Under the pieces are notes generated by a model that ran no database searches, had not been told where the DNA came from, and worked only from the letters and a program-made list of their open reading frames with translations. Source: Gloeomargarita sp. SKYB120 (GTDB lineage Bacteria > Cyanobacteriota > Cyanobacteriia > Gloeomargaritales > Gloeomargaritaceae). From it: 64,000 nucleotides of DNA. The stretch is from positions 1 through 64,000 of the forward strand of contig JANXAM010000001.1 in the NCBI GenBank assembly GCA_025062155.1, read 5' to 3'. Positions within the stretch are counted from its first letter, which is position 1. Every line of letters starts with the position of its first letter. Shown piece by piece: positions 1 through 64,000 of the stretch. Position numbers and translations under genes: made by a program.

Positions 1-173
1 TCCACAGTATCTCCCCGTTGAATCGTCAACTGCGCCGGCTGAAAGGCCAACATGCCATTGTCTGCCCCCATTTTGATCTGGTAGGTCGCCGCCCAAGCTG
101 CCGGTTGGACCCCTAGCCCGACTAGTACAACCACCAGGCTCGCCAGACACCACCGTAAGAACTGTCTCCACAT
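1..173 (-). CDS. petE: Plastocyanin precursor, 3' part outside window
   Basis: Copper protein of the thylakoid lumen that carries electrons from cytochrome b6f to photosystem I. Only the first 57 codons are in the window. They encode a basic N-terminus (MWRQFLRW), a hydrophobic segment and an A-A-W-A-A cleavage region, followed by the mature start ATYQIKMGADNG and the strand ending GDTV, both typical of cyanobacterial plastocyanin. The copper ligands lie beyond the left edge. The start is the ATG read from 173. The gene is divergent from the riboswitch-cbiX unit; the roughly 90 bp between them must hold both promoters and includes a 20 bp palindrome (195-214). Identification from the mature N-terminus is firm. 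Confidence 0.9.
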   Translation of the reverse strand, partial: MWRQFLRWCLASLVVVLVGLGVQPAAWAATYQIKMGADNGMLAFQPAQLTIQRGDTV

Positions 174-194
174 AGACCGATTCCCCCTGCCGCT

Positions 195-214
195 AACAAA
201 TGTTTAGATTTGTT
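195..214. promoter_or_regulatory. Palindrome upstream of petE, candidate operator
   Basis: AACAAAT and ATTTGTT form a perfect 7 bp inverted repeat around a 6 bp centre, 22-41 bases upstream of the petE start. Position and symmetry fit a dimeric repressor or activator site. Copper-dependent control of petE by a BlaI/CopY-type regulator (PetR) is known in other cyanobacteria, but I cannot show that this is its site. Confidence 0.35.
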
Positions 215-260
215 TAAGACATTACATAATCTAGCAAATCAGCCGGGCTGGCTTTTCCCC

Positions 261-375
261 GTTATGATGGTAGAGCTGACCATGGGGGAAAGTCCGGTGC
301 GAATCCGGCGCTGTGCCGCAGCAGTGATGGGCCTCGCCCTCAGCCTGAATGCCTCATGGTTGGTTGGTCCTGTAC
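261..375 (+). ncRNA. Cobalamin riboswitch
   Basis: The leader of cbiX carries the conserved cobalamin aptamer core: GGGGAAAGTCCGGTG, GAATCCGGCGCTG, GCCGCAGCAGTGATGGGCC and the closing CAGCCTGAATGCC (about 285-353). ATGGT/ACCAT just upstream can form a local stem. The downstream segment to the start codon (376-408) contains CCACC and GGTGG, which can pair close to the GGAAGGAG ribosome site, so control of translation initiation is plausible. Cobalamin sensing ahead of a cobaltochelatase gene is functionally coherent. Exact boundaries are approximate. Confidence 0.85.
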
Positions 376-408
376 CCACCTGCGTCGCACGGGTGGAAGG
401 AGTTTTCC

Positions 409-1389
409 ATGGTTGCTGCCCACGTTCACTCAGTATTCAACTTATCAGACCATTTCCCAGCGTTGCCTTACCCGCGTCCGTTGTTGCTGGTGGGTCATGG
501 CACGCGCGATGCCCAAGGGCGGGCTGATTTTCTCCGTTTTGCCCAAGCGTATGCCGCTTTGGACCCCAGTCGTCCAGTGGTCCCCTGTTTTCTGGAGTTA
601 ACCGAACCCTTGATTGCTCAGGGAATTGCCACCTGTGTCGCCGCCGGGTGGCGCGACATTTCAGTGGTGCCCCTGTTGCTGCTAGCGGCGCGGCATCTGA
701 AGTTGGACATTACCCGGGAGTTGGACCGGGCGCGGGCGCAGTATCCGGGGTTGCAGATTCACTACGGGCGACACTTGGGACTGGCGCCGGAAATTTTGGC
801 CCTGTGGCAGGAGCGACTTGCTCAGGTGGACCACCCGACCATTCCTCGCTCGGAGACGGTGGTGTTGTTGGTAGGACGGGGGGCCAGCGACCCGGATGCC
901 AATAGCGATGTGTTCAAACTGGCGCGGCTGCTGTGGGAAGGGAGTGGTTACCTGACGGTGGAAGTCTGTTTCGTGGGCATTACCCATCCCCGGCTTGAAG
1001 AAGGCTGGCGGCGGGTATGGCTGCATCAACCCCGGCGCGTGATTGTCGTTCCCCACTTCTTGTTTACAGGTGTGCTGGTGCAACGAATTCAAGCGATGGC
1101 CCAGCAGATGCAGGCGGAGCATCCCGACGTTGCGATTACCTGTTTGCCGGAACTAGGCATCAACCCCACCTTGTTCGCGCTGGTGCGCCAGCGGGAGCGG
1201 GAAACCTTTGGTACGGACACGCCCATGAACTGCGATGTGTGCAAGTTCCGCCAGCTGGTGCTCTGTGGTAATTCCCATGACCATTCCCACGACCATCACC
1301 ACAGCCACCCTCATGACCATGACCATCATCACGGTTATACCGACCCCTATCGAGACATTCAGGAATACCACCGGCGCATCTGGCGATGA
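409..1389 (+). CDS. cbiX: Sirohydrochlorin cobaltochelatase, long form with Fe-S motif and His-rich tail
   Basis: CbiX inserts cobalt into sirohydrochlorin early in anaerobic-type cobalamin synthesis. The 326-residue protein has two chelatase-like halves. The first contains LLLVGHGTRD (metal-binding His30) and LLLAARHLKLDI. The C-terminus carries MNCDVC at 273-278, matching the MXCXXC motif reported to bind a 4Fe-4S cluster in long CbiX proteins. About 20 residues rich in His/Asp (roughly 289-311) follow, likely a metal store or sensor. Translation starts at 409, where GGAAGGAG sits 7 bases upstream. Expression is probably controlled by the cobalamin riboswitch. The stop overlaps the next start as ATGA, so the downstream reductase is probably co-translated. 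Confidence 0.92.
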   Translation: MVAAHVHSVFNLSDHFPALPYPRPLLLVGHGTRDAQGRADFLRFAQAYAALDPSRPVVPCFLELTEPLIAQGIATCVAAGWRDISVVPLLLLAARHLKLDITRELDRARAQYPGLQIHYGRHLGLAPEILALWQERLAQVDHPTIPRSETVVLLVGRGASDPDANSDVFKLARLLWEGSGYLTVEVCFVGITHPRLEEGWRRVWLHQPRRVIVVPHFLFTGVLVQRIQAMAQQMQAEHPDVAITCLPELGINPTLFALVRQRERETFGTDTPMNCDVCKFRQLVLCGNSHDHSHDHHHSHPHDHDHHHGYTDPYRDIQEYHRRIWR

Positions 1390-2513
1390 CCTATGACGTG
1401 ATTGTGGTGGGGGCGGGACCGGCGGGTGGGAGCGCGGCCTATCATCTGGCAAAGCGGGGGCGTTCCGTTTTGCTACTAGAGCAGGCCCCTTTACCCCGCT
1501 ACAAACCCTGTGGTGGTGGGGTCTCGCCCCAGGTGCAGGAGTGGTTTGACTTCGATTTCACACCGGCGATTTCCTGTGTCAGCCGCGAGATTCACTACAC
1601 CTGGCGGTTGGAGGAGCCGGTGACGGTGGAACTGGCGGGTCTGGAGCCGATTTGGATGGTGCGCCGGGACGTGTTCGATTACTTCCTGGTGCAGCAGGCC
1701 CAACGACAGGGAGCGGTCCTGCAGGAGGCCACCGCCGTCACGGGAATTGCCTGGCTGGGAGACCGCTGGTGGGTGCAGACGACCCGCGAGCCTTTTCAGG
1801 GGCGTTATCTGGTTGCCGCTGACGGGGCCAAGGGCAAGCTGGCAAGCTGGCTGGGATTTCGCAACCGGAAACGGCGCTTGGCGGGGGCGTTGGAAGCCGA
1901 GGTGCCCGGGCCGGAGAACCCTCAGCCGCGCGTCTGCTTTGAATTTGGCCTGGTGAAAAATGGCTACGCCTGGAATTTCCCCAAGCGGGACGGGTTTTCC
2001 CTGGGTGTAGGGACGTTTATCGCTGGGGGTGAAACGCAGGATTTTCGCCAAATTTTGCGCACCTATGCCGCCTATTTCCAGGTGGACGTCTCCCAGGCGC
2101 GCCAGTACGGCCATCCCCTGTGCCTGTGGGATGCCCCTCAAGCCCTGCACACCCAAAACGCCCTGCTGGTGGGGGAAGCAGCTTGTGTGGTGGACCCTTT
2201 CACCGCCGAAGGCATCCGGCCTTCCCTCTGGACGGGCTGGCAAGCGGCCATCGCGCTAGACCGCGCATTGGCTGGAGACGCGACGGCGCTCGAACGCTAC
2301 ACGGAAACAGTCCAGAACACCTGGGGCCGCGATATGGTCTGGGCAAGACGCTTGGCGCAGGTGTTTTACCGCTGGCCGGGCTTGGCCTACCAGGTGGGGG
2401 TGAAACGCCCAGCGGCAACTCGCAAGTTTGCTGAGTTGTTCACGGGGAAAACCCACTACGCGGCGGTGGCCCAGTTGGCCCTGCAACGGCTGCGGCGGGC
2501 GCTCCTGCTCTGA
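1386..2513 (+). CDS. Geranylgeranyl reductase family FAD-dependent oxidoreductase
   Basis: A 375-residue flavoprotein. The N-terminal Rossmann fold shows VVGAGPAGGSAAYHLA (GxGxxG at 9-14), the acidic end of strand two (LLLEQA) and YKPCGGGVS, a PxxPCGGG-like motif of the geranylgeranyl reductase/ChlP family. The second FAD motif is near ALLVGEAACVVDPFTAEGI. ChlP reduces the geranylgeranyl group for chlorophyll and tocopherol; this protein belongs to the wider family and need not be ChlP itself. It overlaps cbiX by 4 bp, which suggests shared cobalamin control. The substrate is not visible from sequence. Confidence 0.75.
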   Translation: MTYDVIVVGAGPAGGSAAYHLAKRGRSVLLLEQAPLPRYKPCGGGVSPQVQEWFDFDFTPAISCVSREIHYTWRLEEPVTVELAGLEPIWMVRRDVFDYFLVQQAQRQGAVLQEATAVTGIAWLGDRWWVQTTREPFQGRYLVAADGAKGKLASWLGFRNRKRRLAGALEAEVPGPENPQPRVCFEFGLVKNGYAWNFPKRDGFSLGVGTFIAGGETQDFRQILRTYAAYFQVDVSQARQYGHPLCLWDAPQALHTQNALLVGEAACVVDPFTAEGIRPSLWTGWQAAIALDRALAGDATALERYTETVQNTWGRDMVWARRLAQVFYRWPGLAYQVGVKRPAATRKFAELFTGKTHYAAVAQLALQRLRRALLL

Positions 2514-2550
2514 TTCCAGTAGGATGGGGGGTAGGCAACCGGCGGGAATC

Positions 2551-2928
2551 ATGTTTGGCTATTTCCAACAGGTGGCCCTGCGGATTGAGTTGCGGGCCGA
2601 CAAGGAACAAATTCGTCAAGCATTGGTAGAACCAGCAGCGCTGCAACAGTGGTGGTTTGCGGGATGGCCCTTGCAAACGCCTGTGGCGCCGGGTCGGTCG
2701 GCAGAATTGCGCTGGTCTGGTCTCATTCCGATTCGGGCGCGGGTGCAGCGCTTGGGAACAGACCTGCTGCAATGGGAATTCTGCGGTGGCGTGGACGGCC
2801 TACAGACGTGGTCTTGGGGCGACGGCTGGGTCCAGGTGCAGTTGGAAGCGGTATCCCTCTTGCCGTTGAGCGTGGGACAAGTTTGGCAGCTCTGGCGATT
2901 GCGAGATTATTTGCGCAGGCGGTCATGA
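2551..2928 (+). CDS. SRPBCC-like (START/Bet v1 fold) small protein
   Basis: A 125-residue protein that begins MFGYFQQVALRIEL and continues with a helix region (KEQIRQALVEPAALQQWWF) like SRPBCC proteins, where a beta-strand is followed by 'W..A..L..WW'. Trp-rich beta-strands come next. SRPBCC domains bind hydrophobic ligands in a cavity; no catalytic residue can be assigned. I chose the ATG at 2551 over an in-frame ATG at 2524 because homology-like sequence begins here. The stop overlaps the pgsA start (ATGA, 2925-2928), so the two are translationally coupled. This family is inferred from pattern, not confirmed. Confidence 0.55.
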   Translation: MFGYFQQVALRIELRADKEQIRQALVEPAALQQWWFAGWPLQTPVAPGRSAELRWSGLIPIRARVQRLGTDLLQWEFCGGVDGLQTWSWGDGWVQVQLEAVSLLPLSVGQVWQLWRLRDYLRRRS

Positions 2929-3413
2929 CGACAGCATCCTGGTTAACCCTAAGCCGGTTGCTAGTGATTCCGGGCGTTTTTGTGGCCCTGGCCCAAGAGG
3001 CGCGAGACTGGGCCGCCGGTTTATTTCTTTTGGGGGCGGTGACGGACGCCCTGGACGGTTACGTCGCCCGGCGGTGGCGGCAGGTCACGGATGTGGGCAA
3101 ATGGCTCGACCCCCTAGTGGACAAGCTGCTGGTGATGGCGCCCCTACTGGCGCTGGTGGAATCCGGTGACGTGCCGGGTTGGGGGGTTTTTCTCTTGCTG
3201 GCGCGGGAGTTGACCATCACCGCCTGGCGGGCGCAGTTGCCGCAGGTTGTTGGCGCGGACCGCTGGGGCAAGGCCAAAACCGTTAGCCAGGTAGGAGCCG
3301 TGGTGGCGCTCCTGCTGTGGCCGGGCCTGCTCAGTCAAACCCTGTTTGCTGTCGCCGTTGTCATCACCTGGCTGTCGGGGATAATGTACCTATGGCCACC
3401 GAAAACCTCGTGA
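2925..3413 (+). CDS. pgsA: CDP-diacylglycerol--glycerol-3-phosphate 3-phosphatidyltransferase
   Basis: Makes phosphatidylglycerol phosphate, the committed step to phosphatidylglycerol, the only major phospholipid of thylakoids. The 162-residue membrane protein carries the complete CDP-alcohol phosphotransferase signature: [13 protein letters not shown], then G, then DPLVDK (D-x2-DG-x2-AR-x8-G-x3-D-x3-D). Several hydrophobic helices are visible ([31 protein letters not shown]). The start at 2925 overlaps the stop of the preceding gene, and the 3' end overlaps gmk by 22 bp. Size and motif are standard for the family; cyanobacterial annotation is usually PgsA. Confidence 0.88.
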
Positions 3414-3991
3414 CCCCAGGGCGATTGATCGTGCTCACCGGACCGAGCGGTGTGGGCAAGGGCACCCTGCTCAAATACCTGTGTCAGCGCCATCCCGAAC
3501 TGCAGGTGTCGGTCTCGCTGACCACGCGCGACCCCCGTCCTGGCGAAATCCCCGGCCAGTCCTATATTTTCGTCAATCGTGCGGAATTTGAGGCCGCCAT
3601 TGCCGCCGGCGATTTACTTGAGTGGGCAGAGTACGCAGGTCACTACTACGGCACGCCCCGCCAACCGGTGGAGGCTGCACTCCAACAAGGGAAGTGGGTC
3701 ATTTTGGAAATTGAACTTCAGGGGGCGCGCCAGGTCCGGCGCTCCTTTCCCCAGGCCCAGTTGATTTTCATTTGCCCTCCCAGTTGGGAAACCCTGGAGC
3801 AACGGCTCCGCCAGCGGGGTCAGGACTCGGAAACGGCCATGCAAAAACGGCTTGCCCGCGCCAAAGAGGAACTCCAGGCCGCTTCCGAATTTGACGCCTG
3901 CATCGTCAACGACGACCTGGAGACCGCCCTGCAGGCGCTGGAGCAATGCCTGGGCCTGCCCGTCACAGCTTCAAGTTGCGAAACTGGGTGA
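3392..3991 (+). CDS. gmk: Guanylate kinase
   Basis: Phosphorylates GMP to GDP with ATP in the cytoplasm. The 199-residue protein has the P-loop GPSGVGKG at 17-24, the GMP-binding segment [11 protein letters not shown], the YGT motif ([11 protein letters not shown]) and the [13 protein letters not shown] strand, all canonical. The ATG at 3392 lies inside the 3' end of pgsA, giving a 22 bp overlap in another frame. The gene's own 3' end overlaps the convergent dnaB by 29 bp. It is the last member of a cbiX-to-gmk run of closely spaced co-directional genes. Confidence 0.95.
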
Positions 3992-5330
3992 GATGGGCGT
4001 CAAACAGGAGCTTGGCAACGCCGGTCGGGCCGTTGCGGTGCTTGGCAATGATCACTTCGGCAATCCCTCGGTCCGGCGTGTCCGGGTTGTAATACTCATC
4101 GCGGTACAACATGATCACCACGTCCGCGTCCTGTTCGATGCTGCCGCTTTCTCGCAAGTCTGACAGCAGGGGCCGCTTGTTGGTGCGATGTTCCACGCCG
4201 CGGCTCAGTTGCGACAACACGATCACGGGCACCTGAAGCTCCCGCGCCAGGGTTTTCAAACCGCGGGTCATACGCGACAGTTCCAATACGCGGTTTTCGG
4301 TGCCGCTATTGCCGCTGTCCATCAGTTGCAGGTAATCAATCAACACCAGCCCCAGGTTTCCCTGTTCCGCCAGCAGGCGGCGGCATTTGGAGCGGATTTC
4401 CATGAGCGTGGCGCTGGGGGAATCGTCAATAAAAATGGGCAATTGCGCCAGGGTGCTGATGGCCTGATTGAGTTGGGGCCACTCCTGCTCGGCAATTCGA
4501 CCGGTGCGCAGCCGTGTGCTTTCGATGCGGGCTTCGCTCGCCAGCAGCCGGTACACCAACTGCTCCTTGGACATCTCCAAACTGAACAGGGCCACCGGCA
4601 ATCGGTGCATGGCCGCGATATTGCGGGCGATGTTTAGGCAAAAGGAGGTTTTGCCCATCGAGGGGCGACCGGCGACGATGATCAAATCCGAGCGCTGGAA
4701 CCCCTGGGTCAAAGCGTCCAGGTCGTAAAACCCGCAGGTGATGCCCGGCGGCAGCATATCCTCCGAGCGCTGTTCGATTTCGTGCCAAATGGCGCTGACC
4801 ATTTCCGCCGTTGAGACCAGTTCCTGGCGGGGCTGGTGCTGGCAGACGGCAAAGATCTGCTGCTCTGCCTGGTCGAGCACCTGTTCGATCGGCAGGGTGG
4901 TCTCGTAGCCCAGGCGCAGGATGTTTTGACCCGCCTGGATCAACTGCCGCCGCAGGTACTTATCGGCCACCAGCGCCGCGTACTGGTCAATGTTGACCGC
5001 GCTGACCACCTGTTCGACCAACTGCACCAGCTTGGCGGGGCCCCCCACCTTTTCCAGCAACCCCTGGTCCTGCAGCCAGGTGGCCACGGCTGTCATGTCG
5101 GTGGGTTTGCCCTGGGTGTGCAGGCTCAAGGCCGCCCGGTAGATTTCCTGGTGGGCCTGGATGTAGAAAAATTCCGGCTTGAGGAGATGGCTGATGCGAC
5201 CGATGGCCTCTGGGTCTAGCAAGATGCCGCCCAAGATAGCTTCTTCCGCCGCCACGTTCTGGGGCGGTAACTGGTGGGGCGAAAAACTAAATTCTGACGC
5301 CAGGGAACGGTTGGGCGCGTCCGACACCAT
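3963..5330 (-). CDS. dnaB: Replicative DNA helicase DnaB
   Basis: Hexameric 5'-3' helicase that unwinds DNA at the replication fork. The 455-residue protein has the N-terminal DnaG-interacting domain ([15 protein letters not shown]), a linker, and the RecA-like motor with Walker A GRPSMGKT (221-228), Walker [11 protein letters not shown], and the C-terminal [14 protein letters not shown] and [10 protein letters not shown] (arginine finger) motifs. Length is normal and there is no intein, although many cyanobacterial DnaB proteins carry one. A TACAAT -10 element lies 24 bases ahead of the start. The 3' end overlaps gmk. Confidence 0.96.
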
Positions 5331-5353
5331 AGGCGGGCCTGCATCTGCCCCCC

Positions 5354-5359
5354 ATTGTA
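5354..5359 (-). promoter_or_regulatory. -10 hexamer of dnaB promoter
   Basis: TACAAT on the minus strand, 24 bases upstream of the dnaB ATG. The same hexamer lies at a similar distance before several other genes in the window. No clear -35 hexamer was seen. Confidence 0.5.
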
Positions 5360-5381
5360 GCCGACGATGCCGGCGCCGACC

Positions 5382-5873
5382 CTAGGCGCAGGTCTGCAGG
5401 TACTGGTTCACCCGTTCCACCACCGTGTCCACCACGCTCGCCTGTTGCCGCAGTTGGGCGTCCATTTCCGCCTCTAGGGCTTTGACCTGTTCCGGGGGAA
5501 TTTGTAGCAGGTGGACCAGTTTGGCGTAGGCCGCCTTTTCCTCTTCGTTGATCAGGGGTTCCTCGGGAGTGCGGCGGCTGGCCTGGATCACGGCATAGCC
5601 CAGTTGCAACACTAGAAGCTTTTCCGTCTCCGTCTGCAACTTCGGCACTAGCTCCTCCAAGGGGATGTTTTGGGTAACGTAGTCGTGCAACTCCTGGCGC
5701 AGGCGGGCCTGCTGGTCGGGGTCCTGGGCAAACAACTGGGAAAACCGGTCTAGGATCAGATGGCATTCCTCAGGGGACAGCTCGCCATCACTCCAGGACA
5801 TGGCCGCCACCACCCTCAGGAGATTCATCTGCCGCGGAGAAATCGTCGGGGCTTCGCTCATCGCCGTTGCCAT
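5382..5873 (-). CDS. TerB-like (tellurite resistance B family) protein
   Basis: A 163-residue all-helical acidic protein. The segment RQMNLLRVVAAMSWSDGELSPEECHLILDRF resembles the metal-binding first repeat of TerB-like domains, where 'A..D G...EE' carries acidic ligands. A second helical half (LQTETEKLLVLQLGYAVIQ and NEEEKAAYAKLVHLL) matches the family layout. The start at 5873 has AGGAAGG upstream; an upstream alternative lacks a site. The 5' end overlaps the methyltransferase gene by 86 bp in another frame, and terC lies first in the same operon. Precise function is unknown; TerB and TerC proteins are linked to metal and membrane stress. Confidence 0.7.
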   Translation of the reverse strand: MATAMSEAPTISPRQMNLLRVVAAMSWSDGELSPEECHLILDRFSQLFAQDPDQQARLRQELHDYVTQNIPLEELVPKLQTETEKLLVLQLGYAVIQASRRTPEEPLINEEEKAAYAKLVHLLQIPPEQVKALEAEMDAQLRQQASVVDTVVERVNQYLQTCA

Positions 5874-6903
5874 CGGGAGAACCTTCCTCAACCTTATCAT
5901 GTCCCGTTTCCCCGACGTCCGGTTCGTTGCAATTTATTTGCATAGGTCGCCGCGACACCGCCGCCTGCTGCACCCATTCCCAGTCCAGAGGATTCCCAGG
6001 GCCTGTGGTTTGCCATTGCCAGAGAGCAGTAAAGGCTCCTGCGCCTTCGCCTCCATGCGGCCATAGCCGGTAGCAGGGAAAGGCCGCTAGATGGGATTGG
6101 GCCTCGCTCAACGCCGGAACAGGCACCGGCACCAGATGCGGGTCCTGCCGGAGCAGCCACTGGGCGTTCTCCTCGTTTTCCTCCAAGCTGTAGGTGCAGG
6201 TCATGTAAGCCAGATAGCCGCCCGGTTTGAGCAATTGCATCGCCCAGGCGAGAATGCGCCGCTGGCGTTGGCGGTTGAAGCGAATGGTGCGGGGATGAAA
6301 ACAGCCTGGATTTTTGGCGCCCTTGGCCAGGAGGGATTGCCCAGAGCAGGGAGCGTCCACGATCACCACATCGGCGGTGTGGGCCAGGTGTTGGGCTAGG
6401 GTGGCTGGGTCCTGCTGCAGGACGACCCCCGGTATCCGACAGCGCCGCCAGTTGCTCAGCAGGGTCCGCACCCGCTTGCCGATGGGTTCGTTGGCGATCA
6501 AAAGCGATGGTTGCAGGTGACGCCAGGCCAAGACGCTCTTGCCCCCCGGTGCGGCGCACAGGTCAATCACGACGGGATGGGGGATCGAGATAGCGCCCAA
6601 CACCGCCCCGGCAAACACCGACGACATATCCAAGCAGTAGTAGTAGCCCCGGTTGTGCAGGGGATGCCGGCCCGGTTGCAGGTCGGGGCAAACCCGGTCC
6701 ACCCAGTCCGGTTGCCAGCGCAGCGGTGGGAGCACGGGAAAGGGCAAGACCTCCGGACGGGGCCGACACCAGGCCAGGCCGGTTGCCAACGGTTGGGGCG
6801 ACAATAACGCCTGGGCAAAACGAGCTTGGGTTTCCGTCTCCTCCGGCCATAGCTGGGCCGCCAACTTGGCCAAAAAGCGCGGAATCGGCGTTGCCAGTAC
6901 CAT
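5788..6903 (-). CDS. RsmB/RsmF-type (NOL1/NOP2/sun) RNA m5C methyltransferase
   Basis: A SAM-dependent cytosine-5 RNA methyltransferase of 371 residues. Motif I is DLCAAPGGKS (114-123), motif IV is DAPCSG with Cys186 and motif VI is MTCTYS with Cys236, so both catalytic cysteines are present. No N-terminal NusB-like domain is seen, so it is closer to RsmF/YebU-type enzymes than to RsmB. The target (rRNA or tRNA) cannot be read from sequence. The last 40 or so residues are acidic, low in hydrophobics, and overlap the TerB-like gene by 86 bp. The start overlaps the stop of terC (6901-6905). Confidence 0.85.
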   Translation of the reverse strand: MVLATPIPRFLAKLAAQLWPEETETQARFAQALLSPQPLATGLAWCRPRPEVLPFPVLPPLRWQPDWVDRVCPDLQPGRHPLHNRGYYYCLDMSSVFAGAVLGAISIPHPVVIDLCAAPGGKSVLAWRHLQPSLLIANEPIGKRVRTLLSNWRRCRIPGVVLQQDPATLAQHLAHTADVVIVDAPCSGQSLLAKGAKNPGCFHPRTIRFNRQRQRRILAWAMQLLKPGGYLAYMTCTYSLEENEENAQWLLRQDPHLVPVPVPALSEAQSHLAAFPCYRLWPHGGEGAGAFTALWQWQTTGPGNPLDWEWVQQAAVSRRPMQINCNEPDVGETGHDKVEEGSPDGNGDERSPDDFSAADESPEGGGGHVLE

Positions 6904-7607
6904 CAGGGCGTGGGAGACGGGTCGGGATTCTTCTTAGAAAACCCCCAGACAAACAGCAGCACAATCAGCGTCGTTGTCAGCCACTCCGGCGGCACCCAGG
7001 CGGGATGCAGGGCCTTGAGCAGCAAGCGTACCCCCACCAGCAACACCGTGGCGTAGCCCGCGTCCTGCAAATGGGTGTAGATCTCCAGCCAGCGGATAAA
7101 CAGACCCGCCAAGCACCGCAGGGCAATGATTCCCATGACGCCGCCCAGGAGCACCAACCAGGTTTCCTCCGCCACCGCAATCGCCGTCGTGATGCTGTCT
7201 AGGGAAAAGGCTAAATCCGTCAAGGCCAGGGCGGGAATCACTTGCCAGAAGGAGGCCGTGGGGTCTAAGACCAGGGCTGGGTCATTGGCCGTTTCCGCCT
7301 GCCCCCGATGGCGCAGGTAATTCCAGACCAGCCAGAGCAAGTACAGGCCCCCCATCACCGAAACAATGGGAAATTGCAACACCCACGTCGCGGTCAGGAT
7401 CAACACCACCCGCAGGACGAACGCCAGGGCCAGGCCCCAGTTCAAGGCCCGTTGCTCCAGTTTAGGGTCGTGCAGGTTCTGGACAATCGCCGCCAGGGCA
7501 ATGGCGTTATCCGCCGACAAGACCGCCTCCAGCAGGACCAGAATCCCGACGATAAGCAGGGTCTGGAGGCCGAAGCGCTGGGGGACTTCGATGAGCTGGT
7601 CGAGCAT
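6903..7607 (-). CDS. TerC family integral membrane protein
   Basis: A polytopic membrane protein of 234 residues. TM1 contains VLLEAVLSADNAIALAAIV and a later helix LALTDLAFSLDSITTAIAVA; these paired acidic motifs in membrane helices define the TerC family. TerC proteins have been linked to metal export during protein secretion and, in plants, to thylakoid assembly. About seven hydrophobic segments are visible. The ATG at 7607 is preferred; a GTG 15 bases upstream is the alternative. It heads a three-gene operon with the RNA methyltransferase and the TerB-like protein, with an ATGA overlap to the former. Confidence 0.85.
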   Translation of the reverse strand: MLDQLIEVPQRFGLQTLLIVGILVLLEAVLSADNAIALAAIVQNLHDPKLEQRALNWGLALAFVLRVVLILTATWVLQFPIVSVMGGLYLLWLVWNYLRHRGQAETANDPALVLDPTASFWQVIPALALTDLAFSLDSITTAIAVAEETWLVLLGGVMGIIALRCLAGLFIRWLEIYTHLQDAGYATVLLVGVRLLLKALHPAWVPPEWLTTTLIVLLFVWGFSKKNPDPSPTP

Positions 7608-7706
7608 GGCGGTCGGGGGCACAGTATTTCATAATGTAACAGATTGGTGCATTCAGCGGGCATTTCCGGCAAAGTAGACAGGGGAGTGCGGTTACGGAGG
7701 AAAACC

Positions 7707-7805
7707 ATGGGACTGTCCGACACCCAGGTATTTGTGGCGCTGGTGCTGGCCCTGTTGCCCTTGGTCATGGCGGTGCGGCTGGGTCTGGCGCTGTATAAGT
7801 TCTAG
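7707..7805 (+). CDS. psaM: Photosystem I reaction centre subunit XII (PsaM)
   Basis: A 32-residue single-helix protein that stabilises the photosystem I trimer interface in the thylakoid membrane. The sequence begins MGLSDTQVFVALVLALLP and ends RLGLALYKF; S/T-D-T-Q near the start and the L-Y-K end are hallmarks of PsaM. GGAGG lies 7-11 bases before the ATG. The gene is divergent from terC and only 15 bp upstream of the GST gene. Identification is from direct sequence recognition. Confidence 0.93.
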   Translation: MGLSDTQVFVALVLALLPLVMAVRLGLALYKF

Positions 7806-7820
7806 GTTCAATGGCCAGCA

Positions 7821-8378
7821 ATGCTCAAGCTCTACGGGGGAACTCGCTCCCGCGCCGCCATTGTGGCTTGGTATTTAGAGGAGCTGCAGGTTCCCTACGA
7901 TTTTGTGCGGTTGGACATGGCGGCGGGCGCCCACCGGCAACCGGAATACCTGGCGATTCACCCGATGGGCAAGGTTCCGGCTCTGGTGGAGGACCACCTA
8001 GTGGTGTGGGAGTCGGGGGCGATCCTGCTCTACCTGGCGGATAAATACGGGCAATTGCCGCTGACGCCCGCTGAACGAGCGCCCCTGTACCAGTGGATTC
8101 TCTTTAGCAATTCCACCTTGGTCCAGGCTCTCGCTCAGCCGCCGGAGAAACGGGAGCAGGAACTAACGAGGTTGTTACCGCCCTTGCAGCAAATTCTGAG
8201 TGACCAGGACTACATCACCGGCTCCCAGTTCACAGTGGCGGACGTGGCGTTGGCCTCCATCCTGTTTTTTGCTGGGCAGATGTTTGGCCTAGATTTCAGT
8301 CCCTATCCAGCTATCGGGGCCTACCTGCAGCGCTGTCAGGCGCGTCCGGCCTGGCAAAAGGTGATGACGGTGACCTAG
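7821..8378 (+). CDS. Glutathione S-transferase family protein
   Basis: A 185-residue GST. The N-terminal thioredoxin-fold half begins MLKLYGGTRSRAAIVAWYLEEL, with Ser10 of SRA at the glutathione-activating position, and includes HPMGKVPAL (cis-Pro loop) and WESGAILLYLADKYG (glutathione gamma-Glu site ES). The helical C-terminal half contains FTVADVALASILFF (N-cap box S/T-x-x-D). It is slightly short because the C-terminal helices are truncated relative to typical 200-220 residue members. Conjugation substrate unknown. It is followed after 6 bp by the Nudix gene. Confidence 0.88.
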   Translation: MLKLYGGTRSRAAIVAWYLEELQVPYDFVRLDMAAGAHRQPEYLAIHPMGKVPALVEDHLVVWESGAILLYLADKYGQLPLTPAERAPLYQWILFSNSTLVQALAQPPEKREQELTRLLPPLQQILSDQDYITGSQFTVADVALASILFFAGQMFGLDFSPYPAIGAYLQRCQARPAWQKVMTVT

Positions 8379-8384
8379 GCGACC

Positions 8385-8939
8385 ATGCGCAACGACCCTC
8401 CCGAACTCCTGGCCAAGCGGCTGTGGTACCAAGGGCGCAAGTTCCGCTACGAGGTGAATCGCCTGCGCTTGCCCAACGGTGTCGAGGGTGAATGGGACTG
8501 TGTGCGCCATCCGGGTGGGGCGATGGCTGTGCCGGTGACGCCGGAAGGGCAATTGGTTCTGGTGCATCAGTACCGGTTTACCGCCCAGGGCCGCCTGCTG
8601 GAGTTTCCGGCGGGGACGGTGGAAAACGGCGAAGACCCCCTGCAGACCATCCAGCGGGAATTGCAAGAGGAGACGGGGTATTGTGCCCACACCTGGCAAG
8701 CCTTGGGGGAGTTCTTCCTGGCTCCGGGTTACTCCGACGAGGTGATCTACGCCTACTTGGCAACCGATTTGGCGCCCTTGGCGCGACAACCGGCACCGGA
8801 GGCGGACGAGGACATCCAGGTGGTGTTGTTGACACCGGCGCAACTGGCGGCGGCCATTGACCAAGGCGCAGGCGTAGACGCCAAGACCATCGCCGGGTTT
8901 TTCTTGGCGCGCCGTTATTTACAGAAGTTTGAAAACTAG
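8385..8939 (+). CDS. Nudix hydrolase, ADP-ribose pyrophosphatase-like
   Basis: A 184-residue enzyme with a perfect Nudix box at 77-99: G-T-V-E-N-G-E then seven residues, REL-Q-EE-T-GY. The surrounding sequence (VRHPGGAMAVPVT, LVHQYRF, EFPAGTVE, FFLAPGYSDEVIYAYLA) is that of the NudF/ADP-ribose pyrophosphatase group. It would hydrolyse ADP-ribose or related nucleoside diphosphates with Mg2+. It lies 6 bp behind the GST gene, suggesting co-transcription. Substrate preference cannot be fixed without assay. Confidence 0.88.
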   Translation: MRNDPPELLAKRLWYQGRKFRYEVNRLRLPNGVEGEWDCVRHPGGAMAVPVTPEGQLVLVHQYRFTAQGRLLEFPAGTVENGEDPLQTIQRELQEETGYCAHTWQALGEFFLAPGYSDEVIYAYLATDLAPLARQPAPEADEDIQVVLLTPAQLAAAIDQGAGVDAKTIAGFFLARRYLQKFEN

Positions 8940-8995
8940 GGGGCAAGGGCGCAAGCCTGATACCCTATAAGTCATGAGCGTCCGAGGTGGGGTTT

Positions 8996-9322
8996 ATGGT
9001 GCAAGTCAATGCCGTGTTAATCTTTGCCTTTTGCCTGGCGTTGGTGCTATTCAGCCTCCAGAACATGGAGCCGGTGACGGTGCATCTGGTCGGTTCCTAC
9101 AGCGTCAACTACCCCTTGGCGGTGGAATTGATCCTGGCGATGGGGGTGGGAGCGGTGCTGGCCTGGCTCTTTGGCGTGTGGAACCAGTTGCAACGGTGGC
9201 TGATCGCCCGGCGGGAATTGTGGCGGCGCGACCAAAAAATTGCCTCCCTGGAACGCGATATTGAACAGTACCGGCAACAACTCTCGCTACCCAGTTCGGT
9301 GGAAGAGACCGCCCGTTCATGA
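8996..9322 (+). CDS. LapA domain (DUF1049) membrane protein
   Basis: A 108-residue inner membrane protein with two transmembrane helices. The first (NAVLIFAFCLALVLFSLQN) is followed by the family motif NMEPVTVHLVG; the second is LAVELILAMGVGAVLAWLFG. A charged coiled-coil tail follows (RRELWRRDQKIASLERDIEQYRQ). LapA-like proteins scaffold membrane assemblies such as lipopolysaccharide control in enterobacteria; the role in cyanobacteria is not known. I start at the ATG at 8996; a GTG 9 bases earlier is possible. A TATAAG hexamer at 8968 may be the -10 element. Confidence 0.75.
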   Translation: MVQVNAVLIFAFCLALVLFSLQNMEPVTVHLVGSYSVNYPLAVELILAMGVGAVLAWLFGVWNQLQRWLIARRELWRRDQKIASLERDIEQYRQQLSLPSSVEETARS

Positions 9323-10018
9323 GTGGTCACGGGCGCAAGCATTCAACCTCTGGCGCAACAGGGGCCCAACGGCTGGCAAGCCACCTCCGGTCTCGCCATA
9401 CCTCTCACTAGGACAACCGCGTGTGGGTAGGGGAAACCGAAACCTAGTCCCATCTTTTCCAGGTGCCGTGTGCCCTACCAGACCTAAACCGAAGAGCTGG
9501 CCCACGCCCAACTGGCCTGGCAACAGTGGGGTAAGGCGGGGTGAACAGCAAAGCCAGCGACGTTGGATTGACCTGCTGACATAGGTGCTCCCTCAGCAGA
9601 CCCACCTAGTGCAATCCCTGCCGCGGTTGGCGGCCTACATCCAAGCGCAGTCATTGCCCGAGCCGCAGGTACTCGCATCCCTAACCGACCTAACGACTTA
9701 GGCGGAGCGACTCCAGCACCACCGGCAGCAACTGCATCAGTGTTACAGGCAACTGGACGCCCCCGACTTTGTCAATAGGCGTACCAGCAGGCCCAGCGCC
9801 AGTGGCAACACCTTTGTCAACAACTCGCTCCGGTTTACCAAACAGGTCAACAGACAGTTCCCTTAGCCTGGTCCTGGTTCCAAACCCTATCAGCAGGTTC
9901 AGGTCGACCAGTAACACCCTTGTGCACCCTCAATCGCCAATGAAGCTGCCGACCAAACCTTGACCCAGCAACTGCAAGCCTGGGAATACCAGCAGAAGGA
10001 GCTGCTAGCGGCCTTGCC
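9323..10018 (+). pseudogene. Decayed coiled-coil gene
   Basis: No open frame longer than about 115 codons, yet plus-strand frames read like protein between stops and frameshifts. From about 9485: EELAHAQLAWQQWG; then, shifted, QRRWIDLLT stop VLPQQTHLVQSL PRLAAYIQAQS and, after another stop, AERLQHHRQQLHQCYRQL; then, shifted again, YQQAQRQWQHLCQQLAP and VPLAWSWFQTL. The Gln/Leu-rich pattern suggests a helical or coiled-coil protein. At least two internal stops and two frameshifts are visible. I do not recognise the family. Confidence 0.5.
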
Positions 10019-10345
10019 GTGAGCGTGGTTGCAGGGTGGTTCCACGTCCCATGGGGCAGTCACTCACCCCCGATGAAGCGCACATCGTTCTTCTCCGGCG
10101 AACTCCAGATTCAGGCCAACGACCTGGGCAATGAACTGGATGTGATTCAAACAGGTTTGGTGGGGGTATCCGCTGGCGCTGTTGGGTTCAGGGAAGTAGC
10201 GTTGATGACGGGGGCGCGTCGGACTACCCACGTCATTGCCCTGAGTCCGACGCAGGTGGTGGTCTTGGGCTGCCAGGCGATGGCCCACTTGACGCAGCAT
10301 CACCCCACTATTGCCGCTAAGGTGTTTACTCCATCTGGCCCACTT
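10019..10345 (+). pseudogene. Remnant of a cyclic-nucleotide-binding-like domain
   Basis: A short frame (from about 10030) contains FSGELQIQANDLGNELDVIQTG, then GFREVALMTGARRTTHVIALSP, TQVVVLGCQAMAHLTQHHPTIAAKVF. This is reminiscent of the CAP-ED fold: 'G-E-x-ALLTG-x-RxATV-x-A', then 'L-x-L' and the helix with HP. The phosphate-binding cassette is distorted and no start or partner domain is present. It may be the 3' end of the decayed gene just upstream. It runs into the end of pyrD on the other strand. Confidence 0.4.
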
Positions 10346-11450
10346 GATGGCTGAACGCCTGGGTTCGGTGCTGTAATCCCACCGCCTGTGAGAGAAAGGC
10401 TAGGTTGTGTTGCATCAACTTGGCAACCAAACCCTCTAAAATCTGGCGCACGACCCCAGGCCCCTGATAGACCCAGCCCGTGTAGATTTGCAATAAACAG
10501 GCACCCGCCGTGATCTTTTCCCAGGCATCCGCCGCGCTGAAAATGCCCCCAACGCCAATGATGGGAAGTTGTCCCTGGGTGTGCTGGTAAATGAACTGAA
10601 TCAGTTGAGTAGAACGGTGGGCCAGCGGACATCCACTGAGTCCCCCGCTTTCGTGGCGATGGCGGCTTTTCAGGGCTGGGCGCGCCGTGGTGGTATTGGT
10701 GGCAATCACGCCCGCCAGATGGTAAGTCCGCACGAGTTCCAACAATTCCAGCACCGTCTCCTCCGATAAATCTGGGCTGATTTTGAGCAGCAGGGGTTTT
10801 TTCTGGCGGTTTTCCTGTTGCAGCGTCTCCAAAATCGGGGCCAGCAGTGAGCGCGTCTGTAGGTCCCGCAAACCTGGCGTATTGGGGGAACTCACATTGA
10901 CCACAAAATAGTCGCCCCAGCGTTGCAATTGCTGAAACCCATAGCGATAGTCTTGCCAGGCCAGCTCTAGGGGTGTATCTTTGCCTTTGCCCAAATTGAT
11001 ACCGATGGGAATCGCCGGTTTTTGCCTGGACCATCCCTGTGCCAGTTGTGCCTTGAGGTGGGACACCCCTTGATTGTTAAACCCCATGCGGTTGATGAGG
11101 GCTTGATCCGCCGGTAAACGAAACAGGCGCGGACGCGGTTGACCCGCTTGTGCACAGGGCGTCACTGTTCCCAATTCCGCAAACCCAAACCCCAAATCCG
11201 CCCACCAATTCAGCCCTAGCCCGTCCTTATCAAAACCGGCTGCCAGGCCCAGGGGGTTGGGAAAGTGATAACCCCAAATCTGCTGATGCAAGGCCAAGTG
11301 GTTATAGGTGAATAATCGCCGCACCCCCAACTTCAGCCAGTGGTTTTGGCTAATATTCAACCGATGCAAGGTGTGGAGTAACGTTTGATGCGCCCATTCC
11401 GGGTCCAGCGTGAAGAGAAAGGGTCGCACGAGATGGGTATAGAAACTCAC
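10326..11450 (-). CDS. pyrD: Dihydroorotate dehydrogenase (quinone), class 2
   Basis: Oxidises dihydroorotate to orotate in pyrimidine synthesis, passing electrons to membrane quinone. The 374-residue protein has the class 2 N-terminal helix (MSFYTHLVRPFLFTLDPEWAHQTLL), FMN site residues GLAAGFDKDG and NRMGFNNQG, the catalytic-serine region NVSSPNTPGLR, KISPDLS, NTTTARP and the phosphate-binding GVGGIFSAADAWEK. The start is a GTG at 11450. The C-terminus extends about 30 residues past the usual end (AVGLQHRTQAFSHQVGQME) into the decayed region. Confidence 0.94.
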   Translation of the reverse strand: MSFYTHLVRPFLFTLDPEWAHQTLLHTLHRLNISQNHWLKLGVRRLFTYNHLALHQQIWGYHFPNPLGLAAGFDKDGLGLNWWADLGFGFAELGTVTPCAQAGQPRPRLFRLPADQALINRMGFNNQGVSHLKAQLAQGWSRQKPAIPIGINLGKGKDTPLELAWQDYRYGFQQLQRWGDYFVVNVSSPNTPGLRDLQTRSLLAPILETLQQENRQKKPLLLKISPDLSEETVLELLELVRTYHLAGVIATNTTTARPALKSRHRHESGGLSGCPLAHRSTQLIQFIYQHTQGQLPIIGVGGIFSAADAWEKITAGACLLQIYTGWVYQGPGVVRQILEGLVAKLMQHNLAFLSQAVGLQHRTQAFSHQVGQME

Positions 11451-11504
11451 CGGTCAGCCATCAGTGACAGGGCGCGTCTATTTTAACCAACCGCCTTAGA
11501 AATA

Positions 11505-11552
11505 AATGGGGTTACCCCCTGCGACCCAAGGGATGACAACCCTATGGGCTAT
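11505..11552 (+). repeat. Partial copy of dispersed MITE-like repeat (family 1)
   Basis: Core GGGGTTACCCCCTGCG followed by ACCCAAGGGATGACAAC and a degenerate end (CCTATGGGCTATAAA). It matches the conserved core and right end of family 1 but lacks the left end. It lies directly upstream of the pentapeptide-repeat gene, so TATAAA of the repeat end (11550-11555) may serve as its -10 element. Confidence 0.55.
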
Positions 11553-11592
11553 AAATTTAGTAAGGACCTAGCATGGCGGACTGGTTACAGAG

Positions 11593-12117
11593 ATGAAGTA
11601 TGCGTGGCTAAGTATCGGTTTGGCGCTAGTGGGTTTGGCGATGCCGGTGGGGGCGCAACCCGAGACGCTCCAACGCTTGAAAAATGGTCGGGAATGTGTG
11701 AATTGCAATCTCCAGGGCGCCGATTTGCGGGGTTTGAATTTAATTGGGGTGAATCTAACGGGGGCCAACCTGCAAGGGGCGCGTTTCGGTACCGAGGACA
11801 AGGATTTGAACCGGACGGCGTTGAGCCGAGCGAATTTGAGCAACGCGAATTTGCAGGGTGCGGATTTACGCAATACCAGTCTTGACAGGGCTAACTTGAC
11901 CGGTGCGAATTTAACCGGTGCCAACCTAGCGGGCGCGAGTTTGATAGGGGCAAATTTGACCGGGGCCAATCTCCAGGGAGCTAATTTAACTGGAGCAGTA
12001 CTCGTCAACACTAACTTGAGCAACGCCAATCTCACAGGTGCCCTGATGCCACGGGCGTTTATTGCCGAAGTGATTTACCAGAGCACTCGCTGGGTGGACG
12101 GTTCCCTGCGCAATTGA
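11593..12117 (+). CDS. Secreted pentapeptide-repeat protein
   Basis: A 174-residue protein with an N-terminal signal peptide (MKYAWLSIGLALVGLAMPVGA, cleavage about 21/22). Two cysteines (ECVNC) come next, then about 20 tandem A(N/D)LXX pentapeptides, such as ANLTGANLTGANLAGASLIG. Such repeats fold into a square right-handed beta-helix. The signal peptide points to the periplasm or thylakoid lumen, where cyanobacterial pentapeptide proteins are common but of unknown role. The last 25 residues (RAFIAEVIYQSTRWVDGSLRN) are non-repeat. It is probably expressed alone; the repeat element upstream may carry its promoter. Confidence 0.8.
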   Translation: MKYAWLSIGLALVGLAMPVGAQPETLQRLKNGRECVNCNLQGADLRGLNLIGVNLTGANLQGARFGTEDKDLNRTALSRANLSNANLQGADLRNTSLDRANLTGANLTGANLAGASLIGANLTGANLQGANLTGAVLVNTNLSNANLTGALMPRAFIAEVIYQSTRWVDGSLRN

Positions 12118-12183
12118 GAAATCGGCACTGTTTCGAGAAAGCTTAGACTAGAATTGTCACCCATTCGTGATGAGGGTTGGGTT

Positions 12184-12975
12184 ATGCGAGGCTGGTCGTG
12201 GCTGGTAGCAGTCGGTCTGGTGAGTGTGACGGTTCAAGTGGGAGCGATAGACGCCCGGCCCTCTCGAGCGACAACTGGTCAAACCCAACAGCGCCTTACC
12301 TGCGAGTCCATCAATGGGCGCTACAAGACTTGTCCTGTGGACGCGCGGGGCGGTGTGCGCTTGGAACGCCAGTTGAGTAACGCTCGCTGTATCGAAAACC
12401 GCACCTGGGGCGTGAACGACCGAGGGATTTGGGTGGACAAGGGCTGCCGCGGCGTGTTCGTGGTCACGGCTGGGCCGGTAACCATGACGTGCCGTTCGGT
12501 GAATTTCAAGTACCAGTTTTGCCGAGTGAATACGCAGGGCGGCGTGCGGTTGCAACGCCAGTTGAGCCATAGCCCTTGTGTGCAAGGCCGCACCTGGGGC
12601 TACGACGACCAGGGTGTTTGGGTCGACAGGGGATGCGCCGCTGCGTTTTTGATTGGGGCGGGTTCCGGTGACACAGTTTGGCCGCCGGTGGTGGAACAGG
12701 TCGTCCGGTGCGAGTCGGTCAACAACCAGCGGGTGGTCTGTCCGGTAGCGACGCACGGGGTAACCGTAACCCTGGAGCAGCAGTTGAGCCGGGCGCCCTG
12801 TGTCCAAAACCAGACCTGGGGCGTTGACCGGCAAGGCATCTGGGTAGCCAGTGGTTGCCGGGGCAATTTTCGGATCCGTGGCTTCCCAACGGGTTCGGTC
12901 GGCCCATCGGTGGTGTGCCGGTCTTGTCCGGTGGCGACTCGCCAGGAGGTCTTAAAACCAGACCTGGGCTGTTGA
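12184..12975 (+). CDS. Secreted DUF3011 tandem-repeat protein
   Basis: A 263-residue exported protein. A signal peptide (MRGWSWLVAVGLVSVTVQVGA) is followed by three DUF3011 repeats starting near residues 39, 103 and 178. Each repeat has the form C-E/R-S-(V/I)-N...C-x-V-x-T...V-x-L-x-Q-L-S...C-(V/I)-x-x-x-T-W-G...G-(I/V)-W-V-x-x-G-C. Cys pairs probably form disulfides. A fourth repeat is truncated: VVCRS jumps to CPVATRQEV and then leaves frame (see 12956-13015). TAGAAT at 12149 is a likely -10 element, 30 bases from the ATG. Function of the domain is unknown. Confidence 0.72.
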   Translation: MRGWSWLVAVGLVSVTVQVGAIDARPSRATTGQTQQRLTCESINGRYKTCPVDARGGVRLERQLSNARCIENRTWGVNDRGIWVDKGCRGVFVVTAGPVTMTCRSVNFKYQFCRVNTQGGVRLQRQLSHSPCVQGRTWGYDDQGVWVDRGCAAAFLIGAGSGDTVWPPVVEQVVRCESVNNQRVVCPVATHGVTVTLEQQLSRAPCVQNQTWGVDRQGIWVASGCRGNFRIRGFPTGSVGPSVVCRSCPVATRQEVLKPDLGC

Positions 12976-13015
12976 CGGGCAAGGGATTTCGGTGACCCAA
13001 GTCGTTCTGCAATGA
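12956..13015 (+). pseudogene. Out-of-frame remnant of a fourth DUF3011 repeat
   Basis: In the +1 frame relative to the preceding gene, codons read NQTWAVDGQGISVTQVVLQ and then TGA. This matches the repeat-3 segment NQTWGVDRQGIWVASG. The parent frame stops at 12975 within this stretch. So the fourth repeat has suffered internal deletions and a frameshift. The terminal TGA overlaps the queE start codon (12-base scale). Confidence 0.65.
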
Positions 13016-13767
13016 GCCGCACCGCCAACCTGGTCGAGATTTTTTCGGCGATTCAAGGCGAAGGGCCTTATGTCGGGGAGCGCCAAATTTTTCTGCGGTT
13101 GGGAGGGTGTGACCTGCGTTGTCGGTTCTGTGATAGCGCTCATACCTGGCGACCCGTCGCCCAAGGCCGCGTGGAACAGACGCCAGGGGCGCGGGATTTT
13201 GTCACAGTGGCCAATCCGGTAACGGCGGCCCAGGTGTTGACCTGGCTAGAGCGGCAATACCAGGGGGGCACCCATACAGCCATCAGTCTTACAGGTGGGG
13301 AGCCGTTGCTGCACGCGGATTTTCTCGCCGAATTGCTCCCCGAATTGACCCGCCAGATTCCCTTGCCCCTGTACCTAGAAACGGGAGGCCATCGGCCCCA
13401 GGCGCTGGCCCGGGTGTTGCCTTGGATAAACATTGTGGCGATGGATTACAAACTCCCCAGCGTCAGCGGCGAACGCTATCACGAAGCCCACGCCCAGTTT
13501 CTCACCCTAGCGGTACAGGCGGGCGTCGAAGTCTTTGTCAAGATCGTGGTGGACCAGCGCACCCAACCGTCGGAGTTGGTGCAAGCCTTAGAGATGATTC
13601 GGGCGATTGACCCTCGGGTGCTGGTGGTGTTGCAACCGGTCACGCCCCGTCCGGCGAGTCCAGCACCCACGCCTGCCCAAGTCCTGGCCTGGCAAGCGTT
13701 GGCCCAGACGTATGTCCCGCGCGTGCGGGTGATCCCCCAAACCCATCCGTTGCTTGGGCAGTTATGA
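13012..13767 (+). CDS. queE: 7-carboxy-7-deazaguanine synthase (radical SAM)
   Basis: Radical SAM enzyme that converts 6-carboxytetrahydropterin to 7-carboxy-7-deazaguanine in queuosine synthesis. The 251-residue protein has the substrate-site start VEIFSAIQGEGPYVGERQIFLRL and a CX3CX2C cluster motif (C33, C37, C40: CDLRCRFC). SAM-binding segments are SLTGGEPLL and LETGG. Length is typical for cyanobacterial QueE. The ATG at 13012 sits within the decayed tail of the DUF3011 gene. The 3' end overlaps a convergent 55-codon gene by 6 bp. No other queuosine gene is in the window. Confidence 0.92.
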   Translation: MSRTANLVEIFSAIQGEGPYVGERQIFLRLGGCDLRCRFCDSAHTWRPVAQGRVEQTPGARDFVTVANPVTAAQVLTWLERQYQGGTHTAISLTGGEPLLHADFLAELLPELTRQIPLPLYLETGGHRPQALARVLPWINIVAMDYKLPSVSGERYHEAHAQFLTLAVQAGVEVFVKIVVDQRTQPSELVQALEMIRAIDPRVLVVLQPVTPRPASPAPTPAQVLAWQALAQTYVPRVRVIPQTHPLLGQL

Positions 13768-13929
13768 CTGGATCACGACCGCCTCAATCGTGAGGGTGCG
13801 GCCACAGACGGCGGTAATCGCCCAGCGCAAGGGCGTGCCATAGGACTGAAGATGGGCCTGGATCTGGGGAATCAAATCGGTCAGGACGCCGTTCCAATCC
13901 AGGGTCGTGGTCACCAGGGTCAGGGTCAT
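13762..13929 (-). CDS. Conserved-looking small protein, 55 aa
   Basis: A 55-codon frame beginning MTLTLVTTTLDWNGVL, with a helix-like middle (TDLIPQIQAHLQSYG) and the end PLRWAITAVCGRTLTIEAVVIQS. It reads like a small alpha/beta protein. The pattern LRWAIT-V-GRTL-IEAVV looks familiar from short cyanobacterial hypothetical proteins, but I cannot name a family. It fills the gap between queE and the divergent permease and overlaps queE by 6 bp. No strong ribosome site is visible. Confidence 0.55.
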   Translation of the reverse strand: MTLTLVTTTLDWNGVLTDLIPQIQAHLQSYGTPLRWAITAVCGRTLTIEAVVIQS

Positions 13930-13990
13930 GGGTGGAAAAACGGGAGAGCTGTGCGTTAGCCTGATCCTAGCAGTGGTTGAGCGATGAACT

Positions 13991-14848
13991 ATGAGTTCGA
14001 CCGTGACGTCAACGCCGGTGGTGGTTTCTGAGCTAAATCCAGTGGCCGATTTGCTCCAGGAAACCTGGGCCTTGACGCGACGACTGTTGATTCAACTGCG
14101 GCGGCGACCGGCGACGTTGATTGCTGGCGTTCTCCAACCCTTGATGTGGCTGATTTTGTTTGGAGCCCTGTTTCAGAAGGCGCCAGCGGGGTTCTTGGGC
14201 GATGGCGTCCACTACGCCCAGTTCTTGAGCGCGGGGATTATTGTGTTTACGGCCTTTTCGGGGGCGTTGAACGCGGGTTTGCCGGTCATGTTTGACCGGG
14301 AATTCGGCTTTTTGAACCGCTTTTTGGTAGCTCCCCTGGTCTCGCGGTTTTCCATCATTTTGGCTTCGACGCTTTTTATCACGCTCCTGAGCTTGGTCCA
14401 GGCGGTGGCGGTGATGCTCACCAGCTATTTACTGGGTGGGGGCTTGCCCGACCTGCGGGGATGGCTCCTGGTGGTGGGCGTCATTTTGCTCTTGGTCCTG
14501 GGGATGACGGCCCTGAGTCTGGGGTTGACCTTCGCCCTGCCCAGTCACGTGGAGCTGCTGGCGGTGATTTTTGTGATGAATTTGCCCCTGTTGTTTGCCA
14601 GCACGGCGTTGGCCCCCTTGAGCTTTATGCCCCGTTGGCTGCAGGTGATAGCCAGCCTGAATCCCCTGAGTTACGCCATTGAGCCGATTCGCCACGTGTA
14701 CCTGCAACCAGACTGGCACTGGTCGGATGGGGTTCTTTGGGCGCCCTGGGGTACGGTGACGTTGGGCATGGCAATGGGGGTATTGGTACTGTTTGACGCC
14801 CTGGCTATAGCCAGCGTGTGGCGGTTACTGCAACGGAAATTGAGCTAG
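13991..14848 (+). CDS. ABC-2 type transporter permease
   Basis: A 285-residue integral membrane subunit of an ABC exporter. A short cytoplasmic start leads to the amphipathic segment WALTRRLLIQLRRRPATLIAGVLQPLMWLILFGALF. Six hydrophobic helices follow in total, with the ABC-2 signature region NPLSYAIEPIRHVYL near the C-terminus. This is the DrrB-like family often used for antibiotic, lipid or polysaccharide export. No ATP-binding subunit lies next to it, so its partner must be encoded elsewhere. The 3' end overlaps a convergent response regulator gene by 44 bp. Confidence 0.85.
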   Translation: MSSTVTSTPVVVSELNPVADLLQETWALTRRLLIQLRRRPATLIAGVLQPLMWLILFGALFQKAPAGFLGDGVHYAQFLSAGIIVFTAFSGALNAGLPVMFDREFGFLNRFLVAPLVSRFSIILASTLFITLLSLVQAVAVMLTSYLLGGGLPDLRGWLLVVGVILLLVLGMTALSLGLTFALPSHVELLAVIFVMNLPLLFASTALAPLSFMPRWLQVIASLNPLSYAIEPIRHVYLQPDWHWSDGVLWAPWGTVTLGMAMGVLVLFDALAIASVWRLLQRKLS

Positions 14849-15845
14849 GGACTGCCGAGGGGAGCTGGGACTGGCGTTGACCACCACCGACCACCGCCGA
14901 CCCAATCGCTGCACCCACCAGTGCCCCTAGGGTCACCAATCCCAACCACAGCAAAAAGTTCGGCGCTGGTCCCTGGCGACTCACCTGGTCGAGCTTGGCC
15001 TCCAATGCTCTGACCTGGTCCAGCACGGCGTCGGTGCGGGGTAGGTTGGCAATCCCCTGGTTCAAACTCTGCAGGCTGCTGACCAGTTGGTTGAGGGTGT
15101 CTTGGGAGAGTTGCAGGGTTTGCAGTTGGGCGTGGAGCGCGTTCATCTGGGTCTGTAACGTCTGGATTTGCTGGTGCAATGGCTCCAGGGAAAAATGCTG
15201 TTCCAGTCGGGTGAGGGCTGCTGTCATTTCCTGCAGGTGGGGCGACAGGGTATCGGCGGGAGGACGGTGATACAACTCCTGCAGCCGCCCCTCTAGGGTT
15301 TGCAGTTGGGCCAAAAGTGGGTTCAGGTCTGGAGCCGCCGGCAACTCCGCCACCCAAGCCGGCTTTTGTTGTAACTGCTGCGCCAGTTCCGCCAGTCGGG
15401 TTTCCAGGCGTTGCCAGTGGTCGGCGGGCACCTGCTCTGTGACAGCAATCCCCACGTGCTCCGGCGCAGCGGCAATCATCGGCAAGACCGCGTTAATCCG
15501 TTCTTCCAGTTGCTCCTTCGTAAACTGTTTGGCCAAAAAGTCAAATCCGACAAAGGGATAACCAAACTTGCTCACCACCTCGTCGTAGCTGCTGGAGATG
15601 ATGATCACCGGCGTATTGGCAAATTTGGGGTTGGCACGCAGGGCCTGGTACACGTCATAGCCGTTCATCCCCGGCATGATAAAGTCCAGCAGGATGACAT
15701 CGGGGTTCACCTCTTCAGCTTTCGCCAGACCAGTAGGGCCGTCCTTGGCTTCGTACACCTCAAACCGGTCACCGGACAATTGCTCGACCAGTGACTTGCG
15801 GATCAAGAAGCTGTCATCAATCACCAAGATTTTATACTTCGTCAT
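14805..15845 (-). CDS. Response regulator with coiled coil and C-terminal membrane anchor
   Basis: 346 residues. Residues 1-125 form a canonical receiver: D10-D11, phospho-acceptor D54 ([13 protein letters not shown]) and K106 (FLAKQF). A long Gln/Leu-rich coiled coil follows (about 150-290, for example [22 protein letters not shown]). Near the C-terminus is one transmembrane helix ([23 protein letters not shown]) and a short tail. There is no DNA-binding or enzymatic output domain. The ATG at 15845 has GGGGGAAG upstream and lies inside the 3' end of hisF (14 bp overlap). A membrane-tethered receiver with a coiled coil suggests a scaffold or localisation role, perhaps in motility or chemosensory clusters. 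Confidence 0.75.
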
Positions 15846-16671
15846 GCGGACTTCCCCCAAACAACCCCTGGTTTAGTTGTACCAGAGATTTTGGGTTTCC
15901 AGCGTTATCCCCACCACAGCGGCGCACGGGAATCCCCCGCTGGTGCAGATATTCCTTAATTTCGGCGATGGTCAATTCCCCGTAGTGCAACACGGAAGCC
16001 AACAGGGCGGCAGCAGCCTGGCCCTGGGTCAGGACCTCGGCAATGTGCTGGCAACAGCCTGCGCCCCCTGAAGCGATCACCGGTACGTTGACCCGCTGGG
16101 CAATTGTTTGGGTCAAGCGCAGGTCATAGCCCGCTTTGGTGCCGTCGGCGTCCATGCTGGTGACCAGAAGTTCTCCCGCGCCACGGCGCACGACCTCCTC
16201 CGCCCAGGCAATGGCGTCTTTTCCCGTATCTTCCCGACCGCCGCGTATCCACACCGTCCAGCGATTTCCCACCCAGCGGGCGTCAATGGCGATGACAATG
16301 CACTGGCGGCCAAAGCGTTCACTCGCCTGGTTGATCAAATCGGGGTTGCGCACCGCCGCCGAATTCAAACTCACCTTGTCGGCGCCCGCCCGTAGAATTG
16401 CCTTAATCGTTTCCAAATCGCCGATGCCGCCCCCCACCGTCAGCGGGATAAACACCTGGCTGGCGGTGCGTTCGATGACCTCAAACAGCACACGGCGACC
16501 TTCGTGGGTGGCGCTGATATCCAGAAACACCAGTTCATCGGCGCCAGCTTGGTCGTAAGCTTGGGCCAAGGCCACTGGGTCGCCCGCATCCCGCAGGTTG
16601 ACAAAGTTCACCCCTTTGACGACGCGCCCGGCGTGGACGTCCAGGCAGGGGATAATGCGTTTAGCCAGCAT
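15832..16671 (-). CDS. hisF: Imidazole glycerol phosphate synthase cyclase subunit, extended C-terminus
   Basis: HisF forms imidazole glycerol phosphate and AICAR from PRFAR and ammonia in histidine synthesis. The (beta/alpha)8 barrel starts [32 protein letters not shown], with the catalytic Asp in PCLD and in [15 protein letters not shown]. Phosphate-binding segments VGGGIGDLE and ASGGAG are intact. Family members normally stop near GIPVR; here the frame continues about 28 residues ([14 protein letters not shown] and on to SPHDEV), giving 279 residues. The extension's end overlaps the response regulator start by 14 bp. The start is divergent from tRNA-Leu. Confidence 0.93.
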
Positions 16672-16692
16672 AGAGACCACTATAGCAGGGGC

Positions 16693-16698
16693 TACAAT
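16693..16698 (+). promoter_or_regulatory. -10 hexamer of tRNA-Leu promoter
   Basis: TACAAT 17 bases before the first base of tRNA-Leu, followed by ATAAC. It is well placed to start transcription just ahead of the tRNA. No clear -35 hexamer. Confidence 0.5.
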
Positions 16699-16714
16699 AT
16701 AACAAAGATTGCCT

Positions 16715-16794
<80 letters not shown>

Positions 16795-16835
16795 TGGAGC
16801 GTTTAATGGTTGGGCGGACGGATCAGACTCATCAA

Positions 16836-17075
16836 TATTGCTAAACCGCTTCAGCTTTCGCTGAGAAAAAACCAAAGGCGGGGCTGTGCCCTGCAACCCA
16901 AGTAATAAATCGGCTAGGGTTTGCCAAAGAGATAGAGAGATCGCGGAGCTGCGCCCTGCAACTCAAGCGATGACAACTATAGATGACTCAGCCATTGCTT
17001 GCCAGAGACCATTGCAAACTAAGGACGGGGCTATGTCCTGCGCTCCCAGCAATAGCAAGCTAGAAGATTTGGCCA
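16836..17075 (+). repeat. Cluster of three degenerate copies of MITE-like repeat family 1
   Basis: Between tRNA-Leu and pyk are three head-to-tail copies. The cores are GGCGGGGCTGTGCCCTGCA (16868), CGCGGAGCTGCGCCCTGCA (16943) and GGACGGGGCTATGTCCTGCG (17023). Each is followed by ACCCAAG- or ACTCAAG-like sequence, and the middle copy by CGATGACAACTATAG and ATGACTCAGCC. They are preceded by GCTTGCCAGAG-like segments. No coding potential is seen. The remaining bases to the pyk start (17076-17287) are AT-rich and probably hold its promoter. Confidence 0.6.
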
Positions 17076-17287
17076 GCATGTGACCACTAGCGCTACCCAG
17101 GGTATTTTTTTAGTTTAATTTATCAACGCAGACCAAGGATTTTTCCCACTAAGGCATTACCCGCACTTTAACCTTGGCTTAATGTCCAGATCTCTGCAAA
17201 TTTTTAGATTTTCTTTGCGCCTGCCCTCCTGTCATTTCAAAAACCCTGTGTTAATTTGACAGTGGATTTGCCTGCCCTAGGTGAAGG

Positions 17288-18718
17288 ATGCAACTGCTAA
17301 AACCCCTGCAACACCACACCAAAATCGTGGTGACGATTGGCCCAGCTAGCAATTCCCCCGAGATGATCCGTAAATTACTCAAAGCGGGGATGAACGTGGC
17401 CCGATTAAATTTCTCGCACGGCAAGTACGAAGACCACGCGCGCTGTATCGAAAACCTACGGGCGGCGGCGGCGGAGTTGGATTTGCCCCTGATGTTGCTC
17501 CAGGATTTGCAAGGCCCAAAGATCCGGGTGGGCGACTTGCCGCCAGAAGGTCTGACCTTGACAGAAGGGATGGCCTTGACCCTGGTGCCCCTTGGTCAGG
17601 AGGATGGCCAGCCCAACACGGTCCCAATTGATTATCCCTACATCGCCGAAGAGGCAATGCCCGGTACGCCGGTGCTTCTGGATGACGGCCTGCTGGAGTT
17701 GCGGGTGGAACAGGTGCAGGGCCAGCGGGTGGCCTGTCGAGTGGTTAAAGGAGGACAACTCAGAAGCCGCAAGGGGGTCAATTTCCCAACCCTTGACCTG
17801 CGACTCCCGGCGATGACGGAAAAGGACAAGCAGGATTTAGAATTTGGCCTGGCTCATGGGGTGGACCTGATTTCCCTGAGCTTTGTGCGGCGACCGGAGG
17901 ACGTGCAGGAACTCAAGCACCTGTTGCGCCAAAAGGGAGCCAAGGTGCCGGTGCTGGCCAAGATTGAAAAGCCCCAGGCGGTGGAGAACATCGAAGCCAT
18001 CATTGCCGAATCCGACGCAATCATGGTGGCGCGGGGGGATTTAGGCGTGGAAATGAGTCCCGAAAAGGTGCCCCTGATTCAAAAACGCATCATCCACCTG
18101 TGCAACCAGCGGGGGGTGCCGGTGATTACCGCCACGCAAATGCTCGAGAGCATGATCCACAACCCGCGTCCCACCCGCGCCGAAGCCAGCGATGTGGCCA
18201 ACGCCATTATTGACGGCACCGATGCAGTGATGCTGTCGGGAGAGTCCGCCGTCGGCCAGTACCCGGTAGAGGCGGTGCAAATGCTGGCCCGGATTGCGAT
18301 GGAAGTGGAACCGGCCACCCGCTTTGCCAATTACCCAGCCAACCAGAGCGAGGACGTGGACGCCATCACCGAGGCGATGCACGCGATTGAGGACACCCTT
18401 GACCTGCGCTGCATTGTGGTGTTTACCAATTCGGGACGCACCGCGCGGTTGGCCTCCGCCGAACGGCCTCGCAAACCCATCGTCGCCTATACCCCCCACA
18501 AGCACATTTACAACCAGCTCAGCCTCTACTGGGGCGTCCGCCCGATCCTGACCCGCTGGTTTACCGACAATGTGATGGACGTGTTGCGGGAGATGGAATT
18601 GGACCTGCTACAGCGCCAGTACGTCCTTCCTGGCGACAAGGTGCTGGTGATGGCGGGGATTCCCTTTGGCCAGGCCCAAACCACCAATTTCCTCAAGATT
18701 CATACGATTGGGGGCTAA
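17288..18718 (+). CDS. pyk: Pyruvate kinase
   Basis: Transfers phosphate from phosphoenolpyruvate to ADP, the last step of glycolysis. The 476-residue protein has KIVVTIGPAS, GMNVARLNFSHG, LQDLQGPKIRVG, the catalytic block VLAKIEKPQAVEN, MVARGDLGVE, ATQMLESM and the nucleotide region DAVMLSGESAVGQYP. The C-terminal regulatory domain is present (RCIVVFTNSGRTARLAS), without the extra PEP-utiliser domain found in some cyanobacterial paralogs. The 5' intergenic region is AT-rich. The stop codon overlaps the convergent GerMN gene stop by 4 bp (CTAA). Confidence 0.96.
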   Translation: MQLLKPLQHHTKIVVTIGPASNSPEMIRKLLKAGMNVARLNFSHGKYEDHARCIENLRAAAAELDLPLMLLQDLQGPKIRVGDLPPEGLTLTEGMALTLVPLGQEDGQPNTVPIDYPYIAEEAMPGTPVLLDDGLLELRVEQVQGQRVACRVVKGGQLRSRKGVNFPTLDLRLPAMTEKDKQDLEFGLAHGVDLISLSFVRRPEDVQELKHLLRQKGAKVPVLAKIEKPQAVENIEAIIAESDAIMVARGDLGVEMSPEKVPLIQKRIIHLCNQRGVPVITATQMLESMIHNPRPTRAEASDVANAIIDGTDAVMLSGESAVGQYPVEAVQMLARIAMEVEPATRFANYPANQSEDVDAITEAMHAIEDTLDLRCIVVFTNSGRTARLASAERPRKPIVAYTPHKHIYNQLSLYWGVRPILTRWFTDNVMDVLREMELDLLQRQYVLPGDKVLVMAGIPFGQAQTTNFLKIHTIGG

Positions 18719-19287
18719 AGCAGCGGCAGACCCGCCTCCTGGGCGAATTGACGGCGAGTGGTGGGATAGTCCACGACAAGACCCTCGCCAGCAATGGGGG
18801 GTGCCGGTTGCCCTTCGATTTGCAGGTAAATCGGCGCTTGGGGGTTCAAACTGCTGGCGGTGTAAATCACCTGGGCCACGCGATAAATGACCGAGTAACT
18901 GCCCCCGCCGCTGGTAAATTCCCGCGACAGGTTCACCACCACGCCCCCGTCTTTGATTTCCAAACCTAACAGCCGCGTGCCAGGGGGAATCGCACTGACT
19001 TTATCGCCGGGAGGCGTGCTTAGCAGCAGGTTCAGGGCTTGACGCAACGCCGCTGCAGGGTCGTGTTTGGGGGCGTTGGGCAACGGTTCACTCACCAGCA
19101 TTTCTTGCCCCTGCTGCACCTTGAGCCAGTACAGGCGGGGTTGCTCAGCCGTCACCACAAACGTTTTTTCAACAGGGCGACGGGCCTGCTGGAACCACCA
19201 CAGACTCCCGCCGCCGACCAGGACCGAAATCGCTAGGACCCATCCCCACCAGCGCCGGTTTTTCCCCATCGGTGCAGAGCGCATCAT
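18715..19287 (-). CDS. GerMN domain membrane-anchored protein
   Basis: A 190-residue protein with one N-terminal transmembrane helix ([22 protein letters not shown]) and an exported GerMN domain. The domain carries [55 protein letters not shown] and continues [15 protein letters not shown] (shown in pieces: '[12 protein letters not shown]', 'VVVNLSREF', 'QVIYTASSL'). GerMN domains occur in spore germination lipoproteins and in many cyanobacterial periplasmic proteins; in cyanobacteria the role is unknown. GGGAG precedes the first of two adjacent ATGs at 19287. It is convergent with pyk and divergent from dapB. Confidence 0.78.
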
Positions 19288-19359
19288 GGCTAACTCCCTT
19301 TTTTTTCATTGTGCCCTAACCGGCGGTTACGACGTTTTCCAAGCGCCCCACGTGTCCCT

Positions 19360-19365
19360 TACAAT
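19360..19365 (+). promoter_or_regulatory. -10 hexamer of dapB promoter
   Basis: TACAAT 25 bases upstream of the dapB ATG. The context CCCTTACAATAGCCC resembles the elements ahead of other genes in this window. Confidence 0.45.
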
Positions 19366-19390
19366 AGCCCCAGAGCGCAGGCGAGTGGGC

Positions 19391-20209
19391 ATGAGCGAAC
19401 GCATTCCGGTGATTGTCACGGGTGCCGCCGGTCGCATGGGGCGGCAAGTAGTGCAGGCGGTGGCCGCCAGTCCCGACATGGTCCTGATGGGGGCAGTGGA
19501 CCACCAGCGGGTGGGCGAAGACGCCGGTATCGTCGCTGGCATTGGGGAGTTGGAAGTGCCCATTACGTCCGATTTACAGTCCTTGTGCGCGCTGGTAGCT
19601 CAGGAAAAACAGCCCGGCGTCATGGTGGATTTCACCCATCCCCGCAGCGTCTACGACAACGTGCGGGCGGCAATTGCCTACGGCGTCTATCCGGTGGTGG
19701 GCACGACGGGGATGAGCACTGAACAAATTGAAGACTTGGCGGAATTTTGCGACAAAGCCAGCATCGGGTGCATCATTGCCCCCAACTTTTCCATCGGCAT
19801 GGTGCTGTTGCAGCAGGCAGCGGTTCAGGCCTCCCGTTACTTTGAACACGTGGAAATCATCGAACTGCACCACAACCAGAAAGCCGACGCGCCCAGTGGC
19901 ACAGCGCTTAAGACGGCGGAGATGCTGGCGGAAATGGGCAAAACCTACAATCCTTCCCAGGTTGAGGAAACGGAAACGCTGGCGGGTGTGCGGGGGGGTC
20001 TCGGGCCAGAACATATCCGCATCCACAGCGTGCGCTTACCTGGCTTACTGGCGCATCAGGAAGTGATTTTCGGAGCGCCCGGCGAAATCTATACCCTGCG
20101 CCACGACGTTACCGACCGCCGCTGTTACATGCCCGGCGTGCTGCTTGCTATTCGCAAAGTGCGCCAGTTAAAACAGCTCGTGTACGGACTCGAAAAAATC
20201 TTGGATTAG
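19391..20209 (+). CDS. dapB: 4-hydroxy-tetrahydrodipicolinate reductase
   Basis: Reduces 4-hydroxy-tetrahydrodipicolinate with NAD(P)H in lysine and peptidoglycan precursor synthesis. The 272-residue protein starts with the dinucleotide fold [18 protein letters not shown], then [33 protein letters not shown], the catalytic block [20 protein letters not shown] and [14 protein letters not shown]. The catalytic HH and K are present. The ATG at 19391 matches the family start; a long upstream open frame is a shadow of the divergent gene. Followed after 2 bp by the EgtB-like gene. Confidence 0.95.
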
Positions 20210-20211
20210 TT

Positions 20212-21258
20212 ATGCAGGAGATTGAGCATTTGCGGCAACGTTACATCAATTGCCGGCAGCGGACGCTGGCTCTGATTGCACCCCTCACTGATGAACAACT
20301 CACCCAACAAGTTCACCCCGAATTTAGTCCTATCGGTTGGCATCTAGGTCACATTGCCTACACCGAGGCCTTGTGGCTCTTGGGTGAGCCGTTGCCCTAC
20401 CCCGAACTCGCGCCCATTTTTCGGGTTGATGGCTATGCCAAAGCGGAGCGCAGTCGGGTCTTGCCTCCTAGGGACGTGCTGATGACTTATGTCCAAACCA
20501 TTCGGGAAAAAGTGTTAGCTACCTTACCCACTATCACAGCCGAAAACGCACGCCTATGGCACTGGGTCATCCAGCACGAAATGCAGCATCAAGAAACCAT
20601 CACGCTGCTTCGCGTCCTGCAAGGAAATCTCACTCCTGAATTGCCAAGGATTGCTGCGCCCCATCCCTGTTTACGAATTTCTGCAGGTTGGATGACTGTG
20701 GGTAGTGAAACAATAGACGCCCTTGATAACGAGCGCCCCTGTCATTCCCGCCATATTCAGACGTTTACAATCAGTAGTCGTCCCGTGACCCAGCAAGAGT
20801 TTCAGGAGTTTATTGAGGCGGGCGGTTATCAGGACAAACGCTGGTGGTCTGATGCCGGTTGGGCCTGGCTACAGCAGGAGCAAATCACGCAACCTTTGTA
20901 CTGGCAAGCCGACTCGCCCTATCAACCCGTCTGCGGTCTCAGTTACTATGAAGCCGAAGCCTACTGCCGCTTTATTGGCAAGCGATTGCCGACCGAATGG
21001 GAGTGGGAAGCGGCTGCGCAACAGGGATTACCTTCGCAAGGGTTGGTGTGGGAATGGACTTGTTCGCTGTTTGCCCCCTACCCCGGCTTTTGTCCCTATC
21101 CCTATACCGGCTATTCCGCCGCCTATTTCGATGGTCAACATTACGTTTTGCGGGGGGGCAGTTGGGCGACGCATCCCTACCTCAAACGCACCAGCTTTCG
21201 CAACTGGTATCTCCCCCACGTGCGGCAAATTTTTGCCGGTCTTCGCTGGGCTGACTAG
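20212..21258 (+). CDS. EgtB-like non-haem iron enzyme (DinB_2 plus FGE-sulfatase domains)
   Basis: 348 residues in two parts. The N-terminal DinB-like four-helix bundle carries iron-ligand candidates H44/H47 in WHLGHIAYTE and the HX3HXE motif at 122-128 (HEMQHQE). The C-terminal formylglycine-enzyme-like domain shows PVTQQEFQEFIEAGGY, VCGLSYYEAEAYCRF, KRLPTEWEWEAAA, VWEWT and VLRGGSWA. This layout is that of EgtB, which forms the C-S bond of ergothioneine with O2, and of SenA, its selenium counterpart. It is shorter than typical EgtB (about 430). No EgtD histidine methyltransferase or SenB/SelD gene is adjacent, so the thiol or selenium partner is open. Confidence 0.78.
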   Translation: MQEIEHLRQRYINCRQRTLALIAPLTDEQLTQQVHPEFSPIGWHLGHIAYTEALWLLGEPLPYPELAPIFRVDGYAKAERSRVLPPRDVLMTYVQTIREKVLATLPTITAENARLWHWVIQHEMQHQETITLLRVLQGNLTPELPRIAAPHPCLRISAGWMTVGSETIDALDNERPCHSRHIQTFTISSRPVTQQEFQEFIEAGGYQDKRWWSDAGWAWLQQEQITQPLYWQADSPYQPVCGLSYYEAEAYCRFIGKRLPTEWEWEAAAQQGLPSQGLVWEWTCSLFAPYPGFCPYPYTGYSAAYFDGQHYVLRGGSWATHPYLKRTSFRNWYLPHVRQIFAGLRWAD

Positions 21259-23015
21259 TCCTGTAGTTGCAGATGCGGCAAATTCCAAAAAGCCCCGCTC
21301 AGCGCCGAAAACTCAATACCCTTCACCCGATTCCGAATCGCCTCCAAATCCAAATTATTCACCAGATAAATAAACGGCAACTCCTCTTGAACCAGCTTTT
21401 GAAACTCGGCATAGATGGCCTTGCGTTTCTGCTCATCCATTTCTTGCGAACCCCGTACCATCAGCTCATCAATTTTCAGTTCCCAAGGCGTGGGTGACCA
21501 ATTTTTCAGCGGTGGCTGTCCTGGCAGCGGCCCCTGGTTAAACGTATGCAAACTCCCTCGGCTGTACCAGATATTAAAACCACTGTGGGGGTCAATCCCA
21601 CCACCGCCAAATCCCCCTAAATAACACTCCCAATCTCGCGTTTTATTCAGCCGTTCCACGTAGGAGTTAAAACTCATGGTTTGGATGTCCACCTGCATCC
21701 CCAATTGGGCTAAATCCTGCTTAATTTGAGCGGCCATCGCTGGACGAATGCGGCGTTCGATATTGGTGAGCAACGTAAAACGCACAACATTGCCCTGGTC
21801 ATCCCGCAACCGGCCCTGTTCATCCCACGAAAAACCCGCCGCTTTGAGCAGTTCCCTGGCTTTCTTAGGGTTGTACTCATAGACCTTGACATTGGGGTCA
21901 TAGTAGGGGCTGGCCGGATGGATGGGAGAGTTTTGCAACACCCCTAGCCCCCGAAAAATTGTGTTTTTCATGCGCTCCCGGTTGATCCCATAGGCCACCG
22001 CTTGCCGGAAGTTGCGGTTATGAAACCAGCGGGATTTCACAGGGTCCACCAGCGGCACCCCTTGGGCATTCTGGGCGCGGTTGAGATTAAAAGCAATAAA
22101 CGTGCTCAAGGTTTCCGGCCCCGCATTATAGACCGTAAAATTGCGGCGCTTGGCTTCTTTTTTGAGGAGCTGAAAGGCCTCGGGAGCAACTTCTACCGCG
22201 TCTAACTCTTGGGACATAAACCGCAGGAGTTGCGTGTCTGTAGATTCAATAATTTGCCAGACAACTCGCTCAATGTAGGGCAAGGGTTTTCCCTGAGCGT
22301 CTTTTTGCCAGTAGTAGGGATTGCGGCGAAAAACCACCCGTTGCCCCGGGGTAAATCGCTCCATGACATAGGGGCCATTCCCCACAATTTGCTGCACCGG
22401 CGTATCAATCCCCCACATGGATAAAAACCGTGGGTTGCCCTGGGCATCCAGCGTTTGAATACCAGGACGGAGTACATGGGCGGGGAGAATGGCAATCCCC
22501 CCCACAAACCGCAGAAAAGGGGCAAAGGGTTCAGGAATGCGAAATTCGACCTGGCGTTGATTCAAGGCCCTCACCTCGGGAAACGCTCGACTTTGTCCAA
22601 TCCGCAAAATGTCTTGAATTCCCGAAGGAATCTTGGGATTGAAATACACATCCCGAAACGAAAACACTACATCCTCAGCCGTCAAGGGGTGACCATCCGA
22701 CCACCGCAAATTGTCCCGCAGCGTAAAAACAATGCGTTTTTTATCGGGACTGATTTCCCAGGATTCGGCGAGGCCAGGTTCCAACTCCAGCGTTACCCCA
22801 TTGGTCTGCAACAACCCCTCGTAAATAAATCCAAACACACTGTAAAACGACGTGTTCAAGGGATAGTTAAACGTGGCGGGACCGGCGGGGGTTGCTAACA
22901 CCAGTTGGGGAACACGGGCAATGGGTTGACGCAAACTGCAACCCACAAGCGTCATTGTCACCAAAAGGACCCCTAGCGCAATGCCAACGCCTTGGCGGAC
23001 GCGAAAAATAGCCAT
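21255..23015 (-). CDS. Peptide ABC transporter substrate-binding lipoprotein
   Basis: A family 5 extracellular solute-binding protein of 586 residues, of the DppA/OppA type. A lipobox (LVGC) is at the end of the N-terminal hydrophobic segment, so it is a lipoprotein. Conserved stretches include YPLNTSFYSVFGFIYEGLL, LEPGLAESWEISPDKKRIVFTLRDNLRWSDG, HPLTAEDVVFSF and FRQAVAYGINRE. It would capture peptides or other oligomeric solutes for uptake; no permease or ATPase gene is adjacent. The 3' end overlaps the convergent EgtB-like gene by 4 bp (CTAG, both stops TAG). Confidence 0.88.
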   Translation of the reverse strand: MAIFRVRQGVGIALGVLLVTMTLVGCSLRQPIARVPQLVLATPAGPATFNYPLNTSFYSVFGFIYEGLLQTNGVTLELEPGLAESWEISPDKKRIVFTLRDNLRWSDGHPLTAEDVVFSFRDVYFNPKIPSGIQDILRIGQSRAFPEVRALNQRQVEFRIPEPFAPFLRFVGGIAILPAHVLRPGIQTLDAQGNPRFLSMWGIDTPVQQIVGNGPYVMERFTPGQRVVFRRNPYYWQKDAQGKPLPYIERVVWQIIESTDTQLLRFMSQELDAVEVAPEAFQLLKKEAKRRNFTVYNAGPETLSTFIAFNLNRAQNAQGVPLVDPVKSRWFHNRNFRQAVAYGINRERMKNTIFRGLGVLQNSPIHPASPYYDPNVKVYEYNPKKARELLKAAGFSWDEQGRLRDDQGNVVRFTLLTNIERRIRPAMAAQIKQDLAQLGMQVDIQTMSFNSYVERLNKTRDWECYLGGFGGGGIDPHSGFNIWYSRGSLHTFNQGPLPGQPPLKNWSPTPWELKIDELMVRGSQEMDEQKRKAIYAEFQKLVQEELPFIYLVNNLDLEAIRNRVKGIEFSALSGAFWNLPHLQLQD

Positions 23016-23155
23016 CTAGTTGTGCAGGAACGCCTACGGTTGTGGGGCAATCATAGCATGGACGTTACGCCTCGTGTCGAATGCCTAGTCCGAGCCGCCG
23101 ATTTTATAATGACGGGCGAAGCGCTGCTGCTTGGGAGGCAAGGGGGCCAGCGTAG

Positions 23156-24586
23156 ATGTCAAAGGCAAATTATTACCATGTGCTAGGCGTGTCCTCCACA
23201 GCCACACCAGCAGAAATCCGAGCCGCCTACACCGCTCTCTGTAAAGAATTGCACCCTGATAAATTAGTAGGTTTAAGCCCAAACTTGCGCAAATCGGCGG
23301 AAGAACGCCTGAAGTTAGTGAATGAAGCCTATGAAACCCTAGGCGATGAGGAGCTACGGGCCGCCTATGACCGGAAAAGAGCCAGGAGTTATCGAGGCCC
23401 CACCTTCGATGAATGGCTGAACGAATTGCAATCATCGGTTCCGTTGGCGCTGGGCGTTCAGCGATTGACCCAACAGGAGGAAAAACTCTGGCAAAACTTT
23501 ATCAAAGACTTGCACAGGCTACGTGAGCGCTATGGCATCCCCGAAAGTCCTGACCCAATTGAAATCGTCTTTCCCGACGACTTGACCACGAGAATAGGCC
23601 GCATCGTTGCCCTGATTGTGGGAGCAATCGCAACGGTCACTCTATCGGCCCTGTTGTTTGGGCTGCTTGTCCATGTCATTCATCTGTTTATCTATGGAAT
23701 ACGCTCACCGGTCTTCCTGGCGTTAATGGGACTGGGATTGACGCTCTTTTTGCCCCCGATTTACATTGCGGTCATTGTGATGACCGAAGCGAGCTTTTCT
23801 CAACACCAGAAGACAGAACTCATCTTCTCTCCAACCCTACGCGGCTACCGGCAACAAGCAGATGCGTTGATTGCCCATTTTCAACCCTGCAAACTTTGGG
23901 GTTGTCTTTATCCAAGGGCCTACGTGCGAGCCGTTGCGGCAGCCCGTCGTCGGTTTGTAGGCCATTGCCAGGACCTCCTGAGTAGAAGACAAGCCAAGGT
24001 CCATCTTTTCAAAGCCCTTGATCCCACAGGTTTCACCCTGGATTTTGTCTCTCATCTATCGGTTGCGGAACAACTTTTACTTATCATCGCGCTCCGGCAA
24101 AAACAGCAGGAAATTCGCTGGAAGCACTGGCGTAAACGGCTGGATGACCTGCTGGCTAAATCCGTTGTCTTTACCACGATTCTTATCCTTCTGGTTCCAT
24201 TCTCCATGGCCTGGGTGACTGTCCCAAATCCGTTGCGGTCCTCGGGAAACGTTTTTGCCAATTCCATTTGGCGTTCCATGGCGCTCGATCGGCAGTTACC
24301 TATGTTTGATGTCCTGCTGGCTGGTGTGCTGGCATTGCCGTCTCAACTCCTGTTTTCGGGACAAGCGGTACTCTATACGGACCCAGTACAGGGTTATCGG
24401 TTGCAGGTGCCGGTGGAATTTCAACCGGTGGCGCCGGGGTCTTGGCTCGGCCCGCGTTTACCCACACGGAACCGATGGTCAATGCCGCCGCCGCTTTTCA
24501 CGTGCATCTCAAGAAATATGGAGACGACCCCCTGTTTACCAATGTCGCGCCCGTCCCAGTGCAGGGGGTCTGGCATTTCGGGCTGA
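23156..24586 (+). CDS. J-domain multi-pass membrane protein, C-terminus frameshifted
   Basis: The J domain (1-70) has HPD at 33-35 (KELHPDK) and the helix IV pattern LGDEELRAAYDRKR, so it could stimulate an Hsp70. Two adjacent transmembrane helices follow (about 145-210), then a cytoplasmic region with an HW/RR-rich helix (QQEIRWKHWRKRLDDLL), a third helix (VVFTTILILLVPFSMAW) and, around 420, YTDPVQGYRLQVPVEFQPV, which looks like the start of a PsbP- or DUF1795-type domain. Shortly after 24445 the frame is lost: the last 40 or so codons are off-frame and the rest of the domain continues in other frames (24445-24745). So the gene product is truncated or the gene is dying. Confidence 0.7.
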   Translation: MSKANYYHVLGVSSTATPAEIRAAYTALCKELHPDKLVGLSPNLRKSAEERLKLVNEAYETLGDEELRAAYDRKRARSYRGPTFDEWLNELQSSVPLALGVQRLTQQEEKLWQNFIKDLHRLRERYGIPESPDPIEIVFPDDLTTRIGRIVALIVGAIATVTLSALLFGLLVHVIHLFIYGIRSPVFLALMGLGLTLFLPPIYIAVIVMTEASFSQHQKTELIFSPTLRGYRQQADALIAHFQPCKLWGCLYPRAYVRAVAAARRRFVGHCQDLLSRRQAKVHLFKALDPTGFTLDFVSHLSVAEQLLLIIALRQKQQEIRWKHWRKRLDDLLAKSVVFTTILILLVPFSMAWVTVPNPLRSSGNVFANSIWRSMALDRQLPMFDVLLAGVLALPSQLLFSGQAVLYTDPVQGYRLQVPVEFQPVAPGSWLGPRLPTRNRWSMPPPLFTCISRNMETTPCLPMSRPSQCRGSGISG

Positions 24587-24745
24587 AGAGACTGTCCGAC
24601 CAGGCAAAGCACCGGAGGATTTGCACCGCTGGTTCTTGTTCGTTTACGCCCATGAGCGGTTTACACGGTGGGCCTGAGTGGGCCGTTGCGGGCGTTTCAA
24701 CAGGGTGTTTTATCCCCCGTTTTCACCAGCGTTATCTCCTCCCTA
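24445..24745 (+). pseudogene. Frameshifted C-terminal domain of the J-domain protein
   Basis: Three successive frames continue the domain. Frame A (24445-24580) reads PAFTHTEPMVNAAAAFHVHL, then KKYGDDPLFTNVAPVPVQG. Frame B (24580-24668) reads RAEETVRPGKAPEDLHRWFLF, then VYAHERF. Frame C (24660-24742) reads YTVGLSGPLRAFQQGVLSPV, then FTSVISSL. Together they would make about 100 residues of a globular domain, so at least three indels have occurred. The run ends at the stop of the convergent 89-aa gene. Confidence 0.65.
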
Positions 24746-25012
24746 GTCCAAAAACCCCATGAGCTGGTCGTTATCCGCTGGTGGATGGGGCGCGACCGGG
24801 CGGCGCTGGACCTGAGTGAGAAAAAAGCGCAGAGCGATGGCCACGACTTCGGTTTCGCTCACGCGCCACTGTTGTTGAAGCGCCTGGAGCTGGGGGCGCA
24901 AGTCTTCGGGAATCGCGTAACGAACCGACTCTGCCGGTAAGGCCGGTTCTGCCGCCGTGGGCCGCCGTTGCAGGGGATTGTTGTCGGGTGTGAGACGAGG
25001 ACGCGGTTTCAC
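24743..25012 (-). CDS. Small protein downstream of parA, likely partner
   Basis: 89 residues. A disordered, Pro/Arg-rich N-terminus (MKPRPRLTPDNNPLQRRPT) is followed by VRYAIPEDLRPQLQALQQQWRV and SETEVVAIALRFFL, a helical segment that resembles a ribbon-helix-helix or ParG-like DNA-binding fold (beta-strand RYAIP, then two helices). The start overlaps the parA stop as ATGA, so the pair is co-translated. In small partition systems the gene after parA usually encodes the DNA-binding adaptor. The assignment is inference from position and fold pattern; no family was recognised by sequence. Confidence 0.55.
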   Translation of the reverse strand: MKPRPRLTPDNNPLQRRPTAAEPALPAESVRYAIPEDLRPQLQALQQQWRVSETEVVAIALRFFLTQVQRRPVAPHPPADNDQLMGFLD

Positions 25013-25761
25013 CGGGGAACCTGCTGCTGGATATACGTTACCAATTCTCGCAGAGGGGTGAGCAGGCGGGGGTCGTTGGTGTAACGGTGAATCGGCTCAC
25101 CGGCTAGGTTGGACTCGGGAAACTTCACGGATTTGGGCAAGGGGGGAAACACATGAAAGTCGGGCTGGTTTTTTAGAGCGTTGAGCACATCCTGGGTCAT
25201 GATGGTGTGCAGCTCAGCCATCGTGGGCAACACCCCCAGGATTTTGAGCTTGGGATTGAGGCGCTGCTGCACGTGTTGCACGGTTTCCAGCAGGGCGGTC
25301 AACCCCTTCAGGGCAAAAAACTGGCACTGCACGGGGATCAGCACGTAATCGGCGGCGGCCAGGGCGTTGATGGTGAGCAGGCCGCGACTGGGAGGACAGT
25401 CTATGAGAACGTAGCGAAATTGCCCGCGCAGGTCAGCTAGACGGTCGCGCAGGGTGTAAAAGGCACCGCTTTTTTGCAACAACTCCATTTCGGCGCGGGT
25501 GAGATGGGCATCGGCTGGGATGAGATAAATGCCGCTAGCGGTTTTTTGAATGACGTGGCTGGCTGGCACCTGACCGGTTAGCCAGTGATAGGCGCCTGGG
25601 GATTGCGCCGCTAGTTCCACCCCCAAACCCGTCGTCAGGTTGCCCTGAGGGTCGAGGTCAATCAGCAAACAGGGGTCCGATTCCGCCAGTAGCCCCCCAA
25701 GCGCTAAAGTAGAGGTGGTTTTGCCGACGCCTCCTTTGTGATTGGCAATGGCCAGGAACAT
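25009..25761 (-). CDS. ParA family ATPase
   Basis: 250 residues with the deviant Walker A KGGVGKTT (9-16), Walker A' region LLIDLDPQGNLTTGLG and Walker B FRYVLIDCPPSRGLLTINAL. These are the hallmarks of ParA/Soj/MinD ATPases that dimerise on ATP and bind DNA non-specifically. It carries the QFFALKGL motif of the ParA/Soj branch. It could segregate a plasmid-like locus, carboxysomes (McdA-like) or the chromosome. The adjacent small gene does not look like a normal ParB, so chromosome segregation is less likely. Divergent from the OmpR-type regulator with about 107 bp between. Confidence 0.85.
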   Translation of the reverse strand: MFLAIANHKGGVGKTTSTLALGGLLAESDPCLLIDLDPQGNLTTGLGVELAAQSPGAYHWLTGQVPASHVIQKTASGIYLIPADAHLTRAEMELLQKSGAFYTLRDRLADLRGQFRYVLIDCPPSRGLLTINALAAADYVLIPVQCQFFALKGLTALLETVQHVQQRLNPKLKILGVLPTMAELHTIMTQDVLNALKNQPDFHVFPPLPKSVKFPESNLAGEPIHRYTNDPRLLTPLRELVTYIQQQVPR

Positions 25762-25868
25762 GGCGGTCGTTGAGCAGTCATGATCTCAGTGTAGTGCGCC
25801 AAGGGGCGATGCGTTTGCCGACCAAGACCGTTACAGTGGGAAATACGAGGGTTTCAGCAGGGAGAGCG

Positions 25869-26546
25869 ATGACTGAACCCAACCGCGCGCGGGTGCTGCT
25901 GGTCTGTGGGGATGCGGAAGTCCGTCAACGTCTCAGCGCTGAGCTGTTCGAGGCGGGCTACCCCTGTCAAGCCCTGGCTGAGCCGGCGGCGGTGCCAGCC
26001 TATTTGACCCAGCAACCGGCCTGTTTACTCATCGTGGAAGCCAGTCCGGCGGGGCTTGCCCTGTGCCGCCAGGTGAGCCAGAGCCACCCCCAGTTGCCCA
26101 TCCTGCTCTTGACGGCAGGAGATAGCTTGGAGGAACGGATTGCCTGTTTGGAGTCGGGGGCGTGGGACTACCTGAGCGCGCCCTATCCCCGCAAGGAGCT
26201 GCTGCGCTGGTTGAATCTTTACGTGCAACCCCAGACAGGACCCACGGAAGTCCTGACGTTTGCCGACTTGACCCTGGACTTGAACACGCGAGTCGCCCTG
26301 CGCAAGCAACGGCAAATCCAACTGACGATGAAGGAATTTGACCTGCTCAAATTTCTCATGCAAAATCCGGGGCGGGTGTTGACGCGGGAAGAAATCATGG
26401 AGCAAGTGTGGGGCTATCAGTCGGTGCATGAGTCGAACGTGATCGAGGTCTATGTCCGTTACCTGCGCCTGAAGCTCGACCAGCCAGGGGAAAAACACCT
26501 GATTCAAACGGTGCGGGGTGTTGGGTATGTTCTCCGGGAACCTTAG
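25869..26546 (+). CDS. OmpR-family response regulator with degenerate receiver
   Basis: 225 residues. The N-terminal receiver fold is intact in outline but lacks key residues: the acidic pair is C13-G14-D15, the phospho-acceptor aspartate is E57 (LLIVEASP), and the conserved lysine is A104 (DYLSAPY). The C-terminal winged helix (130-225) is standard OmpR/PhoB type, ending QTVRGVGYVLREP. A Glu at the acceptor site suggests a constitutively active or phosphorylation-independent regulator, as reported for some atypical cyanobacterial regulators such as NblR. GGGAG precedes the ATG at 25869. The next gene, a DUF192 protein, starts inside its 3' end. Confidence 0.82.
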   Translation: MTEPNRARVLLVCGDAEVRQRLSAELFEAGYPCQALAEPAAVPAYLTQQPACLLIVEASPAGLALCRQVSQSHPQLPILLLTAGDSLEERIACLESGAWDYLSAPYPRKELLRWLNLYVQPQTGPTEVLTFADLTLDLNTRVALRKQRQIQLTMKEFDLLKFLMQNPGRVLTREEIMEQVWGYQSVHESNVIEVYVRYLRLKLDQPGEKHLIQTVRGVGYVLREP

Positions 26547-27018
26547 ACGCTACCTAGGGGGCGCTGTCCTAGCGGTGGTGCTCACAGGGACAACGGCCAT
26601 CGCCGAAAAGCCCCAGTATCTGCCGGTGCGCGCCCAGTTCCAACACAACGGGCAACGGGTGCTCCTGGAGGTGGCCTGGACGCCGGAGCAACAGGCGCTA
26701 GGCCTGATGTACCGTGAACGCCTGGTGCCTGACCGGGGAATGCTGTTTCCCTTCTACCCGCCCCGTCCGGTGCAGTTCTGGATGAAAAATATGCGGGCGC
26801 CGATTGACATGGTGTTTCTGCGCGAGAACCGGGTGATTGCCATTTACCCCAACGTGCCGCCCTGTCCTCGCGACCCTTGCCCGACCTACGGCCCCGATGA
26901 CCTAGTGGATGCGGTGATTGAACTGGCGCCGGGACGCGCCCAGCAGTTGGGTCTGAGGGTGGGTGATACCCTCATCGTGCGGCTGATTCGGCCCAGCGGC
27001 GTGCCCAAGCGAGAATAG
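26527..27018 (+). CDS. Secreted DUF192 protein
   Basis: 163 residues with a signal peptide (LGGAVLAVVLTGTTAIA) and a DUF192 domain. The typical motifs are EVAWTPEQQALGLMYRERL, GMLFPF, VQFWMKNMRAPIDMVFL, and RVIAIYPNVPPC. DUF192 domains are small beta proteins of unknown function found in bacteria and archaea. The C-P-R-D-P-C-P loop could form a disulfide in the periplasm. It overlaps the regulator gene by 20 bp and the convergent phosphomutase by 47 bp. Start ATG at 26527; an in-frame GTG lies 9 bases earlier. Confidence 0.82.
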   Translation: MFSGNLRRYLGGAVLAVVLTGTTAIAEKPQYLPVRAQFQHNGQRVLLEVAWTPEQQALGLMYRERLVPDRGMLFPFYPPRPVQFWMKNMRAPIDMVFLRENRVIAIYPNVPPCPRDPCPTYGPDDLVDAVIELAPGRAQQLGLRVGDTLIVRLIRPSGVPKRE

Positions 27019-28372
27019 CCTGTCCCTTCTCGGGCGTGGGGGATTCGCAGTACAGGCGCAGGAGCGGTTCCGTACCGCTCAAGCGAACGAGTAACCAGCT
27101 CTGGTCGGCCAGGTAAAATTTGTAGCCGTCGCCGCTCCAGGTTTTTACCACATCCGTATCAGCAATCTGGGTAGGGGGGTGTTCAGCCAACTGTTGCAAC
27201 AGGCGCTCCTTCACCGCCGTATCCGCCAACGGCACGTCGATCCGGTCATAGACGCTGTAAAAGCCGGTCTTCTCCTGCAATTGGCGATATAGGACTTCGA
27301 GAGGTTTCTGGGTTAGGGCTACCGCCTCCAGCAGGTACAACGCTGACAGCAGGGCATCCCGTTCCGGCAAGTAGTGGCCGTAGCCGATGCCGCCTGACTC
27401 TTCACCCCCTAGGAGCACACCGCCCTTGAGCATTTCCTGGGCAATGTACTTAAAACCGATGGGGGTTTCCACCACCGGCAAACCGTAGTAGGCCGCCGTC
27501 TTGGCGATCAACTCCGAGCCGCTGATGGTTTTTACCACCGTACCTTGCAGTCGCCGCCGTTCGGCCAAATGCTCAATCAGGATGGGAATCAGCACCTGGG
27601 GCGAGAGAAATTGCCCTTGACCGTCCATCGCTGCAATCCGGTCCCCATCCCCGTCAAACACCAAGCCCACTTGGGGGCCGTGGTGTCGCTGCAAGGTGGT
27701 GCGCAACTCCTCCAGGTAAGGAGGCAGCGGTTCCGGCGGATGACCACCGAACAACACATCCCGTTGGGTGCGGATTTCCTGCACCGCGTTCCCCAAAATG
27801 CGTGTCAATCCCCCCGACGCTGCTCCGTGCATTGGGTCCACCCACACCTGCCAGTGCTGCAAGCCAGCGCGAATTTGCGCCACATCCACTTGCTGCTGGA
27901 GCGCCTGCACGTAATCCGGCCAGGGGTCAAACACGGTCACCGCTCCACTAGGGCGCTGAGGCAATGGTTGCGTCAAGTGGGCTTCGATGCGCTGCGTCAT
28001 ATCCGGCGGGATGGACCCCCCAAAGGCCCCTTTGACCTTCAAGCCGTTGTAGATGGCTGGGTTGTGACTGGCTGTGATCACCAGCGCCCCCATGGCCCTG
28101 TAATGTCGGACGCCGTAGCTAAAGGCGGGTGTGGAGGCCGCTTGGGTTGCCAATAGCACCTGATAGCCCGCAGCGGCAACGGCCTGGGCGGCAGTTTGCG
28201 CAAACTCCTCTGACAAAAAACGCCGGTCATAGCCAACCAGCAGGGGCGCTTCAGGACAGGCCTCTGCCAGAACTTCAGCGGCGGCCACCGCCACCTGGGC
28301 CACCCGGTCGAAGGTGAACTCCTTAGCGATCACCCCCCGCCAACCGTCCGTGCCAAAGCGAATCGCCCCCAT
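26972..28372 (-). CDS. Phosphohexomutase (phosphoglucomutase/phosphomannomutase family)
   Basis: 466 residues of the alpha-D-phosphohexomutase superfamily. The start is MGAIRFGTDGWRG, the active-site serine lies in TASHNP (Ser102), the metal loop is DGDGDR (240-245), the sugar loop is GEESGG and the phosphate loop is RLSGTEP. It interconverts hexose 1- and 6-phosphates for glycogen, nucleotide sugars or cell wall precursors; exact sugar preference is not certain. A TACAAT -10 element lies 28 bases upstream inside the end of the FkbM gene. The 3' end overlaps the DUF192 gene. Confidence 0.88.
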   Translation of the reverse strand: MGAIRFGTDGWRGVIAKEFTFDRVAQVAVAAAEVLAEACPEAPLLVGYDRRFLSEEFAQTAAQAVAAAGYQVLLATQAASTPAFSYGVRHYRAMGALVITASHNPAIYNGLKVKGAFGGSIPPDMTQRIEAHLTQPLPQRPSGAVTVFDPWPDYVQALQQQVDVAQIRAGLQHWQVWVDPMHGAASGGLTRILGNAVQEIRTQRDVLFGGHPPEPLPPYLEELRTTLQRHHGPQVGLVFDGDGDRIAAMDGQGQFLSPQVLIPILIEHLAERRRLQGTVVKTISGSELIAKTAAYYGLPVVETPIGFKYIAQEMLKGGVLLGGEESGGIGYGHYLPERDALLSALYLLEAVALTQKPLEVLYRQLQEKTGFYSVYDRIDVPLADTAVKERLLQQLAEHPPTQIADTDVVKTWSGDGYKFYLADQSWLLVRLSGTEPLLRLYCESPTPEKGQAILAWARRWAESAAR

Positions 28373-28398
28373 GCCTTAGCTCCTGTGCACCCGTCCCC

Positions 28399-29193
28399 TT
28401 ATTGTAACCGCTGGTTCTGGAGCAACACATCACCTGCAAAGCGGTACACCAGGCGGAAATTGGGAAGCAGTCGCAGGATGTGCGCGAGATTAATTTGGCC
28501 TTCGTACAGTTCCACGTTCGAGTATTCTGTGTAGAAATAGCGGGTTTTCTCCAAGGTCTGTTTGCCGCCCTGGATCAAATCAACTTCCGCTCCCTGGACA
28601 TCAGCCCAGATGAAATCAATCTGGGTAATTGAGTGTGCCTGGCACCAGGTATCTAGGCGCTGGGTGGGGACAGTGATTGTTTTTTCAAAAACAATCCAAG
28701 GGAACCGTTCGAGATGCCGTTTGGGCCGGCGGATGGAACCCGAATCGTACCAGCTACGAGCTATCGCCGCGTCTGGGTGGGTATCGCTCATAAAAAACGG
28801 AATTTCCCCATCCTGGTTGGAAATCGCGATGGGATAGAGTTGCACCCGTGGGTCGTTCCCTAGGCGCTGTTGAAAATCAGCAATGGCGCGGGGGTCCGGT
28901 TCAAAACAGTAGATTTTTGCCCGTGGAAAACACTCCAGAAACTGCACGGTGTGTTCCCCGTTATTACAGCCGATTTCTAGGATCACGGGGTTGTCTTTTC
29001 CAAGAAGTTGCACCAGTTCCTGCACATCCAAACCACCGGGGGTAATGGGTGTGAATTCGGGCCTGAAGTAACTGAGTGCCTGTTGAAGGCGCCGCTTGAG
29101 GGGTCGCCGGAGTGAAGCCGGAATCAAGGGCTTGAGGGCGGCTTTCAAGGTTGAAATCATAGCGAATGAGCTATGCGATTGCTCTAGATGCAT
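28399..29193 (-). CDS. FkbM family methyltransferase
   Basis: 264 residues. The SAM-binding motif is ILEIGCNNGEHTVQFLECF, followed by the acidic loop YCFEPDPRAIADF, and the later motifs IPVAISNQDGE-like (YPIAISNQDGEIPFFMS), TQRLDTWC and IDFIWADVQGAEVDLIQGG, which define the FkbM family. It would O-methylate a small molecule or sugar. The ATG at 29193 has AGGA upstream; an internal ATG at 29160 lacks a site. It borders the mobile-element region and may be accessory: it stands apart from its neighbours in function. The substrate is not identifiable. Confidence 0.82.
   Translation of the reverse strand: MHLEQSHSSFAMISTLKAALKPLIPASLRRPLKRRLQQALSYFRPEFTPITPGGLDVQELVQLLGKDNPVILEIGCNNGEHTVQFLECFPRAKIYCFEPDPRAIADFQQRLGNDPRVQLYPIAISNQDGEIPFFMSDTHPDAAIARSWYDSGSIRRPKRHLERFPWIVFEKTITVPTQRLDTWCQAHSITQIDFIWADVQGAEVDLIQGGKQTLEKTRYFYTEYSNVELYEGQINLAHILRLLPNFRLVYRFAGDVLLQNQRLQ
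28401..28406 (-). promoter_or_regulatory. -10 hexamer of phosphohexomutase promoter
   Basis: Minus-strand TACAAT followed by AAGGGG, 28 bases before the ATG at 28372. The same TACAATAAGGG string precedes the glycosyltransferase gene at 39331. Confidence 0.5.
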
Positions 29194-29251
29194 TGTATAA
29201 AAATCCTATTTGAGAGCCGAATGGCCTAGGAATGATCCAAAAACCCTTTTT

Positions 29252-29348
29252 CTATAGCTATAGCTGAGCACAGAATGCTTGACATGGGTAGAAACTGGAA
29301 CCCCAGATGATTCTGCATTAGTTGCCTCTCAAAGGCGACAACCTAAAC
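29252..29348 (+). repeat. Family 2 palindromic repeat, copy 1
   Basis: Begins CTATAGCTATAGCTGAGC, then ACAGAATGCTTGACATGGG, an imperfect hairpin (AACT/AGTT arms) and CTCAAAGGCGACAACC. It aligns along its length with the two copies at 30711-30937. It joins directly to a family 1 repeat at its right. Confidence 0.6.
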
Positions 29349-29424
29349 CCAAGGGTCGCAGGGCGTAGCCCCGTTCTGGTTTTTTTCGGTTGTCTCCTAG
29401 ACAAACTAAAGTGGTCTAGCTATG
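29342..29424 (-). repeat. MITE-like repeat family 1, copy fused to family 2 repeat
   Basis: On the plus strand: AACCCAAGGGTCGCAGGGCG, then TAGCCCCGTTCTGG, a T-run, and the right end ACAAACTAAAGTGGTCTAGC, TATG. The right end matches the family terminus (CTAAAGTGGCTTAGCTATA). The left end is replaced by the family 2 repeat. It lies immediately before the CHAT-domain relic. Confidence 0.6.
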
Positions 29425-29633
29425 ATTGGACGCTAGGGCTGATGAAGGGGTTCTATCGGAACTTGCAACAAGCCCCCATCAAGGCCGAAGCATGGCGTCA
29501 AGTTCAGATTGCCCTGTTGCGGGGTTTGCAAGGGGGTGTGCCGGTGCCGCTAGTGATTGCTCAATAGGAGAACCAGCTCCTCAATCATCCCCACGACTGG
29601 GCGGGGTTTACGCTCGTGGGTAGCCCCTGGTAA
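29425..29633 (+). pseudogene. C-terminal relic of a CHAT-domain protein
   Basis: One frame reads DWTLGLMKGFYRNLQQAP, IKAEAWRQVQIALLRG, a stop at 29565, then ENQLLNHPHDWAGFTLVGSP and W-stop. The pattern 'LM..FY..L...P.KAEALRQAQ.ALL' and the end 'HP..WAGFTLVG.PW' is the C-terminus of cyanobacterial CHAT (caspase-like peptidase) proteins. Everything upstream is gone or replaced by the repeat, and the stop codon interrupts what remains. It was probably cut by insertion of the mobile repeats. Confidence 0.75.
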
Positions 29634-29640
29634 TCACGCT

Positions 29641-29895
29641 TCAGGAACCATCAAATTTTGCTCGCCATTGCCGGGGTGTGTAGGATGAGGTCAGCCCTAA
29701 CCAGCGTAGGAGCGGCGCTAATAAGCCCTTGCCATTGCAGGGCACAACGATGGTTTCCGACTCTGGATAAAACAAATCCGGCGATAAACCATTGTCCACC
29801 CAGACCCGTTTCAGTTCCGCAAATTCGGACGCTGTTAAATTCAGCACCCAACACCCCGTATCATCGGCATGACAAATCAGTGATGGGTTCATCAT
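29641..29895 (-). CDS. Hypothetical protein, 84 aa
   Basis: Frame from ATG at 29895 (a second ATG follows). It reads MMNPSLICHADDTGCWVLNL, TASEFAELKRVWVDNG and so on to the Arg/Lys-rich end RQWRAKFDGS. The start resembles small cyanobacterial proteins with an 'LTxxEFxxL' helix. No family is recognised. The terminal repeat of the neighbouring IS630 remnant begins 8 bases upstream of the ATG, so its promoter has probably been displaced. It may be a degraded or silent gene. Confidence 0.4.
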   Translation of the reverse strand: MMNPSLICHADDTGCWVLNLTASEFAELKRVWVDNGLSPDLFYPESETIVVPCNGKGLLAPLLRWLGLTSSYTPRQWRAKFDGS

Positions 29896-29902
29896 CAAGG
29901 AT

Positions 29903-30718
29903 TATAGCTAAAAACATTTAGTCTGACGTAGAATAAGGCTGATAGGTTACGGAGTGATGTCTAAGCCTTACAGCACAGACCTGCGCTAGAGAGCTATTGA
30001 AGCGGTCTTGGGGGGTGCAACACTCGTCGAAGTGAGATATCGCACGTTACAACGTTGGCTCAAACAATGGTCTGAAACCAGTGATTGCGCACCGAAGACC
30101 GGTTACCAAAAGGGGCATAGTCATAAGATTAAAGACTCGGATGAATTTCGCAAGTTCGTCGATGCGAACCCCAGTTTGACCCAAAAGGAAATGGCAGCTA
30201 GTATGACGATTTGTAGGGCGCTTAAAAGACGAGCAAGAGCGGCAAGCATATCTCGAGAAAATGAAGGATGTGAAGTCGGAAGAAGTTGTTTATATAGACC
30301 AATCCGGCATTGACCAGCGAGCAGTTTATGAGCATGGCTGGGGTAATTATGGCAAGAAGGCGGGTGGGATATGATGGGTGGTGATTATCTCGGGAGATTC
30401 ATCAAGCCATTAACCTGGATAGGGAGCTGCAATTTACAGGTCGTTTTAACTTGGTTGCGTGAGTGGTTACTACCGGCGATTGGTCCTGGTAAAAAGATGG
30501 TGATGGACAATGCCAGTTTTCACCGGTCGGCGGCGGTTAGGTAAGTGGTGGAAGCGGCTGGGTGTGAGCTGATATATTTGCCTAGATATTTGCCAGATTT
30601 GAACCCGATTGATTGAGCAAAAGGTGCGTAAGTTACAGGTGAGTTCAATCGAAAATCTGCAATCCTTGGTCAATGAAACTATCCGTAGCTTATGTCAAGT
30701 TTTGTGATTTTAGCTATA
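29903..30718 (+). mobile_element. Decayed IS630/Tc1-mariner family element 1
   Basis: Terminal inverted repeats TATAGCTAAAA at 29903 and TTTTAGCTATA ending 30718. In between are pieces of an IS630-type transposase on the plus strand: a start MSKPYSTDLR at 29957, GGATLVEV, YRTLQRWLKQWSETSDCAPK, TGYQKGHSHKIKDSDEFRKF, then frameshifted KMKDVKSEEVVYIDQSGI, DQRAVYEHGWGNYGKKAGG (DDE first Asp region), LREWLLPAIGPGKKMVMDNA, SFHRS (second Asp), IYLPRYLPDLNPID. Stops and frameshifts destroy the frame, so the element is inactive. TA at the ends fits the family's TA target. Confidence 0.85.
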
Positions 30719-30825
30719 GCCATATGGCTGAGCACAGAATGCTTGACATGGGCAGCAACCGGAAACCTACATGTTTTCCTGTTGGTTGCTTCTCAAGCGC
30801 GACAACCTAAATGTTTCCTGCTATA
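30711..30825 (+). repeat. Family 2 palindromic repeat, copy 2
   Basis: Starts at the TAGCTATA end of the IS remnant: CATATGGCTGAGCAC, AGAATGCTTGACATGGGC, hairpin AGCAACC-GGAAA ... TTTCC-GGTTGCT, then TCAAGCGCGACAACC, TAAATGTTTCCTGCTATAG. About 110 bp. No coding potential. Confidence 0.65.
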
Positions 30826-30831
30826 GGAGCG

Positions 30832-30937
30832 GCTATAGCTAAGCACACAATGTCTGGCACGAGCAGCAGCTAGAAACCTTGAAGCTTTGACCTTGCCTGC
30901 TGCTCAAGTACGCTAACTTAAATGTTGTCTGCTATAG
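30832..30937 (+). repeat. Family 2 palindromic repeat, copy 3
   Basis: GGCTATAGCTAAGCACACAA, TGTCTGGCAC, hairpin GAGCAGCAG ... CTGCTGCTC, then AAGTACGCTAACTTAAATGT, TGTCTGCTATAG. The hairpin arms differ from copy 2 in sequence but still pair. Flanks are conserved with the other copies. Confidence 0.65.
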
Positions 30938-31046
30938 ATGTCGATTGGTTTTAAGATGTTCCTGGCCTGAATCCGATTTGGGTCGGCCATGCTTGGAGTG
31001 TAACCAAGCAGAACCTACGTTCTCTCGTAGTCAGTTTAGCTATAGA
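30938..31046 (+). mobile_element. 3' fragment of an IS630-type element
   Basis: Reads LNPI, WVGHAWSVTKQNLRSLV and ends in TTTAGCTATA. It aligns with the 3' end of the IS630 remnant at 36711-37389 (WVGHAW/TEQNLRSLVDEAV) and is followed by the same TIR end. Only the last 80-100 bp remain. Confidence 0.65.
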
Positions 31047-31076
31047 CGTCCATAGGTTTATATCCCAAAACTGAAG

Positions 31077-31189
31077 GGGAACTAGTCACCTAGCTCCCCT
31101 ACCCTAACAATTTATACTCAGAACCTTTATCAGCTGGTTCCGATTCATCACCTTATTGAAGCTAGGAACCTTTATGATGCTGGTTCCTT
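31077..31189. other. Three tandem hairpins downstream of dnaJ
   Basis: GGGGAACTAG/CTAGCTCCCC (31077-31100, 4-base loop, one mismatch), GAACC/GGTTC (31121-31140) and GGAACC/GGTTCC (31165-31187). The last two share a loop of CTTTAT. They lie 3' of the dnaK-dnaJ operon, but no T-run follows on its strand, so they are not classical terminators. They may protect the mRNA 3' end or be repeat debris. The rest of 31047-31258 shows no coding signal. Confidence 0.45.
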
Positions 31190-31258
31190 TCTGACTGCTA
31201 TCTCTCAGTATCCCCTAAGTCACCGGCACCCCCCGTAATTTTTAATTATTTCTTTATG

Positions 31259-32185
31259 CTACGGACTGAAACGGGAGATGACGTTTTGTGTCTTTTTGTC
31301 GGACATCCAGGACTGGCGGGGGTTGAAGCGTTCGATTTGACGGATTTGTTCATACAGTTGCAGCTCTTGGGGCGTCAGTTCGGTGGGAATTTGAATCACG
31401 ACCTCCACAATCTGGTCGCCGCGGGTGCCGTCTTCGCGGAGATAGCCCCGACCGGTCAAACGCAAGCGCTGGTGGTTTTGCACACGGGGGGGAATCGCCA
31501 GTTTCACGGGGCCGTCCAAGGTCGGAATCGGCACTTGCGCCCCCAAAATGGCTTCGCTGGGGGTCACGGGTACGGTGCAGTAGATGTCGTCGCCCTCCAG
31601 GCGCAGGTGCTCATCGGGCAAGACATGGATTTTCAAGTACAAATCGCCGCCGTTTTCCCCCTGGTGGCGCAGGCGAATGCGTTGACCCGTAACCATACCA
31701 GGGGGCAGGTTCACCTCTAGGGTGCGTCCGCCGATACTCAGGCGCTGGCGCCCGCCCCGATAGGCCTGTTGCAGGGACAGTTGCAGGCGGGCTTCGATGT
31801 CGGCGGGGCCGTCCTCGTCCCAGGCGTCGCGCGGGGGCGATTCGGGACGGCGGGTAAAACGGGTCAACAGTTGATCCAGAAAGTCCTGGAAATCGGCAAA
31901 GCGCCCGTAGTCAAAGACACCGCTACCGCGCGGCGGTGGTTCCCCCTGAAAGCCCTTTTGTTGCCAGTACTGGCCAAACCGGTTGTACTCGGCCCGTTTT
32001 TCGCTGTCGGAAAGCACCTGGTAGGCTTCGCCGATGAGCTTGAACATTTCCTCGGCCTGTTTGTCGCCAGGGTTCAAGTCGGGATGGTAGCGACGGGCTA
32101 ATTGCCGGTAGGCGCGTTTGATGTCCGCCAGGCTGGCATTGCGGTCAACCCCCAGGATTTGGTAGTAGTTGCGGAAGTTGCGCAT
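31259..32185 (-). CDS. dnaJ: DnaJ-type cochaperone (CbpA-like, no zinc finger)
   Basis: Type II Hsp40 of 308 residues. The J domain (1-70) has HPD at 34-36. A Gly/Phe linker follows ([20 protein letters not shown]), then the two beta-barrel C-terminal substrate-binding domains ([52 protein letters not shown]). No CxxCxGxG zinc repeats are present. It stimulates ATP hydrolysis by DnaK. It lies 4 bp behind dnaK on the same strand, an operon with obvious functional logic. The start at 32185 follows the normal family length. Confidence 0.9.
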
Positions 32186-32189
32186 GGCG

Positions 32190-34103
32190 CTACCAGTTGT
32201 CATCGTCCCACTCGCGGCGACGGCGATGGCTGCTGTGACCCTCTGGGCGGCTCCAGGGAGGCGAAAACCAGGGCATCTCATCCTCCTGCTGCTGCTGCCG
32301 GACGATGGCAAGGAGTTCGTTGAGTTGGTCCTGCAACCGGCTGGTGAGCTGGTCCACCTTGACCAAATCCTTGGCCGCCAAACTCCGCCGTAGGGCCTGG
32401 ATCAGTTGCTCGAGCTTTTGCCGCCGCTCCCGCAGAAACAAAAACCCGTAATCCAAGGTCACCTGGCGCAATTGCCGTTCCGCCTTTTGGATCAGGGCCT
32501 CCGCCTTTTGACAGCGCTCGATTTTTTGCTTCTGGGCCTGGTCGCTGGGGGCTGCCCGCTCCGCCTCGGCCAGCATTTTTTGAATCTCGCTGGGGGTGAG
32601 ACTGGCGGCGTCCTGGATGGTAATCGTGTGCTGTCGCCCCGTTTGGCGGTCCTGGGCTGAGACCTGTAGGATCCCGTTGGCGTCAATGTCAAAAGCTACC
32701 TGCACCTGGGGCAACCCCTTGGGCGCCGGCGGAATCCCCGTCAACCGAAACCGGCCTAAGGATTTGTTGCCGCTGGCCAGAGGACGCTCCCCTTGTAAAA
32801 CATGGATCTCCACAGCGCTCTGGTTGTCCTCGGCGGTGGAGAAAATATCGGAGCGGCGCACGGGAATCGGCGTGTTACGGGGAATCAGGACCTTCATCAT
32901 GCCGTTGGCGGTTTCCAACCCTAGCGACAAGGGCGTGACATCCAACAGCAGTACATCCCGCAAATCTCCGGCCAGCACTGCGCCCTGGATCGCGGCACCC
33001 ATGGCCACCACCTCCTCCGGGTTCAGCCCCTGATAGGGTTCCTGGCCGAGCATCTCCCGCACCAACTGGCGCACCATCGGCATCCGAGTTGAACCGCCCA
33101 CCAAGAGCACAGCGTCCAGGTCGGCGGGGTCTAGGCCGCTGTCGGCAAGAGCCTGGTCCACCGGCCCCCGCAGGCGGTCGAGCAAATCCGCACACAGGGA
33201 CTCCAAGGTACTGCGGGTAAGTTCGGTTTCCAGGTGCAACGGTCCTTCCTCCGTCGCGGTGATAAAGGGCAAGTTAATCAAAGTGCTGGGTACGCTGGAA
33301 AGTTCAATCTTGGCCTTTTCCGCCGCCTCCAACAGCCGTTGAAAGGCTTGCCGTTCCCGCCGCAGGTCAATGCCATGTTCCCGCTGGAATTGGTCCGCCA
33401 GCCAGTTCACCAGGCGCTGGTCAAAGTCCACGCCCCCTAACTGGGTGTCCCCCGCCGTCGCCCGCACCTCAAACACCCCTTGGCTAATGTCCAGGATGGA
33501 AACATCGAACGTGCCGCCCCCCAGGTCAAACACCAGCACCGTCTGGTCATCTTTCTTATCCAAGCCGTAGGCCAGGGCCGCCGCCGTCGGCTCGTTGAGG
33601 ATACGTTTGACCTCCAGGCCGGCCAAGCGTCCCGCATCCCGCGTCGCCTGGCGTTGCGCGTCGTTGAAGTAGGCTGGAACCGTGATCACCACGTCGGTCA
33701 CCGGGTAGCCCAGCACCTGTTCGGCGTCATCGGCCAGCTTGCGCAGGATCATCGCCGAGAGTTCTTCTGGGGTAAAGGTCTGGTCTAAACGGGGGCAATA
33801 GACCTCCACGCGGTTGCGCACGCCGCGCCGGATGGTGTAAGGCACGCGCCGAGCCACTGGGGGCAATTCGTCGTAGGTCATGCCCATCAACCGTTTCACC
33901 CCGTAGAAGGTGTTTTTGGGGTCTATCACCGCTTGCCGCCGCGCCAGTTGACCCACCAGGCGTTCGCCGTCGCGCGTAAATCCCACCACGCTGGGGGTGG
34001 TGCGACTGCCTTCGCTGTTGGGGATGACTACGGGTTTCCCCCCCTCCATTACCGCCACTACCGAGTTGGTTGTCCCTAAATCAATGCCCACCACCCTGGT
34101 CAT
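32190..34103 (-). CDS. dnaK: Molecular chaperone DnaK (Hsp70)
   Basis: 637 residues. The nucleotide-binding domain has [19 protein letters not shown], the phosphate loop [13 protein letters not shown], and [11 protein letters not shown]. The substrate-binding domain carries [18 protein letters not shown] and the lid runs to an acidic/basic tail ending [11 protein letters not shown]. Cyanobacteria carry several dnaK paralogs; the Asp/Trp-rich tail differs from the EEVD-like end of the general stress form, so this is probably a divergent DnaK1- or DnaK3-type paralog. It is upstream of dnaJ with a 4 bp gap. No CIRCE element was seen upstream. Confidence 0.93.
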
Positions 34104-34225
34104 GGACTGTGCAATTGCGATTCGCCGTTCTCTGTATCCTATCTTAATGTTCCTAATGTGCAGCTCTGCGCAGGCCGGTTCACGCCAGGGGCGATAGGAT
34201 GAAGAAAAAAAGGGAGCAACAGGTC

Positions 34226-34459
34226 ATGCAACCAGCCGAACTGTGGCAAAAAGCTCAAACACAACTCCGTCCGACGCTGCAAAAACTCAACCGGCACGCC
34301 CAAACGTGGCAAGCGCAAGCCACCGCGTGGTGGCAACAGGAACCAGTACGGCACCTGCGCCAGGAACTGGTGGATACGGCGCAAACCTGGCGGGCGCGGT
34401 TGACAACCCAGGCCAAACAATGGCTCGAACAGGTCCAGCGGCACCGCAATCAACCGTAA
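34226..34459 (+). CDS. Hypothetical small basic helical protein, 77 aa
   Basis: Starts MQPAELWQKAQTQLRPTLQK and continues as an almost continuous Gln/Trp/Arg-rich amphipathic helix (HAQTWQAQATAWWQQEPVR, HLRQELVDTAQTWRARL). It is Trp-rich and basic. GGGAG lies about 13 bases before the ATG at 34226; an upstream ATG at 34199 would add nine residues. I do not recognise a family. It is divergent from dnaK and upstream of a pentapeptide gene. Confidence 0.5.
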   Translation: MQPAELWQKAQTQLRPTLQKLNRHAQTWQAQATAWWQQEPVRHLRQELVDTAQTWRARLTTQAKQWLEQVQRHRNQP

Positions 34460-34495
34460 AACTCAACGGGAACCCGCCCGCCCCTGATCCCTTCT

Positions 34496-34501
34496 ACAAT
34501 A
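34496..34501 (+). promoter_or_regulatory. -10 hexamer ahead of pentapeptide gene
   Basis: TACAAT 31 bases before the ATG at 34533, in the context CTTCTACAATAGGC. No clear -35 hexamer. Confidence 0.45.
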
Positions 34502-34532
34502 GGCATCAAACCGCGCCATTGGCCCCTACCCC

Positions 34533-35129
34533 ATGACCCTGCTGGACGAGGGACTAGCAGCAGAATCCAACCTAAATGCCTTGCTGCGGGCTTACCGAGC
34601 GGGAGAGCGAGACTTCAGTGGGATCAACCTGCGGGGCCTGAACCTGAGTCGGATCAATCTCACGGGTGCGATTCTGGTGGGAGCTGACCTAAGCTACACC
34701 AATCTCAGCGGCGCGAATTTGTACGAAGCCAATCTCACCGAAGCCGACCTCAGCGGCGCCAACCTGGGAAGCGTGATCCTGCCAGACCAGGAAACGGGGC
34801 GCTTGGTCTATGGGTCCGTGCTGGTGCGCACCAATCTCAGCCGCGCCATTTTGGAACGGGCGAAACTGGTGGAGGCCAATCTCAGCCGCACCACCTTCTT
34901 CCAGGCCAACCTGCGAGACGCAGACTTGCGCCAGGCCAACCTCTACCGCACCAACTTCAACGGCGCTGACCTCACGGGTGCGCAACTGCGGCAAGCCAAG
35001 TTCTACGGGGTGAATTTGGAAAACGCCATTCTGGACATTTTGGAACTCAGCAAGGCTCAGCTCGACCCCGAAACCCGCCAGATGGTCGCCGAGCGCATCA
35101 GCAGCGGCCAGTGGCACGGGCAATTCTAG
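34533..35129 (+). CDS. Cytoplasmic pentapeptide-repeat protein
   Basis: 198 residues. After a short helical start ([20 protein letters not shown]) come about 22 pentapeptides in two runs, separated by a non-repeat loop ([17 protein letters not shown], about 78-92). A helical C-terminus follows ([20 protein letters not shown]). The repeats ([15 protein letters not shown]) form a right-handed beta-helix. There is no signal peptide, so it is cytoplasmic. Similar '[14 protein letters not shown]' starts are common in cyanobacterial pentapeptide proteins of unknown function. The stop overlaps the ndhL stop by 4 bp (CTAG). Confidence 0.78.
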
Positions 35130-35335
35130 GGCAGGGAGCGGGGTTGGTTGCGGAAGTTCAAAAACGGACCCCACAGCAACAGCCCCGGGAAAAAGAAAAA
35201 CACCAGGAAATACATGAACGCCCGTTCCCAGGAACTGGCCACATACCAGCGATTTTTCAGGTAAAAATAAACCCCTAAGGGCAACACCAGCAGATACGCG
35301 CCCACCAACGCCAGATACAACAGCAGAACTGCCAT
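35126..35335 (-). CDS. ndhL: NAD(P)H-quinone oxidoreductase subunit L
   Basis: A 69-residue thylakoid membrane protein of NDH-1, needed for respiratory and cyclic electron flow and CO2 uptake. Two hydrophobic helices ([20 protein letters not shown] and [17 protein letters not shown]) flank the highly conserved [14 protein letters not shown]. The ending [10 protein letters not shown] also matches the family. The start codon overlaps the divergent ATG of the 453-aa gene (CATG at 35333-35336). Identification from the conserved motif is firm. Confidence 0.92.
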
Positions 35336-36695
35336 GCCCCTTTTCCGAACGACACATCTTTATCCTAGTGTGTTGGGGAGTCTCCTGCTACTGGGACAAC
35401 CGCAACCCCTGGCGACGGAGGCCGCCCGTGTAGCCCAACTGCAACAGGAACGGCAGCGCCTGCAACGGCCCTCCTACGACCTGGCGCGTTACCCTTTGAC
35501 CGAGGCCCATGCGACCCATTGGCGCCGCCTGCTCTGGGCCACCGCGCTGCAACAACCCCAGCAAACCTTTGTTTGGCGCGCCCTGCAGCAAATTCTCAGC
35601 CGCGCTGGCGCGGAAAACCCAACGCTTGCTGAAGCGCACGTCATTACCCAAGCGCTACAGGTCAGCCACCTGTACTTCCGGCAGCATCCGGCCAGTCGGA
35701 CCCACCTGCGACCCAGCCTGGAGCAAGTGGTGGCGACCAGTCCCCATCCCCAGTGGGTTGCGCTCGCGGTCAACACCCTAGCCCGTCCCTTGCCGCTGGA
35801 GCAGCGTCAACCGCTGATTGCCCAAGTCCGCCGGCGGTTTCCCCAACCTTCGGAGCTGCTGGCGGTGGTGCTTCAGGATTTGGAACAACCGCCCCAGCCA
35901 TTGCCCCCTTTAACCGACCTACTGGCCTGGCAAGCGTATCCCAGTGAAATGCAGTTGTATGTATTTTGTCCTAGGAACCGCTGGCGACCTTGCACGCTGC
36001 TAGTGAAAGACGACCGGGGCGAGTTTTACCGGGAACAGGGGCGGCTGTGGTCTCGGCAGTTGTTGTCCCAATCGGTGTACGCGCTGGAGTGGCCCTTTAC
36101 CTACGGACAGACGCCCCAGGGATTGCAGCGGGTGGAAGGGCGAACCGACAGCCGCAGCGGCGACCTCTTCCGGGCCTACGGGCAATTTCCCCTGGTGAAG
36201 TTGTTTTTGCCCTTTGAAACGGGGGTGCGGGCGTTTTTCCCTCCCCAGCCGGGGCCGTTTCGCGGATCCTTGGCCGACTACTTGGAGCGATTGCCCCCCA
36301 CCTGGCGGGATTACACACCCCTGCGCCAGAGCTACTACGCGGGACGGTTGGGCCGGAACCTGTTACGGATTCACGGGACGGGGGACGCCCCCACTTTGTT
36401 TGCGCGACCGCCGGAAGGGCAACACGACTGGAATCCGGCGCTCGGGTGTCTCACGGCTCTGGAGCGCTATGGCTCTCAGGGGGAATTGGGCCAGGCGGAC
36501 ATGCCCGAGATCCTGCGGGTGTTGGCAAGCGCCAGCAGCGGGCGGATGACAGGCTATTTGCTGGTGGTAGAAGTGCCAGATGAGCAGGCTTCTGATAGCC
36601 AAGCCACTTTAGCTTGCCAGAGGAATCATCGGAAAACCAAGGACGGAACTGCGCCTTGCGACCCAAGAGCTGACAACCATAGATGGCCCAGCTAG
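35334..36695 (+). CDS. Hypothetical protein with L,D-transpeptidase-like H/C motif and repeat-encoded tail
   Basis: 453 residues; not a family I can name with certainty. An N-terminal hydrophobic stretch ([18 protein letters not shown]) could be a signal peptide if translation starts at the GTG at 35367. The middle is helical ([16 protein letters not shown]). The C-terminal third has NLLRIHGTG, then, after about 20 residues, [14 protein letters not shown] and GYLLVVEV; spacing of H-G-T and a G-C-(L/I) motif recalls the catalytic His/Cys of L,D-transpeptidases, but the flanks diverge. Residues from about 421 onward are encoded by a MITE-like repeat (36594-36695). The first ATG overlaps the ndhL ATG. 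Confidence 0.55.
36594..36695 (+). repeat. MITE-like repeat family 1, near-complete copy
   Basis: About 102 bp with inverted ends GATAGCCAAGCCACTTTAG and CCATAGATGGCCCAGCTAG, the core AAGGACGGAACTGCGCCTTG and GACCCAAGAGCTGACAACC. The ends are those of the family: CTATAGCTAAGCCA-like. It supplies the last 33 codons and the stop of the preceding gene. An IS630 remnant of related ends begins 15 bp later. Confidence 0.7.
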
Positions 36696-36710
36696 AATGG
36701 CTGACTCAAC

Positions 36711-37389
36711 TATAGTTGAGCCGTTTAAGATTGTCATATAATAGACGTGTTGCTAGGGACGAGAAAAATGCCCAAGCCGTACAACTACGGCTTGCCCAGG
36801 AAGGCCATAGAAGCTATCTTGAATGGCGGGACTACTGTGGGTTGGCTACCGAACGGTGCAATGCTGGCTTAGACAAGGGTCAGAAACCTAAGGAAGGCTA
36901 TCAAAAAGGCCATCGTCATAAGCATTTCAGCAGTTTGTGGATGAATGGGAGATGGCCGCTCACTTCGGCGTGAGTTAAGGCCCTGCAAAAGATAGGCTAT
37001 ACTCGCAAGAGCAACAGGCTTATGGCGAGTTAATCAAGCAGATACCACCAGAATATCAGTTTGGCGTAGATTATTCGGGATATTGGGCACCGAAGGGAAA
37101 AACCATCGTGGGGAACGGCTTATCAATCGGGGCGTGTGATGGAACCATTCACTTGGATAAGCCATTATCCGGTGGTGAAGTGAGAGACTTTTACCAGCGA
37201 TAGGGCGGTGAGACAGGTCGTGGAAACGGCCAGGTGTCAATTAGTTTATTACCGAGATATTCACCTGATTTGAATCCGATTGATGAAACGGTGGGTCGGT
37301 CATGCATGGAGTTTAACCGAGCAAAACCTACGTTCTCTCGTGGATGAAGCTGTCTGTCTCGTATGTCAACCTTTGTCGGCTTAGCTATA
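36711..37389 (+). mobile_element. Decayed IS630/Tc1-mariner family element 2
   Basis: Terminal inverted repeats TATAGTTGAGCCG (36711) and CGGCTTAGCTATA (ending 37389). Transposase fragments on the plus strand: MPKPYNYGLPRKAIEAILNG from 36768, DKGQKPKEGYQKGHRHK, YSPDLNPID (near 37260), VGHAW-like GRSCMEF in a shifted frame and LRSLVDEAV. Stops and frameshifts are frequent, so the element is dead. It belongs to a different subgroup from the element at 29903, whose ends read TATAGCTAAAA. Confidence 0.8.
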
Positions 37390-37421
37390 CTTTCACAATT
37401 CTATGCAATGGGATACAGGGG

Positions 37422-37964
37422 TCAAGCTAGCGACTTCTGGGCTTTGATCAGTAACACCTGGTCCCGCTGGTCGGTTTCGGTGAGATAGACGCGCACCACT
37501 TCATCGCGAGCAGTGGGGACGACCTTGCCGGTGAAATCGGGGTGAATGGGCAATTCCCGGTGGCCCCGGTCCACCAGCACGGCCAGGCGCACCACTCGAG
37601 GTCGCCCGTGGTCTTTAATCGCTTCGAGGGCCGCCCGCACCGTGCGCCCGCTATAGATCACATCGTCCACTAGCACGACCACCCGGCCCGTGACATCGAA
37701 GGGAACCTGGGTAGGCGCCGGAGTGCGCGCCCCAATCCGGTCTAAATCATCCCGGTAAAATGTAATATCTAAACTTCCTACCGGCACCGTCACCCCTTCC
37801 CACTGCTGGATGTTGTGGGCCAGTCGTTGCGCCAGGGGCACACCCCGCGTGTAGATGCCCAGCAGACATAAATCTGCCAGCTCAGGGGTTGCTTCGATGA
37901 CCTGAGTCGCCAACCGGTTCAAGGTACGCCGCAGCTCCTCCGCCGAAAACAACTCTACATCCAC
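37422..37964 (-). CDS. pyrR: Bifunctional PyrR: pyrimidine regulator and uracil phosphoribosyltransferase
   Basis: 180 residues from a GTG at 37964: [24 protein letters not shown]. The PRPP-binding loop is [22 protein letters not shown], with [15 protein letters not shown] and RDDLDRIG also typical. PyrR binds pyr mRNA and also has UPRTase activity; in cyanobacteria mRNA attenuation by it is not well documented. The open frame runs a further 43 codons upstream, but that stretch lies within the SRP RNA gene and would not normally be translated. Start choice therefore rests on family length. Confidence 0.88.
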
Positions 37965-37992
37965 AGCGTACCGCGTTTGTGAAAGCCTGTAG

Positions 37993-38090
37993 GTGACCCG
38001 GAGGCCACGCCTGTTGCAAGCATCCCTTAGTGCTGCTGCCTCCCGGCCCTGACACGGTTCAGGCGTTGAAACCGCATGGTTCCGGGTCGC
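37993..38090 (-). ncRNA. ffs: Signal recognition particle 4.5S RNA
   Basis: About 98 nt read on the minus strand. The ends pair (GACCCGGA with TCCGGGTC). The apical core is GTGTCAGGGCCGGGAGGCAG, CAGCACTAAGGG, which matches the conserved SRP domain IV (GTCAGG..CCGGAAGG.AGCAGC). A TACAAT -10 element lies at 38096-38101, 6 bases ahead of the RNA's 5' end. pyrR starts 29 bases downstream of its 3' end. The RNA binds Ffh for co-translational membrane targeting. Confidence 0.88.
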
Positions 38091-38095
38091 CATTT

Positions 38096-38101
38096 ATTGT
38101 A
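38096..38101 (-). promoter_or_regulatory. -10 hexamer of the SRP RNA promoter
   Basis: Minus-strand TACAAT followed by AAATGGC, about 6 bases before the first paired base of the SRP RNA. Confidence 0.55.
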
Positions 38102-38173
38102 GCGCGTTTGCCTGACGACGGCCATTCCCCCGCCTGTGCTAGAGTAAAGGGCGAACGGACGCGCAAGGGAGTT

Positions 38174-38377
38174 ATGCTGTTGAACGAACTCAGCCCTATC
38201 GTGCAGGAGTTCCTGCAGCAACCAACGGCCTTTCTCGGCGGGTTTGTATCGGGATTGCTGGGTTTGGATTTGCAGCAAGACCCGCTCAAATCCTGGCTCG
38301 AGCGGCAAATGTCCACGTCGCAACCGCCTGCATCACCGCCGCCTCCGAGCGGTCCTCAACAGATTTCAATTGACTAA
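38174..38377 (+). CDS. Conserved-looking small cyanobacterial protein, 67 aa
   Basis: Starts MLLNELSPIVQEFLQQPTAF and continues with LGGFVSGLLGLDLQQDPLKS, WLERQ and a Pro/Ser-rich tail. The segment 'P.VQEFLKQPTAF.GGFVSG' with 'DPLKSWL' looks like a recurring small cyanobacterial hypothetical protein with one amphipathic or membrane-facing helix. AAGGGAG precedes the ATG at 38174. Its 3' end overlaps the convergent glycosyltransferase gene by 12 bp. No function is known to me. Confidence 0.65.
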   Translation: MLLNELSPIVQEFLQQPTAFLGGFVSGLLGLDLQQDPLKSWLERQMSTSQPPASPPPPSGPQQISID

Positions 38378-39331
38378 GCTGCGAGGACGACCGGCCACCA
38401 CCTCCCGAATCCGGTAGATGGGACGCCCCTGGGACTCGTGGTAGGTGCGCATGAGCAATTCCGCTAGCAGTCCAAAACAAAACAACTGCAACCCGGACGT
38501 GACCGCTAGTCCTGATAAAAACAACAGGGGACGCTGGCCGATGCTCTGGCCCCAACCCCATTTCAAGATGGCTAGATAAATCCCCAGTCCTAGCCCTAGT
38601 AGGAGAAACAGCAAGCCCATCAAGCCAAATCCATGCATCGGGCGGGTGAGAAACGTTTTCATAAAGGCGATGGTGAGCAAATCCATTAGCACGCGAAAAG
38701 TCCGCCCTAGTCCATACTTGCTGCGGCCGAACCGGCGAGGGTAGTGCCGCACGGGAATTTCAGCAATCCGCGCTCCTTCAATGTCGGCCAAGGCCGGCAG
38801 GAAACGATGGAGTTCTCCGTAGAGATGCATATCCTGCAGCAGTTCTCGCCGGTAGGCTTTAAGGGTGCAGCCGTAGTCGTGGAGTGGGACGCCCGTGACG
38901 CGACCAATCAGCCAATTTGCTACCCGAGACGGGAGCAAGCGCGTGAGGCCAGGGTCCTGGCGATACTGCCGCCAACCGCACACCAGGTCGTACCCTTCCG
39001 CCAATTTATCTAACAGGCGTGGGATGTCTTGGGGGTCGTTTTGCAGGTCCCCGTCCAAGGTCACCACCACATCCCCGGTCGCCTGGTCAAACCCCGCCGC
39101 TAGCGCCGCCGTCTGGCCGTAATTGCGCCGGAGAACCACCACCTTCAGGTCGTAACGTTCCTGAGCCAAGTGGCGCAGGCGTTCTGTGGAACCGTCCCGC
39201 GACCCATCATCGACGCAGATCACCTCGTAATCCCACCCCGTGCTCTGAAGCACCTCGGTCACCGCCGGAATCAGGTGGGGAATGTTGTCCACCTCGTTGT
39301 AAATGGGAATGACCACCGATAACCGTTGCAT
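38366..39331 (-). CDS. GT2 family glycosyltransferase, DPM/GtrB-like
   Basis: 321 residues. The GT-A catalytic domain has VVIPIYNEVDNIPHLI, VICVDDGSRDGSTE (nucleotide/metal D), TLDGDLQNDPQDIP (DxD) and GRSKYGLGRTFRV. Two C-terminal transmembrane helices (LMGLLFLLLGLGLGIYLAIL and PLLFLSGLAVTSGLQLFCFGLL) anchor it in the membrane. Such enzymes pass a sugar from a nucleotide donor to a polyprenyl phosphate for cell-envelope glycosylation. A TACAAT -10 element lies 23 bases upstream of the ATG. The sugar is unknown. Confidence 0.9.
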   Translation of the reverse strand: MQRLSVVIPIYNEVDNIPHLIPAVTEVLQSTGWDYEVICVDDGSRDGSTERLRHLAQERYDLKVVVLRRNYGQTAALAAGFDQATGDVVVTLDGDLQNDPQDIPRLLDKLAEGYDLVCGWRQYRQDPGLTRLLPSRVANWLIGRVTGVPLHDYGCTLKAYRRELLQDMHLYGELHRFLPALADIEGARIAEIPVRHYPRRFGRSKYGLGRTFRVLMDLLTIAFMKTFLTRPMHGFGLMGLLFLLLGLGLGIYLAILKWGWGQSIGQRPLLFLSGLAVTSGLQLFCFGLLAELLMRTYHESQGRPIYRIREVVAGRPRSLVN

Positions 39332-39354
39332 GGCCCGCCCCCGTTTTGGCCCTT

Positions 39355-39360
39355 ATTGTA
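39355..39360 (-). promoter_or_regulatory. -10 hexamer of the GT2 promoter
   Basis: Minus-strand TACAAT followed by AAGGGCC, 23 bases before the ATG at 39331. Confidence 0.5.
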
Positions 39361-39456
39361 TCGGGCATTCTCAAGAACTGTATCGCCCCCTTGACTTTGT
39401 AGCTAGGTACAACCGCCTATGCTAGGGAAGTAGATTGGCGGCTGGGAGCTAAGGAG

Positions 39457-39609
39457 ATGGCGAAGGACGGAGCCTACGAACTGGTCTATCTTGCCGAGAT
39501 GCAGCGGCTGCCCGAACTGCTCAAGCGGCGGCACCTGCAGCTGCAGCAGTTGCTCCAGGCCCTGGATGCGGGTCTTTTGACACGGCCAGAGAAGAATGCC
39601 CAGGCTTGA
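39457..39609 (+). CDS. Small helical protein upstream of ybeY, 50 aa
   Basis: Frame reads MAKDGAYELVYLAEMQRLPE, LLKRRHLQLQQLLQALDAGL, LTRPEKNAQA. A Leu/Gln-rich amphipathic helix makes up most of it. Ribosome-site candidates GGGAG and AAGGAG lie just before the ATG. Its 3' end overlaps the ybeY start by 14 bp, the usual sign of translational coupling. No family was recognised. It might be a leader peptide-like gene for ybeY or an independent small protein. Confidence 0.5.
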   Translation: MAKDGAYELVYLAEMQRLPELLKRRHLQLQQLLQALDAGLLTRPEKNAQA

Positions 39610-40105
39610 ACTGGAGGTGACCTGGCATGGGATTGACCCGCAGTGGGCTGCTTTGCCCTGGCGAGATTGGTTCCAAACGTGGCTGACGCACCTGGCGTTG
39701 CCGCCAGCAAGAGGCTACGAAATCGGCCTGCGCTTGACCGATGACCAGGAAATCCAAACCCTGAACCGGGAGTACCGCGGTCAAGACCGCCCTACCGATG
39801 TCCTGGCCTTTAGCGCTCTGGAAACCGGAACGCCCACGCCACTAGAGGCACCCCTGTTGCTCGGAGATATCGTGATCTCGGTCCCCACTGCCCTGCGCCA
39901 AGCGCCACCTGGGCAAGTGACGGAGGAACTGGCGTGGTTAGCGGCGCATGGGTTGCTCCACCTGCTGGGGTGGGACCATCCCGACGAGACCTCTCTCGCC
40001 CAGATGCTGGCGCAACAGCGGTTCCTGTTAGCGCAGGTAGGGTTGGCCGAGCCAGAGACCTATCGCCAGGAGTACACCCCCGAAGGCGTGCAATCCGACC
40101 GCTAA
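39596..40105 (+). CDS. ybeY: Endoribonuclease YbeY, 16S rRNA maturation
   Basis: A 169-residue metal-dependent RNase that matures the 16S rRNA 3' end and assists ribosome quality control. The zinc motif H3XH5XH is present: H118, H122 and H128 (HGLLHLLGWDH). The family segments LTDDQEIQTLNREYRGQDRP, TDVLAFS and LLLGDIVISVPTA are intact. The start overlaps the 50-codon gene by 14 bp. The last 78 bp overlap menA on the opposite strand, which includes the C-terminal residues after PETYRQEY. Confidence 0.94.
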   Translation: MPRLELEVTWHGIDPQWAALPWRDWFQTWLTHLALPPARGYEIGLRLTDDQEIQTLNREYRGQDRPTDVLAFSALETGTPTPLEAPLLLGDIVISVPTALRQAPPGQVTEELAWLAAHGLLHLLGWDHPDETSLAQMLAQQRFLLAQVGLAEPETYRQEYTPEGVQSDR

Positions 40106-40930
40106 AGGCATAGCGCCGCCGCTAGCCGGTCCTTCGTAGGTGCGCCAGAGAAAGGTCACCAACCGCCAAGCGAGGGGGAAGCTGGCGCCAAATAGCAGGG
40201 TCGTCCAGGGCAAGAAACCGGCGGCAACCCCCACCAACACCAGGGCGTAGGCGGGCAACACCACCCAGGGATAGACACGGCTGGCGCGGTAGGCACCGAG
40301 TTGAACGACGGGGGAGCGTTTGCCGGCGCGGCGGTCGTCCTCCACCTGGGGAAAGTGATGGGCAAAGAGGATCCCCGTGACCAAACACCCCACCACCAGG
40401 GACGCCCAAAACGCCATCTCGGTAAAGCGGCCCAACTGGGCGTAGCTGGCCGCCAGGGTGGATAACGGCCCAAAAGCGATAAAGGTCATGGGTTCTCCCC
40501 AGCCTAGGTAAGCTAGGCGCAACGGCGGTCCCTGGTAGGCGTAGCCTAAGAGAATTCCCGCCCCAGCAATTCCCAGAATCCAGTGATCCGGGTGCCGGGC
40601 ATTCACCACATAAATACACAGCAGACCCGCCGCCAGACAGGACCAGGCGATCAAATGCAGCAACCCAGGCCGGCCCGTCAGATGCACCAGCGATGTGAGT
40701 TTGTTGACATCCACCCCCGTTTCCGCGTCGTACAGGTCGTTGGTGATGTTGAGCCAGACCTGCAGGAGCACCACACCGGCCAACACCCAGGCAAACGTGT
40801 TCCAGGAAAACAACGGGGGCGCTTCGGCGTAGGCGGCGGCACTCCCCACCAGCACAGGAATCACAGCCGCCGTGTAAATCAAGGGGTTAACAGCTTGGAA
40901 CCAGAGCTGACGCTGGGCCGCAGCGGTCAT
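40028..40930 (-). CDS. menA: 2-carboxy-1,4-naphthoquinone phytyltransferase
   Basis: UbiA-family membrane prenyltransferase that attaches phytyl to the naphthoquinone ring in phylloquinone synthesis, the photosystem I secondary acceptor. The 300-residue protein has the first Asp motif NITNDLYDAETGVD (61-74) and the second FAHHFPQVEDDRRAGKRSPV. About nine transmembrane helices are visible. Start ATG at 40930; an upstream TTG would add eight residues. The 3' end overlaps ybeY by 78 bp, the longest convergent overlap in the window. Confidence 0.9.
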   Translation of the reverse strand: MTAAAQRQLWFQAVNPLIYTAAVIPVLVGSAAAYAEAPPLFSWNTFAWVLAGVVLLQVWLNITNDLYDAETGVDVNKLTSLVHLTGRPGLLHLIAWSCLAAGLLCIYVVNARHPDHWILGIAGAGILLGYAYQGPPLRLAYLGWGEPMTFIAFGPLSTLAASYAQLGRFTEMAFWASLVVGCLVTGILFAHHFPQVEDDRRAGKRSPVVQLGAYRASRVYPWVVLPAYALVLVGVAAGFLPWTTLLFGASFPLAWRLVTFLWRTYEGPASGGAMPLAVGLHAFGGVLLAIGLWLGQPYLR

Positions 40931-41043
40931 AGGTTGGGATTGAGTCACACACAACGCAGTACGCTTTCACCATACCATCTCGGTGGGCCGGACGCAGCAT
41001 CCTTTTTCCGCGATAATAGAAGCCAACGGTTTTCCCAGCGCCG

Positions 41044-41853
41044 ATGGTGTCTCCGGCAACCCTGATCAGTCCTGCAGACGTAGCCGCCCGATTGACTGAC
41101 CCGGAGGTGCTCCTAGTGGATTGCCGGTTCAATCTCTCACAACCGGATTGGGGCGGCCAGCAGTACCACCAAAGTCACATCCCCGGCGCGTTCTACCTGG
41201 ACCTGAACCAGGATTTGTCTGGCCCCGTGAGCGCCACTAGCGGTCGCCATCCCCTGCCCGATATGGAGGCCTTTGCCGCCAAGCTGGTGGCGATGGGTCT
41301 CACGCCCGACAAGCTGGTGATTGCTTACGACCAGGGCCAGTTGGCCTATGCGGCCCGACTGTGGTGGCTGTTGCGCTACGTGGGGCATGAACGGGTTGCC
41401 CTGCTAGAGGGGGGTTGGGACGCTTATGTGCGCCAGGGCTATCCCACAACTCACGTGCTGCCCAAGGCCCGCGATGGTCACTTTACGCCCCGCCTGCAAC
41501 CCCAGTATCTCGCCACCCGTGAGGATGTGATAGCGGCGCAACAGGACCCCCAGATTCTTCTGGTGGATGCTCGCGAGCCTCGCCGTTACCGAGGCGAATG
41601 GGAACCAATTGACCCGGTGGCGGGTCATATCCCCGGCGCGATTAACTTGCCCTGGCTGGAACTGTTGCCCCCCCAGCCCTACGCCCAGCGCTGGCGAGAA
41701 GTCCATCACCACCGGGACGTGATCTGCTACTGCGGCTCGGGAGTCACCGCCTGTGTGAATCTACTGACGCTGGAGTGGGCGGGTTTTCCGCCAGGACGCT
41801 TGTACGTCGGAGGCTGGAGCGAGTGGTGTCGCGTCAACCAAACTGGCCGCTGA
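41044..41853 (+). CDS. Sulfurtransferase, tandem rhodanese domains
   Basis: 269 residues with two rhodanese domains. The N-terminal one (about 1-130) includes [15 protein letters not shown] and [16 protein letters not shown] and is probably inactive, with Gln in the loop ([11 protein letters not shown]). The C-terminal one carries the active-site loop CGSGVTAC with persulfide cysteine C230. CGSGVT is the signature of 3-mercaptopyruvate sulfurtransferase-like enzymes, so transfer of sulfur from thiosulfate or mercaptopyruvate is expected. The 3' end overlaps pstB by 20 bp. Confidence 0.9.
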
Positions 41854-42634
41854 CGTAGTCCCTGGTCGCTGGTTGCTTGGGGGAGTTGAAGATCACCTGG
41901 GTCGTGTCAAATTCCACCAGATAACCCACTTTGCCCCCTTCAGGAGCGGGTTCCACATTGAAAAAAGCTGTCATATCCGCCACTCGCAGCGCCTGTTGCA
42001 TGTTGTGGGTGACGATCACAATCGTGTAGTTGGCCTTGAGTTCCTGCATCAACTCCTCCACTTTGCGCGTGGAAATCGGGTCCAGCGCAGAGCAGGGCTC
42101 ATCCATCAGCAGCACTTCCGGCTCCACTGCAATCGCACGGGCAATACACAAGCGCTGTTGTTGTCCTCCGGACAAGGACAAGCCGCTTTCCTTTAACTTG
42201 TCCTTCACTTCGTCCCACAGGGCCGCCCGCCGCAAGGAGCGCTCCACCAGTTCATCCAAGTCCCCCTGGTAATTGATCACTCGCGCTCCGTAGGCGACAT
42301 TGTCGTAGATGGATTTGGGAAGCGGGTTGGGCTTTTGAAACACCATGCCAATCCGGCGGCGCACCTCCACCGGGTCCACATCCGGGTCGTAGAGGTTTTT
42401 GCCGTGATAGGTCACTTTTCCTTCCAAGCGAAAGGAGGGAATTAGGTCATTCAAGCGGTTCAGGCAGCGCAAGAGCGTGCTTTTGCCGCACCCCGACGGG
42501 CCGATAAAAGCGGTGATTTGCTGCTTGGGGATATACATCGAAACGTCTCGCAGCACCTGCAGGTGGCCGTAGTAGACGTGAACGTTTTCCAAGCAAAAGA
42601 CAGGTTCTGCTGGGGGGATTGCGCCGTTACTCAT
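41834..42634 (-). CDS. pstB: Phosphate ABC transporter ATP-binding protein
   Basis: 266 residues. Walker A is GPSGCGKST, the signature is [19 protein letters not shown], Walker B is [16 protein letters not shown] and the switch His is in [14 protein letters not shown]. The PstB-typical segments are [50 protein letters not shown]. It powers high-affinity phosphate uptake. It ends the sufE-pstSCAB run; pstA is 20 bp upstream. Confidence 0.95.
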
Positions 42635-42654
42635 CCGCCCACCTCCAGGCAACG

Positions 42655-43551
42655 CTAGCGCTGCATGTGCCGACGAATCACCAGACGGGAGACCACGCTT
42701 GCCATCAGAATGAGCAGGACCAGGAAGAAGGACGCCGCCCAGGCCAGTTCCTGCTGAGCTGGGTAGGGCACCGTCGCATAGTTGTAAATCAGGACCGAGA
42801 GGGTGGCTATCGGTTCCAAGAGGCTGCGGGGCCAAAACGGAGAAAACAGGGCTGTGAAAATCAAAGCTGCCGACTCTCCCATCGCTCGCGCCATCGCTAG
42901 GAGCAGGCCCGTCAGGAGCGAGGGCAAGGCCGCTGGCAACACCACCCGGAACACCGTGTCGTAATGAGACGCTCCCAATCCCGCCGATGCCCAGCGCATC
43001 TCCTGTGGCACCAGTTGGAGAGCCTCGTCCGCCGTGCGAATGACCGTCGGCAGCATCAACACCGCCAAGGCCACCCCCGCCGCCACTGCTGAGTAACCCA
43101 AAATTCCCGTTGCCACCAGCAATCCGTAGGCAAACACCCCTGCCAGGATGGCAGGCACTCCTGCCAGCACATTCACCCCCAAACGCACCCAGCGGGCCAT
43201 TTGCTGTTGGTGCGCATTGGCGTTGCTAAATTCCGAGAGATACACCGCCGTCAACACCCCAAACGGCACCGCAATCACCGTCCCTAGCAAGACCACCATC
43301 AACGTGCCGATGAGGGCATTCCCAAATCCCCCACCCGACCATCCCGGCGGCGGCGGCAATTGCGTAAACAAATCTAGGTTCAAGCGGCGGATGCCCCGCG
43401 CCAGCACAAACCCCAGCACTGCCAACACAGGAGCCAAAGCCAGCAGGGTACACAGGCTCACCACCCCCGTCATCACCCAGCCAAATACTGTGCGGAACTG
43501 CAGACGCTTGCGCAGCAGCCCTACCTGCAGATGGACGGTAGTAGTTGTCAT
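42655..43551 (-). CDS. pstA: Phosphate ABC transporter permease PstA
   Basis: 298 residues with six transmembrane helices. The binding-protein-dependent permease loop reads [20 protein letters not shown], and the PstA-specific cytoplasmic turn is [14 protein letters not shown]. It forms the membrane channel with PstC. Starts 12 bp downstream of pstC and ends 20 bp before pstB. Family assignment is clear from gene order and motifs. Confidence 0.93.
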
Positions 43552-43563
43552 GACCGGACTCCC

Positions 43564-44514
43564 CTACTCGTACGTGGCCTTCAACCGCGCAATGATGGCT
43601 TCGGCCAGGAGGTTTACCAGCAGCGTCATCAGCATCAGCAGCAGCGCCGCATACATCAGCGCCGATACGTGGATCCCCCGTGCCTCCGGAAACTGATTCG
43701 CCAGCAACGACGCAATGGTATTGGCCGGCGCCAGTAGTGACACGTTCAACTGGTTGGCATTGCCGATGAGCATGGTGACCGCCATCGTTTCCCCCAGCGC
43801 CCGACCCAAGGCCAATATCGCTCCGCCAACTATCCCAGGCAGGGCTGCCGGCATCAACACCCGGAAAAGGGTCCACCAGCGGGTCGCCCCTAAAGCCACC
43901 GAAGCCTGGCGCAACTCCGGCGGCAAGGCCTCCAGAGAATCCTTGGCAATTGCCGTGAAGATGGGAAGCACCATCATGGCCAGCACCAGCGACGCCGGCA
44001 ACATTCCCAGCCCTACCGGTTCGGTGCCAAACAGGGGAATCCAGCCTAGATGGGCGTGCAACCACCGTTCCACCGGCTGGAGCAGGGGAATCAGCACAAA
44101 AATCCCCCACAACCCGTACACCACACTGGGAATGGCCGCCAGCAGTTCCACCAGGAACGAAATCGCCAGGCGGGACCAAGGCGGGATGAAATCTTCGCTC
44201 AGAAAAATTGCCGTCCCTAACCCCAAGGGCACGGCTATCAACAGAGCCAGCAGGGAACTCACCAGCGTGCCGTAGAGCATGGGGAACACCCCAAAGTCTT
44301 CCCGCCCCGGCACCGGATTCCAGGCTGAACGGAAGATGAACGATAGGCCAAACCGTTGAAACGCCGGAACCGACTGCCAGGCCATCACCAGCACCATGCA
44401 GGCCAGCAAGACCCCAGCACAGACCGCGAAAACCTGCGTCAGCCGGATGAATAACTGGTCAATTCGTCGCTTCCAGGGCGAACGGGACGGTTGACCAGCC
44501 AGCGCCGTCGTCAT
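43564..44514 (-). CDS. pstC: Phosphate ABC transporter permease PstC
   Basis: 316 residues with six transmembrane helices. The EAA-loop region reads SLEALPPELRQASVALGATR, followed by GRALGETMAVTMLIGNANQ; GRALGETMAV is typical of PstC. The N-terminal helix starts after SRSPWKRRIDQLFIRL. The start overlaps the pstS stop (ATGA, 44511-44514). It pairs with PstA in the phosphate channel. Confidence 0.93.
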   Translation of the reverse strand: MTTALAGQPSRSPWKRRIDQLFIRLTQVFAVCAGVLLACMVLVMAWQSVPAFQRFGLSFIFRSAWNPVPGREDFGVFPMLYGTLVSSLLALLIAVPLGLGTAIFLSEDFIPPWSRLAISFLVELLAAIPSVVYGLWGIFVLIPLLQPVERWLHAHLGWIPLFGTEPVGLGMLPASLVLAMMVLPIFTAIAKDSLEALPPELRQASVALGATRWWTLFRVLMPAALPGIVGGAILALGRALGETMAVTMLIGNANQLNVSLLAPANTIASLLANQFPEARGIHVSALMYAALLLMLMTLLVNLLAEAIIARLKATYE

Positions 44515-45578
44515 GTCAAATCCTTTAGGGTGATGGTGTATTGGTCACTGAGCACATCCGCCGCCTGGGCAACCCGCTGCCGCACTGACTGGGGTAACGC
44601 AATGTAGCCAAGCTCAGGAGCCACCTTTTGCCCCTCGTTCAACCCGTACTCGATCCACATCTCCAGAGCCACCGCCTTAACAGGGTTTGGCTGTTTCCGA
44701 TAATGCAACTGCCAGGTGTAGGTCACAATGGGGTAGGCATCTTTACCCTCTGGGTCCCTGATAAACGCCCGCAAGTTCTCCGGCAGGGTCACCGCCGCCA
44801 AAGCTGCCATTCCCGCTTCCGGTGTAGGCAGCACAAACGCTCCCGCCTTGTTCTCCAGCGCGGCCATGTGCAAGTGATGGTTCTTAGCGTAACTGTACTC
44901 CACGTAACCCACGGTCCCCGGGTTGCGTTGAATTTGCGCCGTCACGCCTTCATTCCCCCTGGCACCCACGAAATTACCCGTCGGCCACTGGATGGTCGTT
45001 CCTTCGCCGAACCGCTGTCGCCACTCGGGGCTGATGGCGCTCAAATGCCTGGTAAACGCCGCCGTCGTCCCACTGCCGTCGGACCGGTGAACAACCGTAA
45101 TCGCCAGGTCCGGTAGCGTCACTTCCGGATTGACCTTGGCAATTCTGGGGTCATTCCAGCGGCGAATTTGGCCGCTGAAGATACCTACGTAAGCCTCTCG
45201 GCTAAGTTTCAAGCCCGTTTCCACGCCGGGAAGGTTGTACGCAATCGCAATACTTCCCGCCGTCATGGGCAGCATCAGCACACCCCGTTCCACCTTCGCC
45301 ACGTCTTCATCAGCCAGGGCTATATCGCTGGCGGCAAAATCCACATGCCCTTCAAGGAAGTCTCTAATCCCAGCTCCACTTCCTTGGGACTGGTAATTCA
45401 CCTGAATCTGGCTATGCCTTTGGTTCAATCCCCATGCCCAATTCTGGTACAGGGGCGCTGGAAACGAAGCTCCCAGCCCAATCAAAGTGACGTGTGGGAT
45501 GCCATCTGAAGGAGACTGCCGACCCACTAGCCCGGCCACCACAACCAGCAGCGCCAGCCAACCGAGCCAGGGCCACAT
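44511..45578 (-). CDS. pstS: Phosphate ABC transporter substrate-binding protein
   Basis: 355 residues. The N-terminal hydrophobic segment (WLALLVVVAGLVG) is not followed by a lipobox cysteine, so it is probably cleaved or kept as an anchor rather than lipidated. Phosphate-binding segments: GLGASFPAPLYQNW, YQSQGSGAGIRDFLEG, FAASDIALAD, VVHRSDGSGTTAAFTRHL and ARGNEGVTAQIQ. It starts 33 bp after sufE on the same strand. No convincing Pho box was found upstream of pstS or of sufE. Confidence 0.93.
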   Translation of the reverse strand: MWPWLGWLALLVVVAGLVGRQSPSDGIPHVTLIGLGASFPAPLYQNWAWGLNQRHSQIQVNYQSQGSGAGIRDFLEGHVDFAASDIALADEDVAKVERGVLMLPMTAGSIAIAYNLPGVETGLKLSREAYVGIFSGQIRRWNDPRIAKVNPEVTLPDLAITVVHRSDGSGTTAAFTRHLSAISPEWRQRFGEGTTIQWPTGNFVGARGNEGVTAQIQRNPGTVGYVEYSYAKNHHLHMAALENKAGAFVLPTPEAGMAALAAVTLPENLRAFIRDPEGKDAYPIVTYTWQLHYRKQPNPVKAVALEMWIEYGLNEGQKVAPELGYIALPQSVRQRVAQAADVLSDQYTITLKDLT

Positions 45579-45611
45579 CTTAATTCACCCGTCGAACGCA
45601 CACCGCCGTTG

Positions 45612-46049
45612 CTAGGACGTGACCGCGTAGGCCGCAACTTGGCGTTTCAGGAACTGGACAGCGCTCATAAACCCATTGTTGCGTGACGGCGTGAGACTCA
45701 CATCCAGCCCCGTCAATTTGATGAAATCCGGCGGTACCGCCAAAATCTCCGCCGGCATCAGTCCGCTCAAGCCCAGCACCAGAATCGCCAGCAAACCTTT
45801 GACCAACTGGGAGTCCGCATCGGCGCGAATCTGCACCCGTCCTTGGTCGTCCAGCTCTGCCACCAGCCATGCCTGGGACACACAGCCCTTGACCTGGTTC
45901 TGAGGAACTCTTTCCGCCTCGGGGAAAGGGGGCAACTTCTGGCCGTAGCGAATCAGCAACTCGTACTTCACCCTGGCCGGATTCGCCCGCTGGAGCCGCT
46001 CCACAATCGTTCCCAACGACGGCGGCAAACTGGTTACCGATTCTGGCAT
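45612..46049 (-). CDS. SufE family sulfur-transfer protein
   Basis: 145 residues. SufE accepts a persulfide from a cysteine desulfurase (SufS) for Fe-S cluster assembly. The key cysteine is in NQVKGCVSQAWLVAEL, with IPGS-like RADADSQLVKGLLAIL downstream. The start at 46049 (MPESVTSL) has GGAGG upstream; an upstream GTG/ATG extension (MGDGGQVA) is less likely. TAGAAT at 46072-46077 is a likely -10 element. Its position ahead of pstS is odd: the other suf genes are not in the window. Confidence 0.9.
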   Translation of the reverse strand: MPESVTSLPPSLGTIVERLQRANPARVKYELLIRYGQKLPPFPEAERVPQNQVKGCVSQAWLVAELDDQGRVQIRADADSQLVKGLLAILVLGLSGLMPAEILAVPPDFIKLTGLDVSLTPSRNNGFMSAVQFLKRQVAAYAVTS

Positions 46050-46324
46050 GGCAACTTGACCTCCATCCCCCATTCTACCGGGCCACTCCCCGGGTCGCAG
46101 AAACTCCCCACCAGCGCCAAGGTTAATGGCCCTAGTATTTCACAAAGTTTAATTTTGTCTCATTATCCCCTGGTAATTTACATAACCAATCGTCTCTGCG
46201 TAAAAGCACGTAAGTAAATCCACCGTGAAATCGCGCAAGACAGTCGCATGTACCCTGGGCGACCAAGACAGTTAGCAGTACATTGTAAGTATTTTAGCAC
46301 TTAAAAATAATTACAAAATCAAGC

Positions 46325-46340
46325 TTATAGCTAGCTATAA
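46325..46340. repeat. Perfect 16 bp palindrome TTATAGCTAGCTATAA
   Basis: Two TATAGC termini of the local mobile-element type head to head. It lies in the 450 bp intergenic stretch between sufE and the PatA-like regulator (46078-46496), which is AT-rich and otherwise shows no gene. It could be an excision footprint of a MITE or an operator. Confidence 0.45.
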
Positions 46341-46496
46341 CCTTTTTGGGATCCCCTTCAAATCCCCGAGATTTGCGGCTAAACTAAGTTCATCCACTGC
46401 TTGGCTTTGTTATGTTAAGAAATGTTGCGAGATGTGCAAAGAAATCCTAATATGAAGGAACGGGTGCCCGTAGGTTTACGGTTTCAGGAGGGGAAT

Positions 46497-47618
46497 ATGG
46501 CCGGTCAAACGTTTTCGCTTTTGGATGTCAAGCTGTTGCTGGGGAAGGTGGAGGCCCAGCAGTTGTCAGGAGAACTTCAGCTTGGCAACGGTCGGCAACG
46601 GTGGCAGCTCTGGTTTTTGGGGGGGCGGTTATTGTTTGCCACCGGAGGCGCCCATCGGTACCGGCGCTGGCGGCGCTGGACCCAAAAACTGGCTCCGGTA
46701 CTCACGCCCAAGCAGGGCAAGCCGGAAAAACCCTGGGAGTACGAAACCCTGGCGCAAGCGGTAGCGGCCCGGCAAATCACCCGCGAGCAGGCCCAGCAGA
46801 TCATCCGGGGTTGCGTCACAGAGGTCCTGTTTGACCTGGCCCAGACGGTAACCTTGGCCCAGATGGGGGTTGGTCAGGTGCGGGGCTATTGGGATGGAGA
46901 CGCCCGGTTGCCCGGTGAGTTGGGCCTGCTGGTGGCAACCGCAGAGTGGCAGCGCGTGGAACAGCTTTGGCAGCAATGGCAACAGGTGGGCTTGCGGGCG
47001 ACCTCCCCGGACATGGCCCCCCAATTCCACGAAAAGCGCCGGTTGGAGCAGCGCGTTAGTCCTCAGACCTATCTCACCCTGAGCCGCCTGTGCGACGGGG
47101 AACACACCTTCTGGGACTTGGCCCTGGAAACGGGGGCTGAACTTCCCTTAGTCGGGAAATCGCTGCTATCGCTGGTGCGCGAGGGGTATTTCCGGTTGCA
47201 AACGCTGGAGGATTTAGCGCCGCCCCCAGAACCCGTGCAAAAGCCCATCGTTGCCTGTGTGGATGACAGCCCCACCTGTTTGCAAAACGTGGTGCAGGCG
47301 CTGGGGGATGCCTTTCATCTCATCACCTTGGAGGACCCGCTGCGGGGGTTAGGGACCTTAATCCAAGCGCGGCCCCATCTCATCCTGCTGGATTGGTTGT
47401 TCCCCCAGGTCAACGGCTTGGAAATTTGCTCTCTGCTGCGCAAGTCGCCGGTACTCAAGGACGTGCCAATTGTCCTGTTGACGGCCAACGGGGGGCTGCT
47501 TGACCGGGCACGGGCGCGCCTGGCGGGAGCCAACGAAGTTCTGGAAAAACCGGCCAGTCCTGAGCGGTTGCGGGCCACTGTCCAGCGCTATCTCGCCAAA
47601 ACTGGAGCGACCGCCTGA
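46497..47618 (+). CDS. PatA-like response regulator (DUF4388 plus receiver)
   Basis: 373 residues. An N-terminal DUF4388-like domain (about 1-95: LQLGNGRQRWQLWFLGGRLLFATGG) is followed by a helical linker and a C-terminal receiver with ACVDDSP (acidic pair), LILLDWLFPQVNGLE (phospho-acceptor Asp) and VLEKPASPERL (Lys). PatA/PixG/TaxP1-type proteins of this layout act as CheY-like regulators in cyanobacterial phototaxis and heterocyst pattern. AGGAGGGG precedes the ATG at 46497 and decides the start over an upstream frame. Confidence 0.85.
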   Translation: MAGQTFSLLDVKLLLGKVEAQQLSGELQLGNGRQRWQLWFLGGRLLFATGGAHRYRRWRRWTQKLAPVLTPKQGKPEKPWEYETLAQAVAARQITREQAQQIIRGCVTEVLFDLAQTVTLAQMGVGQVRGYWDGDARLPGELGLLVATAEWQRVEQLWQQWQQVGLRATSPDMAPQFHEKRRLEQRVSPQTYLTLSRLCDGEHTFWDLALETGAELPLVGKSLLSLVREGYFRLQTLEDLAPPPEPVQKPIVACVDDSPTCLQNVVQALGDAFHLITLEDPLRGLGTLIQARPHLILLDWLFPQVNGLEICSLLRKSPVLKDVPIVLLTANGGLLDRARARLAGANEVLEKPASPERLRATVQRYLAKTGATA

Positions 47619-47656
47619 CGCTATCCTAGAGACGAGAGCTGGCTGTCAACCGAACC

Positions 47657-48514
47657 GTGAACCCGTCCTGGTGGGTATGGCGTGTCCTGCTGGCGCTTCC
47701 CGTGTTCTGGCTGGGGATTTTCTTTGTACTCCCCTTGGGGTTGTTGGTTCTTTACAGTTTCTTAACCCACCAGGGCTACGGCAATGTGGTTTGGCAGGGG
47801 ACGCTGGAGAACTACGCCCGTCTCTGGAACCCGACCTACGGGGAAATCCTGCTGCGCTCGGTGGGACTGGCCCTGGGCACCACGCTGGTGTGTCTTGTGC
47901 TGGGGTATCCCCTGGCCCTGTGGATGGCGACCCGACCCCAGCCCTGGCGCACGGTGGTACTGTTGCTGGTGATCATCCCGTTTTGGACGAATTTTTTGGT
48001 GCGCACCTACGCCTGGATGGTGCTGCTGGGGCAACGGGGGGTGGTTAATGCCCTGCTGGTGGGACTGGGACTGATTCGGGAACCCCTTGACCTGCTGTTT
48101 ACGCCGACGGCGGTCTGGATCGGGCTGGTGTACGGCTATTTGCCGTTTATGGTGTTGCCTTTGTACAGCACCCTAGAAAAGTTCGATTTCACTCTGGTGT
48201 GGGCGGCTCAGGATTTGGGAGCCAATTTTTGGCAAGTCCTGTATCGCGTCCTGTTGCCCCTGACCCGGCGCGGGATCACAGTGGGATGCCTGCTTGTTTT
48301 TATCCCATCGGTGGGAGCCTTTATTACACCGGATATTTTAGGGGGCGCCAAGAGTTTGATGGTGGGAAATCTCATCCAAAATCAATTTCTGAAAACTCTC
48401 AATTGGCCGCTGGGGGCGGCTTTGTCGGTCGTGTTGATGGCCTTCATTACGCTCCCTATTCTGCTCTATTTGCGCCTGGGAGAACCGGATAAACCCCTAA
48501 ATTTTGCCGGCTAA
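47657..48514 (+). CDS. PotB-like ABC transporter permease
   Basis: 285 residues with about six transmembrane helices, of the spermidine/putrescine permease type. Motifs include [42 protein letters not shown] and the EAA loop [45 protein letters not shown] is typical of PotB. It begins with GTG at 47657. No PotA, PotC or PotD gene is adjacent, so the other subunits must be elsewhere, or the substrate differs. Confidence 0.85.
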
Positions 48515-48600
48515 ATGCTAAAACGGATACAGATACTCTTGTTGAGGAGTGCTGTTTTGGGGGAGACTGGTACTGGCAGCCGCAAGGGAGGTGCAGCGAT

Positions 48601-49890
48601 ATGAAGCGGGTGTTGGCAATCATTCTGGGCGGGGGCGCAGGAACACGGCTTTATCCCTTGACCAAACTGCGGGCAAAACCGGCGGTTCCCCTGGCGGGCA
48701 AGTACCGGCTGATTGATATTCCCATCAGCAATTGCATCAACTCTGAGATTCACAAGATTTATGTGTTGACCCAGTACAACTCGGCGTCCCTGAACCGGCA
48801 CCTCAACCGCACCTACGTCTTTGCAGGTTTTTTGGACGGGTTTGTGGAGGTGCTGGCAGCCCAGCAAACGCCCGACAATCCGGGGTGGTTCCAGGGGACA
48901 GCAGACGCGGTGCGCCAGTACATGTGGCTGTTTGAAACCTGGGACGTGGACCAGTATCTGATTCTGTCGGGGGACCATCTTTACCGCATGGACTACCGGG
49001 AATTCATCGGGCATCACATCCGCACCGGCGCGGACATTACCCTGTCGGTGATCCCGGTGGAGGAAAAGCGGGCGACGGCCTTTGGACTGATGAAAATTGA
49101 CGAGACCGGGCGGGTTGTTGCGTTCCGGGAAAAACCCAAGGGGGATGCCCTCTACGAGATGCGGGTGGATACCACCAAGCTGGGGCTGCCGCTTGAGGAG
49201 GCCCTGCGCAAACCCTACATTGCCTCCATGGGGATTTACGTCTTCAACAAAGACATTCTCAAGAAACTCTTGATGGAGGACCCCAGCCGCACCGACTTTG
49301 GCAAAGAAGTGATCCCTGCCGCCATCAAGGACTACAACATTCAGGTCTATTTGTTCACCGACTATTGGGAAGACATCGGCACCATTGAATCGTTTTATGA
49401 GGCGAATTTGGCCCTGACCAAGCAACCCAATCCCCCCTTTAGTTTCTACGATGAAAAGGCGCCGATTTATACCCGCTCCCGCTATTTGCCCCCTTCCAAA
49501 CTCTTAAACTGTGAGATTGTGGAATCGCTGGTGAGCGAGGGCTGCATTTTAAAAGAGTGCCGAGTGCGCCATTCGGTGCTGGGGATACGTTCCCGGATTC
49601 AATCCGGTTGTGTGATTGAAGACACGTTGGTGATGGGAGCAGACTACTACGAACCCTACGAGCAACGGTTTCCCGACCCGCTAGACTCCCATATCCCCGT
49701 GGGCATCGGTGAAAATACGGTGATCCGCCGCTCGATTGTGGACAAGAATGCTCGCATCGGGCGCGACGTGCAGATTATCAACAAAGACTGGGTACAGGAG
49801 GCGGACCGGGAAGCCCTAGGGTTCTACATCCGCAACGGCATCGTGGTGGTGATCAAAAACGCAACGATTCCCGACGGCACAATTATCTAG
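48601..49890 (+). CDS. glgC: Glucose-1-phosphate adenylyltransferase (ADP-glucose pyrophosphorylase)
   Basis: Makes ADP-glucose for glycogen, the rate-controlling step. The 429-residue protein has the N-terminal [32 protein letters not shown] signature split as [20 protein letters not shown] and [14 protein letters not shown], then [39 protein letters not shown] and the C-terminal left-handed helix ending [17 protein letters not shown]. Residues for 3-phosphoglycerate activation lie in the C-terminal region. AAGGGAGGT precedes the ATG. The 3' end overlaps the anti-sigma gene by 8 bp. Confidence 0.96.
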
Positions 49891-50320
49891 CCCGTTCCCG
49901 CAGCTGGGCCGGAATCACCACCGGCGGCTGCTCCAGCGTGATCCGCAAAACCCGTTGGGGGTCTGGATACTGCGCTAGTTCCGGGGTTGGGGGCCGCCAG
50001 AGCAGGCCGGAGAGAACACCCCCTACTAGCGCCGAGGCCGCCACAAGTACCCCGCTCCAAACCAAGCGTTTACGAGCGCGGCGGCTCAGGCGAGTTATCA
50101 CCCCCGCCACGACCTCATCGGCGGACATCCCCAGCGGGGGCGCGGGTAATGCCTGACAGCATTCGTGCAGGTGGACCAACTGGCGGTAGAGCTGCTGGGT
50201 TTCGGGGTCGGTGGTCAACCAGTATTCCACTAGGGCGCGCTCTTCGGGACTGGCTTCCCCGTCGAGGTAGGCGCTCACCAGTTCAAAACGGTCGAGAGAC
50301 TCAGGACGGGTAATCGGCAT
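49883..50320 (-). CDS. Membrane anti-sigma factor, zinc-finger-less type
   Basis: 145 residues. The N-terminal cytoplasmic domain ([38 protein letters not shown]) is a ZAS-like anti-sigma helix bundle; a single HECC (54-57) is present but the classical HX3CX2C is not. One transmembrane helix ([22 protein letters not shown]) and a short periplasmic tail follow. It lies 24 bp downstream of the sigma gene and is co-directional, as for SigG and its anti-sigma in other cyanobacteria. The start is the ATG at 50320. Confidence 0.8.
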
Positions 50321-50359
50321 AGGCGAAAGCGGCACACCCGCTACTACTATGGCACAAAA

Positions 50360-51004
50360 CTAGCTGTCGAGGTAGGGCTTGAGTTGCATCTGCAGACGCG
50401 CGCGTGCACGGGCAATGCGGGATTTGACTGTTCCCAGAGACGTCCCCGTGATCTCGGCAATTTCCTCGTAGGCCAGACCGTCCAACTCCCGCAGGATGAT
50501 GGTAGTGCGAAACACCTCCGGCAACTCGGCGATGGCCCGTTGCAGGCGCTCGTAAAACTCCTGGGTCGCCAGGTCATCACCTGGACCTGGCCCGTCGCTG
50601 GCAACATCCCAGTCCATTTCCGCATGGCCCATCTGGCGGGGGGCGTCCAAGGAAACCGTAGCCTGCTGGCGCTTGCGGCGGCGCAGTTCGTCGTAAAAGA
50701 GATTGGTGGCAATCCGGCTTAACCAACTCCTAAACTTCTTGGGGTCCTGGAGTCGTTTAATATGGCGGTAGGCTCGCACCCACACCTCTTGGACAAGGTC
50801 GGCGCGGTCTTGCCAGTCGGCGGCCAAGTGGTACAAAAGGCGTTCCACGTGGGTCTGATGGCGGCGCACCAGTTCCGTGAAGGCGGCGCGGTCGGGTTGA
50901 AACCCCTGTTGGCAACGACAGACCAACTCCTCGGTTGACAGTTTGCCCACAGGCACAGACGGCACCTCAAAGCGGGACCAAGAGGCAGACAACGTCGGAT
51001 TCAT
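50360..51004 (-). CDS. sigG: ECF-like sigma factor, SigG type
   Basis: 214 residues, a group 3/ECF sigma factor. Region 2 includes AFTELVRRHQTHVERLLYHL, DLVQEVWVRAYRHIKRLQDP and FRSWLSRIATNLFYDELRRRKR. Region 4 includes IAELPEVFRTTIILRELDGLAYEEIAEITGTSLGTVKSRIARAR (helix-turn-helix). It precedes its anti-sigma gene. SigG controls envelope and thylakoid membrane stress in other cyanobacteria. It is divergent from the phospholipase D gene with 41 bp between the starts, so both promoters overlap. Confidence 0.85.
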   Translation of the reverse strand: MNPTLSASWSRFEVPSVPVGKLSTEELVCRCQQGFQPDRAAFTELVRRHQTHVERLLYHLAADWQDRADLVQEVWVRAYRHIKRLQDPKKFRSWLSRIATNLFYDELRRRKRQQATVSLDAPRQMGHAEMDWDVASDGPGPGDDLATQEFYERLQRAIAELPEVFRTTIILRELDGLAYEEIAEITGTSLGTVKSRIARARARLQMQLKPYLDS

Positions 51005-51045
51005 GGGTGAGCCTTATCGTTCAGTGTCTAACTGGTTGAGACGTT

Positions 51046-52467
51046 ATGGCCTGGCCCAAGTTCCTGCGCGTTATTTCCATCTTAATCCTGACGGCGGTTC
51101 CCCTTGGCTGCGGCTTGCGTCCTCGGGTGCGTCCCTTGCCCCAGGACCCGGCCATCCAGGCCTATTTCAATCAATCCCAAGCCGCTGTTTACCGCGACCC
51201 CTACCGCAAAGCGGTCCCCAGCCGCTACGGCGATAACTTCGAGGCGATTATTCTGCAGGAGATCGAGAACGCCACCCGTTCCATAGACGTGGCGGTGCAG
51301 GAAATTCGGTTGCCCCTGGTCGCCAAGGCCCTGGTGAGAAAGCACCAGGCGGGGGTGCGGGTGCGCGTGATTTTAGAAAACACCTACAACGTGGCCCTGA
51401 GCCAGCTCACTGAAGCGCAGGTGGATGAACTCAACCCCCATAGCCGCAGCCGCTACGAAGAGGTCTTTAAACTCATCGACACCAATGGCGATGGACGGCT
51501 CAGCCCGGATGAGGTCAACAATGGCGACGCCATCATCATCCTGCAAAACGGCAACGTGCCCCTAATTGACGACACCGCCGATGGGTCCAAAGGCAGCGGC
51601 CTGATGCACCACAAGTTCATGGTTTTTGACGACCGGCGGGTGCTGGTGACCTCGGCCAACTTCACCACCAGCGATATGCACGGGGATTTTGGTTCCCCAG
51701 AAAGTCGCGGCAACCCGAATGCGCTGCTGGTCATTGATAGTCCCGAGGTAGCCCGCCTATTTATCGAGGAATTTAATTTCATGTGGGGAGACGGACCGGG
51801 CGGCGCCACCGACAGCCGCTTTGGGATTCAAAAACCCCTGCGCGCGCCCCAGACGCTCAACCTCGGAAGTGGCACAGTCACGGTGATGTTTTCCCCGGCG
51901 CGGCGACGCCAGTGGCACCAAAGCACTAACGCTCTGATTGCCGAAACCTTAAGCCAAGCCCAGCGCAGCATTGACCTGGCGCTGTTTGTGTTTTCGGAAC
52001 AACCGCTGGTGGACGCGATGGAACCCCTGACCGCCAAGGGCGTGCGGATCCGGGCGTTGATCGAGCCGGATTTCGCCTACAAGTACTACAGCGAGGCGCT
52101 CGATATGTGGGGGATCGCCTTACCCCGCAAAGGCACCTGCAAGTACGAACCCAACAATGCTCCCTGGTCTAATCCGGTGCGGGAGGTGGGCGTGCCCAAA
52201 TTGCCCAAGGGCGACCGGTTACACCACAAATTCGGCCTGATTGATAACTACATCGTCATCGTTGGTTCCCACAACTGGACGCCCTCGGGGAATCACAATA
52301 ACGATGAAACGCTACTGGTGATTCGCAATGCCACCGTCGCAGCCCACTTCCAGCGGGAGTTTGAGCGCCTGATGCAAAAGGTGGAACTGGGACCGCCAGG
52401 CTGGTTGCTCAAGGCCGTGAAGGAAGCCGACCAAACCTGCGGGGGCCTTGCCCATCCCTATCGCTAG
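51046..52467 (+). CDS. Phospholipase D family lipoprotein with an inserted EF-hand
   Basis: 473 residues. Lipobox VPLGC puts Cys22 at the lipidated end. Two HKD motifs are complete: H188-H189-K190...D195 (HHKFMVFDD) and H393-H394-K395...D400 (HHKFGLID). Between the start of the first half and its HKD is a canonical EF-hand loop D145-E156 (DTNGDGRLSPDE), within KLIDTNGDGRLSPDEVNNG. PLD enzymes hydrolyse phosphodiester bonds in lipids or nucleic acids; this one faces the periplasm. Calcium binding could gate it. It is divergent from the SigG-like gene, so envelope-stress control is plausible. Confidence 0.85.
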   Translation: MAWPKFLRVISILILTAVPLGCGLRPRVRPLPQDPAIQAYFNQSQAAVYRDPYRKAVPSRYGDNFEAIILQEIENATRSIDVAVQEIRLPLVAKALVRKHQAGVRVRVILENTYNVALSQLTEAQVDELNPHSRSRYEEVFKLIDTNGDGRLSPDEVNNGDAIIILQNGNVPLIDDTADGSKGSGLMHHKFMVFDDRRVLVTSANFTTSDMHGDFGSPESRGNPNALLVIDSPEVARLFIEEFNFMWGDGPGGATDSRFGIQKPLRAPQTLNLGSGTVTVMFSPARRRQWHQSTNALIAETLSQAQRSIDLALFVFSEQPLVDAMEPLTAKGVRIRALIEPDFAYKYYSEALDMWGIALPRKGTCKYEPNNAPWSNPVREVGVPKLPKGDRLHHKFGLIDNYIVIVGSHNWTPSGNHNNDETLLVIRNATVAAHFQREFERLMQKVELGPPGWLLKAVKEADQTCGGLAHPYR

Positions 52468-52550
52468 GTCACGGCTGCTCGTCATCTCGGGGGTCGCAGG
52501 GCGCAGCCCCGTTGTTGGCTCTTTCGTTGACAACCTCTGGTGGTTGGAAA
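52468..52550 (-). repeat. MITE-like repeat family 1, degenerate copy
   Basis: Plus strand: GGCTGCTCGTCATCTCGGGG, GTCGCAGGGCGCAGCCCCG, TTGTTGGCTC, TTTCGTTGACAACCTCTGG. The core GGGTCGCAGGGCGCAGCCCC is the best-preserved one in the window. The ends are degenerate. It lies directly after the PLD stop codon. Confidence 0.6.
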
Positions 52551-52563
52551 AGGGAGGACGGTC

Positions 52564-52592
52564 TTGACATGCAGCGGGGTGCAGTCTAGTAA
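52564..52592 (+). promoter_or_regulatory. Promoter of the BcsB-like/GT2 operon
   Basis: TTGACA (52564) and TAGTAA (52587) are separated by 17 bases, an ideal sigma-70 spacing. They lie 35 bases before the GTG start at 52627, just after the repeat element. Confidence 0.6.
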
Positions 52593-52626
52593 AAGAAAAA
52601 TCAATGTCTCACGGAGCAGTTAAGGC

Positions 52627-54561
52627 GTGAAACGGTTGGTCTGGGCGGTGGGGGTGGTGGGGCTGGGCGTTTTACCCGCCCACGCGCAGCCAGTGCGTAC
52701 CCTCCAGCGGATTCCCCTGCGCAACTTGGGTTACACCCGTCCGGTGGTATTGCGGGGGCCGAATCCCGAATTCGGTGTGAGTCTTCCCCTCTTGAGTCGC
52801 AATTTGGATACCAAGCAAAGTTTTGTGCAATTGGAATTGGCCCCTTCGCCGGTGTTGCGACCCAATTCCACCGTGCGCGTTTTGGTCAACGGTCGTCCAG
52901 AGCGCGTGTTTTTGGTGAAGGATTTGTTGCCCCAAAAAAGCGTGCGGATTCCGTTGCGGTTGCCGCCACCGGGGGAGCAGTTCCTGTCGGTGGAAGTGCA
53001 GGGATATTTGCGAATCAGCCAGAATTTTTGTGACGACGCCGCTTCGGGCAATTTGTTTTTGACGGTTGGGGAAAACAGTTTTTTCCAGCTTGCCCAGACG
53101 GAGACTGCCCCACCCATTAACGGCTGGTTTCGCCCGACCTACAACCGGGTGGCGCTGGTGGTGCCTCCCCAGATGGACGCCGCAACCACGCAAGCCGCGC
53201 TCTGGCTGTACAGTGTGCTCAGCTATCACTTTCGGGACACGCGGGTGCCAGTGCAGTGGTTCGCTGGGGATGTCGCCGCCCTGAAGTTGGACCCAAAGGT
53301 GGACGGGGTGGTGCTGTTGCACCGGGACGCCCAAGCGCCCGATATCCATCGGCAAGGGAACCGGCTGCGGGTCAAGGCGCGACCGGAGGTGATACGTGCC
53401 CTGATGGAACTGCAACCGGCCTTTGTCGCTCCCGATGTGCGCGTCGTAGCCGCCGACGCTCCCTCTGCTCCACCGACGCGAAACCGGCGGTTGTTTGCGG
53501 AATTGGGCTGGCCGGAAACCGTTAAGACGGGCCTGGGAAATCAGAGTTTTCGCCTGACGTTTGATTTGGCCCAGTTGGGTGGACGACCACGGGACTTGGC
53601 GCTGGCGTTGCGGTCGCGGTTTGGGCAAATGAGCGAGCGGGACCGGCGGGCCCTGAGCGCCCAGATTTTCTTTAACGGCGCGCTGGTCAACAGTTTTAAT
53701 GTGGGTACGGACACCCAGTTGAACGTCACCCTGGCGCTGCCGGAGCGGCGCATCCGGCGGGTCAATCACCTGGACCTGGTATTTAGCGCAACCCAGGAGG
53801 AGTACTGCCGTTTCCCCAGCCCGCTGACGGTGCAGGTGCTCGGTTCCTCCTACCTGGACTGGACGGGTTACCAGCCCCCGCGCGGGACGTTCGACGATGT
53901 GCCCCAGGCGTTTTTGGGCCAGGGGCAGGTGGTGGTGGATACGGGCAACCCTGCAGTGGTAGCGGGCACGGCTCAAGTGCTGGGGATGCTCAGCCGCTTG
54001 GGGAAACGACCGCTGCTTCCCCAGGTGGTGCCGGCCAGCGAGATCACCGACTGGAACAATTTACCGGGACGACCGGCATGGCGGTTAGTGGGTACAGGGC
54101 CGCAGACGCCCTTCAACAGTCCGATTCGCCTGGGCCAGGACTTTGTCATTCTCAATCCCGTCAATCAAAAACCCCTGTTGCAAGCTCAACTGGGCGCCAG
54201 TATCGGCGTACTCCAAGCCTTTTTGCACCAGGGCGCGCCAACCCTATGGTTATCCTGGTGGGGAAATGCAACGGATGTCGTCGCTCGGACCGGCGCAGTT
54301 TTAGCTGACCCAATTGCGGGTTGGGGCCATCAACTGCAGGGGAATGTGGCGACGGTGACGCCCCAAGGCACTGTGGAGATGTGGGACCTGACAGGCGAGA
54401 CCCTGGAGGTGCGCTATCCCGCTGAGCTAAATTGGTGGTTGGTCCTGCGCCGCTACCGCTGGGTGTTGCTGGCGCTGTTTTTGGTCTTTGGCGGTCTGGC
54501 GGCTTGGCGCTTGTACCGGCGCCTAGGTCAGCCTCCAAAACCCCCGACGCCTCCTTCCTAA
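52627..54561 (+). CDS. BcsB-like cellulose synthase regulatory subunit
   Basis: 644 residues. A signal peptide (MKRLVWAVGVVGLGVLPAHA) leads to a large periplasmic region with PLRNLGYTRPVVLRGPNPEF, ELAPSPVLRPNSTVRVLVNG, GYLRISQNFCDDAASGNLFL, LTFDLAQLGGRPRDLALAL and QEEYCRFPSPLTV, and a C-terminal transmembrane helix (WVLLALFLVFGGLAAWRLY). This matches BcsB-type subunits that bind the emerging polysaccharide and anchor the synthase. The start is GTG at 52627. The GT2 gene follows after 3 bp, so the two form an exopolysaccharide unit. Confidence 0.8.
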   Translation: MKRLVWAVGVVGLGVLPAHAQPVRTLQRIPLRNLGYTRPVVLRGPNPEFGVSLPLLSRNLDTKQSFVQLELAPSPVLRPNSTVRVLVNGRPERVFLVKDLLPQKSVRIPLRLPPPGEQFLSVEVQGYLRISQNFCDDAASGNLFLTVGENSFFQLAQTETAPPINGWFRPTYNRVALVVPPQMDAATTQAALWLYSVLSYHFRDTRVPVQWFAGDVAALKLDPKVDGVVLLHRDAQAPDIHRQGNRLRVKARPEVIRALMELQPAFVAPDVRVVAADAPSAPPTRNRRLFAELGWPETVKTGLGNQSFRLTFDLAQLGGRPRDLALALRSRFGQMSERDRRALSAQIFFNGALVNSFNVGTDTQLNVTLALPERRIRRVNHLDLVFSATQEEYCRFPSPLTVQVLGSSYLDWTGYQPPRGTFDDVPQAFLGQGQVVVDTGNPAVVAGTAQVLGMLSRLGKRPLLPQVVPASEITDWNNLPGRPAWRLVGTGPQTPFNSPIRLGQDFVILNPVNQKPLLQAQLGASIGVLQAFLHQGAPTLWLSWWGNATDVVARTGAVLADPIAGWGHQLQGNVATVTPQGTVEMWDLTGETLEVRYPAELNWWLVLRRYRWVLLALFLVFGGLAAWRLYRRLGQPPKPPTPPS

Positions 54562-54564
54562 GTC

Positions 54565-56856
54565 ATGCAGCCGTTTGACCCCGCCGCGCTGGTCACTGCG
54601 GGTTTGCTGACACCGGAGCAATGGCAACAGCTCCAGCCGCGCCTTAGGGATTGCCCATTGCGGGACGCTTTGAAAGAATTGGGGATAACCGAGAGCGCCT
54701 ACATCACTGTGCGGGCCAGGCTGACAGGGGAACCATTACTCCGGGATTGGCTGAAGAACCACCGCTTGGATTTGGGGCTGAGTCACGCACGTCCACCCTA
54801 TTACTGGAGTCAAACAGAGCTATTTCCCTGTGCCTGGCGAGATGAACGCACGCTCCTTGTGGCGGTGACCGACCAGAGCCACTTTCACGCCCAGACCATT
54901 ATCGAGCACATTTGGCCTCACGCACGGGTGGAACCCCTGTTGGCGACGGCGACGGAAATTGCCCGCTTGGTCGTGAGTTTGCACCTGGGGAAAAAATTGA
55001 TTGAATTGGGAATGCTCAACCGTCAACAGTGGCAAGATGTTCTGGAAATTTACCGGCGCACTGGCTCTCCCGTTGGCCAAATCCTGACTCGCCTGGATTA
55101 CGTACGACCTCAAGCCCTGCTGCAGGTGCTGGCGGAACTCACGGGCTGTCCCAGCTATTCCAAGCTCATCGGCACGCCCGCTTGGTCAATGGATGAACAA
55201 CTGGTGCGGCGGTTTGACCCTCAAGTGATGGTACGGCGGTTGTTTATTCCCCTAGGCTGGATTGATGACCAAACCCTGCTGGTGATGGTGCAAGACCCGC
55301 TAGATATTCACGTGGATGCCGAAATTCACCAGCAATTTCCGGCGGTGCAAATCACCAAAGTCCTGGGCACCGAAAGCGATGTGACCTACCTGCTGGATTC
55401 GGTGTTTCGCCAGTTGTGGAGCTGGCAAGCGGTGTACCGGCTGTTGGCTCGCTCGCCGCGGGAATCCGCCGCCCAAGTTTTTACAGCAGCCCAAATTTTC
55501 AGCCTGTATGCGCTCGGAGCGGTCTTTCTCTGGGGCCTGCTCAACGACACGTCCCTCACCCTGGCGATTGCGCTATCTGGGATCAACGTGTTTTACATTG
55601 CCGCTATTGGCTTCAAACTGCTGTTGAGTTTGGTGGGAGCGGTAGACCGCAAGCAGTATATCTCTAAAGAAGAAATTGCCCAGTTAAAAGATGAGGAATT
55701 GCCGGTTTATACCATCCTGGTGCCCGTTTATAACGAGCCAGCCATTGTGTCCATGTTGATCAAAGGGCTAGGGCAGTTGGATTACCCCAAAGAAAAACTG
55801 GATGTGCTGCTACTTCTGGAAGAAAACGACCGGGTGACCATTGAAGCGGCCAAAGCCGCCAATCCCCCCCACTACATTCGCTTCATTTACATTCCCGACA
55901 GCAAACCCAAAACCAAGCCCAAGGCGTGCAATTACGGCTTGGCCTTTGCTCAGGGACAGTATTTAACCATTTACGACGCCGAAGATTTGCCCGACCCCGA
56001 CCAACTTAAAAAAGCCATCATCGCCTTTCGCAAGGGGCCGCCTAACTTGGTGTGCGTGCAGGCGGCGCTCAATTACTTCAACCGGGACGAAAACTTCCTG
56101 ACCCGCATGTTCACGCTAGAGTACTCCTACTGGTTTGACTATCTACTGCCGGGGTTGGACCGCCTGGGTTTGCCGATTCCGCTGGGAGGAACTAGCAACC
56201 ACTTCCGCACGGACCGGTTGTTGGAGCTGGGAGGCTGGGACCCGTTTAACGTGACGGAGGATGCCGACTTAGGCATTCGCGCCAGCCAACGGGGCTACCG
56301 CGTCGGCGTGATTGATTCGACGACCTATGAGGAAGCCAACTGTCGCCTAAAAAACTGGATTCGCCAGCGCTCTCGCTGGATCAAGGGGTATATGCAGACT
56401 TGGCTGGTGCATAACCGCGACCCCTGGCGCTCCCTGCGCACGTTGGGTTTGGCGAACTGGCTAGCCTACCAATTTTTTGTGGGCGGCACGGTGGTTTGTT
56501 TCCTGAGCAATCCCATCCTTTGGCTTCTGTTTATTTATGCGATGATTTGGCGTACTCCCTGGCTGGAGCAGTTGTTCCCGGGCTGGGTCTTGTACATTTC
56601 CCTGTTTAATTTGATCCTGGGCAACAGCATCGGGATTTATCTCAATATGATTGCGGTCTTTCGCCGGCGGTACTACGGTTTAACCCCCTATGCCCTGCTC
56701 AATCCGGTGTATTGGTTGTTGCATTCGACGGCGGCCTACATGGCTCTGTGGCAGTTGTTCACCAAACCCTTTTATTGGGAAAAAACGGTTCACGGCCTGA
56801 GTAAAATGACCCCCCACACGTCCCTAGCCAAACCACCACAACCACAGGGGCACTAG
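54565..56856 (+). CDS. GT2 glycosyltransferase with MshEN-like N-terminal domains (XagB/BcsA-like)
   Basis: 763 residues. The N-terminus has two MshEN/GspE_N-like domains (about 6-58 and 138-190): LVTAGLLTPEQWQQLQPRLRD and LGKKLIELGMLNRQQWQDVL, then GQILTRLDYVRPQALLQVL. Then come two transmembrane helices, the GT2 core (VPVYNEPAIVSML, YDAEDLPDPD with DxD near 472, VTEDADLG, QRSRW at 601-605) and four or so C-terminal helices. MshEN domains bind c-di-GMP in some secretion ATPases. With BcsB-like upstream, this is probably a beta-glucan or related synthase. The product is not identifiable. Confidence 0.82.
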   Translation: MQPFDPAALVTAGLLTPEQWQQLQPRLRDCPLRDALKELGITESAYITVRARLTGEPLLRDWLKNHRLDLGLSHARPPYYWSQTELFPCAWRDERTLLVAVTDQSHFHAQTIIEHIWPHARVEPLLATATEIARLVVSLHLGKKLIELGMLNRQQWQDVLEIYRRTGSPVGQILTRLDYVRPQALLQVLAELTGCPSYSKLIGTPAWSMDEQLVRRFDPQVMVRRLFIPLGWIDDQTLLVMVQDPLDIHVDAEIHQQFPAVQITKVLGTESDVTYLLDSVFRQLWSWQAVYRLLARSPRESAAQVFTAAQIFSLYALGAVFLWGLLNDTSLTLAIALSGINVFYIAAIGFKLLLSLVGAVDRKQYISKEEIAQLKDEELPVYTILVPVYNEPAIVSMLIKGLGQLDYPKEKLDVLLLLEENDRVTIEAAKAANPPHYIRFIYIPDSKPKTKPKACNYGLAFAQGQYLTIYDAEDLPDPDQLKKAIIAFRKGPPNLVCVQAALNYFNRDENFLTRMFTLEYSYWFDYLLPGLDRLGLPIPLGGTSNHFRTDRLLELGGWDPFNVTEDADLGIRASQRGYRVGVIDSTTYEEANCRLKNWIRQRSRWIKGYMQTWLVHNRDPWRSLRTLGLANWLAYQFFVGGTVVCFLSNPILWLLFIYAMIWRTPWLEQLFPGWVLYISLFNLILGNSIGIYLNMIAVFRRRYYGLTPYALLNPVYWLLHSTAAYMALWQLFTKPFYWEKTVHGLSKMTPHTSLAKPPQPQGH

Positions 56857-57732
56857 CAGCAAAATGCCCACAGTGGTCAGGGCAATGGTCGCCGCTAGAA
56901 TATCCCGGTCTAATTCGTATTCTTCGGCAAAGATCAGGGTGGCCATGGCGGTCGGCATCCCAGCCATCAGCACCACCGCCAAGCGCTCACCGTCTTGGAC
57001 CTGCAAAACTGTTAACCCAAGTCCCACCAGCAACGGCATGACCGCAATGCGCATCAAAGTCGGCCAAGCGGCCAGCCGCCAACAGCCGTTCCACCCTACC
57101 TGACACAACCGCCAGCCTGTTAAGACAAACGCCGCGTCAATCACCAGGGGCACGGATTGGTCCAAGGCCGTTTCCAGCCAGGTCGGAAAGGGCAAAGGGC
57201 GACAGAAATAACTCAAGGCAAAGGCCCATAGGGTCGGCGTGAGCAGCACCTTTTTCCAGTCGTAGCCGGTTGCGGTCTGCTGGGCGCCAAAATAGCTAGC
57301 CACCAAAATCCCGATGCCGTAGGTCCCCAGCAGGTTATTGGTCAGGCTGTAACTCACGACCCAGTCCCAGGCCTGCGCATCCACTAGCCCCGGCGCAATC
57401 CCTAGCCCGACAAACCCCGTATTCACCAGCGTTCCCGCCAGGACCAGACTCCCCTGCTGGGCGACCGTCAGTTTTTCGGGCCACCAGCCCAATCCCAGCC
57501 ACATCAAGGTCAAATTCAGTCCCAGCACCGCCAGCGCCAGCAGCGGCACCACCCACACCAATCCGTCGAAATCCGTATGCCGCACCAGCGCGAAAATCTG
57601 CAAAGGCACCCCCACCCAGTACAACGCTCGCCCCAATAAGTGGGGAAACAACTCCGGCAGCCACCGTTGCGTTAACAACCCCAGCCCTGTCCAGACCACA
57701 AACGGCGTGTAAACGTGTATGACAGATTCCAT
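56824..57732 (-). CDS. AEC family transporter (auxin efflux carrier type)
   Basis: 302 residues with about ten transmembrane helices in two halves. Family segments are YTPFVVWTGLGLLTQRWLPE, LVLAGTLVNTGFVGLGIAPG (the conserved N-T-G/F-x-G near the centre) and FVLTGWRLCQVGW; the C-terminal half has ALMPTAMATLIFAEEYELD-like LMAGMPTAMATLIFAEEYELDRD. These transport organic acids or auxin-like compounds, and in bacteria malate or malonate; the substrate is unknown. Start at 57732. Its 3' end overlaps the GT2 gene by 33 bp. Confidence 0.8.
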   Translation of the reverse strand: MESVIHVYTPFVVWTGLGLLTQRWLPELFPHLLGRALYWVGVPLQIFALVRHTDFDGLVWVVPLLALAVLGLNLTLMWLGLGWWPEKLTVAQQGSLVLAGTLVNTGFVGLGIAPGLVDAQAWDWVVSYSLTNNLLGTYGIGILVASYFGAQQTATGYDWKKVLLTPTLWAFALSYFCRPLPFPTWLETALDQSVPLVIDAAFVLTGWRLCQVGWNGCWRLAAWPTLMRIAVMPLLVGLGLTVLQVQDGERLAVVLMAGMPTAMATLIFAEEYELDRDILAATIALTTVGILLLVPLWLWWFG

Positions 57733-57870
57733 CAACGTTCGGTTATTGCCCGCACTAATTACGGTTTCTGCGGCTGCGTCCTACAACTGGGCTGCTCCAG
57801 AATAAGATTAGCAGGTCGAAGGTGAAAGCCGAAGACCCTGCAAAACCAACGTCAACAGGAGGTGAGGGTT

Positions 57871-58332
57871 ATGGCCTTAGTACGGTGGGTGGACCCGTTC
57901 CGGGAATTGGAAGTCATGCGACGGCAGATGGACCGGCTGTTTGATGAAATGCTGCGCTTTGACCGGGATACTCAAGCCAGCCGGGGAGTGGACTGGATTC
58001 CAGCAGTGGAATTGCAGGACACGCCTGATGCCTTGATCCTGAAGGCGGAAATCCCAGGGGTTAAAAAGGAAGACCTGGATGTGAGTGTCACGCGGGAAGC
58101 AGTGCAAATTGCCGGTGAACACCGCTTTGAAAAACGCGAAGAAAGCCAGGGCGCAGTTCGCACTGAATTGCGGTATGGGCGGTTCCAACGGGTGATTCCC
58201 TTGCCCGTGCCGGTAGCCCACGACCAAACCAAAGCTGAATACCGCGATGGCATCCTGACGCTGACGTTGCCCAAGGCGCCGGAAGTCCGGACTCAAGTGT
58301 TCAAACCTCAACTGACCGAAGCCCAAAGCTAG
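57871..58332 (+). CDS. hspA: Small heat-shock protein Hsp20
   Basis: 153 residues of the alpha-crystallin family. The core domain (about 45-140) has VDWIPAVELQDTPDALILKAEIPGVKKEDLDVSV in pieces (PAVELQD, ILKAEIPGVKKEDLDVSV), the end GRFQRVIPLPVPV and the C-terminal AEYRDGILTLTLPKAPE. It holds denatured proteins and protects thylakoid membranes under heat. GGAGG precedes the ATG at 57871. A strong terminator follows 34 bases after the stop. No CIRCE-type or other heat operator was recognised. Confidence 0.93.
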   Translation: MALVRWVDPFRELEVMRRQMDRLFDEMLRFDRDTQASRGVDWIPAVELQDTPDALILKAEIPGVKKEDLDVSVTREAVQIAGEHRFEKREESQGAVRTELRYGRFQRVIPLPVPVAHDQTKAEYRDGILTLTLPKAPEVRTQVFKPQLTEAQS

Positions 58333-58365
58333 TAGCCCAACATCTCTCCCTGCTGGTTTCGGTTG

Positions 58366-58389
58366 CCCCCGGAGCGGGGGAATTTTTTT
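58366..58389 (+). terminator. Rho-independent terminator of hsp20
   Basis: CCCCC-GGAGC-GGGGG stem-loop followed by AA and seven T. This is the clearest intrinsic terminator in the window. Confidence 0.85.
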
Positions 58390-58887
58390 GTCCCGGCATG
58401 GCCAAGCCAGCAAGCGGGCGATGGGCATTCGTCAACAGCAGAGTCACGCTCCGCCATCAATAGTGATAGGTTCATCCGGCATAAGAACCGGCGCTTCAGC
58501 TTTCTGCTCTCGCTACTTTGCTTCGCACCGGTCCACGCTTTTAGGGGACAACCCTAACAGGGCTGCCCAGGTTGACGAGCAACCGTTCCTAAAGCTATGG
58601 ACATTTGTCCACAGGCTGCTGGGCAAACGGCACTCCCAACAACTTCTCCCGCCGCCAACGGCATCCCACCGGCAAGCCACTGTTGCACGCAAACCAGGCT
58701 CGCAGATGGTCAGGTGGCCGGAGACTCACACGACCCAGTGACTGCGGTACGACCGCCGCTAGCACCTGAGCGAAAGCCTGTCAAAACGCCCACCCATGCT
58801 TCTCCCGATTCCTTGCAGGTAGGGAAAAGGTGCCGTGGACAGCGCGCCAAAGAACAAGCGGACTTTCTACCCAGGCGCAGGACGCTT
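58390..58887. other. Non-coding or decayed stretch, nothing recognised
   Basis: About 500 bp between the hsp20 terminator and a repeat copy. Open frames up to about 117 codons exist on the plus strand, but in no frame do I see a recognisable motif, a good ribosome site or a consistent codon pattern. The sequence is GC-rich and lacks RNA signatures I know (not RNase P RNA or tmRNA on inspection). It may be decayed coding DNA. Confidence 0.4.
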
Positions 58888-58992
58888 CTATAGCTAAGCC
58901 ATTTCTGCTTGTCATGTCTTGGGGCCGTAGGGCATGGCTCTGCTTTAGGTTCTCCTGCCATCGACCTGACAAACTGAAGCAGCTCAACCATA
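58888..58992 (-). repeat. MITE-like repeat family 1, near-complete copy
   Basis: About 105 bp on the plus strand: left end CTATAGCTAAGCCATTTCTG, then CTTGTCATGTCTTGGGGCCG, TAGGGCATGGCTCTGC and the right end ACAAACTGAAGCAGCTCAAC, CATAA. It has the same length and end layout as the copy at 36594-36695. The remaining 58993-59246 before cinA shows no gene. Confidence 0.65.
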
Positions 58993-59261
58993 ACCAAACC
59001 CCCTGTGGTTTGGCCAATCCCTTGACTTCGTTGACAGATATTCATCTCTGGCTACAAAAGTGCATAAATGGTTCAGCAGTCGCTAAACCTGGCCGGCGTT
59101 GGCCAACTAGGTCGCTAGGTTGGATTTCTTCCAGAACTCTTATGGGTAATGGCTGAGAGCCTCAGGGCATCAGACGTGACGCCAGCCCGCCAAATGTTTC
59201 CAGCTATGAAAGCAGGACAGTCAGCTGTGGGATAATCTGACCAGGGGTGGTGGAGCCTGCG

Positions 59262-60524
59262 ATGGGCACCAAAAGCGCGGAAGTTATTGCCATCGGGACG
59301 GAATTACTCCTAGGGGAAATCACCAACACCAACGCCCAATTTCTGGCCCAGGAGTTGGCGGCGCTGGGGATTCCCCACTACTTCCAAACGGTGGTCGGGG
59401 ATAACCTCGAGCGGATTCACCAGGTGTTGGATGTCGCTACTCGCCGTTCCCAGTTGATTCTCTGCACGGGCGGCCTGGGACCAACCCCCGACGACCTGAC
59501 GACGGAGGCGATTGCCCATTTTTTTGACGTGCCCCTAGTGGAACATCCCGAAATTTTTGCGGAGATTCAAGCCAAATACGCCCGCCGGGGCCTGCCAACG
59601 CCGGAGAATAACCGCAAACAGGCGTTTTTACCTCAAGGCGCGCAGGTTTTACCCAATCCACGGGGGACGGCGCCGGGCATGATCTGGTCACCTCGCCCCG
59701 ACGTGACGATCATGACCTTTCCGGGGGTGCCCAGCGAGTTGCAGGCCATGTGGCGGGAGACGGCGGTCCCCTACCTGCAGGCTCACGGCTGGGTGACGGA
59801 GGTGTTTTTGAGTCGCAATCTGCGGTTCTGGGGGATTCCCGAAGCGGCACTCGCGGAAAAGGTGCGAGATTTTTTTGATTTGACCAATCCCACGGTCGCC
59901 CCCTATGCCGGTCGAGGGGAAACCCGCCTGCGAATTACAGCTAGAGCCAAGGACCGGGAAACCGCGCTGGCCCTGATTGCGCCCGTGGAAGCCCAACTGC
60001 GGGAGCGGGTGGGAGCTGATTGCTACGGCGCGGATGAGGACACCCTGGCGCAGGTGGTGGGACGGCTCTTGCAGCAACGGCGGGAAACGCTGGCGGTTGC
60101 GGAATCCTGCACCGGTGGGCTGTTGGGCGCCCTGATTACCGATGTGCCGGGGAGTTCAGCCTATTTTCAAGGGGGTATCGTTGCCTACGCCAACGCAGTG
60201 AAGGAACAAGTGCTCCATGTGCCGGCGACGGTACTGGCGACCCAGGGGGCGGTGAGCGCCGAGACCGCCGTCGCGATGGCCACCGGGGTACGGGAACACT
60301 TGGGAACGACCTGGGGCGTGAGCATCACCGGGATTGCCGGGCCAGGAGGTGCCACTGCAACCAAACCCGTGGGACTGGTGTATATCGGGCTGGCGGGACC
60401 CGCCGGGTCAGTCCACCACTGGGAGCATCGCTTCAGTCCCGAGCGGGGGCGGGATTGGATTCGCCATTTAAGCGCCTGTCAAGCCCTCGACCACCTGCGG
60501 CGTGTACTGCTGAACGCAGTCTAG
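59262..60524 (+). CDS. cinA: CinA family protein, competence/damage-inducible, NMN deamidase
   Basis: 420 residues. The N-terminal MoCF-like domain has EVIAIGTELLLGEITNTNAQFLA and LCTGGLGPTPDDLTTEAIA. The C-terminal deamidase domain has AVAESCTGGLLGALITDVPGSSAYFQGG and SITGIAGPGGATATKPVGLVYIG; it hydrolyses nicotinamide mononucleotide to nicotinate mononucleotide and ADP-ribose is split by the N-terminal part. The ATG at 59262 has GGTGGAG upstream and GATAAT at 59231 as a likely -10; an in-frame GTG at 59247 is the alternative. Convergent overlap with cbiA is 57 bp. Confidence 0.93.
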   Translation: MGTKSAEVIAIGTELLLGEITNTNAQFLAQELAALGIPHYFQTVVGDNLERIHQVLDVATRRSQLILCTGGLGPTPDDLTTEAIAHFFDVPLVEHPEIFAEIQAKYARRGLPTPENNRKQAFLPQGAQVLPNPRGTAPGMIWSPRPDVTIMTFPGVPSELQAMWRETAVPYLQAHGWVTEVFLSRNLRFWGIPEAALAEKVRDFFDLTNPTVAPYAGRGETRLRITARAKDRETALALIAPVEAQLRERVGADCYGADEDTLAQVVGRLLQQRRETLAVAESCTGGLLGALITDVPGSSAYFQGGIVAYANAVKEQVLHVPATVLATQGAVSAETAVAMATGVREHLGTTWGVSITGIAGPGGATATKPVGLVYIGLAGPAGSVHHWEHRFSPERGRDWIRHLSACQALDHLRRVLLNAV

Positions 60525-61787
60525 GAACTGCTGGACCTGCTGCGCACATCCTCCCCAGTGGCAATGCAGATAGGACGCATGGAGCGTGGCATGGCCGTAG
60601 TACGGCTGGGGTTCGCCGCCGACAACCTGGGAGTAATGAAATTCATGGCCGGTGAGGGTTTGCCCCTGGCGGACAAAACACGTATCTTGGGTGGCCTGCA
60701 CGCACCGGTAGCCTAGGGTTAAACGCCCCGTCATAGCGGTTGTCAAGGGCAGCACTCTCGCCATGGGCCACGCCTGACCCGCCTGGTCTATCAACGCTTC
60801 CCCCAGCACCATCAATCCGCCACACTCGGCATAGACAGGGAGACCGTGCGCGATGCGCTGGCGCAGGTCACGCCAGAGGTCTGACCGCTGGCTCAGAGGT
60901 TCGGCGTGGAGTTCCGGGTAGCCCCCACCTAGCAGCAGGCCGTGAATGGTATGCGGCAACGGCCCATCCCGCAGCGGACTCCAGAAATGCAAGGCCACCC
61001 CCGCTACCTCTAACAGGGCAAACAGGTCGTCGTAGTAAAAACAGAAGGCTTCATCGTAGGCAACGGCCAGGGTCACCGATTTGGCGCAATGAAGAGTCGG
61101 CCAAGGGGGAAGCGCCGGACTCTCACCGGAAACCCGTAATAACGGTCGCAGTACCTGCCAGTCAAAACAGTGCTGACCAACGTGAGCTAAGGCGTCGCGC
61201 CAGGTTGCGAAGTCGGCGATCTCTAAGGGCGTGACCAGTCCCAGGTGGCGTTCAGGACGGTGCAAGGCATCCGTGCGCCGGCATTCTCCCACCACTGGAA
61301 TCCCCACAGGCGCCAGGGCTTGACGCAGAAGTTCACTGTGGCGGTCACTGGCGACGCGGTTAAGGACAACGCCCGCAATAGGGAGCTTGGGGTCCCACGT
61401 TGCGTACCCCTGCACCAAGGCCGCCACCGAACCGGCTAGGCGCTGGCAATCCACCACCAGCACCACTGGCAAATCCAGCAGCTTAGCAATTTCCGCTGTA
61501 CTGCTAGGGCCGTCAAACAGGCCCATGACCCCCTCCACCAGGGCGTAAGCAACGTCTGCAGTGTAGTAGGCATAACAACGCTGGAGGTAGTCCGGCGACG
61601 TCAACACCGTATCCAAGTTGGGGCACGGGCGTCGGGTGAGCCAGCGATGCCACAGCGGGTCCAGGTAATCCGGCCCCACCTTGAACGACTGCACGGGTTC
61701 ACCCCAAGCCGTCAATGCCGCCAAAATGGCCAGGGCAACGGTGGTTTTGCCAACACCACTTCGCTCACCCGCCAGTATTAGTCCCAT
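60468..61787 (-). CDS. cbiA: Cobyrinate a,c-diamide synthase
   Basis: 439 residues. Uses ATP and glutamine to amidate cobyrinate in cobalamin synthesis. The N-terminal dethiobiotin synthetase-like fold has LILAGERSGVGKTTVALAIL and SFKVGPDYLDPLWH; the central part has LVVDCQRLAGSVAALVQGY and VVLNRVASDRHSELLR. The C-terminal glutaminase has LLGGGYPELHAEPLS and the nucleophile Cys in YAECGGLMVLGE. The ATG directly follows the sixA stop codon (TAGATG). Together with cbiX it shows that cobalamin genes are scattered here. Confidence 0.93.
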   Translation of the reverse strand: MGLILAGERSGVGKTTVALAILAALTAWGEPVQSFKVGPDYLDPLWHRWLTRRPCPNLDTVLTSPDYLQRCYAYYTADVAYALVEGVMGLFDGPSSTAEIAKLLDLPVVLVVDCQRLAGSVAALVQGYATWDPKLPIAGVVLNRVASDRHSELLRQALAPVGIPVVGECRRTDALHRPERHLGLVTPLEIADFATWRDALAHVGQHCFDWQVLRPLLRVSGESPALPPWPTLHCAKSVTLAVAYDEAFCFYYDDLFALLEVAGVALHFWSPLRDGPLPHTIHGLLLGGGYPELHAEPLSQRSDLWRDLRQRIAHGLPVYAECGGLMVLGEALIDQAGQAWPMARVLPLTTAMTGRLTLGYRCVQATQDTCFVRQGQTLTGHEFHYSQVVGGEPQPYYGHATLHASYLHCHWGGCAQQVQQFLDCVQQYTPQVVEGLTGA

Positions 61788-62282
61788 CTAATCCACAAGC
61801 ACCTTGGGCGGGAGTAACCACAGCAATTGCGCCGCACCCACCGGCGACCCTTGCTCCGGCACCTCTAGCAGAACCACCCCCGCTTTTTTCACCACCAGCC
61901 TGTCGCGCACTTCACCCCACACCAGGCGTTCCGCCCAATGGCCCAAATCCGGTTGATGCCCCACCAAAGCGACTGGACCACCTCCTTGGGCGCGCCATTC
62001 CTGCCACCAAACGAGCCATTGCTGCCAATCTCCCCCCGGCTGCAACGCCTCGTGGACCACCGGCATTGGCCCCAGACCCGCCTCATGGCAAATCATCGCC
62101 GTTTGACTCGCCCGCAGGTAGGGACTGGTGAGAATCGCCTCCACTTGTACCCCTAACGCCACGAGCCGTTGGGCTACCGCGCGCGTTCTCTTGTAGCCTT
62201 CCTTGGTCAAGACCCGCTGGCTGTCGGGCTGGTCCGGCTCCGGTTCCTGGGCAATCCCGTGACGAATCAGGTAGAGCTTCAT
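61788..62282 (-). CDS. sixA: SixA-type phosphohistidine phosphatase
   Basis: 164 residues of the histidine phosphatase superfamily. MKLYLIRHGIA carries the catalytic RHG (R7-H8-G9); later LTSPYLRASQTA and VALVGHQPDLGHWAE (second His) complete the site. SixA removes phosphate from histidine in phosphorelay proteins. The start at 62282 overlaps the ccs1 stop (ATGA, 62279-62282); a long upstream extension of the frame is a shadow of ccs1. The stop abuts the cbiA ATG, so ccs1, sixA and cbiA look like one transcription unit. Confidence 0.87.
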   Translation of the reverse strand: MKLYLIRHGIAQEPEPDQPDSQRVLTKEGYKRTRAVAQRLVALGVQVEAILTSPYLRASQTAMICHEAGLGPMPVVHEALQPGGDWQQWLVWWQEWRAQGGGPVALVGHQPDLGHWAERLVWGEVRDRLVVKKAGVVLLEVPEQGSPVGAAQLLWLLPPKVLVD

Positions 62283-63622
62283 ACTTCTGATTCTAAGGCC
62301 TGCACGAGGGCATGAAATTCCTGGGCAAAGGTCACCTGGGCGCGATTGGTCTTGCCCCCGATGTACAACTGTTGCCCTACCCACAATCCCCAGATCTGGC
62401 TGTAGGACACATAGCTCATCAGCACGCCGGCCATCAAACCGGCAAAGCCCAGGTACAACAGGGGAAGGCCGGGGTCGGATTTGATCTGCAACCCCGTACT
62501 GCCTACAATTTCCGTCAGTTGCAAGGTCAGGTCTCCTACCTGCACCGGCGTTCCCACGCGACCGGTGGTGAGCAGTTGCCCCTGGGAATCGTAGAGCAAA
62601 AACAACCCCTGCAAATCGGGAATGACCAGAGATACACCCACGCTCAAATCCGGTTTTAAGGGCAACCAGGTGCCCCAGAGTTGGCGACCGTTGGCGGCGG
62701 TAAAGGGGCTGACGGGAATTTGCAGCACGGGGCTCTGGTTCAACCGCAGGCGGACACTGTCAATCCCCCAACTGGTCTGGTAAACGCTCAAGCCGCGCCA
62801 GCGCAGGGGATGGTTGACCGAAATCGTCTGACGGACCACCTCTTGTCCCTGGTCGTTCAACAGCCCCAAATCAGTGTAGAACTGGTCAATGTCGCCGCTG
62901 GCGGTGTAGGTTATCCAAAAGCGATGTACCCGCCCCTGGACATTCGGTAAATGGCGCACCAAGGCTCCCGCGTTGACCACATGGCGCAGCTGAAAATCCT
63001 GGCCGCTGGGCACCATTTCCTGGACCAAAAAGCCGGTCAGGGAACTCACCAAGCCCCCCAGGAGCACCACCACCAGACTAGCGTGAACCAGGATAGGGCC
63101 GAACTTGCCGACCAACCCCTTGCGAGCGTAGAGTTTTTCCCCGTCGCTGACCACCCAGTAGCCCCTGCGCCGCAGCAGATGGGCGCATGTTTCGACCGGC
63201 ACGGCGGGACAGGTTTGGCTCAAACTCAGGCGGGCAATTTGCTCCGGTCGTTGACAGTAGTACCAGGTGCGAGCTGCCCGCAGCGCTGGCCACTGGCGCA
63301 GGGCGGTGCAGGTCAGTAAGCTGGCTCCAAAGAGCAACAACAGGCTCAAGTACCACCAAGTTTGGTAGACGTGGTCCAGACCCAAGGCGAGAATCACGCG
63401 CCAACTCAAAAACCCCAACAGCGCCGGATGTTCAGGGTAGTGGGTCTGGTAAAAGGCCAGGGACTCCCCCTGCTCGATGACCGTCCCGGCCACGCTGGCG
63501 ATGGCAATCCCCAACAGCAATCCAATCGCCAGGCGCAAATCGGCCATAACCTGCACCAGAGCACGCCACCAGTCACGCAGCGCTCGCCACGGCGTTTGCC
63601 ACCACCTGGCCAAACTCGTCAT
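62279..63622 (-). CDS. ccs1: Cytochrome c biogenesis protein Ccs1 (CcsB/ResB)
   Basis: 447 residues. ResB-type membrane protein of system II cytochrome c maturation, acting with CcsA to pass haem to apocytochromes in the thylakoid lumen (cytochrome f, c6). N-terminal helices: LRLAIGLLLGIAIASVAGTV and TWWYLSLLLLFGASLLTCTAL; then the helix GKFGPILVHASLVVVLLGGL with the conserved HAS. A periplasmic region (about 200-385) and a last helix (LLYLGFAGLMAGVLMSYVSY) follow. Length is normal for cyanobacteria. It is the first gene of the ccs1-sixA-cbiA run. Confidence 0.92.
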   Translation of the reverse strand: MTSLARWWQTPWRALRDWWRALVQVMADLRLAIGLLLGIAIASVAGTVIEQGESLAFYQTHYPEHPALLGFLSWRVILALGLDHVYQTWWYLSLLLLFGASLLTCTALRQWPALRAARTWYYCQRPEQIARLSLSQTCPAVPVETCAHLLRRRGYWVVSDGEKLYARKGLVGKFGPILVHASLVVVLLGGLVSSLTGFLVQEMVPSGQDFQLRHVVNAGALVRHLPNVQGRVHRFWITYTASGDIDQFYTDLGLLNDQGQEVVRQTISVNHPLRWRGLSVYQTSWGIDSVRLRLNQSPVLQIPVSPFTAANGRQLWGTWLPLKPDLSVGVSLVIPDLQGLFLLYDSQGQLLTTGRVGTPVQVGDLTLQLTEIVGSTGLQIKSDPGLPLLYLGFAGLMAGVLMSYVSYSQIWGLWVGQQLYIGGKTNRAQVTFAQEFHALVQALESEV

Positions 63623-63655
63623 GGATTGCGTTTGCCCTTGCCTGCGATCCCCATG

Positions 63656-64000
63656 CTAAAGCAATTGCCCAGCCGCCTGCCGCGCCTGTAACTGGGCAAG
63701 CCACTGGTGAGGGGCGCTTCCCTGGGCGGTGAAGACCACCCGGCGTCCGGTGAGGTCACCGTTTTGCCAGTGCAGGTGGAGATAGCAGGGGGGCCACGCC
63801 GGTAAACGCTCCGGCCATTCGACGGCGACAATCCCCGGCGGCGCCTCCAGCCAGTAGTACTCCGGTTGCAACTGCTGCACCTCGGCGGGACTGAGCCGGT
63901 ACAGGTCCAGGTGATACAGGGGAATCCGCCCCTCGGGGTACTCCTGCACCAGGGCAAAGGTGGGACTCGTCACGGGTTCCGCGATGCCTAGCCCCCGGGC
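63656..64000 (-). CDS. tsaE: tRNA threonylcarbamoyladenosine synthase ATPase TsaE, 5' part outside window
   Basis: 115 codons remain. TsaE is the ATPase partner of TsaB-TsaD in t6A37 tRNA modification. Visible motifs: GLGIAEPVTSPTFALVQEY (SPTF loop), PLYHLDLYRLSP and GIVAVEWPERLP, followed by a beta-strand with HLHW. The P-loop GxGKTT lies beyond the right edge. The C-terminal tail (APHQWLAQLQARQAAGQLL) is helical. The gap to ccs1 is 33 bp, on the same strand. Confidence 0.9.
   Translation of the reverse strand, partial: ARGLGIAEPVTSPTFALVQEYPEGRIPLYHLDLYRLSPAEVQQLQPEYYWLEAPPGIVAVEWPERLPAWPPCYLHLHWQNGDLTGRRVVFTAQGSAPHQWLAQLQARQAAGQLL

Follow-up and report, generated by a model that had tools for sequence, protein, structure and literature searches.

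Which substrate would a phospholipase D (PLD) superfamily protein with an EF-hand act on, and what would the EF-hand contribute? The question is raised by a gene at positions 51046–52467 of the window, the 64,000-nucleotide stretch of Gloeomargarita sp. SKYB120 contig JANXAM010000001.1 analyzed here. The gene lies on the forward strand, starts with ATG and encodes 473 amino acids with two HKD motifs and an EF-hand loop. The initial annotation had read the product as a phospholipase acting on lipids in an envelope-stress setting, with calcium as a possible switch. The analysis presented here leads to a different reading: the protein is probably a membrane-anchored extracytoplasmic two-HKD PLD nuclease, proposed to be periplasmic, and as such the equivalent, in Gloeomargarita, of the nuclease module of cyanobacterial ComA.

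Homologs and Sampling

At E ≤ 1e-20 the PLD gene was found in 153 of 386 genomes drawn from the phylum, all 153 within the class of the window, and it is present in all eight Gloeomargaritales genomes examined. The nearest named relatives are Gloeomargarita sp. SKYG116 (89%), Gloeomargaritales VI4D9 (83%), and Gloeomargaritaceae C42_A2020_066 (61%). The alignment holds 75 rows (the window protein and 74 homologs from 28 family codes) and is a non-random sample: from 80 loci, duplicates (L001 and L036–L038) and pieces of one gene (L039–L040) were removed, giving 75 rows with the window. These rows cover 70 of the 153 matching genomes plus five from other homolog searches, the remaining 83 being left unaligned. 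The 70 genomes are that of the window, 29 that scored highest after it, and another 40 picked for family spread, which include those whose match starts after the EF-hand loop. A quick tree (15 of 70 inner branches starred) was built from 73 rows, with three fragments (L057, L066, and L069) left out and a Vibrio protein added; in it, L003, L054, and L062 carry no score for the helix-hairpin-helix (HhH) domain.

Two homologs come from a viral collection. One (L088 2902–4314, IMG/VR UViG_3300012986_000002) has the EF loop, lacks an HhH domain and lies on a 35.5-kb contig beside ORFs that were named by eye as AlkB-like dioxygenases; it is perhaps a phage or plasmid copy. The other (L087 1453–2673, IMG/VR UViG_3300034631_000070) resembles by eye the homolog of genome G062 (L057) and ends at the second HKD motif, and the contig is probably a host contig carrying a broken gene.

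PLD Motifs and N Terminus

Both HKD motifs are intact, as the initial annotation had stated. The first, HHKFMVFD, occupies residues 188–195 (H188, K190, and D195; 51607–51630, forward strand) and the second, HHKFGLID, residues 393–400 (H393, K395, and D400; 52222–52245, forward strand). All three residues of the first motif are kept in 75 of 75 rows, those of the second in 75, 74, and 73 rows, respectively, the misses being gaps. With two HxKxxxxD motifs, a PLDc_2 match (PF13091, Pfam) of 150.8 bits in two stretches and a two-lobed fold in the model, the protein is a two-HKD member of the PLD superfamily. Two further ORFs of the same genome bear PLDc_2 matches; the first looks like a polyphosphate kinase and the second, whose single match is weak, like a coiled-coil protein, and no HxKxxxxD motif was seen by eye in either. 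Two cysteines, Cys365 (52138–52140) and Cys465 (52438–52440), are kept in 74 and 70 of the 75 rows, and their conservation would fit a possible disulfide formed in the periplasm.

The N-terminal signal or anchor comprises residues 1–22 (51046–51111, forward strand). Its hydrophobic stretch runs up to C22, which is invariant across a seven-row alignment, and the lipobox scan shows a noncanonical sequence, VPLGC, with Pro at −3. A PROSITE-like lipobox pattern is found in 42 of the 75 rows, with a looser cysteine setting in 19 and no cysteine in 14, some of which are fragments or have uncertain starts; start codons were picked by script. All six rows of the genus Gloeomargarita fall outside the pattern. 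The lipobox of the initial annotation is thus not canonical, and a membrane anchor is still likely because homologs have a good lipobox at the same place.

The EF-Hand Loop

The EF-hand lies within an insert in lobe 1 (residues 119–160; 51400–51525, forward strand), the EF part of which is gapped in 8 of the 75 rows. Alignment, pattern scan, and model agree on a 12-residue loop, D145–E156 (DTNGDGRLSPDE; 51478–51513, forward strand), with ligands at positions 1, 3, 5, 9, and 12, and 31 residues separate it from the histidine of the first HKD motif. The strict EF-loop pattern occurs only once in the window (all stop-to-stop frames of ≥60 amino acids, 67,762 residues). Matches to EF-hand_5, EF-hand_6, and EF-hand_1 have E-values of 3.6e-5 to 2e-4 and fall under the Pfam cut-offs (the best, EF-hand_5, with 23.5 vs. 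25.9 bits); the same holds for all three EF-positive proteins scored, and no match is listed for a fourth, the viral-collection homolog L088.

The perfect loop ahead of the first HKD motif that the initial annotation described is real; it is conserved in homologs, contrary to one of the conditions named there as refuting it, and it is modeled as a helix-loop-helix. The loop is canonical in 65 of the 75 rows, gapped in eight, and noncanonical in two (L014, and L059 at position 9 only). Where the loop is ungapped (67 rows), the five ligand positions have a mean entropy of 0.40 bits, compared with 2.08 bits for the remaining 39 positions of residues 119–162, and random five-position sets from this stretch were equally conserved in a fraction of 6e-5 of the draws. 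Two AlphaFold2 models place helices at residues 131–144 and 154–159 or 154–160 with the loop between them. The first model has a pLDDT of 63 and a pTM of 0.72; the second, built from seven sequences, has a mean pLDDT of 74.8 and a pTM of 0.80, with block means of 74–88 over residues 121–160.

Judged from these sequences, the EF-hand is a trait of long standing in cyanobacteria, and its ligand positions are far better conserved than other positions of the insert. The quick tree indicates about three losses of the loop (in family f13, in part of family f19, and in L077), and all three EF changes fall inside the cyanobacteria. A direct alignment shows no EF insert in the Vibrio plasmid homolog, whose row the gap rule of the tree had wrongly scored as EF-positive, and the EF-hand therefore looks like a cyanobacterial addition with respect to this one outgroup. 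In the portion of the literature reached by EF-hand-directed searches, none of the papers listed was seen to describe an EF-hand for this PLD family.

Gating of the enzyme by Ca2+ through the EF-hand is possible, and a structural role is at least as likely. We lean, by a little, towards an EF-hand that acts as a structural staple with Ca2+ constitutively bound and no gating, a role that is compatible with a nuclease of DNA uptake. A single EF-hand in what would be the periplasm, where Ca2+ is usually plentiful, is consistent with such a staple, as is the loss of the loop in about three lineages that kept their HKD motifs; the strong ligand conservation elsewhere fits either role.

Sequence Families and Fold

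The best NCBIfam match of the window protein is the nuclease NucT, at 68.9 bits vs. an equivalog cut-off of 297. The closest sequence matches in the PDB are named mitochondrial cardiolipin hydrolase, chains that we take to be the mitoPLD/Zucchini-type nucleases of the piRNA pathway, and NucT and an endonuclease are also among the matches. Like the window protein, NucT of Helicobacter, Nuc, and mitoPLD/Zucchini are HKD enzymes of the PLD superfamily; however, the PDB chains of NucT and mitoPLD are about 155–220 amino acids long, whereas the window protein combines two HKD lobes in one chain with an EF-hand, and it stays under the NucT family cut-off. Overall, the sequence families lean towards a nuclease, although not cleanly.

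The fold does not arbitrate between substrates. Both fold searches were run with the first, weaker model (pLDDT 63), of which residues 26–457 align with the phospholipase D 7e0m at Z 26.3 (rmsd 3.6 over 334 residues, VIA-align). Scores of Z ~23–26 were obtained alike for 7e0m, vaccinia F13, phosphatidylserine synthases, and the ssDNA exonucleases PLD3 and PLD4, so that the top matches mix lipid enzymes and nucleases. PLD3 and PLD4, 5′ exonucleases on ssDNA, share the two-lobed HKD fold (Z ~24) but are animal proteins with 16–18% identity over the aligned part. Their active site is non-cytoplasmic, and we know of no EF-hand in either of them.

A calcium-gated enzyme working on membrane lipids, whether a phospholipase (the reading of the initial annotation) or a transphosphatidylase, would be in keeping with the two-HKD fold, with the scores of 7e0m and the phosphatidylserine synthases, which are similar to those of PLD3 and PLD4, and with the name carried by the best PDB matches. 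The cardiolipin synthase family ClsB (NCBIfam) argues against it, scoring 22 vs. 281 bits and hence far under its cut-off, and so do the fused DNA-binding domain and the ties with ComEC described below; we consider a lipid substrate quite unlikely. An antiphage nuclease similar to DrmC of the DISARM system has in its favor PADLOC DrmC models with up to 64.3 bits and an NCBIfam DrmC score of 67.6 bits. The latter reaches about half of the 133 bits set as the curated cut-off, however, and the four neighbors that were scanned (sigma factor, anti-sigma factor, BcsB-like protein, and glycosyltransferase) do not form a DISARM set, which makes such a defense role exceedingly improbable.

Fusion to a DNA-Binding Domain

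In 34 of the 75 rows a ComEA-type HhH domain forms the C-terminal end of the same ORF, and this fusion is the strongest clue to the substrate. The initial annotation's reading as a phospholipase on lipids does not sit well with it. Of two homologs that were scanned (L024 and L009), both contain HHH_3 (4e-16, 59.2 bits vs. a Pfam cut-off of 27) and match NCBIfam comE, with E-values of 9e-14 and 4e-14 that fall short of the curated cut-off. Compared with solved chains, the HhH domain of L024 is closest to EEPD1 (9yi2), followed by the ComEA chains 8dfk, 2duy, and 8dss. The domain is missing from the same ORF in the other 41 rows, including the window protein, and from all seven aligned Gloeomargaritaceae rows; in L054 and L062 it is found in another downstream frame, and L003 carries just its beginning. 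Since the DNA receptor ComEA is recognized by an HhH domain within the protein and this copy has none, the window protein is not a ComEA and was not filed as one.

The Vibrio plasmid homolog WP_021456969.1 (36.5% identity over 86% of the query) resembles the cyanobacterial fusions in its C-terminal HHH_3 match, which at 26.2 bits is just under the cut-off of 27, but differs in having no EF-hand insert and no ComEA-family match in NCBIfam. The fusion of PLD and HhH may predate the EF-hand, because this homolog has the HHH_3 match without the insert. The PLD protein encoded on a Vibrio coralliilyticus plasmid (L086 2929–4380) lacks an EF-hand and carries an HhH-like domain at its C terminus. Plasmid homologs that cover ≥80% of the query are found in eight plasmid records, all from Vibrio.

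The genome of the window (assembly 96% complete) showed no ComEA lipoprotein of the classic stand-alone kind. Its HHH_3 matches, considered as candidates for a separate ComEA and named by eye, comprise a PsbU-like protein, a UvrC-like protein, and a membrane protein of 232 amino acids (232-aa protein) that has two HhH units. The 232-aa protein (L081 1294–1992, on contig C9 of the same genome) has apparent membrane helices and is a possible DNA-binding partner. Genome G014, which has the fusion, contains further HHH_3 matches in ORFs of 185, 353, and 141 amino acids; the 185-aa ORF shows two HhH units, and the 353-aa ORF is lipoprotein-like, contains a PsbU-like segment and, by eye, lacks an HKD motif. 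HhH units are also seen in ORFs of about 181–188 amino acids in three other genomes (L092, L095, and L096), and two ORFs (the 350-aa L094 of genome G024, and L091 1347–2375 of G014) are lipoprotein-like, each having a long C-terminal region in addition to a PsbU/ComEA-like HhH segment. Two of the 13 genomes searched have no HHH_3 match at all, and one of them, G272, has both the PLD gene and ComEC.

Relation to ComEC and Transformation

Among the genomes of the class, 151 contain both the PLD gene and ComEC, four ComEC alone, two the PLD gene alone, and at least 19 neither; another 15 genomes without either gene could not be placed inside or outside the class. The genomes with ComEC only are G051, G157 (which keeps an N-terminal piece), G264 (ComEC in a 333-aa frame), and G326 (contig end), and those with the PLD gene only are G101 and G278, both of which also lack PF03772. 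The co-occurrence has a Fisher P of 1.3e-19 with kinship ignored and is confounded by genome reduction, the genomes without both genes being mostly small. DprA was rejected as a marker for such a comparison because it is nearly universal (229 of 242 genomes in a different sample). No DprA match was found in the genome of the window, whereas seven other genomes of the order have one; an assembly gap or a loss would explain this. We know of no natural competence in Gloeomargarita.

The ComEC of the same genome has 744 amino acids and matches TIGR00361 with 97.8 bits vs. a cut-off of 190, over profile positions 64–491 of 663, and it shows no metallo-beta-lactamase match even at E 0.1. Metal motif II of the ComEC nuclease domain, the one motif scanned (as [ST]H.[HD].DH), is absent from 38 of 38 ComECs of the class (0/21 and 0/17, the latter being the readable ones of 18). 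These 38 comprise 35 from PLD-positive genomes, two from PLD-negative genomes, and one of unscored PLD status; G008 was dropped because of a split gene. Outside the class, 18 of 24 ComECs have the motif: all 12 taken from a single family, and 6 of the 12 drawn from twelve further families, where one of the six misses, L146, has a short tail. A chance match to the pattern without the first H (L135) was counted as negative. The contrast between the class and the outside is strong, but the loss of the motif is not a strict exchange for the PLD gene: G051 and G157 lack both, and 6 of the 12 outside genomes of the other families have neither the motif nor such a PLD gene.

PMC8579336 describes the C-terminal domain of Moorella ComEC as an Mn2+ nuclease in vitro and reports that transformation of B. 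subtilis is severely inhibited when this domain is inactivated. The same paper states that almost half of all ComECs lack such a nuclease domain and treats the degradation of the second strand in these systems as open. The metallo-beta-lactamase nuclease of ComEC would share the job proposed here, degrading the non-transforming strand, although its fold is unrelated to that of PLD.

For cyanobacteria, PMC7690421 describes Synechocystis ComA (slr0197) with periplasmic DNA-binding and endonuclease domains, as needed for transformation, and its Table 1 entry reads "DNA binding and nuclease activity?". PMC10667661 states that a knockout of comEA (slr0197, an ORF of ≥844 bp) abolishes gene transfer, and PMC3976300 names all3087 as the Anabaena ortholog. 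The combination of PLD and a ComEA-type HhH domain in 34 rows is like these ComA/ComEA proteins; the window protein differs in lacking the HhH domain. Going by the published description of slr0197, the window protein is probably equivalent to the nuclease portion of ComA. Those parts of the ComA/ComEA literature that were available were not found to mention an EF-hand.

A secreted or surface nuclease of the NucT kind that scavenges DNA for nucleotide or phosphate nutrition, with no specific part in transformation, would account for NucT as the best NCBIfam family and for the 41 rows, the window included, without an HhH domain in the same ORF. The co-occurrence with ComEC argues against it, as does, provided that orthology holds, the ComA literature on the need for this protein in transformation; we regard scavenging as unlikely.

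Genomic Neighborhood

Divergently from the PLD gene, and 41 bp away, starts a gene for an ECF sigma factor (50360–51004, reverse strand, start at 51004), followed by a candidate zf-HC2 anti-sigma factor (49883–50335, reverse strand), both recognized by Pfam and NCBIfam. The divergent pair and its distance are as the initial annotation gave them, whereas the name SigG came from none of the searches, which class the factor as ECF-type. An envelope-stress enzyme under the control of this sigma factor is suggested by the close divergent arrangement and by its presence in 8 of 8 Gloeomargaritales genomes examined. The pair is beside the gene in none of the 68 other loci (flanks of 1.5 kb in 27, about 3 kb or less in 40, and 5 kb in one), however, and since it is confined to the Gloeomargaritales the linkage was discarded as a clue to function. 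The pair may drive the PLD gene within the Gloeomargaritales and says nothing on the function of the family; the envelope-stress setting was not borne out, and we consider it very improbable. Linkage to BcsB is narrower still (the window, L002/L036, and L035). Downstream, at 52627–56856 of the window, a BcsB-like protein precedes a GT2 glycosyltransferase in which the transferase comes after an MshEN domain, a possible exopolysaccharide pair controlled by c-di-GMP (MshEN being of a c-di-GMP-binding type).

A Candidate Nuclease of DNA Uptake

The reading as an anchored nuclease of DNA uptake is supported by the conservation of the EF-hand, the HhH fusions, NucT as the best NCBIfam family, the co-occurrence with ComEC, and the absence of the ComEC motif in the class; the two other PLDc_2-bearing ORFs of the genome, which by eye show no HxKxxxxD motif, point the same way. 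Counting against it are the lack of an HhH domain in the window protein and of any HHH_3 match in G272, the lipid-hydrolase name of the closest solved chains, comE matches under the cut-off, a fold that does not discriminate, the lack of a DprA match in the genome of the window, and PLD-negative genomes that also lack the ComEC motif.

In the mechanism that we propose, type IV pili would pull DNA into the periplasm, where it would meet the PLD enzyme anchored at the membrane. The two HKD histidines would cut phosphodiesters through a covalent phosphohistidine; this chemistry of the PLD superfamily needs no metal. One DNA strand would pass through ComEC, and the PLD enzyme would supply the nuclease activity that was presumably lost from the degenerate C-terminal domain of cyanobacterial ComEC. 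The EF-hand of lobe 1 would bind one periplasmic Ca2+ ion and hold, or possibly gate, the first lobe. In many relatives, DNA binding would fall to the ComEA-type HhH domain at the C terminus; because the Gloeomargarita copy has no such domain, its DNA would be held by the PLD lobes or by a partner.

If only the structural reading of the EF-hand is true, the family still offers a conserved EF-hand in a bacterial PLD protein, one that scores below the Pfam cut-offs. Under the proposed role in DNA uptake, the enzyme would be a candidate for the degradation of the non-transforming strand where ComEC has no working nuclease, the question that is named as open in PMC8579336, and Ca2+ or a chelator might perhaps provide a cheap lever on transformation efficiency.
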